In this document: positions 1-64,000 of the stretch, piece after piece
Layout of the letters: each line of letters opens with the position of its first letter
Position numbering within the stretch: the first letter of the stretch is position 1
Assembly: GCA_017442535.1 (NCBI GenBank)
Contig: JAFRZL010000030.1
Location: forward strand, 1 to 64,000
Source: Bacillota bacterium
Lineage (GTDB): Bacteria > Bacillota > Clostridia > Lachnospirales > Bianqueaceae
Reading direction: 5' to 3'
Length of the DNA stretch: 64,000 nucleotides
The notes under the pieces: model-generated
What the model was told of the DNA's origin: nothing
Databases searched by the model: none
Seen by the model: the letters and a program-made list of their open reading frames with translations, nothing else
Position numbers and translations under genes: made by a program

Positions 1-38
1 CACGCCGGAGGTCGAGGGATCGAGCCCCTTCTGAGTCG
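1..38 (+). tRNA. tRNA-Asp (3' part; 5' part lies before the window)
   Basis: The first bases fit a tRNA from the last anticodon base onward. C36 and the loop bases A37-C38 are followed by anticodon-stem strand GCCGG (4-8), variable loop AGGTC, T-stem GAGGG/CCCTT around loop ATCGAGC, acceptor strand CTGAGTC (31-37) and discriminator G38. Anticodons ending in C decode Val, Ala, Asp, Glu or Gly. A G discriminator narrows this to Asp or Glu, and the ..C-AC-GCCGG-AGGTC pattern is typical of tRNA-Asp(GTC). T-loop position 54 is A instead of T. CCA is not encoded. Confidence 0.7.
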
Positions 39-73
39 TTTCCTTCAGGTGAAACGATGTAATGGGGAGATTT

Positions 74-147
74 GGCGGAGTAGCTCAGTTGGCGAGAGCA
101 CGCGGTTCATACCCGCGGTGTCGGCAGTTCAAATCTGTCCTCCGCTA
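74..147 (+). tRNA. tRNA-Met (anticodon CAT)
   Basis: A full cloverleaf can be drawn: acceptor GGCGGAG/CTCCGCT (with one G-T pair at the end), D-arm GCTC/GAGC, anticodon stem CGCGG/CCGCG around loop TTCATAC, and T-arm GGCAG/CTGTC with loop TTCAAAT. The discriminator is A147 and CCA is not encoded. The anticodon CAT and TAGCTCAG D-arm suit elongator tRNA-Met. A lysidine-modified tRNA-Ile2 also has CAT and cannot be excluded by anticodon alone. Confidence 0.93.
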
Positions 148-151
148 CTAT

Positions 152-223
152 GCGCGAGTGGCTCAGGGGTAGAGCATCGCCTTGCCAAGGCGAGGGTCGC
201 GGGTCCGAATCCCGTCTCGCGCT
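152..223 (+). tRNA. tRNA-Gly (anticodon GCC)
   Basis: Cloverleaf: acceptor GCGCGAG/CTCGCGC, D-arm GCTC/GAGC, anticodon stem TCGCC/GGCGA with loop TTGCCAA (anticodon GCC), variable loop GGGTC, T-arm GCGGG/CCCGT with loop TCCGAAT, and discriminator T, which is usual for Gly. CCA is not encoded. It follows tRNA-Met by four bases, so the two are almost certainly co-transcribed. Confidence 0.95.
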
Positions 224-231
224 CTTATCAC

Positions 232-258
232 AAAACCGACATTGCAGTCGGTTTTTTC
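232..258 (+). terminator. Rho-independent terminator of the tRNA cluster
   Basis: The stem CCGAC/GTCGG, extended by A-T pairs on the outside, encloses loop ATTGCA and is followed by a run of six T. It lies directly behind tRNA-Gly and closes the tRNA transcription unit. Confidence 0.85.
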
Positions 259-328
259 TTTTATCCGCTGTCGCCGCGGGTCTGTGATCCGCCGGGGACC
301 GGTCATTCTCAGAAAGGATGTGTGATGC

Positions 329-1570
329 ATGGCTGTATTAGACGAATCGGTTTTGCTGGAACTGGATGCGCTGGTGGATGTCAAAGAGCCTGTTCTGACC
401 GGGCTTTCCAACGCAGCCGCGTGGATTTATCATACAATGTCTGACTTAAACTGGGCTGGATTTTACCAGGTGCTCGGAAACGACCTGCTTCTCGGACCTT
501 TCCAGGGTAAGCCCGCCTGTACGGTGCTGCATCGCGGCAAGGGTGTCTGCGGGACAGCCTGGGAGCTCGATCAGGTGATCCGGGTGGAGGATGTGCATGC
601 TTTCCCGGGACATATTGCCTGCGACGCCGCATCCGCGTCCGAGATCGTGCTCCCGCTACATGCCGGCGGCAGAGTCGTTGCTGTTCTGGATCTGGACAGT
701 CCTGTCCCGGGTCGTTTCAGCGCGGAGGATGAGGCCTGGCTGGTCCGCGCGGCAGAATTGATCGAGAGTAAATTGTACGGTTTTCAGGACCGGGCACGGC
801 TGCACCGTGCACAGGCGCCCATAGGGGTGCTCGACAGCGGCGTCGGCGGCATCAGTGTGCTGCGGGCGATGACCGGACTGATGCCGGCAGAGGATTATAT
901 TTATTATGGTGATTCCCTGAACGCGCCCTACGGGACCAAGACGGCTGAAGAAGTGCAGCGGCTGACTTTCCACGCGGCGTCCGAGCTGATGGGATATGGT
1001 GTGAAAGCATTGGTAGTGGCCTGCAATACCGCGACGTCCGCGGCCATCATGAGGCTTAGGGAACGGTATCCGGACATGCCCGTCATCGGTGTGGAGCCCG
1101 CGCTTAAACCGGCTGCCAAAGCTGCGCCAGGCGGCCGAGTCATGGTCATGGCGACGCCGATGACGCTCTCCGAGCACAAATTCCGGGAGCTTACGGCGGC
1201 CTACTGCAATCAGGTGCGCATTCTGCCCGTGACCTGTGAGGGCCTGATGGAATTTGTGGAACGGGGTGAGCTGGACAGCCCGGAACTCGATGCGTATCTG
1301 CGTGATAAGCTGGGGCCGCATCTGCCCGTGGACGCGGTCGTCCTGGGATGCACCCACTATCCCTTTGTCGCGGACGCGATCCGCAAGGCCGTCGGCAGCA
1401 AGGCTTCGATCTGGGAAGGAGGGCCGGGAGCAGCCCGGGAGCTGCAGCGGCGTCTGCAGCAGGCCGGTTTGCTGCGGGAGCCCGGCCGCAGCGGAGAAGT
1501 GACTTTCCTGAACAGCCTGCAGAATGAGGCGGTTCTGGAACTCAGCCGCAGACTGCTTTACGGCAACTGA
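329..1570 (+). CDS. murI: Fusion: free methionine-R-sulfoxide reductase (GAF) + glutamate racemase MurI
   Basis: The 413-residue protein has two enzyme domains. Residues 1-150 match GAF-type free Met-(R)-sulfoxide reductase (fRMsr): NWAGFY at 41, GPFQGKPAC at 56-64, GKGVCG at 70-75 and HIACD at 95-99. The three cysteines used by that family are present (C64, C74, C98). Residues about 164-413 are a complete glutamate racemase: GVLDSGVGG at 166, both catalytic cysteines in ACNTATSAA (C232) and GCTHYPF (C341), and the YGDS motif. MurI makes D-glutamate for peptidoglycan; fRMsr repairs oxidised free methionine. The ATG has AGAAAGGA upstream (311-318). Each domain looks intact. The fusion itself is unusual and is discussed in the findings. 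Confidence 0.9.
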   Translation: MAVLDESVLLELDALVDVKEPVLTGLSNAAAWIYHTMSDLNWAGFYQVLGNDLLLGPFQGKPACTVLHRGKGVCGTAWELDQVIRVEDVHAFPGHIACDAASASEIVLPLHAGGRVVAVLDLDSPVPGRFSAEDEAWLVRAAELIESKLYGFQDRARLHRAQAPIGVLDSGVGGISVLRAMTGLMPAEDYIYYGDSLNAPYGTKTAEEVQRLTFHAASELMGYGVKALVVACNTATSAAIMRLRERYPDMPVIGVEPALKPAAKAAPGGRVMVMATPMTLSEHKFRELTAAYCNQVRILPVTCEGLMEFVERGELDSPELDAYLRDKLGPHLPVDAVVLGCTHYPFVADAIRKAVGSKASIWEGGPGAARELQRRLQQAGLLREPGRSGEVTFLNSLQNEAVLELSRRLLYGN

Positions 1571-1608
1571 GCCGGTTTTGCGGTCTGCTCAATGGATAAG
1601 GAGATTGG

Positions 1609-2712
1609 ATGAATAAGCAAACGATTTACATGATTCACGGAACGGATTACAAACGCATGGCCATGAAGATTATGGAGAGTGCCGGCGTTGCGGAGGAGAT
1701 CGGTTCTGCTGAGAAGCGCGTGGTCTTAAAGCCGAATCTGGTCGCGGCGACGCCGCCGTCCCAGGGCGGGACCACTCATGCGGAACTTCTTGCGGGTGCA
1801 GTGGAGTATCTGCAGCAGCATGGATTTAACAATATTGCGATCATTGAGGGTTCCTGGGTGGGGGAGATCACCCCCAATGCCTACCGCACGGCCGGTTATG
1901 ACCGGGTATGCCGGGAGTATCATGTACCTTTCATTGATCTGCAGAAAGACAGCTATCAGACCTATGAGGCCGCGGGCATGCAGATCAAGGTGTGCGATCA
2001 GGCTATGAAGGCGGACTATATCATCAATATGCCGGTTCTGAAAGGCCATTGCCAGACACTTATCACCTGCGCACTCAAGAATGCCAAAGGAATGATCCCC
2101 AATTCCGAGAAACGGCGCTTTCATTCGCTGGGCCTTCATAAGCCCATCGCTCACCTGAATACCGTCGTTCATCCCGGGTTCATTCTCGTCGACAATATCT
2201 GCGGAGACCTGGACTTCGAGGAAGGCGGCAATCCCGTGACAATGAACCGTGTGCTCGGATTCCGGGATCCCGTGCTCTGCGATACTTTTGTCTGCGAGAG
2301 CATGGGCTATGACATAGATGAAGTCCCCTATATCGGCATGGCGGAAGCGCTTGGCGTCGGTTCGACCAAACTGGATGAGGCCGAGATCGTGATGCTGAAC
2401 CAGCCGGAGAAGGGAGCAACCGGCAAAGCTTCCAGCCGCAGGACACAGCAGCTCGCGGGCTACACCGCGCCCAAGGATGCCTGCAGTGCCTGTTACGGCT
2501 CCCTGATCTATGCCCTGAACCGTCTGAATGATTACCGGATGCTGAAGCGGGGGCTGCCGCCCATCGATATCGGCCAGGGCTACAGAGGAATGCCCGGTGA
2601 GATCGGGATCGGCGCCTGCACATCCTGCCATAATCATTCACTGAAAGGATGCCCGCCCAAGGCGGTCGATATCGTGGATTTTTTGCAGGAAGAGTGGATC
2701 GGGCAGCGATAA
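1609..2712 (+). CDS. DUF362 domain protein, possible Fe-S protein
   Basis: The sequence has the features of DUF362: VVLKPNLV near residue 38, SQGGTTHAELL, the ALKNAKGMIPNSEKRRFH segment near 155, and a conserved metal-site-like HPGF..VD region. The C-terminus has cysteines as C292-x2-C295 and C337-x2-C340-x7-C348. This could hold an iron-sulfur cluster, but it is not a standard two-cluster ferredoxin domain. The biochemical role of the family is unknown. The gene starts 38 bases after murI, with an AAGGAG Shine-Dalgarno, and a consensus promoter for the next gene lies just behind it, so it probably ends the murI unit. No link to racemase function can be shown from sequence. Confidence 0.75.
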   Translation: MNKQTIYMIHGTDYKRMAMKIMESAGVAEEIGSAEKRVVLKPNLVAATPPSQGGTTHAELLAGAVEYLQQHGFNNIAIIEGSWVGEITPNAYRTAGYDRVCREYHVPFIDLQKDSYQTYEAAGMQIKVCDQAMKADYIINMPVLKGHCQTLITCALKNAKGMIPNSEKRRFHSLGLHKPIAHLNTVVHPGFILVDNICGDLDFEEGGNPVTMNRVLGFRDPVLCDTFVCESMGYDIDEVPYIGMAEALGVGSTKLDEAEIVMLNQPEKGATGKASSRRTQQLAGYTAPKDACSACYGSLIYALNRLNDYRMLKRGLPPIDIGQGYRGMPGEIGIGACTSCHNHSLKGCPPKAVDIVDFLQEEWIGQR

Positions 2713-2716
2713 ACTG

Positions 2717-2746
2717 TTGACAAAAGACGCTAAGATGCGTTATAAT
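2717..2746 (+). promoter_or_regulatory. Sigma-A promoter of secDF
   Basis: Perfect -35 TTGACA (2717-2722) and perfect -10 TATAAT (2741-2746) are separated by 18 bases. Transcription would start near 2753, about 40 bases before the secDF start codon. Confidence 0.9.
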
Positions 2747-2795
2747 GTCAATTTGTGAGATAATATCCGGGTAACCGGGAGGAAGAAGGTTAAGC

Positions 2796-5177
2796 ATGAA
2801 GAAGCTTAAAAACGTCTTGATTCTGATGCTGGTGCTGGTCGTCATCGCCTGCACTACGCTGTTCGCTTTTATCGGCGCAGGCAGCGCCCGTATCGGCATT
2901 AACAAGATCCATCTGGGTCTGGACCTTGCCGGCGGCGTGACGATTACCTACCAGGCCAAAGAAGCCAATCCGCGTGCCGATCAGATGGAGGGTGCGCTCG
3001 CGATTATCAATAACCGCCTGTCTTCGCTTGGATATACTGAGGCGACTGCTTTCCAGGATGGCCTCAACCGTATCCGCGTGGAGATCCCCGGCGTTTCCGA
3101 TGCCAACGAAGCCGTCCGCAATATCGGTAAGACCGCTATGCTGACATTTGTCGGCGTGGACTGGAGCAAAGTTGTCAGCGAGGGACTGATCGATGATTAT
3201 ATCGAACCTCTGACACAGCAGGCCATTGAGGAGCTAAAGCAGCAGGGAACGACTTCCTACAGCGAAACGACGATCCGTTCCAACATCAAGACTTATCTGA
3301 GTTCTCCCGGATCCGCACACTATTATTTCCCGAACGAGGCTTCCGAGATCCTGCAGAAAGCCATCGACAAGAATATTGCCGAGATCGTTCTGTACGGTGA
3401 GAATGTTGCGGATGCGACGCCTCAGCACGGACAGACTTCTCAGACCGGCATGGTCGAGGATTATGTTAAGCTGGAGCTTGACAGCACCGGTGCCAAGCAG
3501 TTTGCGGACGCGACCACCAAGTACAGGGGCCTGAATATCGCAATCCGTCTGGATCAGAACATTGTCAGTATCCCCAGCGTCAGCTCCACGATTTCCGATG
3601 GGATCGCCATCATTACCGGCATGAATAGTGTGGATGAGGCCAAGCAGCTTGCTGCGGATATCCGCGGTGGTGCATTGCCTGTCGAGCTCGAGGATATCGA
3701 GCATAACAGCGTTGGCGCGACCCTGGGCCGCGATGCGCTTTCCACCAGCCTTAAGGCCGGTCTGATCGGCTTCCTGCTGGTCCTGATCTTTATGATCATT
3801 ATCTATCGTGTTCCCGGCGTGGTGGCCAGCCTGTCGCTGATCTTCTATGTCGGAGCCGAGATCCTGCTCCTTAATCTCTTTAATGTTACGCTGACGCTGC
3901 CCGGCATCGCAGGTATCCTGCTGTCCATCGGTATGGCCGTCGATGCCAACATCGTCATCTATGCCCGTATTAACGAAGAGATCCGTTCCGGCCGCGGCCT
4001 GCGCGCAGCGGTGACCAGCGGTTTCCGCAAAGCTCTTTCTGCTATTCTGGACGGTAATATTACTACCCTGATCGCGGCTGCCGTGCTGTGGTTCCTCGGA
4101 AGCGGTTCGGTCAAGGGCTTCGCCCTGACTCTGGCCATCGGTATTGTGCTCTCCATGTTCACGGCTCTGGTACTTTCCAATCTGCTGCTCAAGCAGGTCG
4201 TTGAGGTGCTGCCCGAGAACAACCGCCTGTACACCTCCATCCAGTTCCTTGACAAAGTCAAGTCCGTCAAGCTGGTCGAAAAGACCAGGATCTGGCTGAT
4301 CATCCCCGCGGTGATCGTTGCGATCGGCCTGGTATTCATGATCGTGCGCGGCATGAACCTCGATACGGATTTTGCCGGCGGCACCATGGTGCAGATCGAT
4401 ATGGAGAAAGAGTATGACAACCAGAAGCTGACACAGATCGTCAAGGAGCAGACCGGTGACACCAATCCCATGGTCCAGGCGCTTGGCGGAACGGTTCAGC
4501 AGAATCAGGTCCAGATCAAAGTTAAAGAGATCTCCACCGAGCAGATCGAAGCGCTTTATGCCGCGATCGCCAGGGAATTCGGCCTTAAAGAGGACAAGAG
4601 CAATCTGATTTCGCAGTCTTCCATCAGTCCCACCATCAGCGGCGAAATGCAGCGTACGGCGATTACGGCGACACTGGTCGCGACGATCCTGATGCTGATC
4701 TATATTACGATCCGCTTCCGTGACTGGAGATTCGGCCTCAGTTCCATCATTGCGCTGCTGCACGACGTGCTGATCGTCATGGCAGTTTACGCGGTATTCT
4801 ACATCCCGGTCAACAGCAATTTCATTGCCGCGCTGCTGACGATCGTCGGTTACTCCATCAATAATACGATCGTTGTCTTTGACCGTATTCGCGAGAATCA
4901 GCGTTTCTACCGTCCGTATCAGCTGAACGAACTGGCCAATGACAGTATTGTGCAGACCATGGGCCGCTCCCTGAACACCTCGATCACGACCGTGATCATG
5001 GTACTGATGATCTTCATCATGGGCGTGGACAGCATCCGCTGGTTTGCCTTCCCGCTGCTGGCCGGATTCATCGCAGGCACCTATTCTTCGCTCTTTGTGG
5101 CAAGCCCGGTTTGGGTCCTGTTCAAGAAGGTCGGCGCCAAGGGCAACAAAAAGCCTGCCCGTGCGGCCAAGAAATAA
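2796..5177 (+). CDS. secDF: Protein translocase SecDF (SecD-SecF fusion)
   Basis: A single 793-residue membrane protein covers both SecD and SecF, which assist the Sec channel by pulling exported proteins across the membrane with the proton gradient. The SecD half has TM1 at residues 5-27, GLDLAGGV, a large extracytoplasmic region and the TM4-5 signature with GMAVDANIVIYARINEE. The SecF half starts near residue 495, with its own first TM segment, LDTDFAGGTMVQ, and GYSINNTIVVFDRIRE. Each half has six predicted TM segments. Fused SecDF is known from Bacillus; many clostridia have two genes. It has its own promoter and a strong terminator behind it, so it appears to be monocistronic. Confidence 0.95.
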   Translation: MKKLKNVLILMLVLVVIACTTLFAFIGAGSARIGINKIHLGLDLAGGVTITYQAKEANPRADQMEGALAIINNRLSSLGYTEATAFQDGLNRIRVEIPGVSDANEAVRNIGKTAMLTFVGVDWSKVVSEGLIDDYIEPLTQQAIEELKQQGTTSYSETTIRSNIKTYLSSPGSAHYYFPNEASEILQKAIDKNIAEIVLYGENVADATPQHGQTSQTGMVEDYVKLELDSTGAKQFADATTKYRGLNIAIRLDQNIVSIPSVSSTISDGIAIITGMNSVDEAKQLAADIRGGALPVELEDIEHNSVGATLGRDALSTSLKAGLIGFLLVLIFMIIIYRVPGVVASLSLIFYVGAEILLLNLFNVTLTLPGIAGILLSIGMAVDANIVIYARINEEIRSGRGLRAAVTSGFRKALSAILDGNITTLIAAAVLWFLGSGSVKGFALTLAIGIVLSMFTALVLSNLLLKQVVEVLPENNRLYTSIQFLDKVKSVKLVEKTRIWLIIPAVIVAIGLVFMIVRGMNLDTDFAGGTMVQIDMEKEYDNQKLTQIVKEQTGDTNPMVQALGGTVQQNQVQIKVKEISTEQIEALYAAIAREFGLKEDKSNLISQSSISPTISGEMQRTAITATLVATILMLIYITIRFRDWRFGLSSIIALLHDVLIVMAVYAVFYIPVNSNFIAALLTIVGYSINNTIVVFDRIRENQRFYRPYQLNELANDSIVQTMGRSLNTSITTVIMVLMIFIMGVDSIRWFAFPLLAGFIAGTYSSLFVASPVWVLFKKVGAKGNKKPARAAKK

Positions 5178-5186
5178 ACCAATTAA

Positions 5187-5213
5187 GGAGAACGGAGGTC
5201 CGTTCTCCTTTTT
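5187..5213 (+). terminator. Rho-independent terminator of secDF
   Basis: A perfect GGAGAACGG/CCGTTCTCC stem around AGGT is followed by TTTTT, ten bases after the secDF stop. Confidence 0.9.
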
Positions 5214-5234
5214 GGTCCACGATGAGGAGACATT

Positions 5235-6962
5235 ATGCAGGAAGTCTGGAGAGTCTATAACAAAAGCTATCGTAAAATCGCAGAAGAATTAAAGATCCCT
5301 CCGGTGCTCGCCAAGATTATCGCGAACCGCACCGAGCCCGGTGAGGAAAAAGCGTTTCTGGACAGGGAGGGGCCTCTGCGCGATCCGTTCCTGATCAAGG
5401 ATATGGATAAAGCAGTGGAGGAAATCCTGCGGCATATACGGCTGGGACATCCGATTCTTGTGATCGGCGATTATGATGTCGACGGAATGACATCCGCCAC
5501 GATCCTCGGCAAGGCGCTTCACAAAGCGGGGGCCATAGCCGAGATCCGGATCCCCGACCGGACAGAAGACGGCTACGGCATCCGGCCCTATATGGTGGAA
5601 GAGGCCGCAGCCCTGGGGTTCGGCCTGATCATTACCTGCGATAACGGTATCCGTGAATTCGAGGCAGCCGATAAAGCGGCAGAGCTCGGACTCCCGATCG
5701 TCATCACCGACCATCATGAAATCGAGGAGACATCGGAAGGTGAACGTTTTCCCGCAGCTGCGGCAGTGATCAATCCGCACCGCAGGGAGGATACTTCCGG
5801 CTTCAGAGACTTGTGCGGGGCGGGTGTTGCCTATCAGACGGCCCGTGCGCTGATGCAGGCGACCGCGCAGCAGGAGGATCCGGACTGGATCGGCTACGCC
5901 GCACTGGGGACTGTCTGCGACATTATGAAGCTCACCGGCGATAACCGTAAAATCGTCTATCAGGGGCTGAAGCGCTGGAATGCCGCCCCACCGGCCGCGA
6001 TCAGGGCAATGATGCAGCAGGGAGCCATTGAGAAACTCGATGTCTACACCTTCGGCTTTGTGCTGGGGCCGATGATTAACTCGGGCGGCCGCCTCGACGC
6101 ACAGCAGAATTATATCCATGTTCTGCAGAGTGAAGACCCGGAGAAGGCCGAAGATGCGGCAAGAAAGCTTTATCAGCTGAACCGCACGAGGCAGGCCATG
6201 ACGGATGAAGGATTCGCACAGGCGCTGGAAGTCTGGCAGCGGCATCAGGATCAGATGGTGCAGATCATCTATTTGCCCGATCTGCACGAGAGCCTGGCAG
6301 GACTCGTCGCCGGCAAGATCAAAGAGAAATCCTGCCGTCCGACCTTTGTTCTGACCGGCAGAGGCGGCAATGTCAAAGGCTCGGGCAGATCGATTCCGGC
6401 ATATTCCATGTTTGAGGAAATGCAGAAGGCCGCAGACTGTTTTATTCGTTATGGCGGACACCCCATGGCCGCGGGTCTCTCCATGGAGGAGGACCGGATC
6501 GAGGAACTGCGCGCGCGTCTCAATCAAAACTGCACGCTGACGGAGGAGGATTGCCGCCCACTTGTTATGATCGATATGGCCATGCCTCTTTCCTACGCGA
6601 ATGAACAGCTGGCTGAGATGATCGGAAGCCTGGAGCCTTTTGGCACCGGTAATCCACGGCCTCTTTTCGCGGACAAAGGCCTGGAGCTCAGAAAGATCTA
6701 CTGGATTGGCCAGCGCAAACGGGCGCTCCGTCTGATGCTGGAGCAAGACGGCATCGCCCGCGAAGCCATCCTCTTCAAGCCGGAAATGCTGCAGGAATGC
6801 GTCCTGCAGCAGGCTGGAGCAGGTGCATGGGAAAAGCTCGACACGGGCGGACTGCTGCAGAAGCCTGTTAATCTGGACATCGCTTATCATGTGGGCTGGA
6901 ATGAGTTCCGCGGCCGCCGCAGACTCCAGATCGAGGTATCTCATTTGCGGCCGGCCACATAA
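5235..6962 (+). CDS. recJ: Single-stranded-DNA-specific exonuclease RecJ
   Basis: The 575-residue protein has the DHH phosphoesterase signature: DYDVDG at 79-84, CDNG at 135-138, DHH at 159-161, and a NSGGRLDAQ segment. This is followed by the DHHA1 region with RYGGHPMAAG near residue 400 and a C-terminal OB-type region. RecJ degrades single-stranded DNA 5' to 3' in recombination and mismatch repair and needs Mn or Mg. The start ATG is preceded by AGGAG (5224-5228) and opens with the usual WxVYNK-like sequence. It lies between the secDF terminator and the apt promoter. No promoter of its own was found in the short gap. Confidence 0.93.
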   Translation: MQEVWRVYNKSYRKIAEELKIPPVLAKIIANRTEPGEEKAFLDREGPLRDPFLIKDMDKAVEEILRHIRLGHPILVIGDYDVDGMTSATILGKALHKAGAIAEIRIPDRTEDGYGIRPYMVEEAAALGFGLIITCDNGIREFEAADKAAELGLPIVITDHHEIEETSEGERFPAAAAVINPHRREDTSGFRDLCGAGVAYQTARALMQATAQQEDPDWIGYAALGTVCDIMKLTGDNRKIVYQGLKRWNAAPPAAIRAMMQQGAIEKLDVYTFGFVLGPMINSGGRLDAQQNYIHVLQSEDPEKAEDAARKLYQLNRTRQAMTDEGFAQALEVWQRHQDQMVQIIYLPDLHESLAGLVAGKIKEKSCRPTFVLTGRGGNVKGSGRSIPAYSMFEEMQKAADCFIRYGGHPMAAGLSMEEDRIEELRARLNQNCTLTEEDCRPLVMIDMAMPLSYANEQLAEMIGSLEPFGTGNPRPLFADKGLELRKIYWIGQRKRALRLMLEQDGIAREAILFKPEMLQECVLQQAGAGAWEKLDTGGLLQKPVNLDIAYHVGWNEFRGRRRLQIEVSHLRPAT

Positions 6963-6967
6963 TGGAC

Positions 6968-6996
6968 TTGCATTTTCAACGCGATTATGCTATGAT
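6968..6996 (+). promoter_or_regulatory. Sigma-A promoter of apt
   Basis: TTGCAT (6968-6973), a 17-base spacer and TATGAT (6991-6996), about 40 bases before the apt start codon. Confidence 0.75.
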
Positions 6997-7036
6997 AATA
7001 TCAGTTCTGATTCCGTAAAAAAAGGAGTAGTGTCAT

Positions 7037-7558
7037 ATGTCAGTAAAAGATTTGATTCGTACGATTCCGGATTTCCCACAGAAAGGGATCATGTTCCGCG
7101 ATATTACCACCGTTCTGCAGGCCGCCGAAGGGCTGCAGGCCGCCGTGGATGAGATGGACGAAGCCTCTAAGGGCATCGACTATGATGTGATCGTCGGACC
7201 CGAATCCCGTGGGTTTATTTTCGGCGTTCCGCTGGCTTATAAGAACCACAAAGGATTTGTACCCGTCCGCAAGCCCGGGAAGCTTCCCGCAGAAGTATAC
7301 AGCCAGGATTATTCACTGGAATACGGTACGGCCACGCTGGAGATGCATAAGGATGCGCTGCAGCCCGGACAGAAAGTGCTGATCGTTGACGATCTGCTGG
7401 CTACCGGCGGAACGGCCCGCGCGATTGCCAAGCTGGTGGAGAAGGCCGGTGCCGAGGTTGCCGGATTTGTTTTCCTGATCGAGCTGGTGGATCTGAAGGG
7501 CCGCGATATTCTGGCCGAGTATCCAGTACGGAGCCTGGTAGAGTATGAGGGGGAATAA
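7037..7558 (+). CDS. apt: Adenine phosphoribosyltransferase
   Basis: This is a type I phosphoribosyltransferase of the usual length (173 residues). It opens with the typical [13 protein letters not shown](M/L)FRDIT-like segment, has [10 protein letters not shown] at 54-63, and the PRPP-binding loop [14 protein letters not shown] at 114-127. The enzyme makes AMP from adenine and PRPP (purine salvage). AAAAAAGGAG precedes the ATG. The next gene starts inside its last codons. In many Firmicutes apt sits directly before the Rel gene; here a phosphodiesterase gene lies between them. Confidence 0.96.
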
Positions 7559-8444
7559 TTCTTCCGTAGCAGACCGTGTTATCGCGGTGAATAAGGGCGT
7601 CCAGTCACTGCGCCGCACAATGGCGACCATCGGACTGTTTACCGGTATCTATGCACTTCTGATCCGGCCCAGAACAGACAAACATGAAGAGATGGAGCCT
7701 CTTCTCAAGGTGGACTATGCTCACAGAGGCTTTCATGATGCAGCCGCCGGGATCCCCGAGAATTCTCTCGCGGCGTTCAAGCGCGCCCTGGACAACGGAT
7801 TCGGAATGGAGCTTGATGTGCATCTGACCAAGGATGGGCATCTTGCTGTGGTGCATGATTCCGACCTGACCCGGGTTACCGGACAGAGCGGGGACGTCGA
7901 GTCCCTGACCATGGCAGAGCTGAAGCAATACCGCCTGGGCGGCACTGACGAGCAGATTCCCGAGTTTACCGAAGTGCTGAATCTGGTCGACGGCAAAGCG
8001 CCCCTGGTTGTTGAAATCAAGGTCGCAAATGGCAATTATCAGGAAGTCACTGCCGCAGCCTGCCGGATCCTGGATGAATACGAGGGCCTGTTCTGCGTCG
8101 AATCCTTTGATCCCCGCTCGATCGCCTGGCTGCGCAAGAACCGTCCCGACTATATCCGCGGACAGCTCCTGACCTATCTGCGCAAGAATGGAGAGACCGA
8201 TTATTCACCGGCGCTGGATTTTGCCCTGCGTAATCTTCTGACCAATTGCTGGACCAGGCCTGATTTTATCGCTTATCACATTGCCGAGCGCAATAATTTC
8301 AGCCTGCGCCGGTGCCGCCAGCTCTATCAGGTATGCCAGTTCGACTGGACGGTACGGTCTCCTGAAGACTATAAAATGGTCAAGCGCGACGGCAGTATCC
8401 CCATCTTTGAAGGCTTCGATCCTCGCGAGATCGATCTGTCCTGA
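7545..8444 (+). CDS. Glycerophosphodiester phosphodiesterase family protein, membrane-anchored
   Basis: The GDPD domain starts near residue 57: HRG at 60-62, PEN at 71-73, MELDVH at 88-93 and VVHD at 102-105, the metal-binding and catalytic set of the family. Before it, residues 26-40 form a short hydrophobic stretch ([12 protein letters not shown]), so the enzyme may be anchored to the membrane. The family hydrolyses glycerophosphodiesters to glycerol-3-phosphate and an alcohol. The reading frame opens 14 bases before the apt stop, but the Shine-Dalgarno there is weak. ATG 7620 is an alternative start that would keep the hydrophobic segment at the very N-terminus. Confidence 0.88.
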
Positions 8445-8468
8445 TCGGACTCCCGTCCGGAGGATTTT
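8439..8468 (+). terminator. Possible weak terminator after the phosphodiesterase gene
   Basis: CGGAC/GTCCG around TCCC, extended after a small internal loop by TCCT/AGGA, followed by only TTTT. It overlaps the stop codon region of the gene. The short T run makes this uncertain. Confidence 0.4.
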
Positions 8469-8512
8469 CTGCATCAAAACACTTCACAAGCATATCTTTT
8501 TTGCTTAAACAG

Positions 8513-8541
8513 TTGAAAATCCTTCCGAAATCACTTATAAT
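8513..8541 (+). promoter_or_regulatory. Sigma-A promoter of rel
   Basis: TTGAAA (8513-8518), a 17-base spacer and a perfect TATAAT (8536-8541). It lies inside a longer in-frame open stretch that begins at 8501. This rules out 8501 as the start and leaves ATG 8648 as the real one. The leader is about 100 bases. Confidence 0.85.
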
Positions 8542-8543
8542 AG

Positions 8544-8569
8544 AGCCATCCATTTTTCAATGGATGGCT
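8544..8569 (+). repeat. 10-bp perfect inverted repeat at the rel transcription start
   Basis: AGCCATCCAT (8544-8553) and ATGGATGGCT (8560-8569) are separated by six bases. The repeat sits immediately downstream of the -10 box, where transcription should begin (about 8548). It may be an operator, or a hairpin closing upstream read-through. Only TATTGTTT follows, so it is a poor intrinsic terminator. Confidence 0.6.
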
Positions 8570-8647
8570 TATTGTTTAATCTTTTTCGCGCTTTGGCCTG
8601 TTCGGCCGGCGCGTCATTACCGGATTCTTCGGGAAAGGGGGAGCAAG

Positions 8648-10921
8648 ATGGATACAGCGGAACATATTCTGATTTTCGAAACCGAAGAAGTGGCCAGATT
8701 GTACGAAACATTGATCGATACCATCAAGAGGTACCATCCGACATCCGATCTCAGCAAGGTTGAGAATGCCTACCGGGTTGCCGCGGAGGCGCATGCAGGG
8801 CAGCTGCGCCAGTCAGGAGAGCCCTATATCATTCATCCTTTACATGTCGCCATTACACTTGCCGAGCTGGAACTGGATCTGGAATCCATCGAGGCCGGCC
8901 TGCTGCACGATGTTGTCGAGGATACCAAGATCACCGATGAGGATATTCTCAAAATGTTCGGCGGGGATGTTGCGCAGCTTGTGGACGGCGTGACCAAGCT
9001 GAAGAATCTGACCTATACGACCAATGACAAAGAAGAGATCCAGGCGGAGAATTACCGCAAGATGTTCATCGCCATGGCAAAGGATATCCGGGTCATCCTG
9101 ATCAAACTTGCCGACCGCCTGCATAATCTTCAGACACTGGAATACAAGAGCAAAGAGAAACAGCTGGAGAAAGCCCGTGAGACGCTGGATATCTACGCGC
9201 CGATCGCGAACCGTCTCGGTATCAGCAAGATCAAGATCGATCTGGAAGATCTGTCTCTCAAATATCTGGATCCGGACGCCTATAATCTGCTGACCCGTCA
9301 GATCAATCGCAAGCGTGAAGAACGCGAGGAGATCATCAAGGGGATCTGTGAATACCTGAGTGAGAAGCTGAAAGAGGGCGGGATCGAAGCCACGATCGAA
9401 GGGCGCCCCAAGCATTTCTTCAGCATCTATAAGAAGATGGTCAACAAGCAGAAGACGCTTGATCAGATCTATGACCTCTTCGCAGTGCGTGCGATCGTCG
9501 ATTCGGTCAAGGACTGCTATGGCGCACTCGGCATCATCCATGACCTGTATACGCCCGTCCCAGGACGTTTCAAGGATTACATCGCCATGCCCAAATCCAA
9601 TATGTATCAGTCGCTGCATACGACGCTGATCGGACCCACCGGAGAGCCTTTTGAAGTGCAGATCCGCACCTGGGAGATGCATCGGACAGCTCAGTACGGC
9701 ATCGCGGCGCACTGGAAATACAAAGAGGATATGAACGGCAATTCCAGCAAGCATTCCGAAGAAGAAAAGATGGCATGGCTGCAGAAGATCCTCGAGTGGC
9801 AGCAGAATCTGTCGGATAACAAGGAATTCATGAGTGTGATCAAGCAGGATCTCGATGCCTTCCAGGAATCCGTCTTTGTCTTCTCACCCCGCGGGGATGT
9901 AATCGAGCTGCCCATGGGCTCCACGCCTATTGATTTTGCCTATCAGATCCATAGCGCCGTCGGTAATAAAATGGTCGGTGCACGTGTGGATGGACGTCTC
10001 GTAACGCTGGACTATCAGCTTAAAAACGGTGAGCAGGTCGAGATCATCACCTCTCAGAACAGCAAAGGTCCCAGCCGCGACTGGCTGAATATCGTTAAAA
10101 CGACGCAGGCCAAGAACAAAATCAATCAATGGTTCAAGAAGGAATTCAAACAGGACAACGCGGCGCGCGGCAAAGAATTGATCGAACGTTATGCCAAGAG
10201 CCATGGCCTGCCGCCTGTAAATGAATTGCTGAAGCCTGCCTGGATGCAGATCGTTCAGCACAAATACGGTTTTCAGGACTGGGATTCGGTGCTCGCGGCA
10301 GTCGGACACGGCGGCGTTAAGGAAGGACAGGTCGTTAACCGCCTTTATGAGGAATACCGCAAAGAGCATCTGGCCTCTCTGACGGATGAAGATGTCCTGC
10401 ATCTGGTCTCCGAGAAGCAGCCCGAATCTTCTTCGCGTGAGGATTCGCTCACGCAGAAGAAGGGCAGTGCGATCATCGTCAAGGGTCTGCATGATCTGGC
10501 TGTACGCTTCTCCAAATGCTGTGACCCCGTTCCCGGGGACGAAATCGTCGGCTACATCACACGCGGCCGCGGCGTTTCGATCCACCGCACGGACTGCGTC
10601 AATATTATCATGCTGCCGGAAGAAGAGCGCAAACGCCTGATCGAAGCCGATTGGGAAGTCAATTCGGTGGACGGCTTCAAGTTCCAGAGCTCTATTCAGG
10701 TGATCACGGATGAGCGTCCCGGCGTACTGGTCGAGATCACACAGGTGATCAACGAAGCCGGTCTGACGATCCTCTATCTGGACGCGCGTGTCAGCAAGGA
10801 TCACCTGACGGATACTTTCAATATCACACTGGAAATCACGTCCAAGCATCAGCTGGATCAGTTGAGCAATAAGCTGATGAAAATCCGGGGCATGCGGGAT
10901 ATCGTCCGTACGTCCAAATAA
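8648..10921 (+). CDS. rel: Bifunctional (p)ppGpp synthetase/hydrolase, RelA/SpoT family
   Basis: A long Rel protein (757 residues from ATG 8648, with GGGGGAG as Shine-Dalgarno). The hydrolase HD domain is complete: H63, HDVVED at 87-92, and DRLHN near 156. The synthetase domain has GRPKHFFSIYKKM at 252-264, RFKDYIAMPKSNMYQSLH at 308-324 and EVQIRT at 336-341. A TGS domain (VFVFSPRGDVIELP) and a C-terminal zinc-finger-like CCDPVPGD segment plus ACT domain follow. It makes and breaks the starvation alarmone (p)ppGpp. The motifs point to both activities being kept. It leads a unit with dtd, an MBL hydrolase and hemZ. Confidence 0.95.
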   Translation: MDTAEHILIFETEEVARLYETLIDTIKRYHPTSDLSKVENAYRVAAEAHAGQLRQSGEPYIIHPLHVAITLAELELDLESIEAGLLHDVVEDTKITDEDILKMFGGDVAQLVDGVTKLKNLTYTTNDKEEIQAENYRKMFIAMAKDIRVILIKLADRLHNLQTLEYKSKEKQLEKARETLDIYAPIANRLGISKIKIDLEDLSLKYLDPDAYNLLTRQINRKREEREEIIKGICEYLSEKLKEGGIEATIEGRPKHFFSIYKKMVNKQKTLDQIYDLFAVRAIVDSVKDCYGALGIIHDLYTPVPGRFKDYIAMPKSNMYQSLHTTLIGPTGEPFEVQIRTWEMHRTAQYGIAAHWKYKEDMNGNSSKHSEEEKMAWLQKILEWQQNLSDNKEFMSVIKQDLDAFQESVFVFSPRGDVIELPMGSTPIDFAYQIHSAVGNKMVGARVDGRLVTLDYQLKNGEQVEIITSQNSKGPSRDWLNIVKTTQAKNKINQWFKKEFKQDNAARGKELIERYAKSHGLPPVNELLKPAWMQIVQHKYGFQDWDSVLAAVGHGGVKEGQVVNRLYEEYRKEHLASLTDEDVLHLVSEKQPESSSREDSLTQKKGSAIIVKGLHDLAVRFSKCCDPVPGDEIVGYITRGRGVSIHRTDCVNIIMLPEEERKRLIEADWEVNSVDGFKFQSSIQVITDERPGVLVEITQVINEAGLTILYLDARVSKDHLTDTFNITLEITSKHQLDQLSNKLMKIRGMRDIVRTSK

Positions 10922-10937
10922 GCGGGAGGTTCAGATT

Positions 10938-11387
10938 ATGCGGGCAGTGGTGCAGCGTGTCACGAAAGCTCTGATGGAAGTAGACGGCCGCACAGTGGCG
11001 TCGATCGGCAGGGGACTGGTAGCCTATGTGGGGTTCGGACCCGGGGATGACGCAGCGGATTTCCAGTACATGACGGATAAGATCCGCCATCTCCGGGTCT
11101 TTGAAGACGGGGATGGCAAGATGAATCTGTCCGTGGAGGACCTGGGGCTCGGAATTCTCTTCGTGCCCAATTTCACGCTCTACGGCGACTGCCGGCACGG
11201 CCGCAGGCCGAGCTACTCAGGCGGCGCTCCTGTGGAGGAGGCGCGGGGCAGCTTTGCCGCGTTTATCCAATATGCCAAAGATCAGGGCGTGGTTTGCGAA
11301 CAGGGGATTTTCCAGGCGGATATGCAGATCGAACAACACTGCGACGGGCCTGTAACCCTTTTGTTGGACAGTAAAAGGACTTTTTGA
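10938..11387 (+). CDS. dtd: D-aminoacyl-tRNA deacylase (Dtd) with altered signature motifs
   Basis: Normal length (149 residues) and clear family identity: MRAVVQRV at the N-terminus, GLVAYVGF, and RRPSYSGGAP. Dtd removes D-amino acids wrongly attached to tRNA, and rel-dtd is a common gene order. The two signature motifs are changed. The usual SQFTL reads PNFTL (P77-N78), and the usual NDGPVT reads CDGPVT (C135). The Gly-Pro pair at 137-138 that gives chiral selectivity is kept. AGCGGGAGG precedes the start, and the stop codon overlaps the next start (TGATG). Confidence 0.9.
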   Translation: MRAVVQRVTKALMEVDGRTVASIGRGLVAYVGFGPGDDAADFQYMTDKIRHLRVFEDGDGKMNLSVEDLGLGILFVPNFTLYGDCRHGRRPSYSGGAPVEEARGSFAAFIQYAKDQGVVCEQGIFQADMQIEQHCDGPVTLLLDSKRTF

Positions 11388-12052
11388 TGAAGATACAGAC
11401 GGCGGAGGTCGGCCTTTTTCAGACCAATTGCTATATTTTGACCGCTGAGGACGGTGCCTGTCTGGTGATCGACCCGGGTGACGCGAACGGTGCTGTACTG
11501 CGCTATCTGCAGCAGAACCGGATCCGTCCGGATTGGATCGTGGTCACACATGGCCACCAGGATCACTACGGCGACGCGGCGGTGCTTGCCAAGACACTGG
11601 ATGTTCCGATTCTATACCCCGAGGGTGATGTGGACTATGTCCTTTCACGCACCGCGAGGTCCGGCGTGAATACTGCTGATAGCGGGGAGGCTTTCATACA
11701 GGCGCTTCGCGAGCACGGTCATCTGGTCCGCGACGGAGAAAGGCTGGAATGGGGCGGCGTGTGCTTCCGGCTCCTGACGCTTGCAGGGCATACGGATGCG
11801 GGATTATGCCTCTATGATCCCGACGGGGCAAGGCTCTGGGCCGGAGATAATCTTTTTTACGGCAGTATCGGACGCACTGACCTGTACAGGGGCGATCCCG
11901 GTGATCTTGTCCGGTCGATCACGCAGAAACTGCTCGTGCTGCCCGATCAGACGACCGTCTATTCGGGACATGGCAGATCCACAACGATCGGATTTGAGAG
12001 GGCGCATAATCCCTATCTGCAGGAGGGAGGCGCCGAACCGTGGAGATGGTGA
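11387..12052 (+). CDS. MBL-fold metallo-hydrolase (glyoxalase II-like)
   Basis: The 221-residue protein has the metallo-beta-lactamase metal motif THGHQDHYGD (H55, H57, D59, H60), then AGHTDAG and a late SGHGRSTT-type histidine motif. DPGD at 30-32 is also typical. Small proteins of this type are annotated as hydroxyacylglutathione hydrolase-like, but the substrate cannot be read from the sequence. The start is ATG 11387, which shares its A with the dtd stop (TGATG), so translation is coupled. The gene also overlaps hemZ by 13 bases. Confidence 0.88.
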   Translation: MKIQTAEVGLFQTNCYILTAEDGACLVIDPGDANGAVLRYLQQNRIRPDWIVVTHGHQDHYGDAAVLAKTLDVPILYPEGDVDYVLSRTARSGVNTADSGEAFIQALREHGHLVRDGERLEWGGVCFRLLTLAGHTDAGLCLYDPDGARLWAGDNLFYGSIGRTDLYRGDPGDLVRSITQKLLVLPDQTTVYSGHGRSTTIGFERAHNPYLQEGGAEPWRW

Positions 12053-13482
12053 AATCTTTTCTGCTGACAGGCCGCGAACTTGACGAGAGCAGACATTATG
12101 AATTATGCATGCTTGTCCGCGAATTCCTGCCCCTGGCGGAAATCATTACAGATGATACCGCTCCGGCGGACCTGCGCTTATGCTGGGACGGCGAAGCCTG
12201 GCATGCGGATACCGGAAACGGCTATGCGGACCGGGAAATGTCCGGAGAGGCTTCAGCTCTGGCCGCACTTGGCGGCGACCCTTTCAAAAACGAACTGAAG
12301 CGTTCGCTTTACAGACTGCTTGCCAGGCTGACGGGAATGCATATGCCCTGGGGGATCCTTACAGGTGTCCGCCCGACCAAATTAGCATGGCAGGCCATGA
12401 CGGCCGGCTATACGGCAGAGAGGCTGATTGACGCCCTCGTCCAGGAGTTTTATCTGGAGGGGAGCAAAGCGCGCAGGATGACGGAGATCGCCTGCCGCGA
12501 GCAGCAGCTCCTGGCAGATCATCTGCCCACAGATGTTTCGATCTATGCAGGGATTCCTTTCTGCCCGACGCGCTGTGCCTATTGTTCTTTTGTATCCTAT
12601 GATTATCACAGACTAGGCGACCTGATGGACCGGTACGTCGACACGCTTATTGCTGAAATACGGGAATGCGGGCGCATGATGCAGGGCAGACGCTTCAAGA
12701 GTTTTTATATGGGAGGCGGGACGCCTACGACCCTTTCTCCTGATGCGATGGACAGAGTGCTCAGCGCAGTGGAGGAGGCATTCGGAGAAATGTCCGAGAC
12801 GACAGTGGAGGCCGGACGCCCGGATACGATCACTTCCGAGAAGCTTCGCGTCCTGAAGCGCCACGGAATCGGTCGGATCTCGGTAAATCCCCAGACGATG
12901 AACGATGCAACCCTGGTCCGTATCGGCCGGAGGCATTCGGTGGAGGATATCCTCAGAGCCTTTGCCCTTGCCAGGGACGCGGGTTTCGACAATATCAACA
13001 TGGATTTGATCATGGGCTTGCCCGGGGAGACATCCGCCGACGCGGCTCATACACTGGAACGGATCATGGTTCTTGCTCCCGAGAGCCTGACCGTTCACAC
13101 ACTTGCCGTCAAGCGCTCTTCGCGGATCCGGGAACAGGGATTTGTCTCGGAGACGGGACCCGAAGAAATCAGGCAGATGCTGCGGCTCGCGGATGAAGCG
13201 GCTGACGCACTCGGCATGAAGCCCTATTATATGTACCGGCAGAAAAACATGGCCGGCAATTTTGAGAATACAGGTTATGCGGTTCCCGGAAAGGAGTGCC
13301 TGTACAATATCGAGATCATGGAAGAAAAGCAGTCGATCCTCGCCATGGGCGCGGGCGCTGTATCCAAATGCTACGAACCGGAGAAGGATCGTCTGACCCG
13401 GGTTCCCAATGTCAAGAATGTGGAAGAGTATCTGCGGCGCATAGATGAGATGCTGGAGCGCAAGAGAAGGAGGTTTGTCTAA
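12040..13482 (+). CDS. hemZ: Coproporphyrinogen dehydrogenase HemZ-like radical SAM protein
   Basis: 480 residues. The radical SAM cluster motif C175-x3-C179-x2-C182 lies in GIPFCPTRCAYCSF, and YMGGGTPTTL follows. The preceding region of about 165 residues with WGILTGVRPTK is characteristic of the HemZ branch of the HemN/HemW-like proteins. The family is linked to oxygen-independent haem synthesis, although some HemN relatives are haem chaperones. A GTG at 12040 with GGAGGGAGG upstream is the best start. ATG 12046 is an alternative. It is the fourth gene of the rel-dtd-MBL-hemZ set, an order common in Clostridia. Confidence 0.88.
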   Translation: MEMVKSFLLTGRELDESRHYELCMLVREFLPLAEIITDDTAPADLRLCWDGEAWHADTGNGYADREMSGEASALAALGGDPFKNELKRSLYRLLARLTGMHMPWGILTGVRPTKLAWQAMTAGYTAERLIDALVQEFYLEGSKARRMTEIACREQQLLADHLPTDVSIYAGIPFCPTRCAYCSFVSYDYHRLGDLMDRYVDTLIAEIRECGRMMQGRRFKSFYMGGGTPTTLSPDAMDRVLSAVEEAFGEMSETTVEAGRPDTITSEKLRVLKRHGIGRISVNPQTMNDATLVRIGRRHSVEDILRAFALARDAGFDNINMDLIMGLPGETSADAAHTLERIMVLAPESLTVHTLAVKRSSRIREQGFVSETGPEEIRQMLRLADEAADALGMKPYYMYRQKNMAGNFENTGYAVPGKECLYNIEIMEEKQSILAMGAGAVSKCYEPEKDRLTRVPNVKNVEEYLRRIDEMLERKRRRFV

Positions 13483-14370
13483 ATGACCAAACAGGAGTTT
13501 TACCAAACCATCAATGAGCGTGAGCTTGGCCTCGGAGAAATCCTTAAGACCTCTGCGGGGATCTTTTTTGAAAACCTTCAGACATGGCTGCTGCTGTCGC
13601 TGATCGTTTTTCTGCCTACCGGGATCGTACTGCAGTATCTGATGCTGCAGATACCAGTCGAAGAGATCGTCAAGGCATACATGTCCGCGGATCTGGAGCA
13701 GCTGCGCCAGGTGAACTGGAATCCGGTCTGGATCTTTTTCGGCGCGACGCTGGCGTTCAACCTTATCAATGTGATCGCGAGCCTTGCGGCGAGCACCTAC
13801 ACGGATCACTGGCTGCGCGACGATCTGCCTTCCTTTGGAGGATTATTTCGGGAGACCATCCGCAAATGGCCCCGGGGAATCCTGATCGTGATCTGGCAGA
13901 TGCTGATGTGCTTAGGCATTGTGGTGATGGCTGTCCTTAGCGTGGGCTTCTTCCTGCTGCCCGGCATGCTGCTGGTGCTGGCGATTTCTATTCTTTATCA
14001 GTATGCGGTGGTGGCAACAGCGGTCCATGGGCATAAAGGTTTTAGCGCCTACGGATATGCGTTTGAGATTTGCCGCAGGCGGATCGGCAAGAGCCTGACC
14101 CTGGTACTGATCATGATGGTGATCAACGCTCTTTTTTCCAGCGTACTGACTTCGATCACATCATCATTCATCGTATTGGAAAACAGAACGCTGCTGTACT
14201 GCGTTGTACTCGGACTGATCAATGTGATCGCCAATCTGACCACTTTCCTGCTGTCGATCGGAGCGACGCTGCATCTGCTTAATCTCGAATATTTGTCCGG
14301 ACCGCATCCCACGGATACTCCCGCGGCGCCCGAGGTCCGCGAGATCCCCAATACGATCGATATTCCCTAG
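13483..14370 (+). CDS. Integral membrane protein of unknown function
   Basis: Not recognised as a named family. About six TM segments are visible, near residues 34-54, 83-104, 133-157, 160-180, 203-228 and 238-264, in a 295-residue protein with a hydrophilic N-terminus and a Pro/Glu-rich tail. It resembles multi-TM proteins of the glycerophosphoryl-diester-phosphodiesterase membrane-domain or DUF975 type, but this is only a general likeness. It starts one base after the hemZ stop with AAGGAGG in the hemZ 3' end, so it is the last gene of that unit. Confidence 0.75.
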   Translation: MTKQEFYQTINERELGLGEILKTSAGIFFENLQTWLLLSLIVFLPTGIVLQYLMLQIPVEEIVKAYMSADLEQLRQVNWNPVWIFFGATLAFNLINVIASLAASTYTDHWLRDDLPSFGGLFRETIRKWPRGILIVIWQMLMCLGIVVMAVLSVGFFLLPGMLLVLAISILYQYAVVATAVHGHKGFSAYGYAFEICRRRIGKSLTLVLIMMVINALFSSVLTSITSSFIVLENRTLLYCVVLGLINVIANLTTFLLSIGATLHLLNLEYLSGPHPTDTPAAPEVREIPNTIDIP

Positions 14371-14371
14371 A

Positions 14372-14408
14372 CCGCCGGGGAAAAGGCGGCGGCCGGAACG
14401 TTTTTTTT
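14372..14408 (+). terminator. Possible terminator before tig
   Basis: CCGCCG (14372-14377) can pair with CGGCGG (14387-14392), and eight T follow at 14401-14408. The eight bases between stem and T run are more than usual, so this is a tentative call. Confidence 0.45.
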
Positions 14409-14418
14409 CGGAAAAGAC

Positions 14419-14447
14419 TTGACTTGTGCACGCTTTATCAGTATAAT
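14419..14447 (+). promoter_or_regulatory. Sigma-A promoter of tig
   Basis: TTGACT (14419-14424), a 17-base spacer and perfect TATAAT (14442-14447). No CIRCE or clear CtsR-type operator was seen in the 70-base leader. Confidence 0.88.
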
Positions 14448-14517
14448 AGCAAGTTGCAGGACATTTTTTATTATTGGCCAACCATGCGTTAGGCATATGA
14501 TTTAGGAGGATTATTGA

Positions 14518-15798
14518 ATGAATAAGTTAGAGAAGCTCGAGCATAATATGGTTAAAATCTCGATGGAGGTTGAGCCCCAGACTTTTGAAGATGCCGTTAA
14601 CCGCGCTTATCTTAAGCAGAGAGGCAGAATCCAGATTCCCGGATTCCGCAAGGGCAAGGCACCCCGCAAAATGATCGAGCGTTTTTACGGCCCTGAAGTT
14701 TTCTACAATGATGCGTTGGATGATATCCTTCCTGATCTGTATGTCAAGGCACTGGATGAGCTTAAGGTTGACGCAGTTTCCCGTCCCGAGATCGATATGG
14801 ATACGATCGTTCCCGGAGAGCCCGTTGTACTGTACGCAACGGTAGCGGTTAAGCCCGAAGTCGAGCTTGGCGAGTATAAGGGCCTTGTCGCGGAGAAGAC
14901 GACCGTTGCCGTGACCGAGGATGACGTCATGGACGAGCTTAAGAAAGAGGCCGACCGCAATTCCCGCCTGGTCGACATTACCGATCGTGCGGCCGAGATG
15001 GGCGACACGACCCAGATCGACTTTGACGGCTATGTGGACGGCGTACCCTTTGAGGGCGGCAAGGGTGAGAATTACACCCTGGTTCTGGGATCCCATTCCT
15101 TTGTGGACACTTTCGAAGACCAGATCGTCGGAAAGAATATCGGCGATGAATTCGACGTCCATGTGACCTTCCCCGAGAACTATCACGCCGAATTAGCCAA
15201 TAAGCAGGCAACCTTTAAGGTTAAGCTGAATCGCATTCAGGTCAAGGAACTGCCCGAGCTGGATGATGATTATGCCAAGGATTATACCGAATTTGATACG
15301 ATCGAAGAGTATAAAGCCGATCTGCAACAGAAGCTTCTTGACAACCGCCAGAAGCAGGCGGATGAAGAGCGTCAGAATACGATCGTGGAACAGGCCGTAG
15401 CCAATGCACAGATTGACGTACCGGAAGCCATGATCAATGACCGCGTCGAGAACATGATTCAGAACATGACGAATCAGATGCAGTATCAGGGTATTACGCT
15501 GGAACAGTATATGCAGTATACCGGCACCAATATGGTGACGCTGCGCTCACAGGCCCGTCCTCAGGCGGAAAAGGGAATCCGCAGAGACCTGGTACTTGAA
15601 GCGATCGCTAAAGCCGAGAACATCGAAGTAAGCGATGAGGAATTCGAGGCCGAGGTCAAGCGCATGGCCGATATGTACAAGATGGATGCCGCCGAGCTTG
15701 CCAAGAATATCAGTGACAGCGAGAAGGAAGCCATGAAGGCTGAACTCAAAGACAACAAAGCTATCAAATTCCTGGTGGAGAACGCCAAGGAGGCATAA
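14518..15798 (+). CDS. tig: Trigger factor (ribosome-bound chaperone, peptidyl-prolyl isomerase)
   Basis: 426 residues, the usual length. The N-terminal ribosome-binding domain contains the signature GFRKGKAPR near residue 42. The FKBP-type isomerase domain covers about 150-245 (GDTTQIDFDGYVDGVPFEGG). A long helical C-terminal domain follows. Trigger factor binds nascent chains at the ribosome exit. TTTAGGAGG precedes the ATG. It starts the tig-clpP-clpX-lon-engB cluster, a widespread quality-control arrangement. Confidence 0.97.
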   Translation: MNKLEKLEHNMVKISMEVEPQTFEDAVNRAYLKQRGRIQIPGFRKGKAPRKMIERFYGPEVFYNDALDDILPDLYVKALDELKVDAVSRPEIDMDTIVPGEPVVLYATVAVKPEVELGEYKGLVAEKTTVAVTEDDVMDELKKEADRNSRLVDITDRAAEMGDTTQIDFDGYVDGVPFEGGKGENYTLVLGSHSFVDTFEDQIVGKNIGDEFDVHVTFPENYHAELANKQATFKVKLNRIQVKELPELDDDYAKDYTEFDTIEEYKADLQQKLLDNRQKQADEERQNTIVEQAVANAQIDVPEAMINDRVENMIQNMTNQMQYQGITLEQYMQYTGTNMVTLRSQARPQAEKGIRRDLVLEAIAKAENIEVSDEEFEAEVKRMADMYKMDAAELAKNISDSEKEAMKAELKDNKAIKFLVENAKEA

Positions 15799-15815
15799 TC
15801 AACAGACCGCTGACA

Positions 15816-15839
15816 GGACTGAGCGTTCGCGCCCAGTCC
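15816..15839 (+). repeat. Strong UUCG-capped hairpin between tig and clpP
   Basis: GGACTGAGCG (15816-15825) pairs with CGCCCAGTCC (15830-15839) in nine of ten positions around the tetraloop TTCG. No T run follows, so it is not a standard terminator. It may be an RNA-processing or stability element separating tig from clpP. No sigma-A promoter was found in the rest of this 120-base gap. Confidence 0.65.
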
Positions 15840-15918
15840 CGTTATATATTTAGAGAATCTGTCATACATTATCCACTTTGTCCGCGAGTGCGGCATTATC
15901 AGAAGGAGGTTATCAGTT

Positions 15919-16518
15919 ATGGAAGGTATTCAGAATGTTTTATCGATCCCCTATGTCATCGAGCAGACGAGCCGCGGGGAACGCAGTTATGATATTTATT
16001 CCCGCCTGCTGCAGGACCGCATTATTTTCCTGTCAGAAGAAGTGAATGATACAACGGCCAGTCTTGTGATCGCGCAGCTGCTTTTCCTGGACTCCATCGA
16101 CCGCGACAAGGACATCTCGTTCTACATCAACAGCCCCGGCGGATCTGTCAGCGCAGGCCTGGCTATTTATGATACGATGCAGATGGTGCATGCTGATGTA
16201 GCGACCTACTGCGTGGGAATGGCAGCCAGTATGGGCGCTTTCCTGCTGGCGGGCGGCCAGAAGGGCAAGCGTTATATCCTGCCCAACGCCGAAGTCATGA
16301 TCCATCAGCCTCTCGGCGGGGCACAGGGTCAGGCAACGGATATCAAGATCCAGGCAGAGCATATCCTCAAGATCAAGCAGCGCCTGAACCGGATTCTGGC
16401 TGAGAATACCGGCAAGGACCTGTCCATCATCGAGCAGGATACGGATCGAGACAACTGGATGACGGCTGAGGAAGCCGTAGAATATGGCCTGGTAGACAAG
16501 GTCGTCACCAAGCAGTAA
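15919..16518 (+). CDS. clpP: ATP-dependent Clp protease proteolytic subunit
   Basis: 199 residues with the serine-protease triad: S104 in [10 protein letters not shown]129 in MIHQP, and an Asp in the DRDNWM segment near 178. NSPGGSV at 71-77 is the conserved oxyanion region. The short N-terminal propeptide fits auto-processing. ClpP forms the double seven-fold ring that degrades proteins fed by ClpX. AGAAGGAGG precedes the start. ClpX follows after 11 bases, so the two are co-transcribed. Confidence 0.97.
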
Positions 16519-16529
16519 TGAGGTGAAAA

Positions 16530-17828
16530 ATGGCAACCAGAGACGACAGCCGTAAGAAAATCGTATGCTCTTTCTGCGGCAAATCGCAGGATCAGGTCAA
16601 GCGTATGGTCGCGGGGAATGGTGTATTTATCTGCGATCAATGTATTGAACTGTGTTCGGATGTACTGGAGCGTGAGATGAATGATGAAGAAGACGTCCGT
16701 CAGGAGCAGTCCGCGCATTTTATGACACCCAAGGAGATCAAATCCTACCTGGACGAGTATGTGATCGGACAGGAGAAGGCCAAGAAAGCGCTCTCTGTGG
16801 CGGTTTACAATCACTACAAGCGCGTTTTTGCACAGCGGGCCGGCCACAAGACGGATGTTGAGCTCCAGAAGAGCAATATTATCATGCTGGGCCCGACCGG
16901 ATGCGGCAAAACATACCTGGCCCAGACACTGGCCAAAATCATTAACGTGCCTTTTGCGATCGCGGACGCTACCTCACTGACCGAGGCGGGCTACGTGGGC
17001 GAAGACGTTGAGAACATTCTGCTCAAGCTGATCCAGGCCGCTGATTTTGATATTTCGCGTGCTGAGATGGGGATCATCTATATCGACGAGATTGATAAGA
17101 TCGCCCGCAAATCCGAGAATCCATCGATCACACGCGACGTGAGCGGCGAAGGCGTACAGCAGGCGCTGCTTAAGATCCTGGAGAGCACGATCGCGTCCGT
17201 ACCTCCCGGCGGCGGCCGCAAACATCCGCACCAGGAATTCATTCAGATCGATACGACCAATATCCTCTTCATATGTGGCGGCGCCTTTGACGGGATCGAT
17301 AAGGTGATCAAGGCACGCACCAATGAAAAGATGATGGGCTTTATGGCCAAGAACGAAACACCTGCGGAAGAAGGCTATATTCTGGACCGTCTGGAGCCCC
17401 GAGATCTGCTCAAATACGGACAGATCCCGGAGTTTATCGGACGGCTGCCCGTTATGGTCACACTGGAGGACCTGGACGAGCAGGCACTTGTCCGTATCCT
17501 GACCGAACCCCGGAACTCGCTGGTTAAGCAGTACCAGGCGCTGCTCGGCATGGACGGCGTAGAGCTTGAATTTGAAGAAGGCGCGCTTAAAGCCATCGCA
17601 CACATGGCCAATGAACGCAGAACGGGCGCCCGCGGCCTTAAGGCTATCATCGAGGGCGTTATGGAAGATATTATGTATGAGATCCCGTCCATGGATGACG
17701 TGGAGCGGGTCGTAATTACCGAGAAAGTCGTCGGCAAGGCAGAAGAGGCGCACATGATCAAGGGTGTGGGCAATCGTACGCCGGTAAGAAAGCGCAGAAA
17801 TACCAAGACCAATGATCAGACCGCCTGA
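16530..17828 (+). CDS. clpX: ATP-dependent Clp protease ATP-binding subunit ClpX
   Basis: 432 residues. The N-terminal zinc-binding domain has C13-x2-C16 and C35-x2-C38. The AAA+ module has Walker A GPTGCGKT at 121-128, Walker [10 protein letters not shown], and the sensor region with RRTGARGLK. The pore and IGF-type contacts expected for ClpX-ClpP coupling are in place. It unfolds tagged proteins and feeds them to ClpP, encoded just upstream. Confidence 0.97.
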
Positions 17829-17841
17829 TGGAGGTTGAGAA

Positions 17842-20160
17842 ATGAGAGAACGTATCACGCTTCCTTTTCTGCCTCTGAGAGGATTTGTGGTTTTTCCCCG
17901 GCAGATCGTCAATTTTGACGTAGGCCGCGTCAAGGCGCGCAAAGCGCTGGAGAAGGCGATGGGGGACGGATCCGAGATCCTGCTTGGAGTGCAGAAGGAG
18001 CCCATGATGGAGAATCCCGGGCCGGAAGATGTGTGGGACACCGTGATGTCCATGAAGATCAATAAAGTATTCAAGGACCAGAAGATTCTGCGGGTGCTCG
18101 GAGAAGTGACCCGCAGAACGCGTCTTGTACAGTTTCATGCGGAAGGCGAGTGGTATGAGGCAACGGTCGAATCCGAAGAGACCATGCCGATGGATCCTGA
18201 ATACGAACTGGCTCTCTGCCGCGTTATGAAAGAGAGCTTCGAAGAATACAGTCAGCTTGCGGATATCGTACCGCATGCCGTTTTTATGGTGATGGGCCTG
18301 AAACACGCGGGGGATGTCGCGGATTTGATCGCCGCCAATCTTCCGGGAGACCGTGAGGACCAGCTGGACCTGTTCCTTGAGAGGGATCCCGCGGAGCGTG
18401 CCAGGAGAATCATCGCCAATCTGGAACGTGAGAAGCAGGTCGCGCAGATCCGCAGCTCACTGAATACCGAAGTCGGCAAAGAACTGCGCGATATGCAGCG
18501 TGAGAGCTTCCTGCGCGAAGAGATGGCAGTGATCCGCCGTCAGCTTGGCGAGGATGATTCGGAAGACGATCCGGTCCTGGCCGATATGGTTCAGAATGAG
18601 CGGATTCCGCAGGTTGTGCGCGATAAAATCCGCCTGGAGTTGAAACGCCTCTCCAAAATGGCGCCTTCTTCTCCGGAATACGGCGTGATTCAGGATTATC
18701 TGGACCGTGTCAAGGAAGTGCCCTGGATCAAGACGCCTCTGGTTCAGCCGCCGCTTGCCGGGGTACGCGCCATCCTGGATGACGACCATTACGGCATGAA
18801 GCGCGTGAAGGACCGCATCGTTGAATTAGCCGCTTCCAAAGAATTAAAACCTGATGTGAAGAGCCCGGTGATCTGCCTGGTCGGACCTCCCGGCATCGGC
18901 AAGACCTCGGTGGCGTCTTCCATCGCTTCCGCGCTCGGCCGTGAATTTGTCAGGGTCAGCCTGGGCGGCATCCGTGACGAGGCTGAGATCCGCGGGCATC
19001 GCCGTACCTATATCGGTTCCATGCCCGGGCGGATCATTCACGCGATGATCCAGGCCGGCACATCCAATCCCGTGATGCTGCTGGATGAAGTCGATAAGAT
19101 GGCGAGCGACCTGCGGGGCGATCCGACGGCCGCGCTCCTGGAAGTCCTGGACACGGCGCTTAACAGCGAGTTCCGCGACGCTTATCTGGAGCTTCCGGTG
19201 GATCTGTCCGATGTACTTTTCATCACGACCGCCAATACCCTTGAGGGCATTCCGCTGCCGCTGATCGACCGTATGGAGATCATTGAGCTGGAGAGCTACT
19301 CCCGTTCGGAGAAACTCGAGATCGGTATGCGTTATCTGCTGCCCAGACAGCGCCGGGAATACGGCTTAAAAGCGTCCCAGATCAAGATTTCACGTCAGAT
19401 CATGAGCCGCATCATCGCGGAATATACGCATGAAGCAGGCGTCAGAGAGCTGGAGCGTCTGATCGGGTCTCTTTGCCGCAAGGCGGTGACGCTGATCGTG
19501 GAGCAGCAGAAGAGCGGCCTGAATGTAACCGACCGCAATCTCCCCGTACTGATGGAAGAGCCGCCGATCCTGGAGGACGAGAGAAGGCTGCAGCCTGAAA
19601 TCGGAGTGGTGAACGGTCTCGCCTGGACCGCACTTGGCGGCGAAGTTCTGACCGTGGAGGCCACCGTCTTTGACGGAAGCGGCAAGCTGGAGCTGACCGG
19701 CCAGATGGGGGATGTCATGAAAGAATCCGCCCAGATCGCACTAAGCGTGGTACGCGGCTATGATCTTCCCGATCGTGACGCCAAATATTATCGCGAGCAT
19801 GATATGCACATTCATATCCCGGCAGGAGCCGTTCCCAAGGATGGCCCTTCCGCGGGCATCACACTCGCGACGGCCATCTATTCGATCCTCTCCGGACGCT
19901 ATGTCCGCAATGATGTCGCAATGACGGGAGAGCTCAGCCTGCGCGGCAGAGTACTTCCGATCGGCGGCCTTAAAGAAAAGCTCCTGGCGGCAGGGCAGAG
20001 GGGCATCCGTGAGGTTCTGGTTCCCGAGATGAACCGTCTGGACGTGCAGAAGCTCCCGAGTCATGTGACCGATGGCATGCAGATCCATTATGTAAAGTCA
20101 TTCGGAGAAGTGCTGGAGCTTGCACTGGTTCCTGAGAGCCTAGCGGCGGAGGGCAAGTGA
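17842..20160 (+). CDS. lon: ATP-dependent protease Lon
   Basis: 772 residues. The N-terminal LON substrate-binding domain (LPFLPLRGFVVFP) is followed by a coiled-coil region. The AAA+ module has GPPGIGKTS and LLDEVDKM. The C-terminal peptidase domain has the catalytic Ser in KDGPSAGIT and Lys in GGLKEKLLAA. It degrades misfolded and regulatory proteins. GGAGGTTGAG precedes the ATG, 13 bases after clpX. The stop codon overlaps the next start. Confidence 0.97.
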   Translation: MRERITLPFLPLRGFVVFPRQIVNFDVGRVKARKALEKAMGDGSEILLGVQKEPMMENPGPEDVWDTVMSMKINKVFKDQKILRVLGEVTRRTRLVQFHAEGEWYEATVESEETMPMDPEYELALCRVMKESFEEYSQLADIVPHAVFMVMGLKHAGDVADLIAANLPGDREDQLDLFLERDPAERARRIIANLEREKQVAQIRSSLNTEVGKELRDMQRESFLREEMAVIRRQLGEDDSEDDPVLADMVQNERIPQVVRDKIRLELKRLSKMAPSSPEYGVIQDYLDRVKEVPWIKTPLVQPPLAGVRAILDDDHYGMKRVKDRIVELAASKELKPDVKSPVICLVGPPGIGKTSVASSIASALGREFVRVSLGGIRDEAEIRGHRRTYIGSMPGRIIHAMIQAGTSNPVMLLDEVDKMASDLRGDPTAALLEVLDTALNSEFRDAYLELPVDLSDVLFITTANTLEGIPLPLIDRMEIIELESYSRSEKLEIGMRYLLPRQRREYGLKASQIKISRQIMSRIIAEYTHEAGVRELERLIGSLCRKAVTLIVEQQKSGLNVTDRNLPVLMEEPPILEDERRLQPEIGVVNGLAWTALGGEVLTVEATVFDGSGKLELTGQMGDVMKESAQIALSVVRGYDLPDRDAKYYREHDMHIHIPAGAVPKDGPSAGITLATAIYSILSGRYVRNDVAMTGELSLRGRVLPIGGLKEKLLAAGQRGIREVLVPEMNRLDVQKLPSHVTDGMQIHYVKSFGEVLELALVPESLAAEGK

Positions 20161-20756
20161 TGGAAGTCCGACAGGCATCACTTGCCGCCGTCGCCGCGAC
20201 GATCGGGCAGCTCCCGCAGGAGACCCTGCCCGAGATCGTTTTCGCCGGTAAATCCAATGTCGGCAAATCGTCGCTGATCAATATCCTGGTCAACCGCAAA
20301 TCTCTGGCGCGTACCAGTTCCGAGCCCGGCAAGACGAGGACCATCAATTTCTATCAGGTGGATCAATCCTGGATGTTTGTCGATCTGCCCGGTTACGGTT
20401 ATGCCCGGACGGGCCATGCGGAGCAGGAACGTTTCTCCCGCGTGATCGACTATTATCTGCAGAAAAGACAGAATATCCGCTATATTTTTCTGCTTGTGGA
20501 CTGCCGGCATGAACCTTCCGCGAATGATAAAGCCATGCTCGACTGGATGCGCTTCTATCATTACCGGCCTGTGATCATCGCGACCAAGAGCGACAAGCTC
20601 AGCCGCAATCAACTGAATAAAAGCCTTTCCTTGATCAGGAAAGGCCTTGAATTGGAAGAAAAGGATATCATGATCCCATTCTCCGCACTGAATAAATCGG
20701 GCAGGGACGAGATCTGGCAGCTCATTGAAACATCCGGATCGACTGACGGCTTATGA
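20160..20756 (+). CDS. engB: Ribosome-biogenesis GTPase EngB (YsxC/YihA)
   Basis: 198 residues from ATG 20160, which overlaps the lon TGA. A GTG directly before it is also in frame. The GTPase motifs are GKSNVGKSSL near residue 30 (G1), DLPGYGYA (G3) and TKSDK (G4). It helps assemble the large ribosomal subunit and is usually essential. The lon-engB order is widespread. Its stop codon overlaps the stop of the convergent DUF4364 gene, and no terminator lies between them. Confidence 0.95.
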   Translation: MEVRQASLAAVAATIGQLPQETLPEIVFAGKSNVGKSSLINILVNRKSLARTSSEPGKTRTINFYQVDQSWMFVDLPGYGYARTGHAEQERFSRVIDYYLQKRQNIRYIFLLVDCRHEPSANDKAMLDWMRFYHYRPVIIATKSDKLSRNQLNKSLSLIRKGLELEEKDIMIPFSALNKSGRDEIWQLIETSGSTDGL

Positions 20757-21290
20757 TTCGGCATTCAGCCCGGACATCAGGTGGCGGTACAGCTGAAGCC
20801 CGCGTTCCAGCCAGCGTGTGCGGATCTGCGAAGCTTCTTCCTGTGAATTGACGTGAAAGACCAGCTCGAAAAGGTGAGTGTCATAGTCACGCACATAACA
20901 GGTCACCGTATAGCGGCCGTCCGACTCCTGGAACAGCGAGACATCCAGTCCCATGGTGGAGGAACGCTGCATCGCGTCAAGCTCCGCGTACTCCACAATG
21001 CTGCGGCGGATACTATGCGGGATCCTTAGCTGGAACAGATCCAGAGTTTCATTTCCGGATTTGGTGATATGATAATAAATTTCATGATCCTGCTCTTCAT
21101 AATCAAGCAGATTGGACTGTTCAAGCTCCATCAGATATTGATCGAGAGCAAAATAATCCATCAGCTGATGGTAGATGACATAATCGGACAGGTCGGATCT
21201 TTTGATCGTGCCTTTCTCGCGGACAATGTATAGAATGATCAGCTTGTTCAACAGAAAAGCGTTTTGCTGAGACTGGGACATAACGGACAC
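20751..21290 (-). CDS. DUF4364 family protein (probable winged-helix regulator)
   Basis: 179 residues that match DUF4364 of Clostridia in layout. An N-terminal part (LNKLIILYIVREKG...) looks like a winged-helix domain with a TKSG-type wing. A C-terminal part holds a CYVRDYDTHLFEL strand region. The family is unnamed in function and probably DNA-binding. It has its own promoter on the - strand (21331-21359), divergent from hisS. The last six bases overlap the end of engB. Confidence 0.8.
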   Translation of the reverse strand: MSVMSQSQQNAFLLNKLIILYIVREKGTIKRSDLSDYVIYHQLMDYFALDQYLMELEQSNLLDYEEQDHEIYYHITKSGNETLDLFQLRIPHSIRRSIVEYAELDAMQRSSTMGLDVSLFQESDGRYTVTCYVRDYDTHLFELVFHVNSQEEASQIRTRWLERGLQLYRHLMSGLNAES

Positions 21291-21330
21291 CTGCTTTCAG
21301 AATTTCCGCCCTCAGGTGGAGGGCATTACT

Positions 21331-21359
21331 ATTTTATCTCAAAAACATCCATTTGTAAA
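21331..21359 (-). promoter_or_regulatory. Sigma-A promoter of the DUF4364 gene
   Basis: On the - strand: TTTACA (21354-21359), 17-base spacer, TAAAAT (21331-21336). This places transcription start about 35 bases before the DUF4364 start codon. Confidence 0.75.
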
Positions 21360-21380
21360 GAGAAGAAGGAGGACATTTCC

Positions 21381-22643
21381 ATGATTACACAGGCACCCCG
21401 CGGCACATATGATCTGTACGGCGAACAGATGACGGACTGGCAGCGCGTAGAAAGCGAAATTGCCGGGCTCATGCAGGCCTTTCATTACAGCGAGATCAGG
21501 ACGCCTGTCTTCGAGCATACGGAGCTTTTCCAGCGGGGTGTGGGCGATACGACCGATATCGTGCAGAAGGAAATGTACACCTTTGAAGATAAGGGAGGCC
21601 GCAGCATCACGCTTAAACCCGAAGGCACCGCCGGTGCGGCGCGCGCCTATCTGGAGCACAAGCTTTACGCGGATCCGCAGCCGACCAAGCTTTACTATGT
21701 GACCCCCTGCTTCCGCTACGAGAAGCCTCAGGCGGGCCGCAACCGCCAGTTCACGCAGTTCGGCGTGGAATTGTACGGAGCTTCTTCTCCCGTGGCCGAT
21801 GTGGAAGTCATTTCCATCGGATATGAATTGCTGCGCCGCCTTGGCATCAATAATGTGATGCTGCACATCAATTCTCTGGGCTGTGAGAACTGCCGCGCAC
21901 GCTATAATAACGAACTCAAAGCCTATTTCGGCGAGCGCAGAGAGCAGCTCTGCGATACCTGCAGGGACCGTCTGGAGCGTAATCCCCTAAGGATCCTGGA
22001 CTGCAAGAATCCTGAATGCAGGGAGATCGTTGCCGGAGCTCCCTCGATTCTGGATGCGCTGGATGACGAGTGCCGCGCCCATTTTGAAGAGGTGAAGCGC
22101 CTGCTGGAAGCATTGGGAATTCCCTATGTGGTTGATCCGGGAATCGTCAGAGGCCTTGACTACTATACGAGAACCGTCTTTGAATTTGTCTGCACCGAGA
22201 TCGGCGCTCAGGGGACTGTCTGCGCAGGCGGCCGTTATGATCATCTGATCGAAGAGCTTGGCGGAGACGCAGTCCCCGCGGTTGGATTCGGAGCCGGCAT
22301 CGAGCGGCTGCTCCTCGCCATGAAAGCATCGGGCCGGCCGTCCGCCGAGCCATGCGCTCTGAGCCTTTTTGTAGGCCATTACGGCGCTGCGGCCGAAGCG
22401 GAAGCAGCAGCCCTTACCTATCGCCTTCGTCAGGAGAACATCCCCGCGGAATGCGATCTGCTGGGCAGGAGCGTTAAGGCACAGATGAAGTACGCCAACA
22501 AGAAAGGCGCGCGCTTTACGATGATCCTCGGCGATACCGAGCTGGAAACCGGCAGTGCCGTACTCAAAAACATGGAGAACGGAGATAATACTTCCGTATT
22601 TTTCCGCGATATTTCCGATTGGAAAGGATTAATTACCGGCTGA
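21381..22643 (+). CDS. hisS: Histidyl-tRNA synthetase
   Basis: 420 residues, class II synthetase. Visible family motifs are APRGTYDLYG at the start, LKPEGTAGAAR (motif 2 region), GRNRQFTQFGVE, the histidine-specific RGLDYYTRTVFE, and GGRYDHL with GFGAGIERLLLA (motif 3). A cysteine-rich insert (CENC, CDTC, C..PEC) is common in Firmicutes HisRS. ATG 21381 with AGAAGGAGG just upstream is the true start, although the frame is open further up. The 90-base leader is too short for a T-box, and no T-box motif was seen. Confidence 0.97.
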   Translation: MITQAPRGTYDLYGEQMTDWQRVESEIAGLMQAFHYSEIRTPVFEHTELFQRGVGDTTDIVQKEMYTFEDKGGRSITLKPEGTAGAARAYLEHKLYADPQPTKLYYVTPCFRYEKPQAGRNRQFTQFGVELYGASSPVADVEVISIGYELLRRLGINNVMLHINSLGCENCRARYNNELKAYFGERREQLCDTCRDRLERNPLRILDCKNPECREIVAGAPSILDALDDECRAHFEEVKRLLEALGIPYVVDPGIVRGLDYYTRTVFEFVCTEIGAQGTVCAGGRYDHLIEELGGDAVPAVGFGAGIERLLLAMKASGRPSAEPCALSLFVGHYGAAAEAEAAALTYRLRQENIPAECDLLGRSVKAQMKYANKKGARFTMILGDTELETGSAVLKNMENGDNTSVFFRDISDWKGLITG

Positions 22644-22672
22644 TTATCAATTAATTCGACAGAATTAAATCT

Positions 22673-22851
22673 GCTTGCACCGATAATTCAACATGTTTTT
22701 TCAGAATGAAAAGTGGTTTTTTCCGGACGATTTGTCCGGGAAGAATCACTTTTCTGTGTAGAAGAATCGTCTGTACACCACAGCTTGTGGGTAAAGCGCG
22801 GACCTGGCGCGGTATTTTTACGTTCTCAAACACAAATTGCAAGCTTTTCTT
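22673..22851 (+). ncRNA. Candidate structured RNA between hisS and mtaB
   Basis: This 304-base gap (22644-22947) has no gene and holds several nested or consecutive helices. GCTTGCA (22673-22679) can pair with TGCAAGC (22838-22844), closing about 170 bases, and TTTTCTT follows. Inside are a 21-bp hairpin (22708-22754), CCACA/TGTGG (22779-22783 with 22787-22791) capped by GCT, and GTAAA/TTTAC around a GC-rich segment. Size and a closing helix would fit a small RNA such as 6S, but no family signature was recognised. A clear promoter in front of it was not found. Confidence 0.35.
22708..22754 (+). repeat. 21-bp hairpin (with G-U pairs) after hisS
   Basis: The arms 22708-22728 and 22734-22754 pair over all 21 positions in RNA, using a few G-U pairs, around loop GATTT. 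No T run follows. On the DNA level it is an imperfect inverted repeat. Confidence 0.8.
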
Positions 22852-22895
22852 AAGCATTTATTCACGAAATATCAATATCTTTTTCTGAAAATAGA

Positions 22896-22924
22896 TTGTA
22901 AAATCAATCCGAATCATGTATAAT
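22896..22924 (+). promoter_or_regulatory. Sigma-A promoter of the mtaB operon
   Basis: TTGTAA (22896-22901), a 17-base spacer and perfect TATAAT (22919-22924), 23 bases before the mtaB ATG. Confidence 0.85.
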
Positions 22925-22947
22925 ATGATATTAGGAGATGAGTCGGC

Positions 22948-24246
22948 ATGAGGGTTGCGCTGTATACACTTGGCTGTAAGGTCAATAGCTATGAAACGGA
23001 TCGAATTCGCAGAGAGTTCTCGGATCGCGGAGCGCGCATCGTCGCTTTTGAAGAAAAAGCGGATGTGTATGTCATTAATACCTGCACCGTAACGCAGATG
23101 GCCGCAAAGAAATCCCGTCAAATGCTGCAGCGGGCCAGACGATTATCTCCCGGCGCTCTCATTGTGGCGGCCGGATGCTATGTGGACGAACAGGCCGAAC
23201 GGCAGATTTTACCCGGCATCGTAGATCTTTTCATCCGCAATCAGGATAAGAGCCGCCTGACGGATATCGTTTACGAGGCAATCAGCGAACGTGATCTGCC
23301 CATGATCTCAGAGGGGGATTCCCTCCCGCCCGAGGATCACACCCGTGCGTATCTGAAGGTGCAGGACGGCTGCAGACAGTTTTGCTCCTATTGCATCATT
23401 CCCTATGTCAGGGGACCGCTTCATAGCCGGCCGCTTACGGAAGCTGTTTCTGAAGCGCGCCGCATGGCGGACGAGGGTTTCCGCGAGATCGTCCTGACAG
23501 GCATTCATATCAGCTCCTATGGACGCAGAGGGACTTTTCCCGATCCCGAGGCCGAGAGTTCTCTGGCGGAACTGATCCTCGCGATTCAGGGGATTCCCGG
23601 GATCGACCGCATCAGGCTGAGTTCGATGGAGCCCGGTATCATCACTGACGATTTTGTGGAGAGCATCCGCGGCGCGTCCAAATTATGCCCGCATTTTCAT
23701 CTGTCGCTGCAGAGCGGTTCGGAGCGCATTCTCAGGAAGATGAACCGCCACTATACGCCGGATGAATTCCTGCAGGCGCTCTCCAGACTGAGAAATTGGA
23801 GGCCGGATGTCGCACTGACGACGGATCTGATCGTCGGATTCCCTGAAGAGGAAGAAGAGGATTTTGAGGATTCTCTTCGTTTCATGGAGCGCGCAGGGTT
23901 CTCCAGAGTACATGTCTTCAAGTACTCGGTCCGGCCGGGGACAGCAGCCGCCGGCAGACCCCATCAGGTACCGGAACAGATCAAGCATGAACGCAGCCGG
24001 CTGGCGATCCGCAAGGCGGAGGAACTCTCAGAAGCTTTTGCCGGGAAGTTCCTTGGCAGCACACAGGAAGTTTTAACCGAGACCATTCATCCTGATGGCT
24101 CGGCAGAAGGGTACACCGCACAATATCTGCGCACCCTTGTCATCCCTGACGGACAGCCGATCACACCGAACAGGCTTGTCAGGGTTAAGCCGGAACGTCT
24201 CGAATACAGGGACGGAGAGTTATTCTTAATAGGAGGGATTGTATAG
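22948..24246 (+). CDS. mtaB: tRNA t6A37 methylthiotransferase MtaB
   Basis: 432 residues with the three parts of a methylthiotransferase. An N-terminal domain carries C10, C46 and C77 for one 4Fe-4S cluster. The radical SAM motif C142-x3-C146-x2-C149 lies in QDGCRQFCSYC, and a C-terminal TRAM-like segment follows. YTLGCKVN at the start marks the MtaB/e-MtaB branch. It converts t6A at tRNA position 37 to ms2t6A. AGGAG lies nine bases before the ATG. The TAG stop overlaps the GTG start of ireB. TrmO, another t6A37-modifying enzyme, is encoded at 37119. Confidence 0.94.
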   Translation: MRVALYTLGCKVNSYETDRIRREFSDRGARIVAFEEKADVYVINTCTVTQMAAKKSRQMLQRARRLSPGALIVAAGCYVDEQAERQILPGIVDLFIRNQDKSRLTDIVYEAISERDLPMISEGDSLPPEDHTRAYLKVQDGCRQFCSYCIIPYVRGPLHSRPLTEAVSEARRMADEGFREIVLTGIHISSYGRRGTFPDPEAESSLAELILAIQGIPGIDRIRLSSMEPGIITDDFVESIRGASKLCPHFHLSLQSGSERILRKMNRHYTPDEFLQALSRLRNWRPDVALTTDLIVGFPEEEEEDFEDSLRFMERAGFSRVHVFKYSVRPGTAAAGRPHQVPEQIKHERSRLAIRKAEELSEAFAGKFLGSTQEVLTETIHPDGSAEGYTAQYLRTLVIPDGQPITPNRLVRVKPERLEYRDGELFLIGGIV

Positions 24247-24509
24247 TGGATACTAAGAACACCCGTTATTTCAAGGTTGTTTCTGACGAACAGGAATCGG
24301 TCCGCGAAGTTTTGTCCGATGTTTATCGTGCGCTGCAGCAAAAAGGATACAATCCTGTCAACCAGATCATCGGCTATATCATGTCCGATGATCCGACCTA
24401 TATTACGAATTTTGCCAATGCACGCAGCAGGATCTCACACTTTACGCGCGACGAGATCCTGGAAGAGCTGATCCGCACCTTCATCAACGTGCAGAAGCTT
24501 GACAGGTGA
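24246..24509 (+). CDS. ireB: IreB family regulatory phosphoprotein (UPF0297)
   Basis: 87 residues with the family hallmark KGYNPVNQIIGYIMSDDPTYI and a C-terminal RDEILEELIRTFI. In Enterococcus, IreB is phosphorylated near the N-terminus on Thr by the PASTA kinase IreK and affects cell-wall stress tolerance. Here T3 and T6 are candidate sites. The start is GTG 24246, overlapping the mtaB stop by one base. In Firmicutes ireB typically precedes ruvX, as here. Confidence 0.92.
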   Translation: MDTKNTRYFKVVSDEQESVREVLSDVYRALQQKGYNPVNQIIGYIMSDDPTYITNFANARSRISHFTRDEILEELIRTFINVQKLDR

Positions 24510-24513
24510 TCAT

Positions 24514-24990
24514 TTGAGAATCATAGGCTTGGATTACGGGGACCGGACGGTTGGGATCGCCATGAGCGATCCGGACGGCATTATCGCTTCCCCTGTGGAG
24601 ACGGTTTTCCGCGAGGAAGAGATCGCGCTGAAGCAGACCGTCAGGCGGATACGGCAATTGGCAGAGGAAAACGATGTACATCTGGTGGTACTCGGTTTCC
24701 CCAAAAACATGGATAATACCCTCGGAGAACGCGCAGAGAAAACGCTGGCTTTTCAGAAGAGGCTGCAGCGGGATCTGTACCGCGTCGAGGTAGTATTATG
24801 GGATGAGCGCCTTAGCACCAAAGGTGTGGAGAGGCCGCTTTTTGAGATGGGTTTGGACCGGAAAGAGCGTAAACAGTATGTTGATAAGATGGCAGCGGCC
24901 TATATTCTGCAGGGATATCTTGATGCGCATCCCCTGCGGAAAGAGGACAAACCCTTGGACACAACGGATCATACGCCGGAGGCGCGATGA
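24514..24990 (+). CDS. ruvX: Holliday junction resolvase-like / pre-16S rRNA nuclease RuvX (YqgF)
   Basis: 158 residues. IIGLDYGDRTVGIAMSD at the N-terminus is the RNase H-like active-site strand; DERLST and the late DKMAAAYILQGYLD supply the other acidic residues. In E. coli YqgF matures 16S rRNA 5' ends; resolvase activity is also reported for the family. The most likely start is TTG 24514, placed five bases after AGGTGA, giving the usual MRIIGLDYG opening. A TTG at 24499 is also in frame. Confidence 0.92.
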   Translation: MRIIGLDYGDRTVGIAMSDPDGIIASPVETVFREEEIALKQTVRRIRQLAEENDVHLVVLGFPKNMDNTLGERAEKTLAFQKRLQRDLYRVEVVLWDERLSTKGVERPLFEMGLDRKERKQYVDKMAAAYILQGYLDAHPLRKEDKPLDTTDHTPEAR

Positions 24991-25013
24991 ATCCTGTATG
25001 GAGGTATTATTAT

Positions 25014-25364
25014 ATGGATGATGAGATCAGATTGGTAAAGCTTTATGACGCGGAGAGCGACACAGAAGGCGAGCTGGAACTGGTGGACGAAGCCAGACTG
25101 GACGGCAGAGTGTATCTGCTTTTGGCGGAGCCCGAGCAGGCTGAGGATGTTGACGATCCTGACGATGAGGACGATGAAGAGTATGATGACGCGGCGTACC
25201 TGTTCCGCGTCTGCACCGAGAAAGAGGCCGAATTTGAGATGACGGAAAAAGGCCGGATGCTTTTTATCACCAGCAAGATGAGTGATGATGAGTATCAGAA
25301 AGCTTCCGAGCTTTTTATGGGACTGGACGACTATGAACTTGAAGTCGAGGGAGAAGAGGTGTAA
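25014..25364 (+). CDS. DUF1292 family acidic protein
   Basis: 116 residues from ATG 25014, chosen because TGGAGGT lies about nine bases upstream. The frame is open from 24987, where an ATGA overlap with ruvX offers another start. The sequence has the DUF1292 pattern (RVYLLLAEP..., then AYLFRV) and a very acidic middle segment, DPDDEDDEEYDD. The function of the family is unknown. It commonly accompanies ireB and ruvX in Firmicutes. Confidence 0.85.
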   Translation: MDDEIRLVKLYDAESDTEGELELVDEARLDGRVYLLLAEPEQAEDVDDPDDEDDEEYDDAAYLFRVCTEKEAEFEMTEKGRMLFITSKMSDDEYQKASELFMGLDDYELEVEGEEV

Positions 25365-25366
25365 TT

Positions 25367-27037
25367 TTGGCGGAACGCGGCAGAAAACGTAAAAAAGTTA
25401 GAATTATTCCGATTGGCGGTCTGGATAAAATCGGACAGAATATGACCTTGATCGAATGTGATGACCAGATCCTGGTAGTGGATGCCGGAGTGGCTTTCCC
25501 CGGCAATGATATGCTGGGAATCGACCTGATCATCCCGAATTTTGAATATCTGCGGCAGAATGCGGATAAAGTGGTCGGTGTTGTCCTGACGCACGGACAT
25601 GAAGACCATATCGGCGCGCTGCCTTATTTCCTGCGTGAATTCCAGGTGCCTGTTTTCGGCACAGCACTGACGATCGCACTGGTAGAGAATAAAATGCAGG
25701 AGAGCACGGTTAAGAAATACAGTCTGACCGTCGTGAAATACGGCGACGTGGTGACACTCGGCAATTTCAAAATCGAGTTTATCCGTACTAATCACAGTAT
25801 CGGCGACTCCTGCGCCCTTGCGATCACGACACCTGTCGGACTGATCTTCCATACGGGCGACTTCAAGATCGACTATACCCCGATCCACGGCGCGATGGCA
25901 GATCTGTCCCGCTTTGCCGAACTGGGCCGCAAAGATGTGCTGGCCATGCTTTCGGACAGTACCAATGCCGAACGTCCCGGTTACACCATGTCGGAGAGGA
26001 CCGTCGGCAAGACGTTCATGGATGTCTTTGAGCGCTCCGGCGAGAACCGTATCATAGTCGCGACCTTTGCCTCCAATGTGGACCGCGTGCAGCAGATCAT
26101 GAACGCTGCGCGTGATCATGGACGCAAGGTGGTTGTGGTCGGCCGCAGCATGATCAATGTGGTCAATACCGCATTGGATATCGGCTATCTGGATATCCCT
26201 GACGATCTGCTGATCGATATCGGCGATGTAAATGATTATCCGGATAACGAAGTCGTTATCATCACGACCGGCAGCCAGGGCGAACCGCTCTCGGCCCTCG
26301 CAAGAATGGCTTCCGGAGAGCACCGCAATGTCACGATCAAACCCGGCGATAAAGTCATTTTCAGCTCCAAACCGGTTCCCGGTAACGAGAAAATGGTGAC
26401 GCATGTCATCAACGAGCTGATGAAGAAAGGCGCCGAGGTCGTTTATGAGAATGCGCATGTATCCGGCCATGCGTCGCAGGAAGAGCTCAAGCTTGTCTAC
26501 AGCCTGATCAAGCCGACCTATTTTATTCCTGTGCACGGTGAATACAAGCATCTGCAGGCGCACAAACAGCTCATCCGCGAGATGGGTCACAGTGAAGAAA
26601 ACATGTTCCTGATGACCGTCGGAGACGTGTTGGAGCTGGATCGTGTCAGCGGAGAAATCGTGGATCATATTGAGATGGAGGACATCCTGGTGGACGGTCT
26701 TGGCGTCGGCGACGTAGGTAATATTGTGCTGCGTGACCGTAAACTCCTGGCCGAAAACGGACTGCTGATCATTGTCCTGACGCTGAAGCACGGCACCGGC
26801 CTGATCGAAGCCGGTCCCGATATCGTATCCCGTGGATTTGTCTATGTACGCGAATCCGAGATGCTGCTGGAAGGCTGCCGTCGCGTAGTCATGGGTGTTT
26901 TTGACGCTTGCAGGCAGCGCAATATCAATGACTGGGGCAGCATCAAAATGGAGATCCGCGACGCGCTTCGTGAGTATCTGTGGCGTGAGACCAAGCGCAG
27001 CCCGATGATCCTGCCGATCATTACCGAAGTCAGATAA
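25367..27037 (+). CDS. rnj: Ribonuclease J
   Basis: 556 residues of beta-CASP metallo-beta-lactamase type. The metal motif THGHEDHIG has H76, H78, D80 and H81. HTGDFKID, the beta-CASP motifs (SDSTNAERPG and GSQGEP) and the late VHGEYKH are present. RNase J degrades and matures RNA with endo- and 5'-3' exonuclease activity. TTG 25367 is the start, three bases after the DUF1292 stop, with GAGAAGAGG upstream. Confidence 0.95.
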   Translation: MAERGRKRKKVRIIPIGGLDKIGQNMTLIECDDQILVVDAGVAFPGNDMLGIDLIIPNFEYLRQNADKVVGVVLTHGHEDHIGALPYFLREFQVPVFGTALTIALVENKMQESTVKKYSLTVVKYGDVVTLGNFKIEFIRTNHSIGDSCALAITTPVGLIFHTGDFKIDYTPIHGAMADLSRFAELGRKDVLAMLSDSTNAERPGYTMSERTVGKTFMDVFERSGENRIIVATFASNVDRVQQIMNAARDHGRKVVVVGRSMINVVNTALDIGYLDIPDDLLIDIGDVNDYPDNEVVIITTGSQGEPLSALARMASGEHRNVTIKPGDKVIFSSKPVPGNEKMVTHVINELMKKGAEVVYENAHVSGHASQEELKLVYSLIKPTYFIPVHGEYKHLQAHKQLIREMGHSEENMFLMTVGDVLELDRVSGEIVDHIEMEDILVDGLGVGDVGNIVLRDRKLLAENGLLIIVLTLKHGTGLIEAGPDIVSRGFVYVRESEMLLEGCRRVVMGVFDACRQRNINDWGSIKMEIRDALREYLWRETKRSPMILPIITEVR

Positions 27038-27067
27038 AGAAGAGAGTACTACAGGAGAGGAAGCAAC

Positions 27068-28183
27068 ATGGTTAAATGGTTTAATCGCTTTTTGGCATGG
27101 GTCTCCCGCAATGCCAAAAAGCTGATTGCGCTGGGAGGGCTTGTGATTATCATCGCACTGGCTTTCCTGACGGCCTTCAGCTACGGCTATCATTTTATGA
27201 AGACGGATTCGTACGCGCCCCGCGACGAGAACGCCCGTACCATAACGGTCGAGGTTCCGCAGAGGGCAACGGTTAAAGATATCGCGAATCTGCTTGTTAA
27301 AAAAGGCCTGCTGGACGATACTTGGGAATTCCTGGTCAAGGTCAGGCTTTCCGGAGCACAGGATGATTTCAAATACGGAATCTACTATATCAGCCAGGAC
27401 GCGACGGTCGAAGAGATGATCGCCACACTGAAGGCCGGCGACCAGTCCAACGTCGTTTCGTTTAATCTGGTGCCGGGCATGACGATCGACGAACTGGCCC
27501 ATGAACTGGCCGAAGCGGATATCTGCAACGAGGCCGCCTTCAAGAAGGCCTGCAATATGACCTCCTACGCATGCTCCTTCATTAAGGATATCGAGATTTC
27601 CGATACAAGGCGATATGCTCTGGAAGGCTATATGATGCCCGGTAATTATCAGCTGATCAAAGAATCCAGCGCATCCAATGTGGTACAGGTATTCCTGGAC
27701 CAGTTTTCCATCGAATATACGGCATCTCTGCAGCAGAAGGTCGAAGAAAGCGGCTATACACTCGATGAAATCGTGACCATGGCGTCCATGATCCAGGAAG
27801 AATGCGCGGTTAAGACCGATTTTGCGATTATGTCCTCCATGCTCTATAACCGCATGAGTTTCCGTGATGATCTGCTGAACCACTGGAACATGCTCTCATC
27901 CGTACTGTATGCGCAGCACCGCAGCGAAGACGAGCTGATTTCGGTCACCGAAGTGGACAAGGGCTATGACTCACCCTACAATACCTTCCTGAATAAGGGC
28001 TTTACGCCCGGACCGATCTGCAATCCTTCCATGGACGCGATCAAGGCGGTACTGTATCCTCAGGAGACGAATTATTACTTCTACGAGATCGATTATGCAA
28101 ACCCGAATGGTGCCAGACATTTCTCGCAGACCGAAGCGGAGCATAATCTCTACCTTGAAGCCCAGAGTACGTATGGAGAATAA
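27068..28183 (+). CDS. mltG: Endolytic murein transglycosylase MltG
   Basis: 371 residues: cytoplasmic N-terminus, one TM segment at about 18-40, then a LysM-like region and the YceG catalytic domain. LEGYMMPGNYQL at 185 and GFTPGPICNP at 311 are family motifs. The catalytic Glu by alignment with E. coli E218 is E245 in ASMIQEEC. The earlier Glu of the usual EKE motif is Q243 here. MltG cuts nascent glycan strands and so limits their length. It starts 30 bases after rnj with AGGAGAGG upstream. Confidence 0.92.
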   Translation: MVKWFNRFLAWVSRNAKKLIALGGLVIIIALAFLTAFSYGYHFMKTDSYAPRDENARTITVEVPQRATVKDIANLLVKKGLLDDTWEFLVKVRLSGAQDDFKYGIYYISQDATVEEMIATLKAGDQSNVVSFNLVPGMTIDELAHELAEADICNEAAFKKACNMTSYACSFIKDIEISDTRRYALEGYMMPGNYQLIKESSASNVVQVFLDQFSIEYTASLQQKVEESGYTLDEIVTMASMIQEECAVKTDFAIMSSMLYNRMSFRDDLLNHWNMLSSVLYAQHRSEDELISVTEVDKGYDSPYNTFLNKGFTPGPICNPSMDAIKAVLYPQETNYYFYEIDYANPNGARHFSQTEAEHNLYLEAQSTYGE

Positions 28184-28853
28184 GGTGCCCCGGTCGGTGG
28201 AGGATACCGATATTCTGAATTTTATACGGGAGATCACTCCCCATGAGGAGGACGTTTTTTCCGCGGCGGAAGATCACTGCCGAGGGGATGACGTCCCCAT
28301 TCTTTCTGAAGAGCTGCAATCGCTTCTGGCGGTCCTTCTGCAGATGCATCAACCGCGGCGCATTCTCGAAGTGGGGACGGCCTATGGCTTTTCGGCGCTC
28401 TTTATGAGCCGCTTTCTGCCGGAGGATGGTGAGCTGGACACGATCGAGCGTAATCCCGTCATGTACCGCGAAGCCCGGATGCATCTGGAGGCAGCGGATC
28501 CTTTACACAGGATCCATCTGCATACCGGACAGGCAAGCGATCTGCTGCCCCGGATGAAAGGCCCTTATGATTTTGTGCTTCTGGACGCGGCAATCGGGCA
28601 GTATCCGCTTTTCTGGGAGCTGATCGAGCCGCTGCTTGCACCCCGGGCCGTGATCCTCGCCGACAATGTGCTGCATGGAGGCAGTGTGGCGAAGGATAGA
28701 TTTGAAGTGCCCCGACGCCAGCGAACCATCCATGCACGGATGCGGGATTTCCTGCGGGAAAGGCTGGAGGATCCGGCCTACCGTACGTCGCTGCTGTCCA
28801 TCGGTGACGGTGTTCTGATCGCAGTCAGAAAACAGGTTGGAAAGGAATTATGA
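28173..28853 (+). CDS. trmR: O-methyltransferase, probable tRNA 5-hydroxyuridine methyltransferase TrmR
   Basis: 226 residues of the class I SAM-dependent O-methyltransferase family 3. Motif I is ILEVGTAYGFSALFM near residue 64, and DFVLLDAAIGQYP follows. The order mltG - this gene - U32 peptidase is the same as yrrL-yrrM-yrrN/O in Bacillus subtilis. There YrrM is TrmR, which methylates ho5U34 to mo5U34 in tRNA. ATG 28173 overlaps the mltG end by 11 bases and gives a family-like start. The frame is open further upstream. Function is assigned by family and neighbours. Confidence 0.8.
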   Translation: MENKVPRSVEDTDILNFIREITPHEEDVFSAAEDHCRGDDVPILSEELQSLLAVLLQMHQPRRILEVGTAYGFSALFMSRFLPEDGELDTIERNPVMYREARMHLEAADPLHRIHLHTGQASDLLPRMKGPYDFVLLDAAIGQYPLFWELIEPLLAPRAVILADNVLHGGSVAKDRFEVPRRQRTIHARMRDFLRERLEDPAYRTSLLSIGDGVLIAVRKQVGKEL

Positions 28854-30109
28854 TGATGAGTACTGATTTGTCCATGATCCGCAAGCCGGAGCTTTTAATT
28901 CCGGCGGGCGGGCCCGAAGCCCTGCAGACCGCGGTTCTTTACGGAGCGGATGCGGTATATCTGGGCGGGCCAGCGTACGGTCTGCGCGCCAAAGCGCATA
29001 ACTTTGGCATGGACGAATTGGCTGAAAGTATTCGGTTTGCACACGCGCACGGCGTCAAGGTCCATGTAACGGTCAATATTGTAGCCCATGAAAGGCATTT
29101 CGCCGGGCTGCCCGAGTATCTGCGCGAGCTCCGCGAGATCGGAGCGGATGCCCTGATCGTATCCGACGCCGGCATCTTTATGACCGCGCGCCGGGAGATC
29201 CCGGATATGCCCCTGCATTTAAGCACCCAGGCCTCCGCGACCAATGCCGCTACCATGGATTTCTGGTACCGTCAGGGGGCCAGCCGCATCGTCGCCGCGC
29301 GGGAGCTTTCTCTGGAAGAACTGATCGAGATCCGCGGCAAGCTGGATCCCGGTCTGGAACTGGAGACCTTTGTCCATGGCGCCATGTGCATCAGTATCTC
29401 CGGACGCTGCCTGCTAAGCAATTATATGGCCGCCAAAGACGCGAATCTGGGTGAATGCGTCCATCCCTGCCGTTGGAAATATTCGCTGATGGAGGAGACC
29501 AGGCCCGGAGAATACTATCCTGTGACCGAGGACGAAGAGGGGACCTATATCTTTAACTCCAAGGATCTGTGCATGATCGAATACATTCCGGAACTGATCC
29601 GCGCGGGCATCGCGAGCTTCAAGATCGAAGGCCGCATGAAGACACCCTTATATGTTGCGATGACGGCCAAGGCATACCGGCAGGCCATTGACGATTATAT
29701 GACGGACCCGGAGCTTTACGAGAGCCGCAAACCCTATTATCTGCAGCTGCTTTCCATGGTCAGCCACCGCGGGTATAATACGGGCTTTTACTTCGGACAC
29801 CCGGATCAGAACAGCCAGATTTACGATCACAGCGATTATGAAAAAGAAGTCCTATTCGCCGCGAAAGTGTTGGGCTTGTCAGATGACGGTCTGCTGGTCG
29901 AGCAGCGGAACAAATTCAGTGCAGGGGAAGAACTGCTTGCGCTGCCGCCGCAGGGACCCGTGCTGGCACTGCCCATCCTTCAGATCCGAGACCTGGAAGG
30001 CAACATCCAGCCGAGCGCTAATCATGCCAAACAGCACCTGTATGTGGAGACGGCCTGTCCGCCGCTTCCTTCCGGGACCATTTTGATGAAACGGATTTCA
30101 GAAGAATAG
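28850..30109 (+). CDS. Peptidase U32 family protein, probable tRNA hydroxylation protein TrhP
   Basis: 419 residues with the U32 signature ETFVHGAMCISISGRCLLS near 170-190 and GECVHPCRW soon after. The N-terminal LLIPAGGPEALQTAVLYGADAVYLGG is typical. In B. subtilis and E. coli, U32 proteins of this group (TrhP) take part in prephenate-dependent 5-hydroxylation of tRNA U34, the step before TrmR. Their co-location fits one pathway. The older collagenase-type annotation is less likely here. The start overlaps the trmR stop by four bases. Confidence 0.85.
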   Translation: MMMSTDLSMIRKPELLIPAGGPEALQTAVLYGADAVYLGGPAYGLRAKAHNFGMDELAESIRFAHAHGVKVHVTVNIVAHERHFAGLPEYLRELREIGADALIVSDAGIFMTARREIPDMPLHLSTQASATNAATMDFWYRQGASRIVAARELSLEELIEIRGKLDPGLELETFVHGAMCISISGRCLLSNYMAAKDANLGECVHPCRWKYSLMEETRPGEYYPVTEDEEGTYIFNSKDLCMIEYIPELIRAGIASFKIEGRMKTPLYVAMTAKAYRQAIDDYMTDPELYESRKPYYLQLLSMVSHRGYNTGFYFGHPDQNSQIYDHSDYEKEVLFAAKVLGLSDDGLLVEQRNKFSAGEELLALPPQGPVLALPILQIRDLEGNIQPSANHAKQHLYVETACPPLPSGTILMKRISEE

Positions 30110-30129
30110 AGACGATAAAAAGGGGGATC

Positions 30130-30927
30130 ATGATGCTTGATTTAAGCAATAACGGAACAAGATTTGAAGGCCTCGCCTCTCTGTATGATCAGGCCAGGCC
30201 GGCTGTACCTTTTTACCCGGTACAGATTCTGACGCATTACCTGGGGCGCCGCCCCGGCAAGGTCGTGGACCTGGGCTGCGGACCCGGCATCTCCACACAG
30301 ATCTGGCAGGGCAATTGTGAGGAAGCCATCGGTGTGGAGCCCAATCACGATATGGTTGAGACGGCCAGGCTTAAAGAAGGCGAAGGGCTTCGCTTTATTC
30401 AGGCCTTCGGGCACGAGACAGGTCTTCCGGATCAGTCGGTGGATATCGTGGTCAGTTCACAGGCCTTCCACTGGATGGAGCCGGTATCCACCCTGGAAGA
30501 GATCAACCGGATCCTCGTGAGCGGAGGAATCTTTTCCACGATCGACTATGACTGGCCACCGGCATGCGGGTGGAAAGCGGAGCTTGCCTGCCGTGAATTC
30601 AATCGCGAGCTGATGTCCATCGATCCGACAGGCCCCAGGCAGGGGATCGTCCGCTGGAAAAAACAGGAGCACCTGAAGCATATTCAGGAGTCCGGACATT
30701 TTATCTATTGCCGTGAGATCCTGTTTGCCTCGACCCAGGTCTATTCCGCCGACCGTATGGTGGACATGGCCATGTCACACAGCAGTGCAAGCTATATCGC
30801 TGAACACTATCCGGAGCATGCTGCAGCCCAGATCCGGATTTTCCGCGACAAACTCTATGATATCCTCGGGACGGAGGAGTTCAGTACGGATATCAGCTAT
30901 CGTATGCGGATGGGGGTTAAAGGATAA
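30130..30927 (+). CDS. Class I SAM-dependent methyltransferase
   Basis: 265 residues. VVDLGCGPGIST is SAM motif I, followed by an acidic residue in GVEPN, and SSQAFHWMEP fits the small-molecule methyltransferase group that includes UbiE/Tam-like enzymes. The substrate cannot be inferred. The gene follows the U32 gene by 20 bases with AAAAAGGGGG upstream, and is followed by a MATE transporter after one base, so it is part of the same run. Confidence 0.8.
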   Translation: MMLDLSNNGTRFEGLASLYDQARPAVPFYPVQILTHYLGRRPGKVVDLGCGPGISTQIWQGNCEEAIGVEPNHDMVETARLKEGEGLRFIQAFGHETGLPDQSVDIVVSSQAFHWMEPVSTLEEINRILVSGGIFSTIDYDWPPACGWKAELACREFNRELMSIDPTGPRQGIVRWKKQEHLKHIQESGHFIYCREILFASTQVYSADRMVDMAMSHSSASYIAEHYPEHAAAQIRIFRDKLYDILGTEEFSTDISYRMRMGVKG

Positions 30928-30928
30928 T

Positions 30929-32308
30929 ATGCCTCGCCGATCCTATGAAATGAATTTGACGGAGGGGCCGATCCTGCGTAAGATCCTGATTTTCGCACTG
31001 CCTCTGGCGCTCTCCGGCATTCTGCAGCTGCTCTTTAATGCCGCAGATGTCATTGTAGTGGGACGTTTTGTCGGGAGTACAGCCCTTGCCGCAGTGGGCT
31101 CTACGGGCTCTCTGATCAATCTCCTGATCAATCTGCTGATGGGACTGTCCGTCGGAACCAATGTCTCGGTTGCCAAAGCCTACGGTGCCCGTGACTTTAA
31201 AATGGTTTCCGATTCGGTCCATACAGCCATCCTTTTATCCATCGTTTCGGGTTTCTCCATGATTCTTGTCGGTCTCTTGCTGGCGCACCGGCTGTTGGAA
31301 TGGATGGGTTCTCCGGAGACGGTTATCGATCAGGCCACACTGTATATGCAGATTTATTTTGCCGGTATGCCTCTTAACCTACTGTATAATTTCGGCAGCG
31401 CGGTTCTGAGGGCTGTCGGTGATACCAGGCGCCCGATGTTCTACCTGATCATCGCGGGTGTTGTCAATGTGATCCTGAATCTGTTCTTCGTCATTGTCTT
31501 GAAGATGGGAGTGGCCGGTGTTGCGCTTGCAACCATCATCTCACAGGGCGTGTCCGCGGTACTGGTGTTGCTGAGTCTGATGCGCTCGGACGGATGCATT
31601 CACCTTTCACTTCGTAAGCTTCGGATTTACAAAAAGCCGTTGATCGAAATGATCCGCGTGGGGCTCCCGGCCGGCCTGCAGGGAACGCTCTTTAACATTT
31701 CCAATGTACTGATCCAGTCTTCCATCAATTCATTTGGCGATATCGCGATGGCGGGGAGCGCGGCCGCAGGCAATCTTGAAGGATTTGTCTATACTTCCTC
31801 CAATGCGGTCTATCAGGCATCGCTGAGCTTCACCAGCCAGAATTACGGTGCCAGGCAGTATCGGCGTATCCGGACCATCAAGTGGGAATGTCTGATTGTC
31901 ACCGCGACAGTCAGCCTGGTTCTGGGGTCTCTGCTATTAGTGCTGGCGCCGAACCTGCTGCGGCTCTATACACAGGATCCCCATGTGATCGAATACGGCA
32001 TCCGCAAATTACGCGTGATCTGTTTCTTCTACAGCGTGTGCGGCATGATGGATGTAATGGTGGGGTGCCTGCGCGGCATCGGCTATTCGATCATGCCCAT
32101 GATCGTCTCACTCTCCGGAGCCTGCGGATTCAGAATCATCTGGATACTCACGGTCTTTGCTGCCAATCCAACCTGGGAGATCCTCTTTATGTCCTATCCG
32201 ATTTCCTGGGCGCTGACGTTTGTACTGCATTTTATCTGTCATACCATTGTTACGCGCAAAATGCCCAAAGAAGATGTCAAACAGGAGGCCACCCGTGCAT
32301 CAGCTTGA
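30929..32308 (+). CDS. MATE family efflux transporter
   Basis: About 459 residues from ATG 30929, preceded by AAAGGAT. Twelve hydrophobic segments in two halves are expected. GPILRKILIFALPLALSG near the start and NAADVIVVGRFVG are typical of the DinF/NorM-like MATE proteins, as is a similar motif at the start of the second half. These pumps expel drugs or metabolites with a Na+ or H+ gradient. A second MATE gene lies at 41529. The frame is open upstream, but that part is a shadow of the methyltransferase gene. Confidence 0.9.
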   Translation: MPRRSYEMNLTEGPILRKILIFALPLALSGILQLLFNAADVIVVGRFVGSTALAAVGSTGSLINLLINLLMGLSVGTNVSVAKAYGARDFKMVSDSVHTAILLSIVSGFSMILVGLLLAHRLLEWMGSPETVIDQATLYMQIYFAGMPLNLLYNFGSAVLRAVGDTRRPMFYLIIAGVVNVILNLFFVIVLKMGVAGVALATIISQGVSAVLVLLSLMRSDGCIHLSLRKLRIYKKPLIEMIRVGLPAGLQGTLFNISNVLIQSSINSFGDIAMAGSAAAGNLEGFVYTSSNAVYQASLSFTSQNYGARQYRRIRTIKWECLIVTATVSLVLGSLLLVLAPNLLRLYTQDPHVIEYGIRKLRVICFFYSVCGMMDVMVGCLRGIGYSIMPMIVSLSGACGFRIIWILTVFAANPTWEILFMSYPISWALTFVLHFICHTIVTRKMPKEDVKQEATRASA

Positions 32309-32972
32309 TTTTACGATTCATACCATGCAGGATCTGATCGGTGCGGTGGAACGTTTCGGCTTCCTCCCGTATTTCATCAATTCCATTCCGGGTTTTTCCA
32401 TTGAAGAACATGCGGATCCTCCCCTGTGGACCTCGGAGGGGCCGGGCCCCTGGGAATGGAAAGGCCCTGTGATCAGGCAGAGCGGCTGCGCTTACGGCAA
32501 GTTTTTCGAAAACAAAGCCGCCTATATCAGCCGCGAATGGTTCCCCGATTTTGCCAATTACAGGCGTGACGGATATGATTTCGACGCGCGCTTTGAGGAC
32601 GAACTGGCCTCGTATCAGGAAAAATATCTTTATGACCTGATCGACGCGAACGGTCCGATTCTCTCCAAAGAATTAAAAAAACGCGGCGATTACGGCAAAA
32701 ACGGCCGCAAAGGCTTTGATACCCAGATCGTACGTCTGCAGCGCGAGACCTATGTCGTGATCAGTGACTTTGTCTATATGAAGGATAAACATGGCGAGAC
32801 CTACGGATGGGGCGTCGCCGAATACGCGACACCCGAACAGCTCTGGGGAGATGATTTCCGCAGAACGGTTTACACCCGCAAGCCGGAGGAATCCTACCGG
32901 AGAATTTACCGGCATTTGCAGCAGATTCTCCCGGATGTTCCCGATCAAAATATCAGGAGCTTCCTGCATTAG
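32295..32972 (+). CDS. AlkZ-related protein
   Basis: 225 residues from GTG 32295, with AGGAGG five bases upstream and a 14-base overlap with the MATE gene. The sequence (PGFSIEEHADPPLW, GPWEWKGPVI, GKAAYISREWFPDFANYRRDG, PILSKELK, FDTQIVRLQ) matches a group of small clostridial proteins named AlkZ-related, after winged-helix DNA glycosylases of the AlkZ/YcaQ type. The catalytic role is not shown for this group. The stop codon lies in a perfect hairpin (32953-32983). Confidence 0.75.
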   Translation: MHQLDFTIHTMQDLIGAVERFGFLPYFINSIPGFSIEEHADPPLWTSEGPGPWEWKGPVIRQSGCAYGKFFENKAAYISREWFPDFANYRRDGYDFDARFEDELASYQEKYLYDLIDANGPILSKELKKRGDYGKNGRKGFDTQIVRLQRETYVVISDFVYMKDKHGETYGWGVAEYATPEQLWGDDFRRTVYTRKPEESYRRIYRHLQQILPDVPDQNIRSFLH

Positions 32973-32983
32973 GAAGCTCCTGA
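32953..32983 (+). repeat. 13-bp perfect inverted repeat spanning the AlkZ-related stop codon
   Basis: TCAGGAGCTTCCT (32953-32965) pairs perfectly with AGGAAGCTCCTGA (32971-32983) around GCATT. There is no T run, so it is more likely an mRNA 3'-end stabiliser, or a first hairpin before the real terminator at 32999-33026. Confidence 0.8.
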
Positions 32984-32998
32984 GAATGCTTCTGTTAA

Positions 32999-33026
32999 GG
33001 ACAGGCTCCGGTCTGTCCCTTTTTAT
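32999..33026 (+). terminator. Rho-independent terminator after the AlkZ-related gene
   Basis: GGACAG/CTGTCC around GCTCCGGT, then C and five T. It closes the + strand unit against the convergent DUF6062 gene, whose last codons it overlaps. Confidence 0.75.
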
Positions 33027-33748
33027 TTCTCGACAAACTGACTGTTGACCTTGAGGATGGTGCGCGGCAGAGCATCCTGACTGTTCTTCCACGGTTTGTC
33101 TTTGTAACGGTAATCGAATTTGAGAGTGAACCATTCGAGCTCGTCCGCGACGCGGTTCAGATTCTCTTTCTCCCGGGCCATCAGATCGGCACGGAATTCC
33201 TCGGCATCCTTCCCTTTCAGGTATTGATCCGTACTCTCCAGGAGCATCAGATAATGATCCAGGCAGTATCCTTTGGACGAAGCGACTTTCGCGCGGAAGG
33301 TCTGATCCTTCCTCCAGAGCATGAAGAAGGTGGAGAGGTAATGGGAGAAAGAGTTGCTGATCCGATCACAGATATAGCAGGAATCTGCCAGGCGGCTGCG
33401 GAATTTCGAGACGGGGGATTCAGCGGTCTCTTTTTTGAAGAGCCCTTTGCGGGGGCCTGCCGCCTGCTCCTTCTCAAGCAATTCGAGCTGGGTGATGCGG
33501 TGCTTCAGATGAGAATGCATCATCAGCGCCAGCCCCAGTGCATTCCCGCGCTCATAGAGCTGCAGCAGATGGAGCTTGCAAAATCCTTTTTCATTTGTAT
33601 CGCCGCGGACATCCTCCTCCATGTAGGAAGGGCTCAGCACAAAACCGATATTATCATTTTCAAGTTTGCGGTACATCGAGCAAAAAGGACATTCCGTATC
33701 GGAATCGAATCCGTCCATGACGGGGATCGTGTAGATTTCTTCTTTCAT
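33023..33748 (-). CDS. DUF6062 family protein with two CxxC...CxxH units
   Basis: 241 residues. The opening MKEEIYTIPVMDGF and the ECPFC motif match DUF6062 of Clostridia, which has no known function. Two similar cysteine units are visible: C20-x2-C23 with C57-x2-H60, and C124-x2-C127 with C162-x2-H165. Each pair (CxxC then G-F/Y-C-x2-H) looks like a zinc or other metal site. The unit is therefore duplicated within the protein. No signal peptide or TM segment is seen. It has its own - strand promoter and is convergent with the AlkZ-related gene. Confidence 0.8.
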   Translation of the reverse strand: MKEEIYTIPVMDGFDSDTECPFCSMYRKLENDNIGFVLSPSYMEEDVRGDTNEKGFCKLHLLQLYERGNALGLALMMHSHLKHRITQLELLEKEQAAGPRKGLFKKETAESPVSKFRSRLADSCYICDRISNSFSHYLSTFFMLWRKDQTFRAKVASSKGYCLDHYLMLLESTDQYLKGKDAEEFRADLMAREKENLNRVADELEWFTLKFDYRYKDKPWKNSQDALPRTILKVNSQFVEK

Positions 33749-33788
33749 GAACTGACCTCCCTTGGAGATGGAATAACTGTCTGATCAT

Positions 33789-33817
33789 ATTATAACGGAT
33801 GCGGGCCGATTTGTACA
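33789..33817 (-). promoter_or_regulatory. Promoter of the DUF6062 gene
   Basis: On the - strand: TGTACA (33812-33817), 17-base spacer, perfect TATAAT (33789-33794). The -35 box is only a partial match. Confidence 0.6.
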
Positions 33818-33835
33818 GCGCAGGGGCAAAAAAAC

Positions 33836-33864
33836 TTGCATTAAAAATACCCGTATGATATACT
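33836..33864 (+). promoter_or_regulatory. Sigma-A promoter of the ribokinase gene
   Basis: TTGCAT (33836-33841), a 17-base spacer and TATACT (33859-33864), about 38 bases before the start codon. It is divergent from the DUF6062 promoter. Confidence 0.75.
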
Positions 33865-33901
33865 GAAAGCAGAAAACAGTACGTGTCAGGAGAAATTGCC
33901 G

Positions 33902-34795
33902 ATGAGAATCCTGGACTTCGGATCCATCAATTATGATGATTTCTACCGGGTGGATCATATTGTGCAGCCCGGGGAAACGATCTCGGTGCTGGAGATCACA
34001 CACTCCTACGGCGGGAAAGGCCTGAACCAGGCCGTGGCTCTGGCGCGGGCCGGGCTTCCGGTCCGGTTTGCGGGTATGATCGGCGAGGATGGAGATGAGC
34101 TGCTTGATTACTGCAGCTCCCAGGGAGTGGACACAGGGCTTGTCCACCGCTGCACCGGCAGGACCGGCTCGACGATCATCCAGGTGGATAAAAATGCCGA
34201 GAACTGCATTCTCCTCCATGGCGGGGCCAACCGCAGAATCACACAGGGCATGATCGATGAAGTACTGGACCATTTTGAGGCGGGGGATTATCTGCTGCTT
34301 CAGAATGAAATCAGTGAACTGCCGTATCTGATCGACTGCGCCCATGCTAAAGGGATGCGGATCATCCTTAATCCTTCGCCCTGTGACGAGAGGCTTGCGG
34401 ATTGTGATCTGGGTAAAATCAGCCTCTTCATGATCAACGAAGTCGAGGGCGCACAGATGACGGGAGAGCAGGAGCCGGAGAGAATGCTTGACACCATGGC
34501 GAAGCGGTATCCTGACGCAGCCATTGTCCTGACGTTGGGTGAGGATGGTGCCGTTTATACGGATGGCCGGGAGAGAATCTTCCAGCCGGCCTATCAAGTA
34601 CCGGTCGTGGATACGACTGCGGCAGGCGACACCTTTACAGGGTATTTTATCGCAGGGGTAATTAACGGCATGACGGTCAGGGACACCATGAGGCTGGCCG
34701 CGAGAGCCGCGTCCATCACAGTCGGCCGGGCCGGTGCGGCTTTATCCATTCCGACGATGGAGGAAGTACGGGCGCTGTGCGGGGATTGCTTCTGA
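33902..34795 (+). CDS. rbsK: Ribokinase-family (PfkB) sugar kinase
   Basis: 297 residues from ATG 33902, nine bases after AGGAG. Motifs: GSINYD at 7-12, GGKGLNQA at 37-44, and the PfkB signature DTTAAGDTFTGYF at 237-249 with D243 as catalytic base. LTLGEDGA sits in the nucleotide-binding part. Ribokinase phosphorylates ribose at O5. The family also includes other sugar kinases, and no ribose transporter lies nearby, so the exact substrate is less certain than the family. Confidence 0.85.
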   Translation: MRILDFGSINYDDFYRVDHIVQPGETISVLEITHSYGGKGLNQAVALARAGLPVRFAGMIGEDGDELLDYCSSQGVDTGLVHRCTGRTGSTIIQVDKNAENCILLHGGANRRITQGMIDEVLDHFEAGDYLLLQNEISELPYLIDCAHAKGMRIILNPSPCDERLADCDLGKISLFMINEVEGAQMTGEQEPERMLDTMAKRYPDAAIVLTLGEDGAVYTDGRERIFQPAYQVPVVDTTAAGDTFTGYFIAGVINGMTVRDTMRLAARAASITVGRAGAALSIPTMEEVRALCGDCF

Positions 34796-34879
34796 TTGCA
34801 GTTTTTTTTGAAAGCCGTGTAACCTTTCCCGGGAGGAGGGTACATGATGTATGAAGACGTTATTTAGGAGGAAAGAAAC

Positions 34880-35881
34880 ATGAAAAGACAAAGAATCTGG
34901 CTGATCGGCCTTTTGATTCTGATTATGAGCTTCGTGGGATGCAGCAGCGGTTCCAAAAACAGCACGAGAGAAGATTATGCCCCCGGAGGAAATTACAATC
35001 ACAAGGTCGATTATGATAATTACGAAGCAATGCCTGCTGACATGGAGATGCCTTCCGATTCCAAGCCTGGATCCGAAAGTCCCCTGCTGCAGGGGGCCAA
35101 GATCATCTACTCGGCCAGGATCGGTGTGGAAACGACGGATTTCGCGGCTTCCATGCAGGCCGTCGAATCATTGGTGAAGGAACTGGGCGGATATTTTGAA
35201 AACTCGAACACCCAGAAATCCGGTGCCTACAGCCATGCCACCATGGTGATCCGTGTACCTGCCGAGCAGTATCAGACTTTTATGGACCGCAGCGGAGAGG
35301 TGGGACAGGTCTACAGCAGTTCCCAGGGAATTACCGATGTTACCGAATCCTATTATGATCTGGAAAACCGCATCGAGACAGCTAAGATCAAACTGAAGAG
35401 ACTGCAGGATCTGATGAAGGAAGCAACCGAAATCATCGATCTGATCGAGCTTGAGAATGCGATCTCGGACGTCGAATACCAGATCGACTACCTGACCGGC
35501 AATCTGAAATCCTATGATTCCAAGATCAGTTATTCTACCATAACGATGGAACTGAATGAAGTCAGCATTCTCCGCGGTGTCGAAAAACCTCCTGTGACCT
35601 TTGGCGAGCGTATTTCCCAGGCATGGAAGGACGGATGCGAGAACGCGGTGGAGGGTCTTCAGGACTTCTCAGTCGGCCTGGCAGAGCACTGGCTCCGATG
35701 GACGCTGATCCTTGCGGCCATCATCATCTTTATCGCGGTGATCGTACGCGCTGCCCGCGGCGGCTCCAGGAGAAGTCGTCCTGCCAGACAGCAGAATCAG
35801 GTCAAACCGCAGGCGCCCGTGGATAAGCCCGCCGAAGCGCCCGCGCAGGAAGCGGCTCCTAAGGAGGAACCCAAAGCCTGA
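34880..35881 (+). CDS. DUF4349 lipoprotein
   Basis: 333 residues with a lipoprotein signal peptide: positive start, hydrophobic core and lipobox SFVGC (C21). The DUF4349 region follows (IIYSARIGVETTDF, then RVPAEQYQTFMDR, coiled-coil-like DLENRIETAKIKLKRLQ). Near the C-terminus there is a TM segment (WTLILAAIIIFIAVIV) and a basic, Pro/Ala-rich tail. The protein is probably anchored at both ends of an extracytoplasmic domain. Its function is unknown. AGGAGG precedes the ATG. No promoter was clear in the 84-base gap. Confidence 0.85.
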   Translation: MKRQRIWLIGLLILIMSFVGCSSGSKNSTREDYAPGGNYNHKVDYDNYEAMPADMEMPSDSKPGSESPLLQGAKIIYSARIGVETTDFAASMQAVESLVKELGGYFENSNTQKSGAYSHATMVIRVPAEQYQTFMDRSGEVGQVYSSSQGITDVTESYYDLENRIETAKIKLKRLQDLMKEATEIIDLIELENAISDVEYQIDYLTGNLKSYDSKISYSTITMELNEVSILRGVEKPPVTFGERISQAWKDGCENAVEGLQDFSVGLAEHWLRWTLILAAIIIFIAVIVRAARGGSRRSRPARQQNQVKPQAPVDKPAEAPAQEAAPKEEPKA

Positions 35882-35941
35882 TCATATGAGATTCTTAAGA
35901 AACATCATTATTTCTTAGGAATGATCCTTTGATTTCTGTGA

Positions 35942-35978
35942 TATAATCATGCGGGAGACTTTTCCCGCATGATTTTTT
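35942..35978 (+). terminator. Strong terminator after the DUF4349 gene, with an extended -10 box in its stem
   Basis: AATCATGCGGGA (35945-35956) and TCCCGCATGATT (35963-35974) pair perfectly around GACTTT, and the T run continues to 35978. The left flank is TGATATAAT, an extended -10 promoter element (35939-35947) with no good -35 box. An earlier weaker hairpin (ATTCTTAAGAAA/TTTCTTAGGAAT) lies at about 35891-35922. The rest of the gap up to 36046 shows only the strong Shine-Dalgarno of the LCP gene. Confidence 0.85.
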
Positions 35979-36046
35979 ACGAATGAAACAAACAGTCGGC
36001 CAAACAGATCCGGCCCACTGTCATCCCGATAAAAGGAGGTAAGCCG

Positions 36047-36997
36047 ATGTCCGTAAAGCAAAAACGTTCCGCAGGATCCGTTTTGTTAAAAATCCTGATA
36101 TTTCTCTTGATCGCTGCTGTCGTGCTGGCCGGGGGAGCTTATGCCTATCTGCGTTATCTGATGCGCGGTGTACAAACGAATGAGTTAAGTGCGACAAATG
36201 AGGAGCTTGGCGTAGTTTCTCAGAAGAATGAGACGGATTATCAGCATTATCTGTTATTCGGAGTCGATTCGCGGAATCATGATGATTCAGGACGCTCCGA
36301 CGTGATGATTATTCTGACACTGGATCGTGTTCATCATAAAGTCAAAATGTCATCTCTGGCAAGAGATACCCGTGTAAAAGTCGATGGTTACGGATATACC
36401 AAATTAGGACATGCTTATGCCTATGGAGGCCCCGAGCTCGCGATCCGTACCATCAACCAGAGTTTCAAGATGAATATCAGTGACTATGTCACCGTTAATT
36501 TTGACCAGATGGCAGGGATCATTGATGCGGTAGGGGGCGTCATGGTGAATGTCAGCGAAGAGGAAAAAGATGTCTTTAATCAGATGTTCGCGAAGGGAGA
36601 TGTCCCCGCGATCACGGAGACAGGTAATATCCGCCTGACCGGAGCGCAAGCCGTCGGTTATTCCCGCAACCGCACGATCGGGACGGACGTGGCACGGCAG
36701 AGCCGTCAGAGAGAAGTCCTGGTCGCTCTCTATCATGAGATCCGGGCCAAATCCTTCCTGGAGTATCCGGCCCTGATCGAATCGTTCTTCTCCTACTGCG
36801 AGACTTCCATCAAGCCCGATCAGGTGCTCGGGCTGGGCCTTTGGGCCATCGCATCGCCTCCGACTTTCGAAGAATTTGCACTGCCCAATGACGCCTGTGA
36901 CGCATATGGTGGACTGATGGACGACGGCCTCTGGTATTTCTCCTATGATCTTGACGTGGCTTCCGAAGAACTGCACAAGTTCATCTATGAGGAATGA
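36047..36997 (+). CDS. LCP family (LytR-CpsA-Psr) cell-wall glycopolymer transferase
   Basis: 316 residues: short cytoplasmic N-terminus, TM segment at 11-38, then an extracellular LCP domain. Conserved blocks are LLFGVDSR, SDVMIILTLD, SLARDTRVKV, GGPELAIRTIN, VNFDQMAGIIDAVGGV and YSRNRTIGTDVARQSRQREV, including the Asp and Arg residues that bind pyrophosphate lipids. LCP proteins attach secondary polymers such as teichoic acids or capsule to peptidoglycan. AAAAGGAGG precedes the ATG. It appears to be transcribed alone. Confidence 0.93.
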   Translation: MSVKQKRSAGSVLLKILIFLLIAAVVLAGGAYAYLRYLMRGVQTNELSATNEELGVVSQKNETDYQHYLLFGVDSRNHDDSGRSDVMIILTLDRVHHKVKMSSLARDTRVKVDGYGYTKLGHAYAYGGPELAIRTINQSFKMNISDYVTVNFDQMAGIIDAVGGVMVNVSEEEKDVFNQMFAKGDVPAITETGNIRLTGAQAVGYSRNRTIGTDVARQSRQREVLVALYHEIRAKSFLEYPALIESFFSYCETSIKPDQVLGLGLWAIASPPTFEEFALPNDACDAYGGLMDDGLWYFSYDLDVASEELHKFIYEE

Positions 36998-37052
36998 TCC
37001 GTCCGCTTGAGGGAGCCGTTCGGATTTATTCACCGATTAAAATTGAAAATAC

Positions 37053-37081
37053 TTGACAAATACGCGCGATTTTGGCAAAAT
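37053..37081 (+). promoter_or_regulatory. Sigma-A promoter of trmO and following genes
   Basis: Perfect TTGACA (37053-37058), a 17-base spacer and CAAAAT (37076-37081). The upstream in-frame TTG at 37053 lies in the -35 box, so it cannot be the trmO start. Confidence 0.8.
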
Positions 37082-37118
37082 AAACAGTGGAGTCTTGAAT
37101 ATAGACAGGAGGGATTCC

Positions 37119-37802
37119 ATGAAAGTCATCGCGCGTATTTGCTGTGATTATACAGACAAATTCGGGATCCCCAGGCAGAGCGGCCTGGTATCTGCTCTGG
37201 AGCAGCGCATTGTGTTCGAACCGGAATTCCGTGATCCCGAGGCACTGCGTGGACTGGAGGATTTTGACTACATCTGGCTGATCTGGGATTTTTCCGAGAG
37301 CCACCGTGATCATTTTGCGCCGACAGTCCGGCCGCCCAGGCTCGGAGGGAACACACGGATGGGCGTTTTTGCCACGCGTTCACCTTTCAGACCGAATCCG
37401 ATCGGACTGAGCTCTGTCAGGCTCCTGCGCATCGAATGGAAGACAGAGCAGGGCCCTGTACTGATCGTTCAGGGAGCCGATCTGCTGGACGGGACGCCCT
37501 TATATGATATCAAGCCCTATTTGCCCTATACGGACGCGCATCCGGAGGCATCCGGAGGATTTGCCGAGGGACTGCAGATGTATCAGCTGGAGGTAGAGAT
37601 ACCGGAGGAGGAGCTCGTCAAGCTGCCCGTGGAAAAGAGAGAGGGCCTCCGGCAGGTCCTGCGGGAAGATCCAAGACCATCCTACCAGAATGATCCGGAA
37701 CGGATTTACGGATTTACATTCGGGCAGTATGAAGTTCGATTTACAGTGGCTGACGGACTGCTGCGGGTCAGGGAGATTATCCCGCTGCAAGAGAGTCTTT
37801 AA
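37119..37802 (+). CDS. trmO: tRNA t6A37 N6-methyltransferase TrmO (TsaA)
   Basis: 227 residues from ATG 37119, preceded by CAGGAGGG. The TsaA-like beta-barrel domain shows GLEDFDYIWLIWDFS, RMGVFATRSPFRPNPIGLS, and GADLLDGTPLYDIKPY, the conserved core of the family. A C-terminal extension of about 70 residues follows, including YGFTFGQYEVRF. TrmO methylates t6A37 in tRNA-Thr using SAM. Together with MtaB (22948), this window encodes two enzymes acting on the same base. It is the first gene of a run that ends with ddh. Confidence 0.92.
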   Translation: MKVIARICCDYTDKFGIPRQSGLVSALEQRIVFEPEFRDPEALRGLEDFDYIWLIWDFSESHRDHFAPTVRPPRLGGNTRMGVFATRSPFRPNPIGLSSVRLLRIEWKTEQGPVLIVQGADLLDGTPLYDIKPYLPYTDAHPEASGGFAEGLQMYQLEVEIPEEELVKLPVEKREGLRQVLREDPRPSYQNDPERIYGFTFGQYEVRFTVADGLLRVREIIPLQESL

Positions 37803-37821
37803 TCAAAGGGGAACACAGGAT

Positions 37822-40800
37822 ATGGTACAGAATGATTTTATGAAGAACATGCATGAGATGTTTGCCACGGTAGAAACCCGTTTCAAACCGGATTTGCGCT
37901 GGTGGCTTGCCGAAGGGCTGAATACCGACGAAACGCTCCGCAAGAATGTCAAACAGATCGCGGAGTCCGGATTCGGCGCGGCGGAATTCCTCGCTATGCC
38001 CGAGCCTCATGCTGATTCATCCATTTACGGTTGGGGGTCCGATGAATGGACTGCCGATACCAAGCTGATTATGAAGGAGGCCACCGAGAGGGGACTGGGC
38101 TTCAGTCTGACGAGCGGTGCGCACTGGGCGACGGCTAATCTGCCGGATACCTATACCTGGGGTGGCGAAGTCTACGGGCCTGATCACAAGTCCGCTTCCA
38201 AGGAATTGGATTACGCCACGATACTGCTTGAACCGGGCGAGTTATTTGCCGGACCGCTGCCCACGCCGCCGCACCCGCTTTCGGTCGGAGGCGATGCTCA
38301 TGGCGGCAAGGCCAATTATAAAGTCAATGTTTTCCAGGGCGTGGCCGCGGCCAGAGTGCTGCAGCCGCGGTATGAATGCGGCCAGCGGTTTGATTACAGA
38401 AAAGGCTTCGGGACCGGTGTGCTGGATGCCGGCAGCCTTGTGGATCTGACGGATTCCGTCAGGCAGACAGAGGATGGATATGTACTGGAATACCGTGCGC
38501 CGGAGGACGGTAAATACGTTCTTTTCGCGTATTGGATGCATGGAACCTGTCAGACGGCATCGCCTTCCGTTGCGACCAATTACGCGATCAATTACATGGA
38601 CCGCTATGGCATCGACGCCTTCAAGGACTACTGGGAAGAAAACGTTCTGACCGAAGAACTGAGGGAGACGATCACGAGGAACGGACGCGGTGAGATCTAC
38701 ATGGATTCCATCGAACTGCAGACTTATGGCGCAGGCGGCCTGTTCTGGGGATACGATTTCAAGGACGAATTCCAAAAGCGGATGGGCTACGACCTGACGG
38801 CTTACCTGCCGCTGATTACGGTAAACAGGGGTCGGGTGGAGTCCAGACGCCCGCGCGATTATGACTATACGGCGCCCGGCGCCGAAGACCTGATCCGGCG
38901 CGTCCGCAATGACTATTACCGCGTCATGAGCGAGATGTATGTGGAGAATATCCTCACGCCGCTCTCGGACTGGCTTCACAGCATGGGGATGACGCTTCGA
39001 GCTGAGCCTTCCTACGGCACCAATTTTGAGATCTCCACACCGGCCAGAGCAATCGACGGAATCGAGACCGAATCTTTCGCGCAGACAGCGGATATCGACC
39101 TGTACCGCGGGATTTCTGGGTCTGCTCATATGTACGGGCGGCTTTTCTCGAGTGAGACCGGCGCGGTATACGGCCATAACTATTATTTCGACATGGACAC
39201 CTGGACATCGTTATGCTATCTGCAGTTCGCGGAGGGCGTGAACCGGACGGTGTTCCACGGTTATTCCGCCATCGAAGGCTCGCCGGAAGATACTTTCTGG
39301 CCGGGCCATGAGGGTATGTACCCGAAATTCTCGGAACGTTTCAACTGCCGTCAGCCGGCCTCCGTTCATTATCCGGAATGGACCATGATGCTTGGCCGCG
39401 TTCAGAAAGCTATGCGGCAGGGGACGGTGCAGCGGGACCTCGCGATCCTCAGAACCGACTATTTCTTTGTTAATTACGGCAAACCAAAGGGGTATGATGA
39501 CTTCCGCAAGGGCTTTATGATGTTTGATCAGGCTTATTATTGGAAGGATCAGACCCTCCAGCAGGCCGGCTATACATATGAATATTTCTCCCCGCAGTTG
39601 CTGCTGGACCACGGGAACGTACGCTGGAACGCGGAAGCGCTGCAGCCCGACGGACCTGCCTACCGGGCCGTGCTCCTGTATCAGGAGGATCTGGAACTTG
39701 ACTGTGCCCGCAAACTTCTGGAGATTGCCGAAAGTGGCCTCAGGATCATCTTTGTGAACCATAATACCGAGACGACCTGCCATCAGGCTCCCGATATTTA
39801 TCATGTGAAAGCCGCCTCTAAGAGCAAGTCCCTTTCCTGCACGGATGAGGAGCTTGCGGCCGTGGTGGATCGGATCAAGGCATTGGACAATGTCTTTGAA
39901 GCCAATTCGCCGGCCGACGTACCCGCCCTCTTAAGGAAGCTCGGTATCCTGCCCAGAGCCATGTACGGGCAGCCGAATAACCGCATTCTGACGAACAGCC
40001 GTCTGGACCGTGACAGCAAACGGCTTTACACCTTTGTTTACGATTATAAGTATTATGTGCTGCGCGGTGCTGATCCGATCGACTTCACACTGTCCCTTGA
40101 AGGGGAGGGCAGGCCTTACCTGATCGATCCCTGGAACGGAGAAGTGACCGAAGCTCCTGCCTACCGAATTGGTGACGGCCGTACAGAGATCTCCTTGAGA
40201 ACGACGCCGGGAGAAGCGCGCCTGATCGTCCTGGATCTTACGGATGCCGCACCCTGTACCCGCACCCCGGTCGGGCTCAGCCGGAAGATTCTGCCGCTTG
40301 AGAACTGGGATATTGAGGTCGAGGACTGGAATGAGGGCGATCAGGTCATCAATACCGAAGAGAAATTCGGCCACGTGACCCGGGAAGCCTATTATACCAC
40401 GCGTAAAACGCTGCTGCACTGGTCCTCCAGCAGCCTTGCCGCCTGGAAGGATCTGCCGCTTGAGGGAGAGAATGCCGCACTGCTCGGACCCGGTGCTTCC
40501 ATGAGCCATGTATCCGGGATCGGACGCTACGATACCGAAATCGATTGGCAGCCGGCTGAGGGACGCACCTATCTGGTTTTTGGAGAGGATGGCGGTGGCA
40601 CAGTGGAAGTCTGGATCAATGGTTGCAAAGCGGGCCTGGTACCCCACCGCATCCGCCGCATCGACGTGACGGATTACCTGAAGCCGGGCATCAATCACAT
40701 CCACGTGGAAGCAGCCTCCACACTGACAAACCGTATGCTGCAGCGCCACTACGAAACCAAGAATTCCGGATGGACGAATGATTTCCCGACCGTACAGGCC

Positions 40801-40839
40801 TACGGGATCCGTGACGCCCGTCTGGAAACGGAATACTGA
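37822..40839 (+). CDS. Large glycoside hydrolase, GH106-like (alpha-L-rhamnosidase type)
   Basis: 1005 residues from ATG 37822, only 19 bases after trmO. The start (PDLRWWLAEGLNTDETLRKNVKQI) and blocks such as GFGAAEFLAMPE, GLGFSLTSGAHW, IYMDSIELQTYG, AEPSYGT, ETESF and EGVNRTVFHGYS fit the glycosyl hydrolase group related to GH106. A C-terminal beta-sandwich-type part (VEVWINGCKAG, LKPGINHIHVEA) resembles a galactose-binding-like domain. No signal peptide or TM segment is visible, so it probably acts in the cytoplasm on imported oligosaccharides. Substrate is uncertain. Confidence 0.75.
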   Translation: MVQNDFMKNMHEMFATVETRFKPDLRWWLAEGLNTDETLRKNVKQIAESGFGAAEFLAMPEPHADSSIYGWGSDEWTADTKLIMKEATERGLGFSLTSGAHWATANLPDTYTWGGEVYGPDHKSASKELDYATILLEPGELFAGPLPTPPHPLSVGGDAHGGKANYKVNVFQGVAAARVLQPRYECGQRFDYRKGFGTGVLDAGSLVDLTDSVRQTEDGYVLEYRAPEDGKYVLFAYWMHGTCQTASPSVATNYAINYMDRYGIDAFKDYWEENVLTEELRETITRNGRGEIYMDSIELQTYGAGGLFWGYDFKDEFQKRMGYDLTAYLPLITVNRGRVESRRPRDYDYTAPGAEDLIRRVRNDYYRVMSEMYVENILTPLSDWLHSMGMTLRAEPSYGTNFEISTPARAIDGIETESFAQTADIDLYRGISGSAHMYGRLFSSETGAVYGHNYYFDMDTWTSLCYLQFAEGVNRTVFHGYSAIEGSPEDTFWPGHEGMYPKFSERFNCRQPASVHYPEWTMMLGRVQKAMRQGTVQRDLAILRTDYFFVNYGKPKGYDDFRKGFMMFDQAYYWKDQTLQQAGYTYEYFSPQLLLDHGNVRWNAEALQPDGPAYRAVLLYQEDLELDCARKLLEIAESGLRIIFVNHNTETTCHQAPDIYHVKAASKSKSLSCTDEELAAVVDRIKALDNVFEANSPADVPALLRKLGILPRAMYGQPNNRILTNSRLDRDSKRLYTFVYDYKYYVLRGADPIDFTLSLEGEGRPYLIDPWNGEVTEAPAYRIGDGRTEISLRTTPGEARLIVLDLTDAAPCTRTPVGLSRKILPLENWDIEVEDWNEGDQVINTEEKFGHVTREAYYTTRKTLLHWSSSSLAAWKDLPLEGENAALLGPGASMSHVSGIGRYDTEIDWQPAEGRTYLVFGEDGGGTVEVWINGCKAGLVPHRIRRIDVTDYLKPGINHIHVEAASTLTNRMLQRHYETKNSGWTNDFPTVQAYGIRDARLETEY

Positions 40840-40862
40840 TTTACTAAAGGAGAAGATTCATC

Positions 40863-41492
40863 ATGAAAATCGTCAATCCAAGCGTAGAGATCCTGGATCA
40901 GCTGGACGGCAAGGCCATGATCACCAAGATCGAACTGGCCGGCCGCGTGTGCTACAAGAGCGAAGACCGGATCACGGAGAACTCGGCGGAGAGATTTATC
41001 CGCAACCTCCTTCGCCGCGGGCATGAGTCCGTTCTGGAGCATGAAAAGATCACCGTGCGCTTCATTTGCGACCGCGGTGTGACCCACGAGATGGTCCGCC
41101 ACCGCATTGCTTCCTATAGCCAGGAGAGTTCCCGCTACTGCAATTACAGCCCGGACGGGAACCGCGGCGGGATCAGCTTTATCAAGCCCTGCTTCTGGAG
41201 CGAGGATTCCGAAGAGTACAAGGTCTGGCTGGATGCGATGGCAGCGGCGGAAGAGGCGTACAACCGTCTGATTGCGATGGGCGCCAAGCCGGAAGAAGCG
41301 CGCGACGTGCTCCCCAACAGCCTTAAGACAGAGATCGTCATGACGGCCAATCTCCGCGAATGGAGACATTTTCTGAAGCTTCGCACGGACAAAGCGGCAC
41401 ATCCTCAGATCCGCGAAGTCGCTTTCATGCTGCTTGAACAGCTCAAGAAAGAGATCCCGGTTGTCTTTGATGATATTAATCCGGAACGGTGA
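40863..41492 (+). CDS. thyX: FAD-dependent thymidylate synthase ThyX
   Basis: 209 residues. The ThyX motif RHRIASYSQESSR (79-91) is intact, together with HESVLEHEKITVRF and LPNSLKTEIVMTANLREW near residue 145. ThyX makes dTMP from dUMP with methylene-tetrahydrofolate and FAD, independently of ThyA. AAAGGAGAAG precedes the ATG. It is in a run between the glycosidase and MATE genes; no thyA or folA is in this window. Confidence 0.96.
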   Translation: MKIVNPSVEILDQLDGKAMITKIELAGRVCYKSEDRITENSAERFIRNLLRRGHESVLEHEKITVRFICDRGVTHEMVRHRIASYSQESSRYCNYSPDGNRGGISFIKPCFWSEDSEEYKVWLDAMAAAEEAYNRLIAMGAKPEEARDVLPNSLKTEIVMTANLREWRHFLKLRTDKAAHPQIREVAFMLLEQLKKEIPVVFDDINPER

Positions 41493-41528
41493 TTTCAAAT
41501 CAGACAGATATAGAGGCGAATTGGAAGA

Positions 41529-42881
41529 ATGAAATTTAAGAGAGATATGTCGATGACCGAGGGGGTCATCTGGAAACAGCTGCTTATGTTTGCAGTGCCG
41601 CTCCTGGTGGGGAATCTTTTTCAGCAGCTGTACAACACAGTGGACAGCATTGTCGTCGGAAACTATGTCGGCAAGGAAGCGCTTGCCGCGGTAGGCTCCT
41701 CAGACAATGCGATCAACACGATCATTGGTTTTTTCTCGGGAATGGCGACCGGCGCCGGCGTCGTGATTTCGCAGTACTACGGCGCGAGGGAAGAGAAAGA
41801 ACTGTCCCACGCGGTTCAGACGACCATTGCCATGACGGGTGTAATGGCCGTACTGTTCACGATCCTCGGTGTCCTGATGGTGAACCCGCTGCTGCGTCTG
41901 ATGCAGGTTCCGGAGGATGTAGTACCGGAATCCGGTAAATATCTGAGGATCTATTTCGCAGGTGTTGCCGGTCTGATGTTTTACAATATGGGCGCCGGCA
42001 TTCTGAGAGCCGTCGGCGATTCCAGAAGGCCGCTGTATTTCCTGATTTTTTCGACCATCACCAACATTATTCTGGACCTGGTCTTTGTCGTCTGGTTTCA
42101 CTGGGGCGTTGCCGGAGTAGGCTATGCCACGATTCTGGCACAGTTTCTTTCAGCTATCCTGGTCCTGTGGACGCTGACTAAAGAAAAGGCGATCTACCGG
42201 ATCGTCTGGAAAGAAGTCCGTCTGCACGGGGATATGATCCGCAAGATCATGAGGATCGGTTTCCCCGCGGCCTTCCAGATGGCGATCGTCTCGTTCTCGA
42301 ATGTATTTGTGCAGGCATATATCAATCATTTCGGCTCCGCCTGCATGGCCGGATGGTCCTCCTACGGCAAAATCGATAAGTTCGCCATGCTTCCGATTCA
42401 GAGCGTCTCGTTGTCAGTCACGACCTTTGTCGGACAGAATCTGGGGGCGGGCAATCTGGCAAGAGCCAAAAAGGGTTCCAACGTGGCACTGCTGATGTGC
42501 GTGATCGTCGCGATACTGACAGCGACGCCGATCGCGGTCTTTGCGCCGCCACTGGTAAAGATGTTTAATCAGGATCCGGATGTGGTGGAGTACGGTACGC
42601 TGTTCCTGCGGATGATGATGCCATTCCTTCCGAGCATCTGTTTAAACCAGGTCTATGCAGGGTCACTTCGCGGCGCGGGCGATACCAGAGCGCCGATGGT
42701 GATCATGATGAGCTGCTTTATCTTTTTCCGGCAGATCTATCTGTTTATTATTTCCCGGGTCGCTAATTCCATCACTTGGGTGGCACTGGGATACCCGTTC
42801 GGGTGGGCACTGTGCAGTATATGTCTTTTCCTGTACTATCGCTTTGCCAAATGGGAAAAACACCGTGTTGTTGTTTCATAG
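41529..42881 (+). CDS. MATE family efflux transporter (second copy type)
   Basis: 450 residues with MATE layout: MTEGVIWKQLLMFAVPLLVGNLFQQLYNTVDSIVVGNYVG at the start (here only part is quoted for motif), GVVISQYYGAREEKE, and a mirrored second half with NLGAGNLARAKKG. It is related to, but clearly different from, the MATE protein at 30929. It expels cations or drugs using an ion gradient. It lies 36 bases after thyX; the Shine-Dalgarno is moderate. Confidence 0.9.
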   Translation: MKFKRDMSMTEGVIWKQLLMFAVPLLVGNLFQQLYNTVDSIVVGNYVGKEALAAVGSSDNAINTIIGFFSGMATGAGVVISQYYGAREEKELSHAVQTTIAMTGVMAVLFTILGVLMVNPLLRLMQVPEDVVPESGKYLRIYFAGVAGLMFYNMGAGILRAVGDSRRPLYFLIFSTITNIILDLVFVVWFHWGVAGVGYATILAQFLSAILVLWTLTKEKAIYRIVWKEVRLHGDMIRKIMRIGFPAAFQMAIVSFSNVFVQAYINHFGSACMAGWSSYGKIDKFAMLPIQSVSLSVTTFVGQNLGAGNLARAKKGSNVALLMCVIVAILTATPIAVFAPPLVKMFNQDPDVVEYGTLFLRMMMPFLPSICLNQVYAGSLRGAGDTRAPMVIMMSCFIFFRQIYLFIISRVANSITWVALGYPFGWALCSICLFLYYRFAKWEKHRVVVS

Positions 42882-42915
42882 ACATAAATAAATTCATAAG
42901 AAAGAAGGAGAAACT

Positions 42916-43899
42916 ATGAGTATCAGGATCGGTATTGTTGGGTATGGTAATCTGGGTAAGGGCGTGGAGCTTGCGGCCCTCCAGAATAAGGATACGGAGC
43001 TTGTGGCAGTATATACGCGCCGTGATCCCGCAGCGGTGAAGCCTCTTTCAGGCGTTCCCGTGTATGATGTCGCAGAGCTGGAGCATCATCAGGATCGCAT
43101 CGATGTGCTGATTCTCTGCGGAGGCAGCGCGACGGATCTGCCTGTGCAAACTCCTAAGTACGCGGCGATGTACCATGTGGTGGACAGCTTCGATACACAC
43201 GCGCATATTCCCGATCATTTTAAGGCGGTTGATCAGGCGGCGAGGATGTCCGGCCATGTTGCGCTGATATCTTGCGGCTGGGATCCCGGCATGTTCTCGC
43301 TGAACCGTGTTTACGCTGAGTCCATTCTGCCGGAAGGACAGACCTACACATTCTGGGGCAAGGGCGTAAGCCAGGGCCATTCCGATGCGATTCGCCGGAT
43401 CGAAGGCGTCAGAGACGCCAGACAGTATACGATTCCGATCGAATCCGCGCTGGAAGCCGTACGTTCTGGCTCCAATCCGGAACTGACCACCCGTCAGAAG
43501 CATCTGCGCGAATGTTTCGTCGTTCCGCAGGAAGGCGCAGACCTGGAACGGATCGAGCGCGAGATCGTCACGATGCCGAACTATTTTGACGAGTACGATA
43601 CGATCGTCCATTTCATCACTGAGGAAGAACTCCTGCGAGATCACGCCAAGCTTCCTCACGGCGGTTTTGTCATCCGCGGCGGCTCCACCGGAGTTAATGG
43701 TGAGAATCATCATGTGGTCGAATATCATCTGACGCTCGATTCCAACCCCGAATTCACTTCTTCGATTCTGGTTGCCTACGCGAGAGCCGTACATCGCCTG
43801 GCCATGACCGGCGCGACTGGCTGCAAGACGGTGCTCGACATTCCTCCGGCATTCCTCAGTCCGAAGAGCGGGGAAGAGCTCCGCCGCAGCCTCCTGTAA
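42916..43899 (+). CDS. ddh: meso-Diaminopimelate dehydrogenase
   Basis: 327 residues. The N-terminal NADP-binding site is GIVGYGNLGKGVE. CGGSATDLPVQTP, SFDTHAHIP, SCGWDPGMFS and WGKGVSQGHSDAIRRIEGV are characteristic of the enzyme. It makes meso-diaminopimelate directly from tetrahydrodipicolinate with ammonia and NADPH, a one-step route to a peptidoglycan precursor and lysine. AGAAGGAG precedes the ATG. A terminator follows after about 20 bases, ending the trmO-ddh run. Confidence 0.96.
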   Translation: MSIRIGIVGYGNLGKGVELAALQNKDTELVAVYTRRDPAAVKPLSGVPVYDVAELEHHQDRIDVLILCGGSATDLPVQTPKYAAMYHVVDSFDTHAHIPDHFKAVDQAARMSGHVALISCGWDPGMFSLNRVYAESILPEGQTYTFWGKGVSQGHSDAIRRIEGVRDARQYTIPIESALEAVRSGSNPELTTRQKHLRECFVVPQEGADLERIEREIVTMPNYFDEYDTIVHFITEEELLRDHAKLPHGGFVIRGGSTGVNGENHHVVEYHLTLDSNPEFTSSILVAYARAVHRLAMTGATGCKTVLDIPPAFLSPKSGEELRRSLL

Positions 43900-43921
43900 T
43901 TCTATACGGTATTAGAACATG

Positions 43922-43965
43922 CCCGCCGCAAGCCCCGGCCAGTACGGGACTTACAGCGGGTTTTT
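43922..43965 (+). terminator. Terminator after ddh
   Basis: Outer stem CCCGC/GCGGG and inner stem AAG-CCCG/CGGG-CTT with small bulges, followed by TTTTT (43961-43965). Confidence 0.8.
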
Positions 43966-44046
43966 ATATTCGGATTGATGTAAGCAGGGTAGTGACGACG
44001 TGTGAATATGGATGCTCGGGGCATGGATTGAGTTGGACCGGAAAAG

Positions 44047-44062
44047 CTATGCACGTGCATAG
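44047..44062. promoter_or_regulatory. 16-bp perfect palindrome, possible operator
   Basis: CTATGCACGTGCATAG reads the same on both strands. It lies in a 120-base stretch (43966-44084) without genes, between the ddh terminator and the terminator of the PII-like gene. No promoter boxes were seen beside it, so its role is unknown. Confidence 0.5.
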
Positions 44063-44084
44063 TGATCAGCGGGAAACCCTACAT

Positions 44085-44123
44085 AAAAACGGCCCCGCGC
44101 AGGGCGAACCCCCCGCAGGACCA
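44085..44123 (-). terminator. Terminator of the PII-like gene
   Basis: Read on the - strand, a GC-rich hairpin (GGTCCTGCG pairing with CGCGGGGCC, with an inner GGG/CCC) is followed by GTTTTT. Confidence 0.75.
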
Positions 44124-44157
44124 TTCTTTGCTGTATGAATATAAATAATTGACGGCT

Positions 44158-44511
44158 TTACATGTACCGTTTCAGACCCCAGATGTCCTGGATCGGCAGT
44201 GTAAAAGCGAGACCATGACTGGGCTCGGCCAGACTGCCGACGATGGATTCGATGGCATTCACAGCCGTATGCACCTGTTCTTCCGTCAGAATTGACATGA
44301 TCGTCATATTGGTCTGACGGTTTCTGGTCATCGCCAGGTGAATGTTATTCAACATAGAAGGGGTATTGCCTGTCTCGGGCTGTGCGTTCAGCACACGGGC
44401 CATGCCTGTGCTCTGGAAGATTGTGGCGCCTTGGATCCCTGCCTGCTTTAAGCCTGCAAGCAGCTCGTCGAGCAGCTCCGGCGCGTTTAGTATATAGAAA
44501 AATGCGAACAT
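44158..44511 (-). CDS. PII-like small regulatory protein
   Basis: 117 residues. The pattern FAFFYILNAPELLDELLAGLKQAGIQGATIFQSTGMARVL, in its short elements, resembles the first beta-alpha-beta of PII-like trimeric proteins. The late NAIESIVGSLAEPSHGLAFTLPI fits the last strand. The uridylylated tyrosine loop of GlnB and an ammonium transporter neighbour are both absent, so it is not a standard GlnK/GlnB. AAAGGAGGAAGG precedes the ATG on the - strand. It has its own promoter, back-to-back with the ATP synthase promoter. Confidence 0.6.
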   Translation of the reverse strand: MFAFFYILNAPELLDELLAGLKQAGIQGATIFQSTGMARVLNAQPETGNTPSMLNNIHLAMTRNRQTNMTIMSILTEEQVHTAVNAIESIVGSLAEPSHGLAFTLPIQDIWGLKRYM

Positions 44512-44537
44512 ATCCTTCCTCCTTTCAGACTGCCTGT

Positions 44538-44566
44538 ATTATAACAGATTTCTTCGCCGGAGTAAA
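44538..44566 (-). promoter_or_regulatory. Sigma-A promoter of the PII-like gene
   Basis: On the - strand: TTTACT (44561-44566), a 17-base spacer and perfect TATAAT (44538-44543). Confidence 0.8.
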
Positions 44567-44586
44567 GTCTGTCATCAAAAAGTAAC

Positions 44587-44615
44587 TTTACAAAAAGGAG
44601 TTTTTGGGGTAAAAT
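44587..44615 (+). promoter_or_regulatory. Sigma-A promoter of the atp operon
   Basis: TTTACA (44587-44592), a 17-base spacer and TAAAAT (44610-44615), about 30 bases before atpB. Its -35 box is 20 bases from the -35 box of the divergent PII-like gene. Confidence 0.78.
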
Positions 44616-44645
44616 ATCGGTAATCGGAGAGAGAGGAGGAAAGAT

Positions 44646-45464
44646 ATGGATAAAAAGCACAAGATCCTGTTCGGTTTATGGATTCTGATCCTGGTATTGC
44701 ATTTGATTGCAATCATACTGGTCCCGGGCATACCCAAAGCGGAGACGGTGCAGCAGACCATGAAGGACGCTGTATTGCATGAAACGAACCACGTCCGGGT
44801 GTTTGGCATGGAAGTGAATCCCGGTCTGGTATCAGCTTTCTGTGTAACAGGGATTCTGCTTGCCGCAGCGCTTCTGATACGGATTTTCGCTGTTCCACGA
44901 TTCAGAGAGCAGCCGGGGCGTCTGCAGATGCTGCTGGAGTCATTAATCGATTTCTTCAATGGCATGGCGAGGACGAACAGTCCCGATCATCCGCATTTTA
45001 TCAGCGTCTATATCTTTGCCGCAGGATTGTATATATTTGTCGGGACCTGCTTTGAACTATTCGGAATTCAGGTCGTTTCGACGGAGGGCATATCGATCGC
45101 GCTTCCCGCGCCGCTGTCCGATATCAACGGATCCATCTCGATGGGCGTCATGTCCTACTGCGTCATTCTGGGCGGCGGAATCATCATTAACCGTCTGCGA
45201 GGCGCCGGCAACGCACTGAAAGAGTTCTCACTGCCGATTTCGATGAGCTTCCGCCTGTTCGGCGCACTGCTCTCCGGATTGCTCGTCACCGAACTTGTCT
45301 ACTATACGATCGGCCTCAGCTTTGTACTGCCTGTGGTCGTCGGCGTCATGTTCACCTTGCTTCACGCATTGATACAGACCTACGTCTTAACCATGCTCAC
45401 CTCCGTCTTTTTCGGAGAAGTGACGGAAAAACATCATTCCAAAGGAGGAAAATCAAATGAATAA
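44646..45464 (+). CDS. atpB: ATP synthase F0 subunit a
   Basis: 272 residues with five or six TM segments. The essential Arg of the proton path is R203 in SMSFRLFGALLSG (E. coli R210). The usual Asn in RLFGN is Ala here. H240 and Q244 in LLHALIQTYV are the expected partners in the last helix. Subunit a forms the half-channels beside the c-ring. GAGAGGAGG precedes the ATG. No atpI gene comes before it. It overlaps atpE by eight bases. Confidence 0.93.
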   Translation: MDKKHKILFGLWILILVLHLIAIILVPGIPKAETVQQTMKDAVLHETNHVRVFGMEVNPGLVSAFCVTGILLAAALLIRIFAVPRFREQPGRLQMLLESLIDFFNGMARTNSPDHPHFISVYIFAAGLYIFVGTCFELFGIQVVSTEGISIALPAPLSDINGSISMGVMSYCVILGGGIIINRLRGAGNALKEFSLPISMSFRLFGALLSGLLVTELVYYTIGLSFVLPVVVGVMFTLLHALIQTYVLTMLTSVFFGEVTEKHHSKGGKSNE

Positions 45465-45807
45465 GTGGCTCAGAGGGATTATGCTTGTCATGATTATCGG
45501 ATTGCTTCTCGGCTTCAGCCAGACCAGAGCGCTGGCGGCAGAGGAGCCGGCTCCTGCTGTGGTGGAGGAAGCCAAAGACCAGACGACCGGCATCAAAGCC
45601 ATTGCGGCGGCTGTTGCTATCGGTGTGGTAGCGGCTGCCGGCGCTGTAGCCATGGCGCTTTCGATCAGCAAATCCGCCGAGAGCATCGCACGTCAGCCAG
45701 AGGCGGCCGGTCAGATCCGTACATCACTGATGCTTGGCCTCGTCTTTATTGAAACAGCCATCATTTATGCATTGATTGTCGCGATACTGATCGTCTTTGT
45801 CTTGTAA
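45457..45807 (+). CDS. atpE: ATP synthase F0 subunit c with signal-peptide-like N-terminus and AxAxAxA motif
   Basis: 116 residues, against the usual 70-90. Residues 1-28 look like a signal peptide: K3 and R6, a hydrophobic core, then ALA|AE. The two-helix hairpin follows at about 45-116, with the polar loop ARQPEA (78-83) and the ion-binding Glu E99. The helix-1 GxGxGxG motif is replaced by Ala at 61, 63, 65 and 67 (AGAVAMA). The position that is Gln in Na+-binding c subunits is M66, which favours proton coupling; T100 and Y104 resemble the Na+ type. AAAGGAGG precedes the ATG. Confidence 0.93.
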   Translation: MNKWLRGIMLVMIIGLLLGFSQTRALAAEEPAPAVVEEAKDQTTGIKAIAAAVAIGVVAAAGAVAMALSISKSAESIARQPEAAGQIRTSLMLGLVFIETAIIYALIVAILIVFVL

Positions 45808-45819
45808 ACAGGTGCCGAG

Positions 45820-46338
45820 ATGAATATTCCTTTGAATATTGACTTCCAGCAGATCCTGCTGCATATCTTCAACTTCATCCTGCTGGCTGGCGGATTGTAT
45901 TTCATCCTCTACAAACCTGTCAGAAAATGGATGGACGCAAGAGAAGCTTCGTATCAGCAGAAGCGTGAGGAGACCGAACGGCTGCTGTCTGAAGCGCAGA
46001 CGATCAAGGAAGAATACACACAGAAGATGGCCGCGTCGGATGAGGAGATCGCTGCCAGAAAAGCTTCTGCCGAGCAGCACATCCTTCAGATCACCGAGGA
46101 CTGCAACCAGCAGCTGAAGGAACGTGAAGAAGCCATGCTTGCCGATGCGCGCAAGCAGGCCCAGGAGGAGCATGACAAACTGATTTATGATGCGCGTCAC
46201 GAGATCGCCGAGATGGTCGGCATGGCGGCCGAGAGACTGATGGTCGGCTCGGTATCGCAGGCATATGATCAGTTCCTGGATAACGCAGAATCGTTAGAAG
46301 CATCCGGAAAGGAGCAGACCGATGAGTCCGCTCGGTAA
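45820..46338 (+). CDS. atpF: ATP synthase F0 subunit b
   Basis: 172 residues. One N-terminal TM segment (about 10-29) is followed by a long, charged coiled-coil helix that forms the outer stalk, and a C-terminal end ([22 protein letters not shown]) that should contact the delta-like region. The protein is of normal length, with nothing resembling the delta N-terminal domain attached at its C-terminus. It overlaps atpA by 17 bases. Confidence 0.92.
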
Positions 46339-48070
46339 AGAGAGAGCGGTCCTGGTCTCGGCCGAACCGCCCACTTCAGAACAGAAAACCCGGTTCACAG
46401 CGTTCTTAAAGAAAAAATACCTGAATGATTTTGAACTGATCTGGCAGCAGAAAGAGTCGATCCAGAACGGTTTTATTCTCTATGTCCGCTCCGAGATCTA
46501 TGACTGGAGTACGGAAGGCCGGCTGCGTCAGGTGACGGACCGGATGAATGAACTGGTGCTGATGGACAAGCCCCTGATCCCGCTGATTCGTGAGACACTC
46601 TCCCATTGGCAGACTGCCATCATTCCGCTCGAAATCGGTGAGGTGGAATCGGTTGGCGACGGGATCGCCTTTATCGCAGGGCTCAACCAGGTCGCCTATG
46701 GCGAGATCCTGGTGTTCCAGAACGGTGTGCGGGGCATGGTGCAGGAGCTTCAGCCCGACCACATCGGCTGCATTCTCTTCGGGGACGATGAGGAGATCCT
46801 TGAGGGCAGCATGGTGTACCGCACGGGTAAAGTTGCCGGGATGCCTGTCGGAGACGCTTATCTGGGGCGTGTTGTTGATGCACTGGGTGCCCCGATCGAC
46901 CGGCGGGGCCCGATCCATTCCGAAGAGATTCGGCCCATTGAGAATCCCGCGCCGGGCATCATCAGCCGCGCTCCGGTCAGTCGGCCCCTCCAAACAGGGA
47001 TTCTTGCGATTGACTCGATGTTCCCGATCGGACGCGGTCAGCGTGAACTGATCATCGGTGACCGACAGACCGGCAAAACGGCGATCGCCATCGACACCAT
47101 TCTCAATCAGAAAGGCAAGGATGTTATCTGCATCTATGCCGCGATCGGGCAGAAAAACAGCTCCACGGCCCAGCTGGTGGAGCAGCTTCGTGTGCGCGGA
47201 GCCATGGAGTATACGATCGTGGTCAACGCTTCTGCCGGAGAACCTGCTCCGCTGCAGTTTATCGCTCCTTACGCGGCTTGTGCGCTGGGAGAATACTTCA
47301 TGAATAAGGGCCGCGATGTGCTGATCATTTACGATGATTTGTCCAAACACGCCATTGCATACCGTTCGATCAGCCTGCTGCTCGAGCGCTCGCCGGGGCG
47401 TGAAGCCTATCCGGGCGACGTCTTTTATCTGCATTCCCGGCTGCTGGAACGATCCGCTCAGCTGTCCAAAGCGATGGGCGGAGGCAGCATGACAGCGCTT
47501 CCCATTGTCGAAACGCTTGCGGGCGATGTATCCGCTTATATTCCGACCAATATTATCTCGATCACGGATGGACAGATTTTCCTGGAAAGCGACCTGTTCG
47601 CAGCCGGCCAGAGGCCTGCTATCAACGTGGGCTTATCGGTCTCCCGTGTCGGTGGCGCCGCGCAGTATAAAGGCATCAAAAAAGCAAGCGGTACGATCCG
47701 CCTGGATCTGGCCCAGTATCGCGAAATGGAAGTCTTTAATCAGTTCGCCAGCGATCTGGATGAAACGACCAAACAGCAGCTCCTATATGGCCAGGGACTG
47801 ATGCAGATGCTGAAACAGGGCCGCATGAAACCATGGGAAGCCGAAGAGCAGATGATCCTGCTCCTGGTTATGCTGCATAAGGTTGCGTCGGTGCTGCAGC
47901 CCGAGGAACTGAAAACCTGGATCCCGGCAATGATCGGGGATATAAAAGAAAAACTTCCCGAAGTGGTTTCCGGCATCGCGCAGAGGAAAGACTACACTGA
48001 GGAAGAGATGGCAAGCATCATCGACAGGGCATCACAGTTCCTTGAGGAGTGGAAAGCCCGGGAGAACTGA
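46322..48070 (+). CDS. atpA: ATP synthase F1 subunit alpha with an N-terminal delta C-terminal-domain-like extension
   Basis: 582 residues, about 75-80 more than normal. The alpha part starts near residue 81 and is complete: [11 protein letters not shown], Walker [20 protein letters not shown], and VSRVGGAAQ with the arginine finger. Residues about 8-78 resemble the C-terminal domain of the delta subunit: [34 protein letters not shown] and TEGRLRQV correspond to the delta blocks V.SA.PLT..Q, D.SLIGG..V and D.S..GRL. No separate delta gene occurs between atpF and atpA, its normal place. ATG 46322 has AAAGGAG seven bases upstream. Internal ATGs at 46544 and 46562 lack a good Shine-Dalgarno. Confidence 0.9.
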
Positions 48071-48072
48071 TC

Positions 48073-48978
48073 ATGTCAAGTGCAAAAGAAATCCGCAGCA
48101 GAATCTCCAGTATCCGAGATACGCAGAAAATAACGAATGCCATGAATCTGATCGCCTCGACCAAATTGAGAAAGGCTAAGGCAGAACTGGATCAGACAAG
48201 GCCGTATTTTAATGCGCTAAATGCCGAGATCAAGCGTATTTTCCGCATGTCCGACAAAATCAGAAGCCCCTATTTCTATCCGCCGGAAGGGTCGACGGCC
48301 CTGGACGGCACCTACGGATGTCTGGTGATCACCGCCGATAAAGGGCTCGCAGGAGCCTATAATCAGAATATTATCAAAGAGACCATGAAGATGCTGCAGG
48401 ATCACCCGGACACCAAACTGTTTGTGGTGGGGGAATACGGGCGTCAGTTTTTCACACAGCGTCACATCCCCGTTGAACACAGTTTCCTGTATACGGCACA
48501 GAATCCGACGATGCAGCGGGCCCGTGAGATCAGTACGATTCTGCTGAACGGTTTCCTGGGAGGATCATGGCAAAAGATCTATGTTCTCTATACTGACATG
48601 AAGAACGGGATGGATGCGGACGTTCATCTGGAGAGACTGCTGCCTTTTCACAGGGCGGCATTCTATAACCGTAATAATGATGACAGTGGCTCCTCTCAGA
48701 CGATCTTTGAATTTGAACCTTCTCTGGACGCGCTGCTCGACGCCGTGATGCCCAGCTATGTTTCCGGCTACATCTATAGTGCACTCGTTGACAGTTTCTG
48801 CAGCGAGCAGAATGCCAGGATGAACGCCATGAGTGCGGCGACTAATAATGCACAGTCGTTGCTTGAAGACCTTCAGATGCAGTACAATCAGGTCCGGCAG
48901 GCGGCCATCACCCGCGAGATCACCGAGATCTCGGCCGGCGCCAAGGCGCAGAAACGCAAGAAACAAAAGGGGAGTTGA
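48073..48978 (+). CDS. atpG: ATP synthase F1 subunit gamma
   Basis: 301 residues from ATG 48073, just after the atpA stop. SSAKEIRSRISSIRDTQKITNAM (start block) and VITADKGLAGAYNQNI are standard. The C-terminal helix has NAMSAATNNAQSLLEDL. Gamma is the rotor shaft that couples the c-ring to catalysis. Length and motifs are normal, so the oddities of this operon are restricted to c and alpha. Confidence 0.94.
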   Translation: MSSAKEIRSRISSIRDTQKITNAMNLIASTKLRKAKAELDQTRPYFNALNAEIKRIFRMSDKIRSPYFYPPEGSTALDGTYGCLVITADKGLAGAYNQNIIKETMKMLQDHPDTKLFVVGEYGRQFFTQRHIPVEHSFLYTAQNPTMQRAREISTILLNGFLGGSWQKIYVLYTDMKNGMDADVHLERLLPFHRAAFYNRNNDDSGSSQTIFEFEPSLDALLDAVMPSYVSGYIYSALVDSFCSEQNARMNAMSAATNNAQSLLEDLQMQYNQVRQAAITREITEISAGAKAQKRKKQKGS

Positions 48979-50385
<1,407 letters not shown>

Positions 50386-50386
50386 A

Positions 50387-50806
50387 ATGAATAGTTTCAC
50401 CATTCATATTCTTGCTGCAGACCGCGTCTTCTATGAAGGCCCCTGTGAATCCCTGATTTTACCGACGATTTCAGGTTTGTACGGCATCCAGGCCCTGCAC
50501 CGCGAAGTCGTCTGCGCAATCGTGCCAGGGGAGATGAAGTGGCGCATCCCGGGCGGGGAGGATCAGTACGCCGCCGTCTCGGCAGGCCTGGTTAAAGTCG
50601 AAAAGAATGATGTGCTGATCCTTGTCGACTCAGTCGAGAGACCGGAGGAAATCGACGAGATCCGCGCAAAAAGAGCCTCCGACGAAGCGAAGGAGGCTCT
50701 GCTGCAAAGGCGTTCGATTCAGGAATATCACTCGGCCGAAGCCAAGCTGGCACGTGCGCTCAGCCGTCTGCGTGTGAAGCGCAGGGACAACACTTTTAAC
50801 GGGTGA
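50387..50806 (+). CDS. atpC: ATP synthase F1 subunit epsilon
   Basis: 139 residues: N-terminal beta-sandwich (FTIHILAADRVFYEGPCESLILPT, GLYGIQALHREVV, AAVSAGLVKVEKNDVLILVD) and C-terminal helices (EIRAKRASDEAKEALLQRRS... ARALSRLRVKRR). Epsilon binds gamma and the c-ring and can inhibit ATP hydrolysis. Last gene of the atp operon. Only four bases separate it from the convergent hemolysin III-like gene, and no terminator was found. Confidence 0.92.
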   Translation: MNSFTIHILAADRVFYEGPCESLILPTISGLYGIQALHREVVCAIVPGEMKWRIPGGEDQYAAVSAGLVKVEKNDVLILVDSVERPEEIDEIRAKRASDEAKEALLQRRSIQEYHSAEAKLARALSRLRVKRRDNTFNG

Positions 50807-50810
50807 GCCC

Positions 50811-51494
50811 CTAGAGCACATAGCCGTAAATCGCGAAGAAATGGAGAATGCTGCCCGCAAGGACAAATAAATGCCAGATCGAATGCATATACCGGATATG
50901 CCGGCCCAGCCCGTAGAGAACGCATCCGAAAGTATAGGCCAGTCCTCCTCCCAGCAGGAAGAGAAAACCGTGCAGATCGTAGATCGCCAGCAAAGGCTGC
51001 AGTGCGAAGAGGATCGACCATCCCATGACCAGATAGCAAATCATCGAAAAGACAGTGAATTTGCGGATATTGACGGCATTAAGCGTAATGCCGGTAATGA
51101 CAGCCGCCAGATTAACGCCAAAAAGGATCCAGCCCGTTGTCCCGCGGAGCGTAACCAGTGTAAAAGGCAGGTAACTACCGAAGATCAGCAGAAAAATCGT
51201 GCAGTGGTCCAGCACGCGGAAGACACGTTTGGCACGGTTGGGCCGCAGAGAGTGGTAAATGCAGGAAGTCAGGTAGAGGATCAGGAGACTCCCTCCATAT
51301 ATCGCGCTTGCCACGACGGCATAGGCATTATGGTGGGAAATACTTTTCAGTATGCAAAGGATAAGAGCCGCGACCGATAGAAGCGCGCCGATACCGTGAG
51401 AGATGGCATTGACGAGCTCTTCGCCGAGCGTATAGGAAGGCAGGGCGATCCGGTTCTTAACAGTGGGGGTCAGCGTTATTTCTGCTTCCGTCAT
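50811..51494 (-). CDS. Hemolysin III / PAQR family membrane protein
   Basis: 227 residues with about seven TM segments. The family metal-site motifs are present: SHGIGALLS, SCIYHSL, LDHCTIFLL and the late HSIWHLFVLAGS..HF. Proteins of this type are bacterial relatives of adiponectin receptors and are sometimes called YqfA or hemolysin III. A haemolytic role is not generally shown. Start M at 51494 is chosen because AAAGGAG lies nine bases upstream; the frame is open for nine more codons. Confidence 0.9.
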   Translation of the reverse strand: MTEAEITLTPTVKNRIALPSYTLGEELVNAISHGIGALLSVAALILCILKSISHHNAYAVVASAIYGGSLLILYLTSCIYHSLRPNRAKRVFRVLDHCTIFLLIFGSYLPFTLVTLRGTTGWILFGVNLAAVITGITLNAVNIRKFTVFSMICYLVMGWSILFALQPLLAIYDLHGFLFLLGGGLAYTFGCVLYGLGRHIRYMHSIWHLFVLAGSILHFFAIYGYVL

Positions 51495-51577
51495 GATGAT
51501 CAGCTCCTTTACTAACGTCATCTGGTTATTAAAACCATGTTAAATGGATAGCGATAACAAATCCTGTAAACATCCAT

Positions 51578-51606
51578 ATTATATCATACGGTTATGCATA
51601 TTGCAA
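51578..51606 (-). promoter_or_regulatory. Sigma-A promoter of the hemolysin III-like gene
   Basis: On the - strand: TTGCAA (51601-51606), 17-base spacer, perfect TATAAT (51578-51583). Confidence 0.8.
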
Positions 51607-51648
51607 GCCCGCGGAACGCTTTTTTTGATATTTTTTTGCTCCGGCATG

Positions 51649-51677
51649 TTCCCAAACACGGGAAAATATGGTATGAT
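51649..51677 (+). promoter_or_regulatory. Possible promoter of the pulA-malQ operon
   Basis: TTCCCA (51649-51654), 17-base spacer, TATGAT (51672-51677). The -35 box is weak. No clear catabolite-responsive element was seen nearby. Confidence 0.45.
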
Positions 51678-51731
51678 GAATTGACGGGCAGCTGCTCGTT
51701 TGATCGTATATTACATTAGATTGGGGTTACT

Positions 51732-53741
51732 ATGAATTATTGGAATAAAGACCGTTCACTGATCAGTTCCACATATGATGATCCTGAATTTGATCTGCAG
51801 TATATGGCTGTGAATACACCCTTCGGCTCATTCTGCCAGCCGGATCGCACGACCTGGACCATATGGTCCCCTGAAGCTACTCAGATCCAGCTGATCCTGT
51901 ATGCTTCCGGCAGCGACCGTGAGCCTGATGAAGAACTGCTTCGCAGGGAAGAGATGATCTCTAAGGGCCGCGGCGTCTGGAGCCTGACGCTTTGCGGCGA
52001 CTTCCGCGGCGTCTTTTATACCTACCGGGTAACCGTGCTTGGAAAGACCAAAGAGATTGCGGATCCCTATGCCAGGGCCTGTGGTATTAACGGGCAGCGT
52101 TCCATGGTGGTGATGCTGTCCGACACAGATCCGGACGGCTGGGAAGAGGATCACCGGATCCGGTTCCCGGAATCCACCGCCGCGGTGATCTGGGAAGTAC
52201 ATGTCCGCGACTTTTCGGAAGCGGATTCGAGCGGAATGAAGAACAGGGGCCTGTATCTTGCTTTTACCGAGAAAGATACGCATGTTCCGGACCATCCGGA
52301 GCTTAAAACAGGGATCGCCTATCTGCAGGAGCTGGGGATCACCCATGTGCATCTCCTTCCCTGCATGGACTTTATGTCCGTGGACGAGCATGAGCCTCTG
52401 AGCAGTTATAACTGGGGGTACGACCCCTTCAGCTGGTTTATTCCGGAAGGAAGCTATGCGACGGATACCCGCGACGGCGCGGTTCGTATCCGTGAGTTTA
52501 AGCAAATGGTTCAGGGTCTGCATCAAGCCGGTATCGGCGTTATCCTGGACGTGGTCTTTAATCATGTCTACTACATGCAGAGCCATCCTTTACAGGCACT
52601 GGCACCGGATTATTATTTCAGAACCTGGCCGGACGGGACGCCCGCCAATGGTTCAGGCTGCGGGAACGAGGTCGCTACCGAGAGACCCATGGTCCGCCAG
52701 ATGCTGATCCAGTCTTTGCTGTACTGGGCGGAAGAATACCATATCGATGGTTTCAGGTTCGATCTGATGGGTCTGATCGACGTAGAAACAATGAATCTGA
52801 TCCGTAAGGAGCTGGATCAGCTGCCCTCTGGCCGCGAGATCCTGATGTATGGTGAGCCCTGGGCCGCCGAGCCGCCGCAGATGAGGCGGGGAGCCATTCC
52901 GGCTGACAAGGCACATGTCCGTATGCTTTCGGACCGGATCGCGATCTTTAATGATGAGACGCGCGACGCGATCAAGGGCAATGTCTTTGACATGTACAGT
53001 TCGGGCTTCATCAACGGCGCATGGTACCAGGAGAAAGCAATCGAGAATACCCTAAAGGCGTGGACCGGGCCGTATCAGACCGTTAAACAGCCCACGCAGA
53101 CGATTTCGTATGTTTCGGCCCATGATAATTTCACCCTATGGGATAAAATGGTTTTCGCGGAAGGCCTGTCCGAGTCCGGCTTTACCATGCCCAATGCCAA
53201 GCTGATGGAAGCCAACCGGCTTGCCGCGGTCATCGTAATGCTCTCACAGGGGATTCCCTTTATGCAGGCAGGTGAGGAATTTGCCAGAACCAAGCTGGGG
53301 GATGGTAACAGCTATCGCTCCGATCCGTCGATCAACCGTCTGGACTGGCAGCGCACCGGGATGTTTGCCGATCTGGTTGCCTATTATAAGGGCCTGATCA
53401 AACTGAGGCATGCGTTTAAGCCCTTTACCTGCTCAAGCTGTGAAACTGTCCGAAATATGGTATTTGTGCAGGATATTCACCAGATGGTCGCATTTACGGT
53501 TCCCGGGACGGATGAAGATGCGTGGAGCATGATCGCGGTTATTCTGAATGCGCTCGAGCGTGAGCAGGAGGTCAGACTCGTATCATGGTGTGATCACCCG
53601 CTTCCGGATGAATGGGATATCCTGGTCAACCATCAGTCCGCCGGGACAGAGTCTTTAGGCACGATCCGGGGCAATGTGATACGGGTACCCGCTCACAGCG
53701 CACTGGTATTAGGCAATAAAAGGAGTAATGGAAATGAATAG
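51732..53741 (+). CDS. pulA: Type I pullulanase (glycogen/starch debranching enzyme)
   Basis: 669 residues. An N-terminal CBM48-type region (RTTWTIWSPEATQIQLILY) is followed by the GH13 barrel. YNWGYDP at 226-232 is the pullulanase marker. Catalytic elements: DVVFNH at 273-278, DGFRFD at 339-344 with nucleophile D344, YGEPW with acid/base E375, and SAHDN. It hydrolyses alpha-1,6 branches. No signal peptide is seen, so it acts in the cytoplasm on glycogen or imported maltodextrins. It is coupled to malQ by an overlap. Confidence 0.94.
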   Translation: MNYWNKDRSLISSTYDDPEFDLQYMAVNTPFGSFCQPDRTTWTIWSPEATQIQLILYASGSDREPDEELLRREEMISKGRGVWSLTLCGDFRGVFYTYRVTVLGKTKEIADPYARACGINGQRSMVVMLSDTDPDGWEEDHRIRFPESTAAVIWEVHVRDFSEADSSGMKNRGLYLAFTEKDTHVPDHPELKTGIAYLQELGITHVHLLPCMDFMSVDEHEPLSSYNWGYDPFSWFIPEGSYATDTRDGAVRIREFKQMVQGLHQAGIGVILDVVFNHVYYMQSHPLQALAPDYYFRTWPDGTPANGSGCGNEVATERPMVRQMLIQSLLYWAEEYHIDGFRFDLMGLIDVETMNLIRKELDQLPSGREILMYGEPWAAEPPQMRRGAIPADKAHVRMLSDRIAIFNDETRDAIKGNVFDMYSSGFINGAWYQEKAIENTLKAWTGPYQTVKQPTQTISYVSAHDNFTLWDKMVFAEGLSESGFTMPNAKLMEANRLAAVIVMLSQGIPFMQAGEEFARTKLGDGNSYRSDPSINRLDWQRTGMFADLVAYYKGLIKLRHAFKPFTCSSCETVRNMVFVQDIHQMVAFTVPGTDEDAWSMIAVILNALEREQEVRLVSWCDHPLPDEWDILVNHQSAGTESLGTIRGNVIRVPAHSALVLGNKRSNGNE

Positions 53742-55215
53742 ACAAAGCGGTATTTTGCTGCATATCACATCGCTCCCTTCCCGCTACGGGATCGGGACGC
53801 TGGGCAAAGCAGCCTATGAGTTTGTGGATTTTCTGGCGACAGCGGGGCAGAGTCTGTGGCAGGTGCTTCCCATCGGACCGACCGGCTATGGCAATTCTCC
53901 GTATCAGGCTTTTTCCACGTTTGCCGGCAATCCCTGGCTGATCGATCTGGAAGAGCTGGTGGAAGAAGGTCTGCTGGAGCGTGAGGAATTACTGGAATCC
54001 GCCCGCCGCGCGACTGTCGATCATGTCGATTTTGAGATGATCGAAGAGACCCGTATCCCGCTCCTGATGAAGGCCGCCGTGCGCGGTGTCGGGCATTACG
54101 GCGCGGAAGAACAGGCTTTTTACACACGCAACGAATACTGGCTGCCAGATTACGCACTCTTCAGCGCGATCAAGGCCTATTTCGGCGGGATTCCTTACTG
54201 GAAATGGCCCGTCGGACTCCGCGATCGTCTGCCAGATGCACTTGCCGAATATCGCGAGATGCTTTCCGACCAGATCTCATGCATCTGCTTCCTGCAGTAT
54301 CTCTTTGAGCGGCAGTGGCAGTCCGTCAAAGAATATGCGGCCCGTAAAGGCATTTCCCTGATCGGCGATCTGCCGATCTATGTGGCTGCGGACAGCGCCG
54401 ATACCTGGAGTCATCCGGATCTCTTCCAGCTGGACGAGAATAAACGGCCGATTCTGGTGGCCGGAGTTCCCCCGGATGCCTTCTCCGATGACGGGCAGCT
54501 CTGGGGCAATCCTCTGTATAACTGGGAGGCAATGAAAGCCACCGGATACGATTGGTGGTGCCGCCGCCTGCTTAAAGCAATCGAGCGCCATCAGTATGTC
54601 CGGATCGACCATTTCAGGGCATTTGCCGCATATTACGCGATTCCCGGCGACAGTGAAACAGCCAAGGTCGGCGAATGGGTGATCGGTCCCGGGCTGGATC
54701 TGTTCCGTCACCTGGGTGAAAAGGTTCCGCTGGACGCCCTGATCGCCGAGGATCTGGGCATTCTGGACGACCCTGTCCGTGAACTTCTCGCGAGCACCAA
54801 ATTGCCCGGCATGAAGGTCCTGCTCTTCGGATTCTCCGGGGAGGATTCCGAATATCTTTGCCACAATTATGTTGCCAACAGCGTCGCCTATATCGGCACA
54901 CATGACAATGAAACGCTTTCGGGCTGGCTCTTTAACCCCAAGACGCCGCCGCACGAGCGCAAGAATGCCATGGAGTATATGCGTCTGAGAGAGAGCGAAG
55001 GTTATCATTGGGGAGCAATCAGTACTCTGATGGCGTGCGTCTCCCAGAAAGTTATTTTCCAGATGCAGGATATTCTGGGGCTCGGAAATTTCGCCCGTAT
55101 GAATACGCCTTCCACGCCTTCCGGCAACTGGCTGTGGAGAGTGCGTCCGGATGTGCTGACCGAGGATCTGGCGCTCAGGCTCCAGAGGATCACACATACC
55201 TATCATCGCTGCTGA
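53734..55215 (+). CDS. malQ: 4-alpha-glucanotransferase (amylomaltase)
   Basis: 493 residues of GH77. RQSGILLHITSLPSRYGIGTLG at the start (quoted in part), NSPYQAFSTFAGNP, and the barrel motifs VRIDHFRAF, IAEDLGIL and GTHDNETLSGW are conserved. It transfers glucan pieces between maltodextrins, working with the debranching enzyme encoded upstream. ATG 53734 is preferred because AGGAG is eight bases upstream; ATG 53728 is too close. A strong terminator follows. Confidence 0.95.
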   Translation: MNRQSGILLHITSLPSRYGIGTLGKAAYEFVDFLATAGQSLWQVLPIGPTGYGNSPYQAFSTFAGNPWLIDLEELVEEGLLEREELLESARRATVDHVDFEMIEETRIPLLMKAAVRGVGHYGAEEQAFYTRNEYWLPDYALFSAIKAYFGGIPYWKWPVGLRDRLPDALAEYREMLSDQISCICFLQYLFERQWQSVKEYAARKGISLIGDLPIYVAADSADTWSHPDLFQLDENKRPILVAGVPPDAFSDDGQLWGNPLYNWEAMKATGYDWWCRRLLKAIERHQYVRIDHFRAFAAYYAIPGDSETAKVGEWVIGPGLDLFRHLGEKVPLDALIAEDLGILDDPVRELLASTKLPGMKVLLFGFSGEDSEYLCHNYVANSVAYIGTHDNETLSGWLFNPKTPPHERKNAMEYMRLRESEGYHWGAISTLMACVSQKVIFQMQDILGLGNFARMNTPSTPSGNWLWRVRPDVLTEDLALRLQRITHTYHRC

Positions 55216-55232
55216 TCATCGATCTGTTCAGG

Positions 55233-55259
55233 AAAACAGGGCTTCGGCCCTGTTTTTTT
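55233..55259 (+). terminator. Terminator of pulA-malQ
   Basis: AAAACAGGGC/GCCCTGTTTT around tetraloop TTCG, continued by T to 55259. Confidence 0.92.
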
Positions 55260-55359
55260 ATGCTTTGGCCCATATACAGAGAATATCTGCGCAAAAAAGC
55301 ATATGGTAATGCCTTACCGGTCAGGATAATAATTGCAACTGTATATAAAGGATTGTGGA

Positions 55360-55388
55360 TTGAGTATTCTGACGCATTGACGCATAAT
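55360..55388 (+). promoter_or_regulatory. Promoter of the lyase operon
   Basis: TTGAGT (55360-55365), 17-base spacer, CATAAT (55383-55388), 40 bases before the first gene. The spacer and -10 contain a short direct repeat, GACGCATTGACGCAT. Nothing else was recognised in 55260-55428. Confidence 0.55.
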
Positions 55389-55428
55389 AGTACCATAGCA
55401 ATTTTATGATAAGGGAGGGCATCCGCTG

Positions 55429-56451
55429 ATGGATTGCAAAAAGAAAAAAGGAATCTTCCTTGCCGGTCCCGATACATTCCGTATTGACTATATTTTTGCC
55501 AAGGGCCGCCGCAAACAGTATGAAGAAGTGCTGGATATGTGTCCGGATCTGATCCATGAAGGGAATCTGGAAGAACATCGCGATTTTCTGCGGCAGACGG
55601 AAGTGATCGTATGCACTTGGGAGAGGCCCATTCTGACGGCAGAGCAGATCGCGGAGTACCTGCCTGATCTGAAATTGCTGATCTACGTCGCCGGCTCCGT
55701 CCAGACCTTCGCGCGCCCTTATCTGGAACGCGGTGTGAGAGTCGTGAGTGCCTGGGGTGTCATGTGCAAGCCGGTCGCTGAATTCGCGGTGGGAGAGATC
55801 ATCCATGCCAATAAGGGTTTTTACCGCTCCCTCAGCCTGTATCGTGAGTTAGGTTATGACGCTGCGCACTGGGATATCCTGAAAAAATATCCCGGAACCT
55901 ACCATACCAAGGTCGGCATCCTCGGCGCGGGCATGATCGGTTCAGAAGTCATCCGGATGCTGAAGGCCTGTTACGACGTCGAACTGATGGTATTTGACCC
56001 ATTCCTGCCTCCTGCGCGCCAGAGCGAGCTCGGGCTGGACCGCCTGTACAGCCTGGAAGAAATCTTCAGCGAGTGCCAGACGATTTCCAATCATATCGCG
56101 AATAATCCGCAGACCGTCGGCATGCTCGATTACCATCTGTTCTCCCTGATGAAGGATAACGCGACCTTTATCAATACCGGACGCGGGGCTCAGGTGGTGG
56201 AGGATGATCTGATCCGGGCATTGACTGAGAAACCGGAACGCTCAGCGGTACTGGATGTAACCTGGCCGGAACCCGTGCGCCGGGACCTTCAGGCTATGCC
56301 GAATGTCTTCTGCACCCCACATATCGCGGGATTTGCGGCGGACGAAGTGCTGCGCATGACGGATGTCATGCTAGATATCCTTAAGACATATTTGCAGGAC
56401 GGGACCCTCCGTTTTGAAGTCACATTGGAAATGCTTAAAACCATGGCATAA
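55429..56451 (+). CDS. D-isomer-specific 2-hydroxyacid dehydrogenase family protein
   Basis: 340 residues. The NAD-binding motif GILGAGMIG starts at 163, NTGRGAQVVEDDLIRAL supplies the conserved Arg region, DVTWPEP the Asp/Glu region, and CTPHIAGF the catalytic His. Family members reduce or oxidise 2-oxo/2-hydroxy acids. In this operon the substrate is likely a sugar acid, but this is inference. It is the first gene after the promoter at 55360, with AAGGGAGGG upstream. Confidence 0.85.
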   Translation: MDCKKKKGIFLAGPDTFRIDYIFAKGRRKQYEEVLDMCPDLIHEGNLEEHRDFLRQTEVIVCTWERPILTAEQIAEYLPDLKLLIYVAGSVQTFARPYLERGVRVVSAWGVMCKPVAEFAVGEIIHANKGFYRSLSLYRELGYDAAHWDILKKYPGTYHTKVGILGAGMIGSEVIRMLKACYDVELMVFDPFLPPARQSELGLDRLYSLEEIFSECQTISNHIANNPQTVGMLDYHLFSLMKDNATFINTGRGAQVVEDDLIRALTEKPERSAVLDVTWPEPVRRDLQAMPNVFCTPHIAGFAADEVLRMTDVMLDILKTYLQDGTLRFEVTLEMLKTMA

Positions 56452-56473
56452 TGGCTCAGGAAAGGAAGAAACG

Positions 56474-58375
56474 ATGCAATACCTGGATACTGTTGAAGTC
56501 ATAAAAAAGAGAGCGGAAACGGAAGAAGGCCGTGAACTGGTCCGCGAACTGCGCCGCAACGTGGCGCAGTGGAAGAAATCTTTCAGAGATGATCCCGAGG
56601 TCGAGAGCGGCTGGGGACATGTCTATTTCTGCTCACACTGCGGGACATTTCTGAATTTTGACCTGGAATCCCCCCATGAACACCGCTGCAGCTGCTGCGG
56701 ACATGTCGAAACAGGGGCGCAGTATGATTCGTCATGGGTGTATCTGTACCGTTATGATGCAGTTATGTCCGCACTTCACGCAGCAGTCCTTTACCGCCTG
56801 GAAGGCAATCAGAGCGATCTGGACTATTTCTGCAAGGTGGTCGGATTCTACAGCGAAAACTGGTACCGTTTCTGTGAGCATGGCCGCCATACTTGGCCGT
56901 CCGGGAACGGCAAGATCACGCCGCAGGCCTTAAATGAAGCCATTTTCCTGATCCGCATCTGCAACGGCCTCGAGCTGACCAGAGAGGATCTGGATCCCGG
57001 GTTCCTGCAGCAGATTACGGAATGGTTCCTGGTCCCCTGTGCCTATTTCCTGGATGTGCAAAAACGCAAAATCCACAATATTCCCTGCTGGCTGAATGCC
57101 GCGGTGGGGACCGCCGCGCTGATCAGCGGCAACGAAGACCTGCGGCAGCGTGCTTTTGAACGCCGCTTCAGCTTTGTCGACCAGGTGAGAGGAGGAGGCG
57201 TGACTGCAAGCCATTTCTGGTATGAAGGTTCGATCCACTATCATTTCTTCACACTGGAAGCCTTTATGAACACCATGCTCTTCGCGGGTATTTACGGGCA
57301 GGAGGTTCCTGAAGATGTACAGGAAACCGTTTATCAGATGCTGCTCGCGCCTTGCCGTTATGCGTTTTCCAACGGTATTCTGCCGAATCCGAATGACGGA
57401 TGGCCCAACTTGGGGCTTAAAACATATTCCTTTATTTATGAGATGGGTGCCAAAGTCTATGCCGGGACGGAGCGCGGCCACCGCCTCGCGGCCCTGGCCG
57501 AGGCTATCCGGAACTTCCCCGGCGACCGTGTCAGCGTACCGCTTTCATATCCGACTTACGCGGGTAATACAGGCCTCGAATGGCTCCTGTTCGCACAGGA
57601 AGCGGATCCGGAAGAAGTGGAGCGTCTGCCTTACTTCCACCGCTCTTATCTCTTTGAAGCTTCTCAGTTTGCCACCTTAAAAGTCGGGCCGATCGAAGTA
57701 TTCCATAAATTCGGTCATTGTACGCCAAGCCACGCGCACCCGGACAAGATGACGGTGGAGATCCGTGCCTTTGGGACTCGGATCGCGCATGACCTCTCCA
57801 ACTGTGGGTACGCGGCGAAACTCTGCCCGGAATTCCATCGTACCAGTATCTCGCACCATACCGTCGTAATGGACGGAATGAATCATCCGACGACGGATCC
57901 CGGACAGGTTCTGGATTACAGCGACAACGCGATTCGCACGCGTGCCGCCGAAGCCTATCCGGATATCGATTTCATACGCGAATTGACCATTCAGGGAGAA
58001 GAATTGACCGACGTATTTGAAGTGGTGAACCGCGGCGGAGCGGAACATGTTTTTGACTGGGCTTTCCATCTGGATGGAAGGCCGGCCGATGCGCCTGAGG
58101 GCATACCCGCTGATCTTCACTACACGCAGAACGGTTATTCCTACCTGTCCGAGGTGCGGCAGATCCAGACAGAAGAGGATAGCCTCATCCTGCACTGGAC
58201 CTTTGCTGACGGGGTGAAGGGAACGCAGACGATTGACCTGAAAGGGAAGACTCTCTTCCTCTCCAAAAGCCCTGACAATCCTCCCCGCCCCGGCATGGAG
58301 AGAACCACACTGCTCATCAGAAGCACCGAAACGGCTCCTGTTTTCCGCCAGAAATGGTCCTTTGAAAGGAGTTAA
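56474..58375 (+). CDS. Heparinase II/III family protein (polysaccharide lyase) A
   Basis: 633 residues from ATG 56474. Near residue 50 is a small zinc-ribbon-like CSHC...CSCC element often seen in this family. The central (alpha/alpha) toroid part has HFWYEGSIHYHFFTLEAF with candidate catalytic Tyr/His. The heparinase II/III beta-sheet part starts with SHAHPDKMTVEIRAFGTRIAHDLSNCGY. Family lyases cleave uronic-acid polymers such as alginate, heparin or hyaluronan by beta-elimination. No signal peptide is visible, suggesting action on imported oligomers. The next gene follows after two bases and is a second, divergent family member. Confidence 0.85.
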   Translation: MQYLDTVEVIKKRAETEEGRELVRELRRNVAQWKKSFRDDPEVESGWGHVYFCSHCGTFLNFDLESPHEHRCSCCGHVETGAQYDSSWVYLYRYDAVMSALHAAVLYRLEGNQSDLDYFCKVVGFYSENWYRFCEHGRHTWPSGNGKITPQALNEAIFLIRICNGLELTREDLDPGFLQQITEWFLVPCAYFLDVQKRKIHNIPCWLNAAVGTAALISGNEDLRQRAFERRFSFVDQVRGGGVTASHFWYEGSIHYHFFTLEAFMNTMLFAGIYGQEVPEDVQETVYQMLLAPCRYAFSNGILPNPNDGWPNLGLKTYSFIYEMGAKVYAGTERGHRLAALAEAIRNFPGDRVSVPLSYPTYAGNTGLEWLLFAQEADPEEVERLPYFHRSYLFEASQFATLKVGPIEVFHKFGHCTPSHAHPDKMTVEIRAFGTRIAHDLSNCGYAAKLCPEFHRTSISHHTVVMDGMNHPTTDPGQVLDYSDNAIRTRAAEAYPDIDFIRELTIQGEELTDVFEVVNRGGAEHVFDWAFHLDGRPADAPEGIPADLHYTQNGYSYLSEVRQIQTEEDSLILHWTFADGVKGTQTIDLKGKTLFLSKSPDNPPRPGMERTTLLIRSTETAPVFRQKWSFERS

Positions 58376-58377
58376 TC

Positions 58378-60375
58378 ATGGAGAATCTGCTGATTAAGGA
58401 CTGGAATCTGCTTCGCTCGGAACGGTTTGACGTACGCGCGCAGGCTTTCCGCCGGCTGGCTGACCAGTGCAGGCGGTATGAAAAGGAGATCCTTCCTGCC
58501 GAACATCCGCTGAAAAGCATTACCTATTATGGCATGGCAGCCCTGAACCTGGCACTGATGTACAGACTCACCAATCAGAAATATTATCTCTCGTCTGCCA
58601 GACGCTGGATCTTTGCCGGTGTTCAGTACCCTCACTGGGGTAAAGCCGTCAAGGTGGACGTGGATCTGAGTGCTTCATGGCTTTTGCTCGGCTACGGCAT
58701 CGCGTATGACTGGCTGAAAAACGATTTGGAGCCCGCGGACCGCCAGGACCTGCTTGAAAAACTGATTCTCCAGGGTGAACGCATGTATGCCTACGCCTGC
58801 GCCACGGATGGAGCCCATCCGGTCGATCAGAAGCGGATCAGTCAGGCCGAAGCCGGCGCCAAAGATGTGCTGACCGGTCGTTCCTGGGCCACTACTTACT
58901 GGCAGAATCATAACTGGATCAATATGACCGGCCTTTACGCGGCGGCACTCGCGATCCGCGACCAGTATTCGCCGGCGGAGGAGTGGATCCGGTATGTTCA
59001 GAACAATTTTGAAAAAGTATTCCCCCTGCTGCCCGAAGACGGCAGTGATTACGAAGGCGTGGTCTACTGGCGCTACGGCGTGATCTTTCTGTTCCTGTAC
59101 GCGGAACTGGAAAGGGAGCATACCGGACGCGATCGTTTCCGGGAAAGCGATTTCCTGAAGAACACCTTCTTCTACCGACTGTATCAGCTTGGACCTGACC
59201 GTGAGCAGAACTTCAATTTCGGCGACTGCCATGACCGAAAAAGCGGACATATTCCATGCCTGTACCGCAAAGTCGCTTCGGAATACCGGAACGGTTATGC
59301 GCAGATGCTCGCACGTGAAGTGCTGGAGCATTCGCTGATGGGAGAAGGATATGAGAGCGGCGTCAAGCCGGGAATCCTGCCCGAGGCCTGCCTGGAATAT
59401 ATCTGGTATGATCCCGAAGTAAAGGAAAAGCCCTTGGAAGAGCTGGAAACCTCACACTATTTTGCGGATCTGGGGCTGTTCTCCTGGCGCAGCGGCTGGG
59501 ACCGCGAAGCCATCGCGTTCTCCTTTAAGTGCGCACCGGGCGGCGGCCACAAACAGTGGGAGCTTGCCCATGCGATGGAAAAGGAAACGGGTCTGGCCAT
59601 CCGTTCCATGGGACATCATCATCCGGATGCGAATCATTTCATGCTGCTGAGAGGCAGTGATTTCCTGGCGGTTGACGAGGGCTATTCCGCCCATAAGATG
59701 GCCCGCAATCATAATCTGATACTGGTCGACGGCAAAGGGTTTACCGGGGACGGAGCCTATGATGTCTACCGGGATATGACTCATTCCCAACAGGGACGGA
59801 TCCTGGCCTACGAGCCGCACGGCAAAGGCTTTTACCTCTGCGGTTCCTCCGCATCGCTCTATGACAAGTCGCTGGGGGTGAAATCCATGCGTCGCGAGAT
59901 CCTCTCCGCGGGTACCGGCTGGTTCCTGATTCTGGATAGTATGTGCGCCGATGCGCCCCGCACCTGGACCTGGCTGCTGCATATGGATCAGCCGGCGCAG
60001 CGCCTGGGAGATCATTACAGGCTGGAGATCGCCGGATCCGCGATGGAAGTCTATATGGGTGATCCGGAGCTGCGTTTCGGATCGACATTGATGGAAAACA
60101 GCGCGAACGTAACGAGCCAGGAGCCGGACAATATCGTTTACACCAGGCTCTTTACCATTTGCCAGGAGAACAAGATGCCGGCCGGAGCCATGCGTTTCTG
60201 TACGCTGATCACGGCAGGATCCGCACGGGAAGGGGCACTGCCCACAGTATCCAATGTGCAGACAGAGGACGGATGGACCGTCCGCGTCGGGGAGGATGAG
60301 ATCATCATCCGCGGCGATGAACGAATTCTTATGACCACGCGGGAGCAGTGGGTGATGAATGCTCCCTCAGAATAA
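58378..60375 (+). CDS. Heparinase II/III family protein (polysaccharide lyase) B
   Basis: 665 residues. The N-terminal helical toroid includes QNHNWINMTGLYAAALAI and DGSDYEGVVYWRYGVIFLF, with the Asn-His, Tyr and Arg residues expected in alginate-lyase/heparinase-type active sites. The C-terminal sheet domain has GHHHPDANHFMLLRGSDFLAVDEGY. It is similar in plan to the preceding gene, but too different to be a recent duplicate. No signal peptide is seen. GAAAGGAG lies in the end of the upstream gene, so the two are translated together. Confidence 0.85.
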   Translation: MENLLIKDWNLLRSERFDVRAQAFRRLADQCRRYEKEILPAEHPLKSITYYGMAALNLALMYRLTNQKYYLSSARRWIFAGVQYPHWGKAVKVDVDLSASWLLLGYGIAYDWLKNDLEPADRQDLLEKLILQGERMYAYACATDGAHPVDQKRISQAEAGAKDVLTGRSWATTYWQNHNWINMTGLYAAALAIRDQYSPAEEWIRYVQNNFEKVFPLLPEDGSDYEGVVYWRYGVIFLFLYAELEREHTGRDRFRESDFLKNTFFYRLYQLGPDREQNFNFGDCHDRKSGHIPCLYRKVASEYRNGYAQMLAREVLEHSLMGEGYESGVKPGILPEACLEYIWYDPEVKEKPLEELETSHYFADLGLFSWRSGWDREAIAFSFKCAPGGGHKQWELAHAMEKETGLAIRSMGHHHPDANHFMLLRGSDFLAVDEGYSAHKMARNHNLILVDGKGFTGDGAYDVYRDMTHSQQGRILAYEPHGKGFYLCGSSASLYDKSLGVKSMRREILSAGTGWFLILDSMCADAPRTWTWLLHMDQPAQRLGDHYRLEIAGSAMEVYMGDPELRFGSTLMENSANVTSQEPDNIVYTRLFTICQENKMPAGAMRFCTLITAGSAREGALPTVSNVQTEDGWTVRVGEDEIIIRGDERILMTTREQWVMNAPSE

Positions 60376-60398
60376 AATCCATTCAGGAGGTATTTAGA

Positions 60399-61151
60399 AT
60401 GAAAAAGGTATTACTGATCACGGGTGCCGCGAGCGGCATCGGCCGCTGCACCTGCAAGACTTTCGGCCAGAACGGGTATGCGGTTGCTTTTAATGACTAT
60501 AATGTGGAAAATGGCGAGAAGCTGCTGGCTGAGCTGACGGAAGCCGGCGTCGAAGCGGCTTTCTATCCCGGCGATATCACAAACGAAGCATTTGTCAATG
60601 AATTCGTGAAACAGGCAGTCGAGCGTTTCGGACGTCTGGATGTTGTGATCAACAATGCCGGCGGACTCGGCGGCCGCAGCAAAATCGATGAGATGACGAC
60701 GGAATTCTACAATCATGTCATGGACCTGAATATGACCAGTGCTTTCTACGTCACCCGCGCCACGGTACCCGCTCTGAAAGCGGCAGGTGCTGAGACCGGG
60801 AATGCTTCCCTGATCAACATCACTTCGATCGCGGCTTACAACGGCGGCGGCCCCGGCGCTTCGATCTACGCGGCTTCCAAGGCGGCTGTGCTTGGCTGGT
60901 CCAAGGGCCTTGCCAAGGAACTGGTCGGATTCGGTATCCGTGTCAATCTGATTAGCCCGGGAACCATCGACACGCCTTTCCACAGCGCCACTGCACGTGA
61001 GATCGTCGAATCCTGGAAGAAGGGCATTCCTGCCGGCCGCCTCGGTGATCCTCAGGAAGTAGCCAATGTTCTGGAATTCCTTGCGAGTGAAAAAGCCAGC
61101 TATCTCGTAGGCGAAGTCATCCAGATCAACGGCGGACAGATGATGGATTAA
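60399..61151 (+). CDS. Short-chain dehydrogenase/reductase
   Basis: 250 residues from ATG 60399, preceded by CAGGAGGT. Classical SDR motifs: TGAASGIG at 8-15, NNAG at 85-88, S143, YAASK with Y157 and K161. The enzyme could reduce an unsaturated uronate-derived 5-keto or 2-keto sugar acid, as KduD or DEH reductases do in pectin and alginate breakdown. This role is inferred only from the two lyase-type neighbours. It ends the operon; a promoter-containing hairpin follows. Confidence 0.87.
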   Translation: MKKVLLITGAASGIGRCTCKTFGQNGYAVAFNDYNVENGEKLLAELTEAGVEAAFYPGDITNEAFVNEFVKQAVERFGRLDVVINNAGGLGGRSKIDEMTTEFYNHVMDLNMTSAFYVTRATVPALKAAGAETGNASLINITSIAAYNGGGPGASIYAASKAAVLGWSKGLAKELVGFGIRVNLISPGTIDTPFHSATAREIVESWKKGIPAGRLGDPQEVANVLEFLASEKASYLVGEVIQINGGQMMD

Positions 61152-61195
61152 GACCTTTGCGTTCATTATAGTATCGTTTAATTTTGCTGAAAGAG

Positions 61196-61224
61196 TTGAG
61201 GAATGCTCCGGAATGTGTTATAAT
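61196..61224 (+). promoter_or_regulatory. Sigma-A promoter of the AraC-type regulator gene
   Basis: TTGAGG (61196-61201), 17-base spacer, perfect TATAAT (61219-61224). It lies within the left arm and loop of the hairpin at 61197-61269. Confidence 0.8.
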
Positions 61225-61269
61225 TCATCTTAAAGACACAGACACATCTGGAGTATTTCCTCATTTTTT
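61197..61269 (+). terminator. Long imperfect hairpin with T run after the lyase operon
   Basis: Arm 61197-61218 pairs with 61242-61263 through three helices (TGAGGAA/TTCCTCA, CTCC/GGAG, ATGTGT/ACACAT) separated by small internal loops. The end loop is 23 bases and six T follow (61264-61269). It probably ends the upstream operon while containing the downstream promoter. The large loop lowers confidence. Confidence 0.6.
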
Positions 61270-61298
61270 ATACCTGTTCGATACATGGAGGGCGGATC

Positions 61299-62726
61299 AT
61301 GATCAATTTGTTTCATAAAAAGTTGTTCCGCAGATTCTTCTGGACATACATTCTGGTGTTAATGCTGCCGGTATTGATTATCGGTATTTTTTCGATTCAA
61401 TATAATACTTCTGTCATGAAGCAGAACAGCAGGGAGTCCAGGAAGGAGAGTACTCTGCGTACAGCCAAACTGCTCGATCGTGAGTTTTCCGAATTGCAGG
61501 AGATCGCGATTCAGATCGGTCAGGATCAGGATATCCGCAAAGTCATGTTTGAGAATGATACGGTCGAATGGGAGTACGCGAGATGGAGAGCGCTCTCACA
61601 GCTTTTGAAGATCAACGCAGCCAAGAAATATCCCGACGAGATCATGGTTTATTTTTCGAGGACCAAGGAATTCCTGAACGCTTCCAGCTATTACGATATT
61701 GATCTGTTTTACCAACGTTACCCGCTGGATCAGTTCGACAAAGAAGAGTTCCTGAACTGGATCGAGCACCAGGACGGATCTTATACCCATGTTTCTACAC
61801 ATGATGGGAAACTGCATTATCTGCTGTATACGCGCGGCATTCCGATCCTTGGGGGTACCTCTCAGGGAGTGGTTTTGATGATGATCGACTGGGAAAAGAT
61901 TGCCTCGATGTTCTCTAACGATATGCTCAGCAGCGAAAGATCGATCGAAAGCATTATCGGCTTTGACGGGCAGATTCTGTATCGCTCAGAAAACAGTTTC
62001 CGGGAAGAGACTTCGGTATTTCTGCAGAATCAGGTATTCAGAAAAGGGGAGCGCTCCTATGAAGAATACATTAACGGGACGAAATACCTGGTTACCACGG
62101 AACTATCAGCTGAATTTCCTGTGATCTACGTGACGGCAGGAGCTTTCCGGGATCTGCTGTTTGGTGTACGCACCCTGTGGCTGAACCTTTTTGTGGCCCT
62201 GTTTTTCTGCCTGCTGTTCGGAGGCCTGCTGATTTTCTTCTTCTCCAGGTATAATTTCCGCCCGATCTACAACCTGTTTGAGTATGCGGAATCCGGCGAC
62301 CGCAAAAAGCAGAGCCATGCCTATGACGGACTGTCGCAGGTGGTGGACCGGCTCGAGAATCTGTTTGACCAGAATCAGAAATTGGAACAGTCGCTGGAGC
62401 AGCAGCTTCCCAGCATGAGGTACAGCTTTGTTAACAACCTGCTGGAAGGTCTGTATCCGGACGGCGAAGATCTGTCCTCGCTGGAGGATCTCTATCAGGT
62501 CAGCTTTGAATCGGATCTGTTCGCAGTGGTCATCCTCAGCATCGATGATTTATCGGAATTCGCCGGCAATAATGACGAGAAATCGCTCAACCTGATTCAT
62601 TTTGCGGCGACTAATGTGTTCAACGAAGTCATGTCCGATATCGCTTCAGTCCTGAAAACGACGAAACGCAAGCGAGCCTCGTATATTCTTTGCTTCCACA
62701 ATGACGTGCTGGATCCTCGTGCCTAG
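61299..62726 (+). CDS. AraC-type membrane regulator, N-terminal part (ends at an in-frame TAG)
   Basis: 475 residues. TM1 at about 14-32, an extracytoplasmic sensor-like region (residues about 35-285, Cache-like in layout), TM2 at about 286-310 (TLWLNLFVALFFCLLFGGLLIFFF, partly), then a cytoplasmic linker. The protein ends abruptly at TAG 62724-62726. The next codon is ATG in the same frame, and the rest of a typical membrane AraC regulator follows. The whole would be 768 codons, normal for this type. GGAGGGCGG precedes the start. It is either a broken gene, a split gene, or read through. Confidence 0.85.
   Translation: MINLFHKKLFRRFFWTYILVLMLPVLIIGIFSIQYNTSVMKQNSRESRKESTLRTAKLLDREFSELQEIAIQIGQDQDIRKVMFENDTVEWEYARWRALSQLLKINAAKKYPDEIMVYFSRTKEFLNASSYYDIDLFYQRYPLDQFDKEEFLNWIEHQDGSYTHVSTHDGKLHYLLYTRGIPILGGTSQGVVLMMIDWEKIASMFSNDMLSSERSIESIIGFDGQILYRSENSFREETSVFLQNQVFRKGERSYEEYINGTKYLVTTELSAEFPVIYVTAGAFRDLLFGVRTLWLNLFVALFFCLLFGGLLIFFFSRYNFRPIYNLFEYAESGDRKKQSHAYDGLSQVVDRLENLFDQNQKLEQSLEQQLPSMRYSFVNNLLEGLYPDGEDLSSLEDLYQVSFESDLFAVVILSIDDLSEFAGNNDEKSLNLIHFAATNVFNEVMSDIASVLKTTKRKRASYILCFHNDVLDPRA
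62724..62726 (+). other. In-frame amber codon splitting the AraC-type regulator
   Basis: GCC-TAG-ATG: the frame of 61299-62723 continues without shift into 62727-63605. A single C-to-T change of a CAG codon would explain it. TAG is a normal stop elsewhere in the window (for example after mtaB, the U32 gene, pulA and the MATE gene at 42881). Confidence 0.9.
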
Positions 62727-63605
62727 ATGGAGCGCCGGCTGGATCAGATACATGGCTTTATGACACAGACATTCAAGGTTAAGCTGAGCATCGGTGCCAG
62801 CGACATCGTCCAGGGGTTGGAAATGGTCCATGTCGGACAGGAACAGGCTGTTGTCGCATTGAATCAGCGCTTCCTCTACGGCATCGGCAATGTTTCCGTA
62901 TTCCACTCGGAGACGAATGAACGTAATTCCCAGTATTACTACCCGCTGGATAAAGAAACCCAGCTGGTGAACCACATCAAGCAGGGCGATAAAGAAGGCG
63001 CACATGAGATCCTCGATCATGTGATCGAAGAAAATCGGAAGAGGGAGATCTCTGTGCAGCTGTCCTACTGCATGATGTTTAACATGCTCGGAACGATCCT
63101 GAAAGTACTGAACGACCTGGGTATGGAATACGACATCTCCCAGCTGGTTTCCCAGATGCAGGAAGCGATGCTGCATCAGGGAGACAAAACAATGAGCCAG
63201 CTGCATCAGCAGATCCAGGGAGTCATTGACGATATCTGCGATCTGATCAACGCCAGCAAAGAGAGCGGCAATGTGCAGCTTAAGACGCATATACTGCATT
63301 ATCTGCAGGAGAATTATATGGATTCCAATCTGTCCCTCGTCTGGGTGGCGGATCAGTTCCATCTGTCCGGACCGTACCTCAGCCGCTATTTCAAAGATCA
63401 GATGGGCATGAATTTTGCGGATTATCTGTGCCGGATCCGTATCAATAAAGCCAAAGAGCTGCTTCGTAATCCAGCCCTGTCGATCAACGATATTTCGACT
63501 ATGGTCGGGTATAATTCCAGCAACTCGTTTATCCGTACTTTCAAGCGTTATGAGTCCATTACGCCCGGTCAGTACCGTGAGCAGATGGGCCATATCAATG
63601 GGTGA
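62727..63605 (+). CDS. AraC-type regulator, C-terminal part with DNA-binding domain
   Basis: 292 residues in the same frame as the upstream part. The first 180 residues are a cytoplasmic middle domain. The C-terminal 100 residues form an AraC/XylS double helix-turn-helix: LSLVWVADQFHLSGPYLSRYFKDQMGMNFADYL, then INKAKELL, SINDISTMVGYNSSNSFIRTFKRYESITPGQYR (short parts identify the family). It would activate the neighbouring transport genes. ATG 62727 directly follows the stop; no convincing Shine-Dalgarno is visible, so translation would depend on reinitiation. Confidence 0.85.
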   Translation: MERRLDQIHGFMTQTFKVKLSIGASDIVQGLEMVHVGQEQAVVALNQRFLYGIGNVSVFHSETNERNSQYYYPLDKETQLVNHIKQGDKEGAHEILDHVIEENRKREISVQLSYCMMFNMLGTILKVLNDLGMEYDISQLVSQMQEAMLHQGDKTMSQLHQQIQGVIDDICDLINASKESGNVQLKTHILHYLQENYMDSNLSLVWVADQFHLSGPYLSRYFKDQMGMNFADYLCRIRINKAKELLRNPALSINDISTMVGYNSSNSFIRTFKRYESITPGQYREQMGHING

Positions 63606-63640
63606 ATATTCCCGCAAATTCTGCATATTGTGATTGTTAA

Positions 63641-63692
63641 GCCCGGTGGATGTGCAAAACTTGTTGCAGATTTACATCGGGCATTTCTTTTT
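63641..63692 (+). terminator. Terminator after the AraC-type gene
   Basis: GCCCG/CGGGC with ATGT/ACAT and GCAA/TTGC inside, separated by small loops, followed by ATTTCTTTTT. Confidence 0.7.
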
Positions 63693-63699
63693 GTATACT
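63671..63699 (+). promoter_or_regulatory. Sigma-A promoter of the binding-protein gene
   Basis: TTTACA (63671-63676), 17-base spacer, TATACT (63694-63699). The -35 box is inside the right arm of the terminator hairpin. Confidence 0.7.
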
Positions 63700-63791
63700 T
63701 GACCCATAAGATTTGCGGAGAGATCTGTTCAGAGTCCGGCTGACGGATGCAGGATCTTCCGCTTCAACACTATTTATTGGAGGTATGTATT

Positions 63792-64000
63792 ATGAAGAAG
63801 AGATCCATCCTCGCACTTGTGCTGGCTCTGATTCTGGCCGTCGGCGCTCTGGCCGGCTGCACAGGCTCCGACAGCAAATCCGGATCCAATTCCGGGTCAT
63901 CTGTGAATGAAGACCTCAAAAACCTGATCGGCAAGTACCCCATCGTTAAAAATGGTGAGCTGACCCTCAAGATCTGGTCCACCATGGGCGATACCATTGC
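63792..64000 (+). CDS. Extracellular solute-binding lipoprotein of an ABC sugar transporter (partial, runs off the window)
   Basis: The first 69 residues are visible and the frame is open to the window end. MKKRSILALV, a hydrophobic core and lipobox ALAGC (C23) form a lipoprotein signal. A Ser/Gly-rich linker follows, then NGELTLKIWSTMG, the first strand of a family 1 (LplA/MalE-like) sugar-binding protein. TTGGAGG is nine bases before the ATG. An AraC-type membrane regulator followed by such a lipoprotein is the common arrangement of carbohydrate uptake operons in Clostridia and Paenibacillus. The permease genes should lie beyond the window. Confidence 0.85.
   Translation, partial: MKKRSILALVLALILAVGALAGCTGSDSKSGSNSGSSVNEDLKNLIGKYPIVKNGELTLKIWSTMGDTI

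Follow-up and report, generated by a model that had tools for sequence, protein, structure and literature searches.

This locus raises the question of why a single TAG codon followed directly by ATG stands in the middle of an otherwise open gene for a putative membrane regulator. The gene could have been broken by an ordinary nonsense mutation, the stop could be a fault of the draft assembly, the protein could be split functionally by translational restart, or TAG could be read as an amino acid. Within the window, by which we mean the whole stretch of 64,000 nucleotides analysed, the frame occupies positions 61299–63605 of the forward strand, and its 769 codons contain just two stop codons, a TAG at codon 476 (62724–62726) and a TGA at codon 769. 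The TAG is the only stop ahead of the natural end of the frame, and the ATG at 62727 abuts it with zero gap. The gene is preceded by a Shine–Dalgarno sequence, GGAGGG, at 61287–61292 of the same strand, with a duplex energy of -9.8 kcal/mol with the 16S rRNA tail.

The N-terminal part of the regulator (61299–62726, forward strand), which closes at the TAG, includes two hydrophobic segments, a putative dCache-like sensor and the first half of a GGDEF-like domain, and the C-terminal part (62727–63605, forward strand) includes the remainder of the GGDEF-like domain, a helical linker and an AraC-type DNA-binding domain. Codon usage scores both parts as coding, and their third-position GC contents, 0.62 and 0.66, are alike. 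Uninterrupted relatives, 759–766 amino acids in length, can be aligned with both parts in one and the same frame, so the continuity of the frame across the TAG is not a matter of chance. Translation and alignment thus agree with the initial annotation, which had described a single frame broken at TAG 62724 and continued by ATG.

Four full-length orthologs, comprising two named loci and two from genomes of the same family, share 48–52% identity with the regulator over the whole length, all without interruption. In the family, 3 of 19 genomes, including the genome studied, gave matches at 1e-60; a full-length ortholog was found in neither of the two same-genus genomes, and a search of 392 genomes of the order revealed no further one. 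The 391 genomes of the class yielded 14 distant homologs, located in 10 genomes besides the studied one. All 18 relatives, close and distant, are uninterrupted and carry a sense codon at the column of the stop. An interruption considered for the distant homologs L124 and L125 was rejected, since the listed TAA is where a 771-codon frame ends naturally. The residues at the stop column are Lys, Lys, Arg and Arg in the four close relatives and mixed in the distant ones, so that an origin of the TAG from a glutamine codon (CAG), implied earlier, is unsupported. The next column, occupied by Met in the studied genome, contains Met, Leu or Ile in 16 of the 18 relatives and Ala in the other two. Therefore, the ATG is a normal coding position whose presence calls for no particular explanation.

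The DNA-binding domain was recognised in the C-terminal part by PF12833 (HTH_18; E-values of 5.5e-23 and 2.1e-22; positions 63348–63584, forward strand) and PF00165 (E-value of 2.9e-14); its closest solved chains are YesN-like, and it is very well conserved in the alignment with the close relatives. Upstream of the TAG, two hydrophobic stretches noted on visual inspection represent putative membrane segments. A Foldseek search with the read-through model (pTM 0.34) retrieved dCache domains, among them 3lid and 6mni, with TM-scores by target of 0.54–0.64 for the best chains, and the Pfam dCache_1 family matched only the relative L061, with a score under its cut-off. The GGDEF-like family PF17853 matches L061 and L062 at residues 382–520; together with the predicted order of strands and helices, this places the corresponding domain of the interrupted gene at about residues 407–522 (62517–62864, forward strand). 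Because confidence in the full-length model is low, it was used solely for the local succession of secondary-structure elements near the TAG, which is predicted to be strand 407–417, helix 427–445, strands 449–456 and 459–466, helix 473–491, strand 495–500 and helix 507–522, with block means of pLDDT of 61–80 over residues 471–520. According to this prediction, codon 476 lies near the start of the second helix of the GGDEF-like domain, and so inside the domain. The initial annotation had assigned the sensor and the DNA-binding domain to opposite sides of the stop; this holds for the hydrophobic stretches before the TAG and HTH_18 after it, but the cut itself falls within the domain lying between them. 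Judging by its domain content, the gene probably encodes a one-component membrane regulator with a dCache-like sensor, a GGDEF-like domain and an AraC-type DNA-binding domain.

In this probable architecture, including HTH_18, the regulator resembles AraC/XylS-family membrane one-component regulators with a dCache sensor and a YesN-like DNA-binding domain, and the likeness extends to the GGDEF-like middle domain of the relatives and to neighbouring genes for a solute-binding protein and permeases. It differs from them in having the TAG inside the GGDEF-like domain and, since its frame is not uninterrupted, it was classed as an interrupted copy of a dCache–AraC regulator rather than as a working member of the group.

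The genes on both sides of the regulator are intact. Upstream, on the forward strand, the operon contains genes assigned with Pfam to a DUF4962/heparinase II/III-like enzyme (58378–60375), which has the same order in L061, and a short-chain dehydrogenase (60348–61151), which adjoins the regulator in L061, L063 and L064. Downstream, a gene for a solute-binding lipoprotein (L111), also present next to the relatives, starts at 63747 and runs on the forward strand to the window edge at 64000; beyond the edge it is intact, encoding 559 amino acids, and is followed by two intact permease genes. The operon is conserved. The order in L061 is heparinase/DUF4962-like enzyme, short-chain dehydrogenase, regulator, solute-binding lipoprotein and permease; L063 and L064 have the dehydrogenase, the regulator and the binding protein, with an enzyme gene ahead in L064, and in L062 the regulator and the binding protein were seen. 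From this gene context, the regulator probably senses a sugar or uronic-acid ligand and controls an operon of ABC transport and polysaccharide breakdown.

Taken together, it is likely that the gene for the membrane regulator of this operon is broken by one nonsense codon in the sampled genome. This reading is supported by the sole internal stop, the uninterrupted state of 18 of 18 relatives, the similar third-position GC and coding-like character of the two parts, and the intact flanking genes; a simple nonsense mutation, the first choice of the initial annotation, is the best-supported explanation, also in view of the cut inside the GGDEF-like domain. The locus resembles a nonsense pseudogene in having a lone in-frame stop in a gene that is intact apart from it and whose relatives are uninterrupted; the two same-genus genomes contain no full-length ortholog by which the stop could be dated or shown to be fixed. 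Normally, the extracytoplasmic dCache-like domain would sense a ligand, and the signal would pass through the second membrane segment to the GGDEF-like domain and on to the AraC domain, which would act on the operon. In the interrupted gene, translation would mainly yield a 475-residue membrane sensor devoid of a DNA-binding domain, and regulation by this protein would accordingly be lost or strongly reduced. The intact state of the remaining operon suggests that the mutation may be recent or present at the population level. Against the nonsense reading, the intact-looking DNA-binding domain in the C-terminal part would also fit retained function, and a search of the genome assembly revealed no release factor 1.

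The state of the assembly bears on a second explanation, namely that the TAG is a wrong consensus base or a minority variant, most cells having an uninterrupted gene. The genome is fragmented, with 52 contigs totalling 2.25 Mb (the window belongs to contig 10) and a completeness of 79.7%, and the uninterrupted relatives, the otherwise flawless gene and its intact operon are all compatible with such an artefact. On the other hand, an examination of other neighbouring in-frame ORF pairs in the same genome gave no sign that wrong stops are frequent, as none of 14 was spanned by one Pfam family. These were 10 pairs plus four separated by TAG; the latter remained from six TAG pairs picked initially, L090 and the wider-gap L103 pair having been left out of the repeat. 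Within the set, L104 gave no match, the match of L099 was confined to one side of the stop, and that of L088 was weak. A consensus artefact is thus a secondary possibility, to which we assign a rather low probability.

The abutting stop and start codons could also suggest that ribosomes terminate at the TAG and restart at the ATG, releasing a soluble, signal-independent AraC regulator and making the split functional, as the initial annotation had proposed. In having ATG directly after the stop, the locus is similar to termination–reinitiation coupled pairs; it differs from them in that the start has no Shine–Dalgarno sequence, one protein is split instead of two genes being joined, and none of the 18 relatives has such an arrangement. 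Coupled pairs benefit from a ribosome-binding site ahead of the second start, though they do not always need one. The duplex energy at ATG 62727, -3.1 kcal/mol, is the median (50th percentile) of the 1365 forward-strand ATGs of the window, and another in-frame ATG, at 62823, has a better energy, -6.0 kcal/mol, but lies 96 nt past the TAG. For comparison, a true zero-gap TAA-ATG junction between two ordinary genes at 13480–13485 has a perfect Shine–Dalgarno sequence and an energy of -12.5 kcal/mol. When the C-terminal part was modelled alone, the AraC domain was predicted fairly well (pLDDT blocks of 70–94 over residues 201–290), which would in principle allow a released fragment to bind DNA, but the beginning of the C-terminal part was predicted poorly, with pLDDT below 50 over residues 1–67 and block means of 29–40 for the first 50 residues. 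Classic work on translational restarts was reportedly done with lacI; it is given no evidential weight here.

Published data lend the restart some plausibility: in a study of E. coli, coupling is described as strongly distance-dependent, with a gap of 2 nt tolerated at a loss of 5–70% (PMC10666635), and a study of the archaeon Haloferax reports that removal of the Shine–Dalgarno sequence lowers reinitiation in most gene pairs without abolishing it (PMC6728339). Given the zero distance at the TAG-ATG, a weak, low-level restart is therefore possible, while a designed arrangement is unsupported. When ATG comes straight after a stop that separates a sensor from a DNA-binding domain, the layout gives an impression of design, and this impression calls for caution, since comparison with the relatives reveals an ATG that belongs to the old coding sequence and a cut inside a domain. 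With an ordinary coding ATG, no Shine–Dalgarno sequence and no relative split in this way, the proposal of a functional split finds little support and appears improbable. Even less probable is the more far-reaching version, according to which the TAG-ATG yields a membrane sensor plus a low level of a diffusing, constitutive AraC regulator, so that one codon change rewires control of the polysaccharide operon. If the C-terminal product were made, it would represent a one-step route from a membrane-tethered to a constitutive regulator.

Finally, the TAG could be read as an amino acid by means of a suppressor tRNA, pyrrolysine insertion or reassignment after loss of release factor 1. The 79.7% complete assembly yielded no release factor 1; the sole match is release factor 2, recognised by its SPF motif. 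Its gene is located outside the window, at C7:43336-44340 (L065). Incompleteness of the assembly, owing to which a suppressor could also be missed, is the simplest reason for the missing factor, since release factor 1 is present in 17 of the 19 family genomes (the studied one counted among the 19), including both same-genus genomes, and the other genome without it is only 66% complete. The region was also sought through its same-genus neighbours: the best match to the DUF1385 protein, 41% over part of its length on contig C9, is not close and has other neighbours, and the best match in the genome to the EF-G-like protein, a neighbour of release factor 1 in the same genus, is not close either. 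The release factor 1 region may be absent from the assembly.

As the search gave no release factor 1, the view of TAG as a stop codon in this genome depends on the ends of predicted genes and on comparison with the relatives. A purpose-written gene finder based on codon usage, applied to the window plus 400 kb, predicted 329 genes, of which 174 end with TAA, 125 with TGA and 30 with TAG, the interrupted regulator included; TAG thus closes 29 of the 328 other genes. None of the four other TAG-separated ORF pairs was spanned by one family. Among 39 tRNA places matched by the Rfam model in the assembly, with anticodons assigned by ARAGORN, none had a CTA anticodon, and the PylS matches, with 24.1 and 19.9 bits, were below the cut-off of 178.15. 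The locus differs in these respects from amber-decoded genes, as it does in having sense codons at the TAG column in all 18 relatives. The initial annotation, which regarded TAG as a normal stop and saw no pyrrolysine genes in the window, stands and now extends to the assembly, with the caveat concerning release factor 1. Decoding by pyrrolysine or a suppressor is unsupported after the searches for PylS, tRNAs and release factor 1, and reading of the TAG as an amino acid by any route is extremely improbable.

Two further genes of the window were noted for their domain compositions. The ATP synthase alpha subunit encoded at 46322–48070 has a C-terminal piece of the delta subunit (OSCP) fused to its N-terminus (OSCP at residues 6–75 of the fused protein, profile positions 102–172); this fused gene lies directly 3' of the b subunit gene, with no separate delta gene between them. 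At 329–1570, a single ORF combines an N-terminal GAF domain with an Asp/Glu racemase domain and, judging by these domains, resembles a fusion of a GAF-type reductase with a glutamate racemase.
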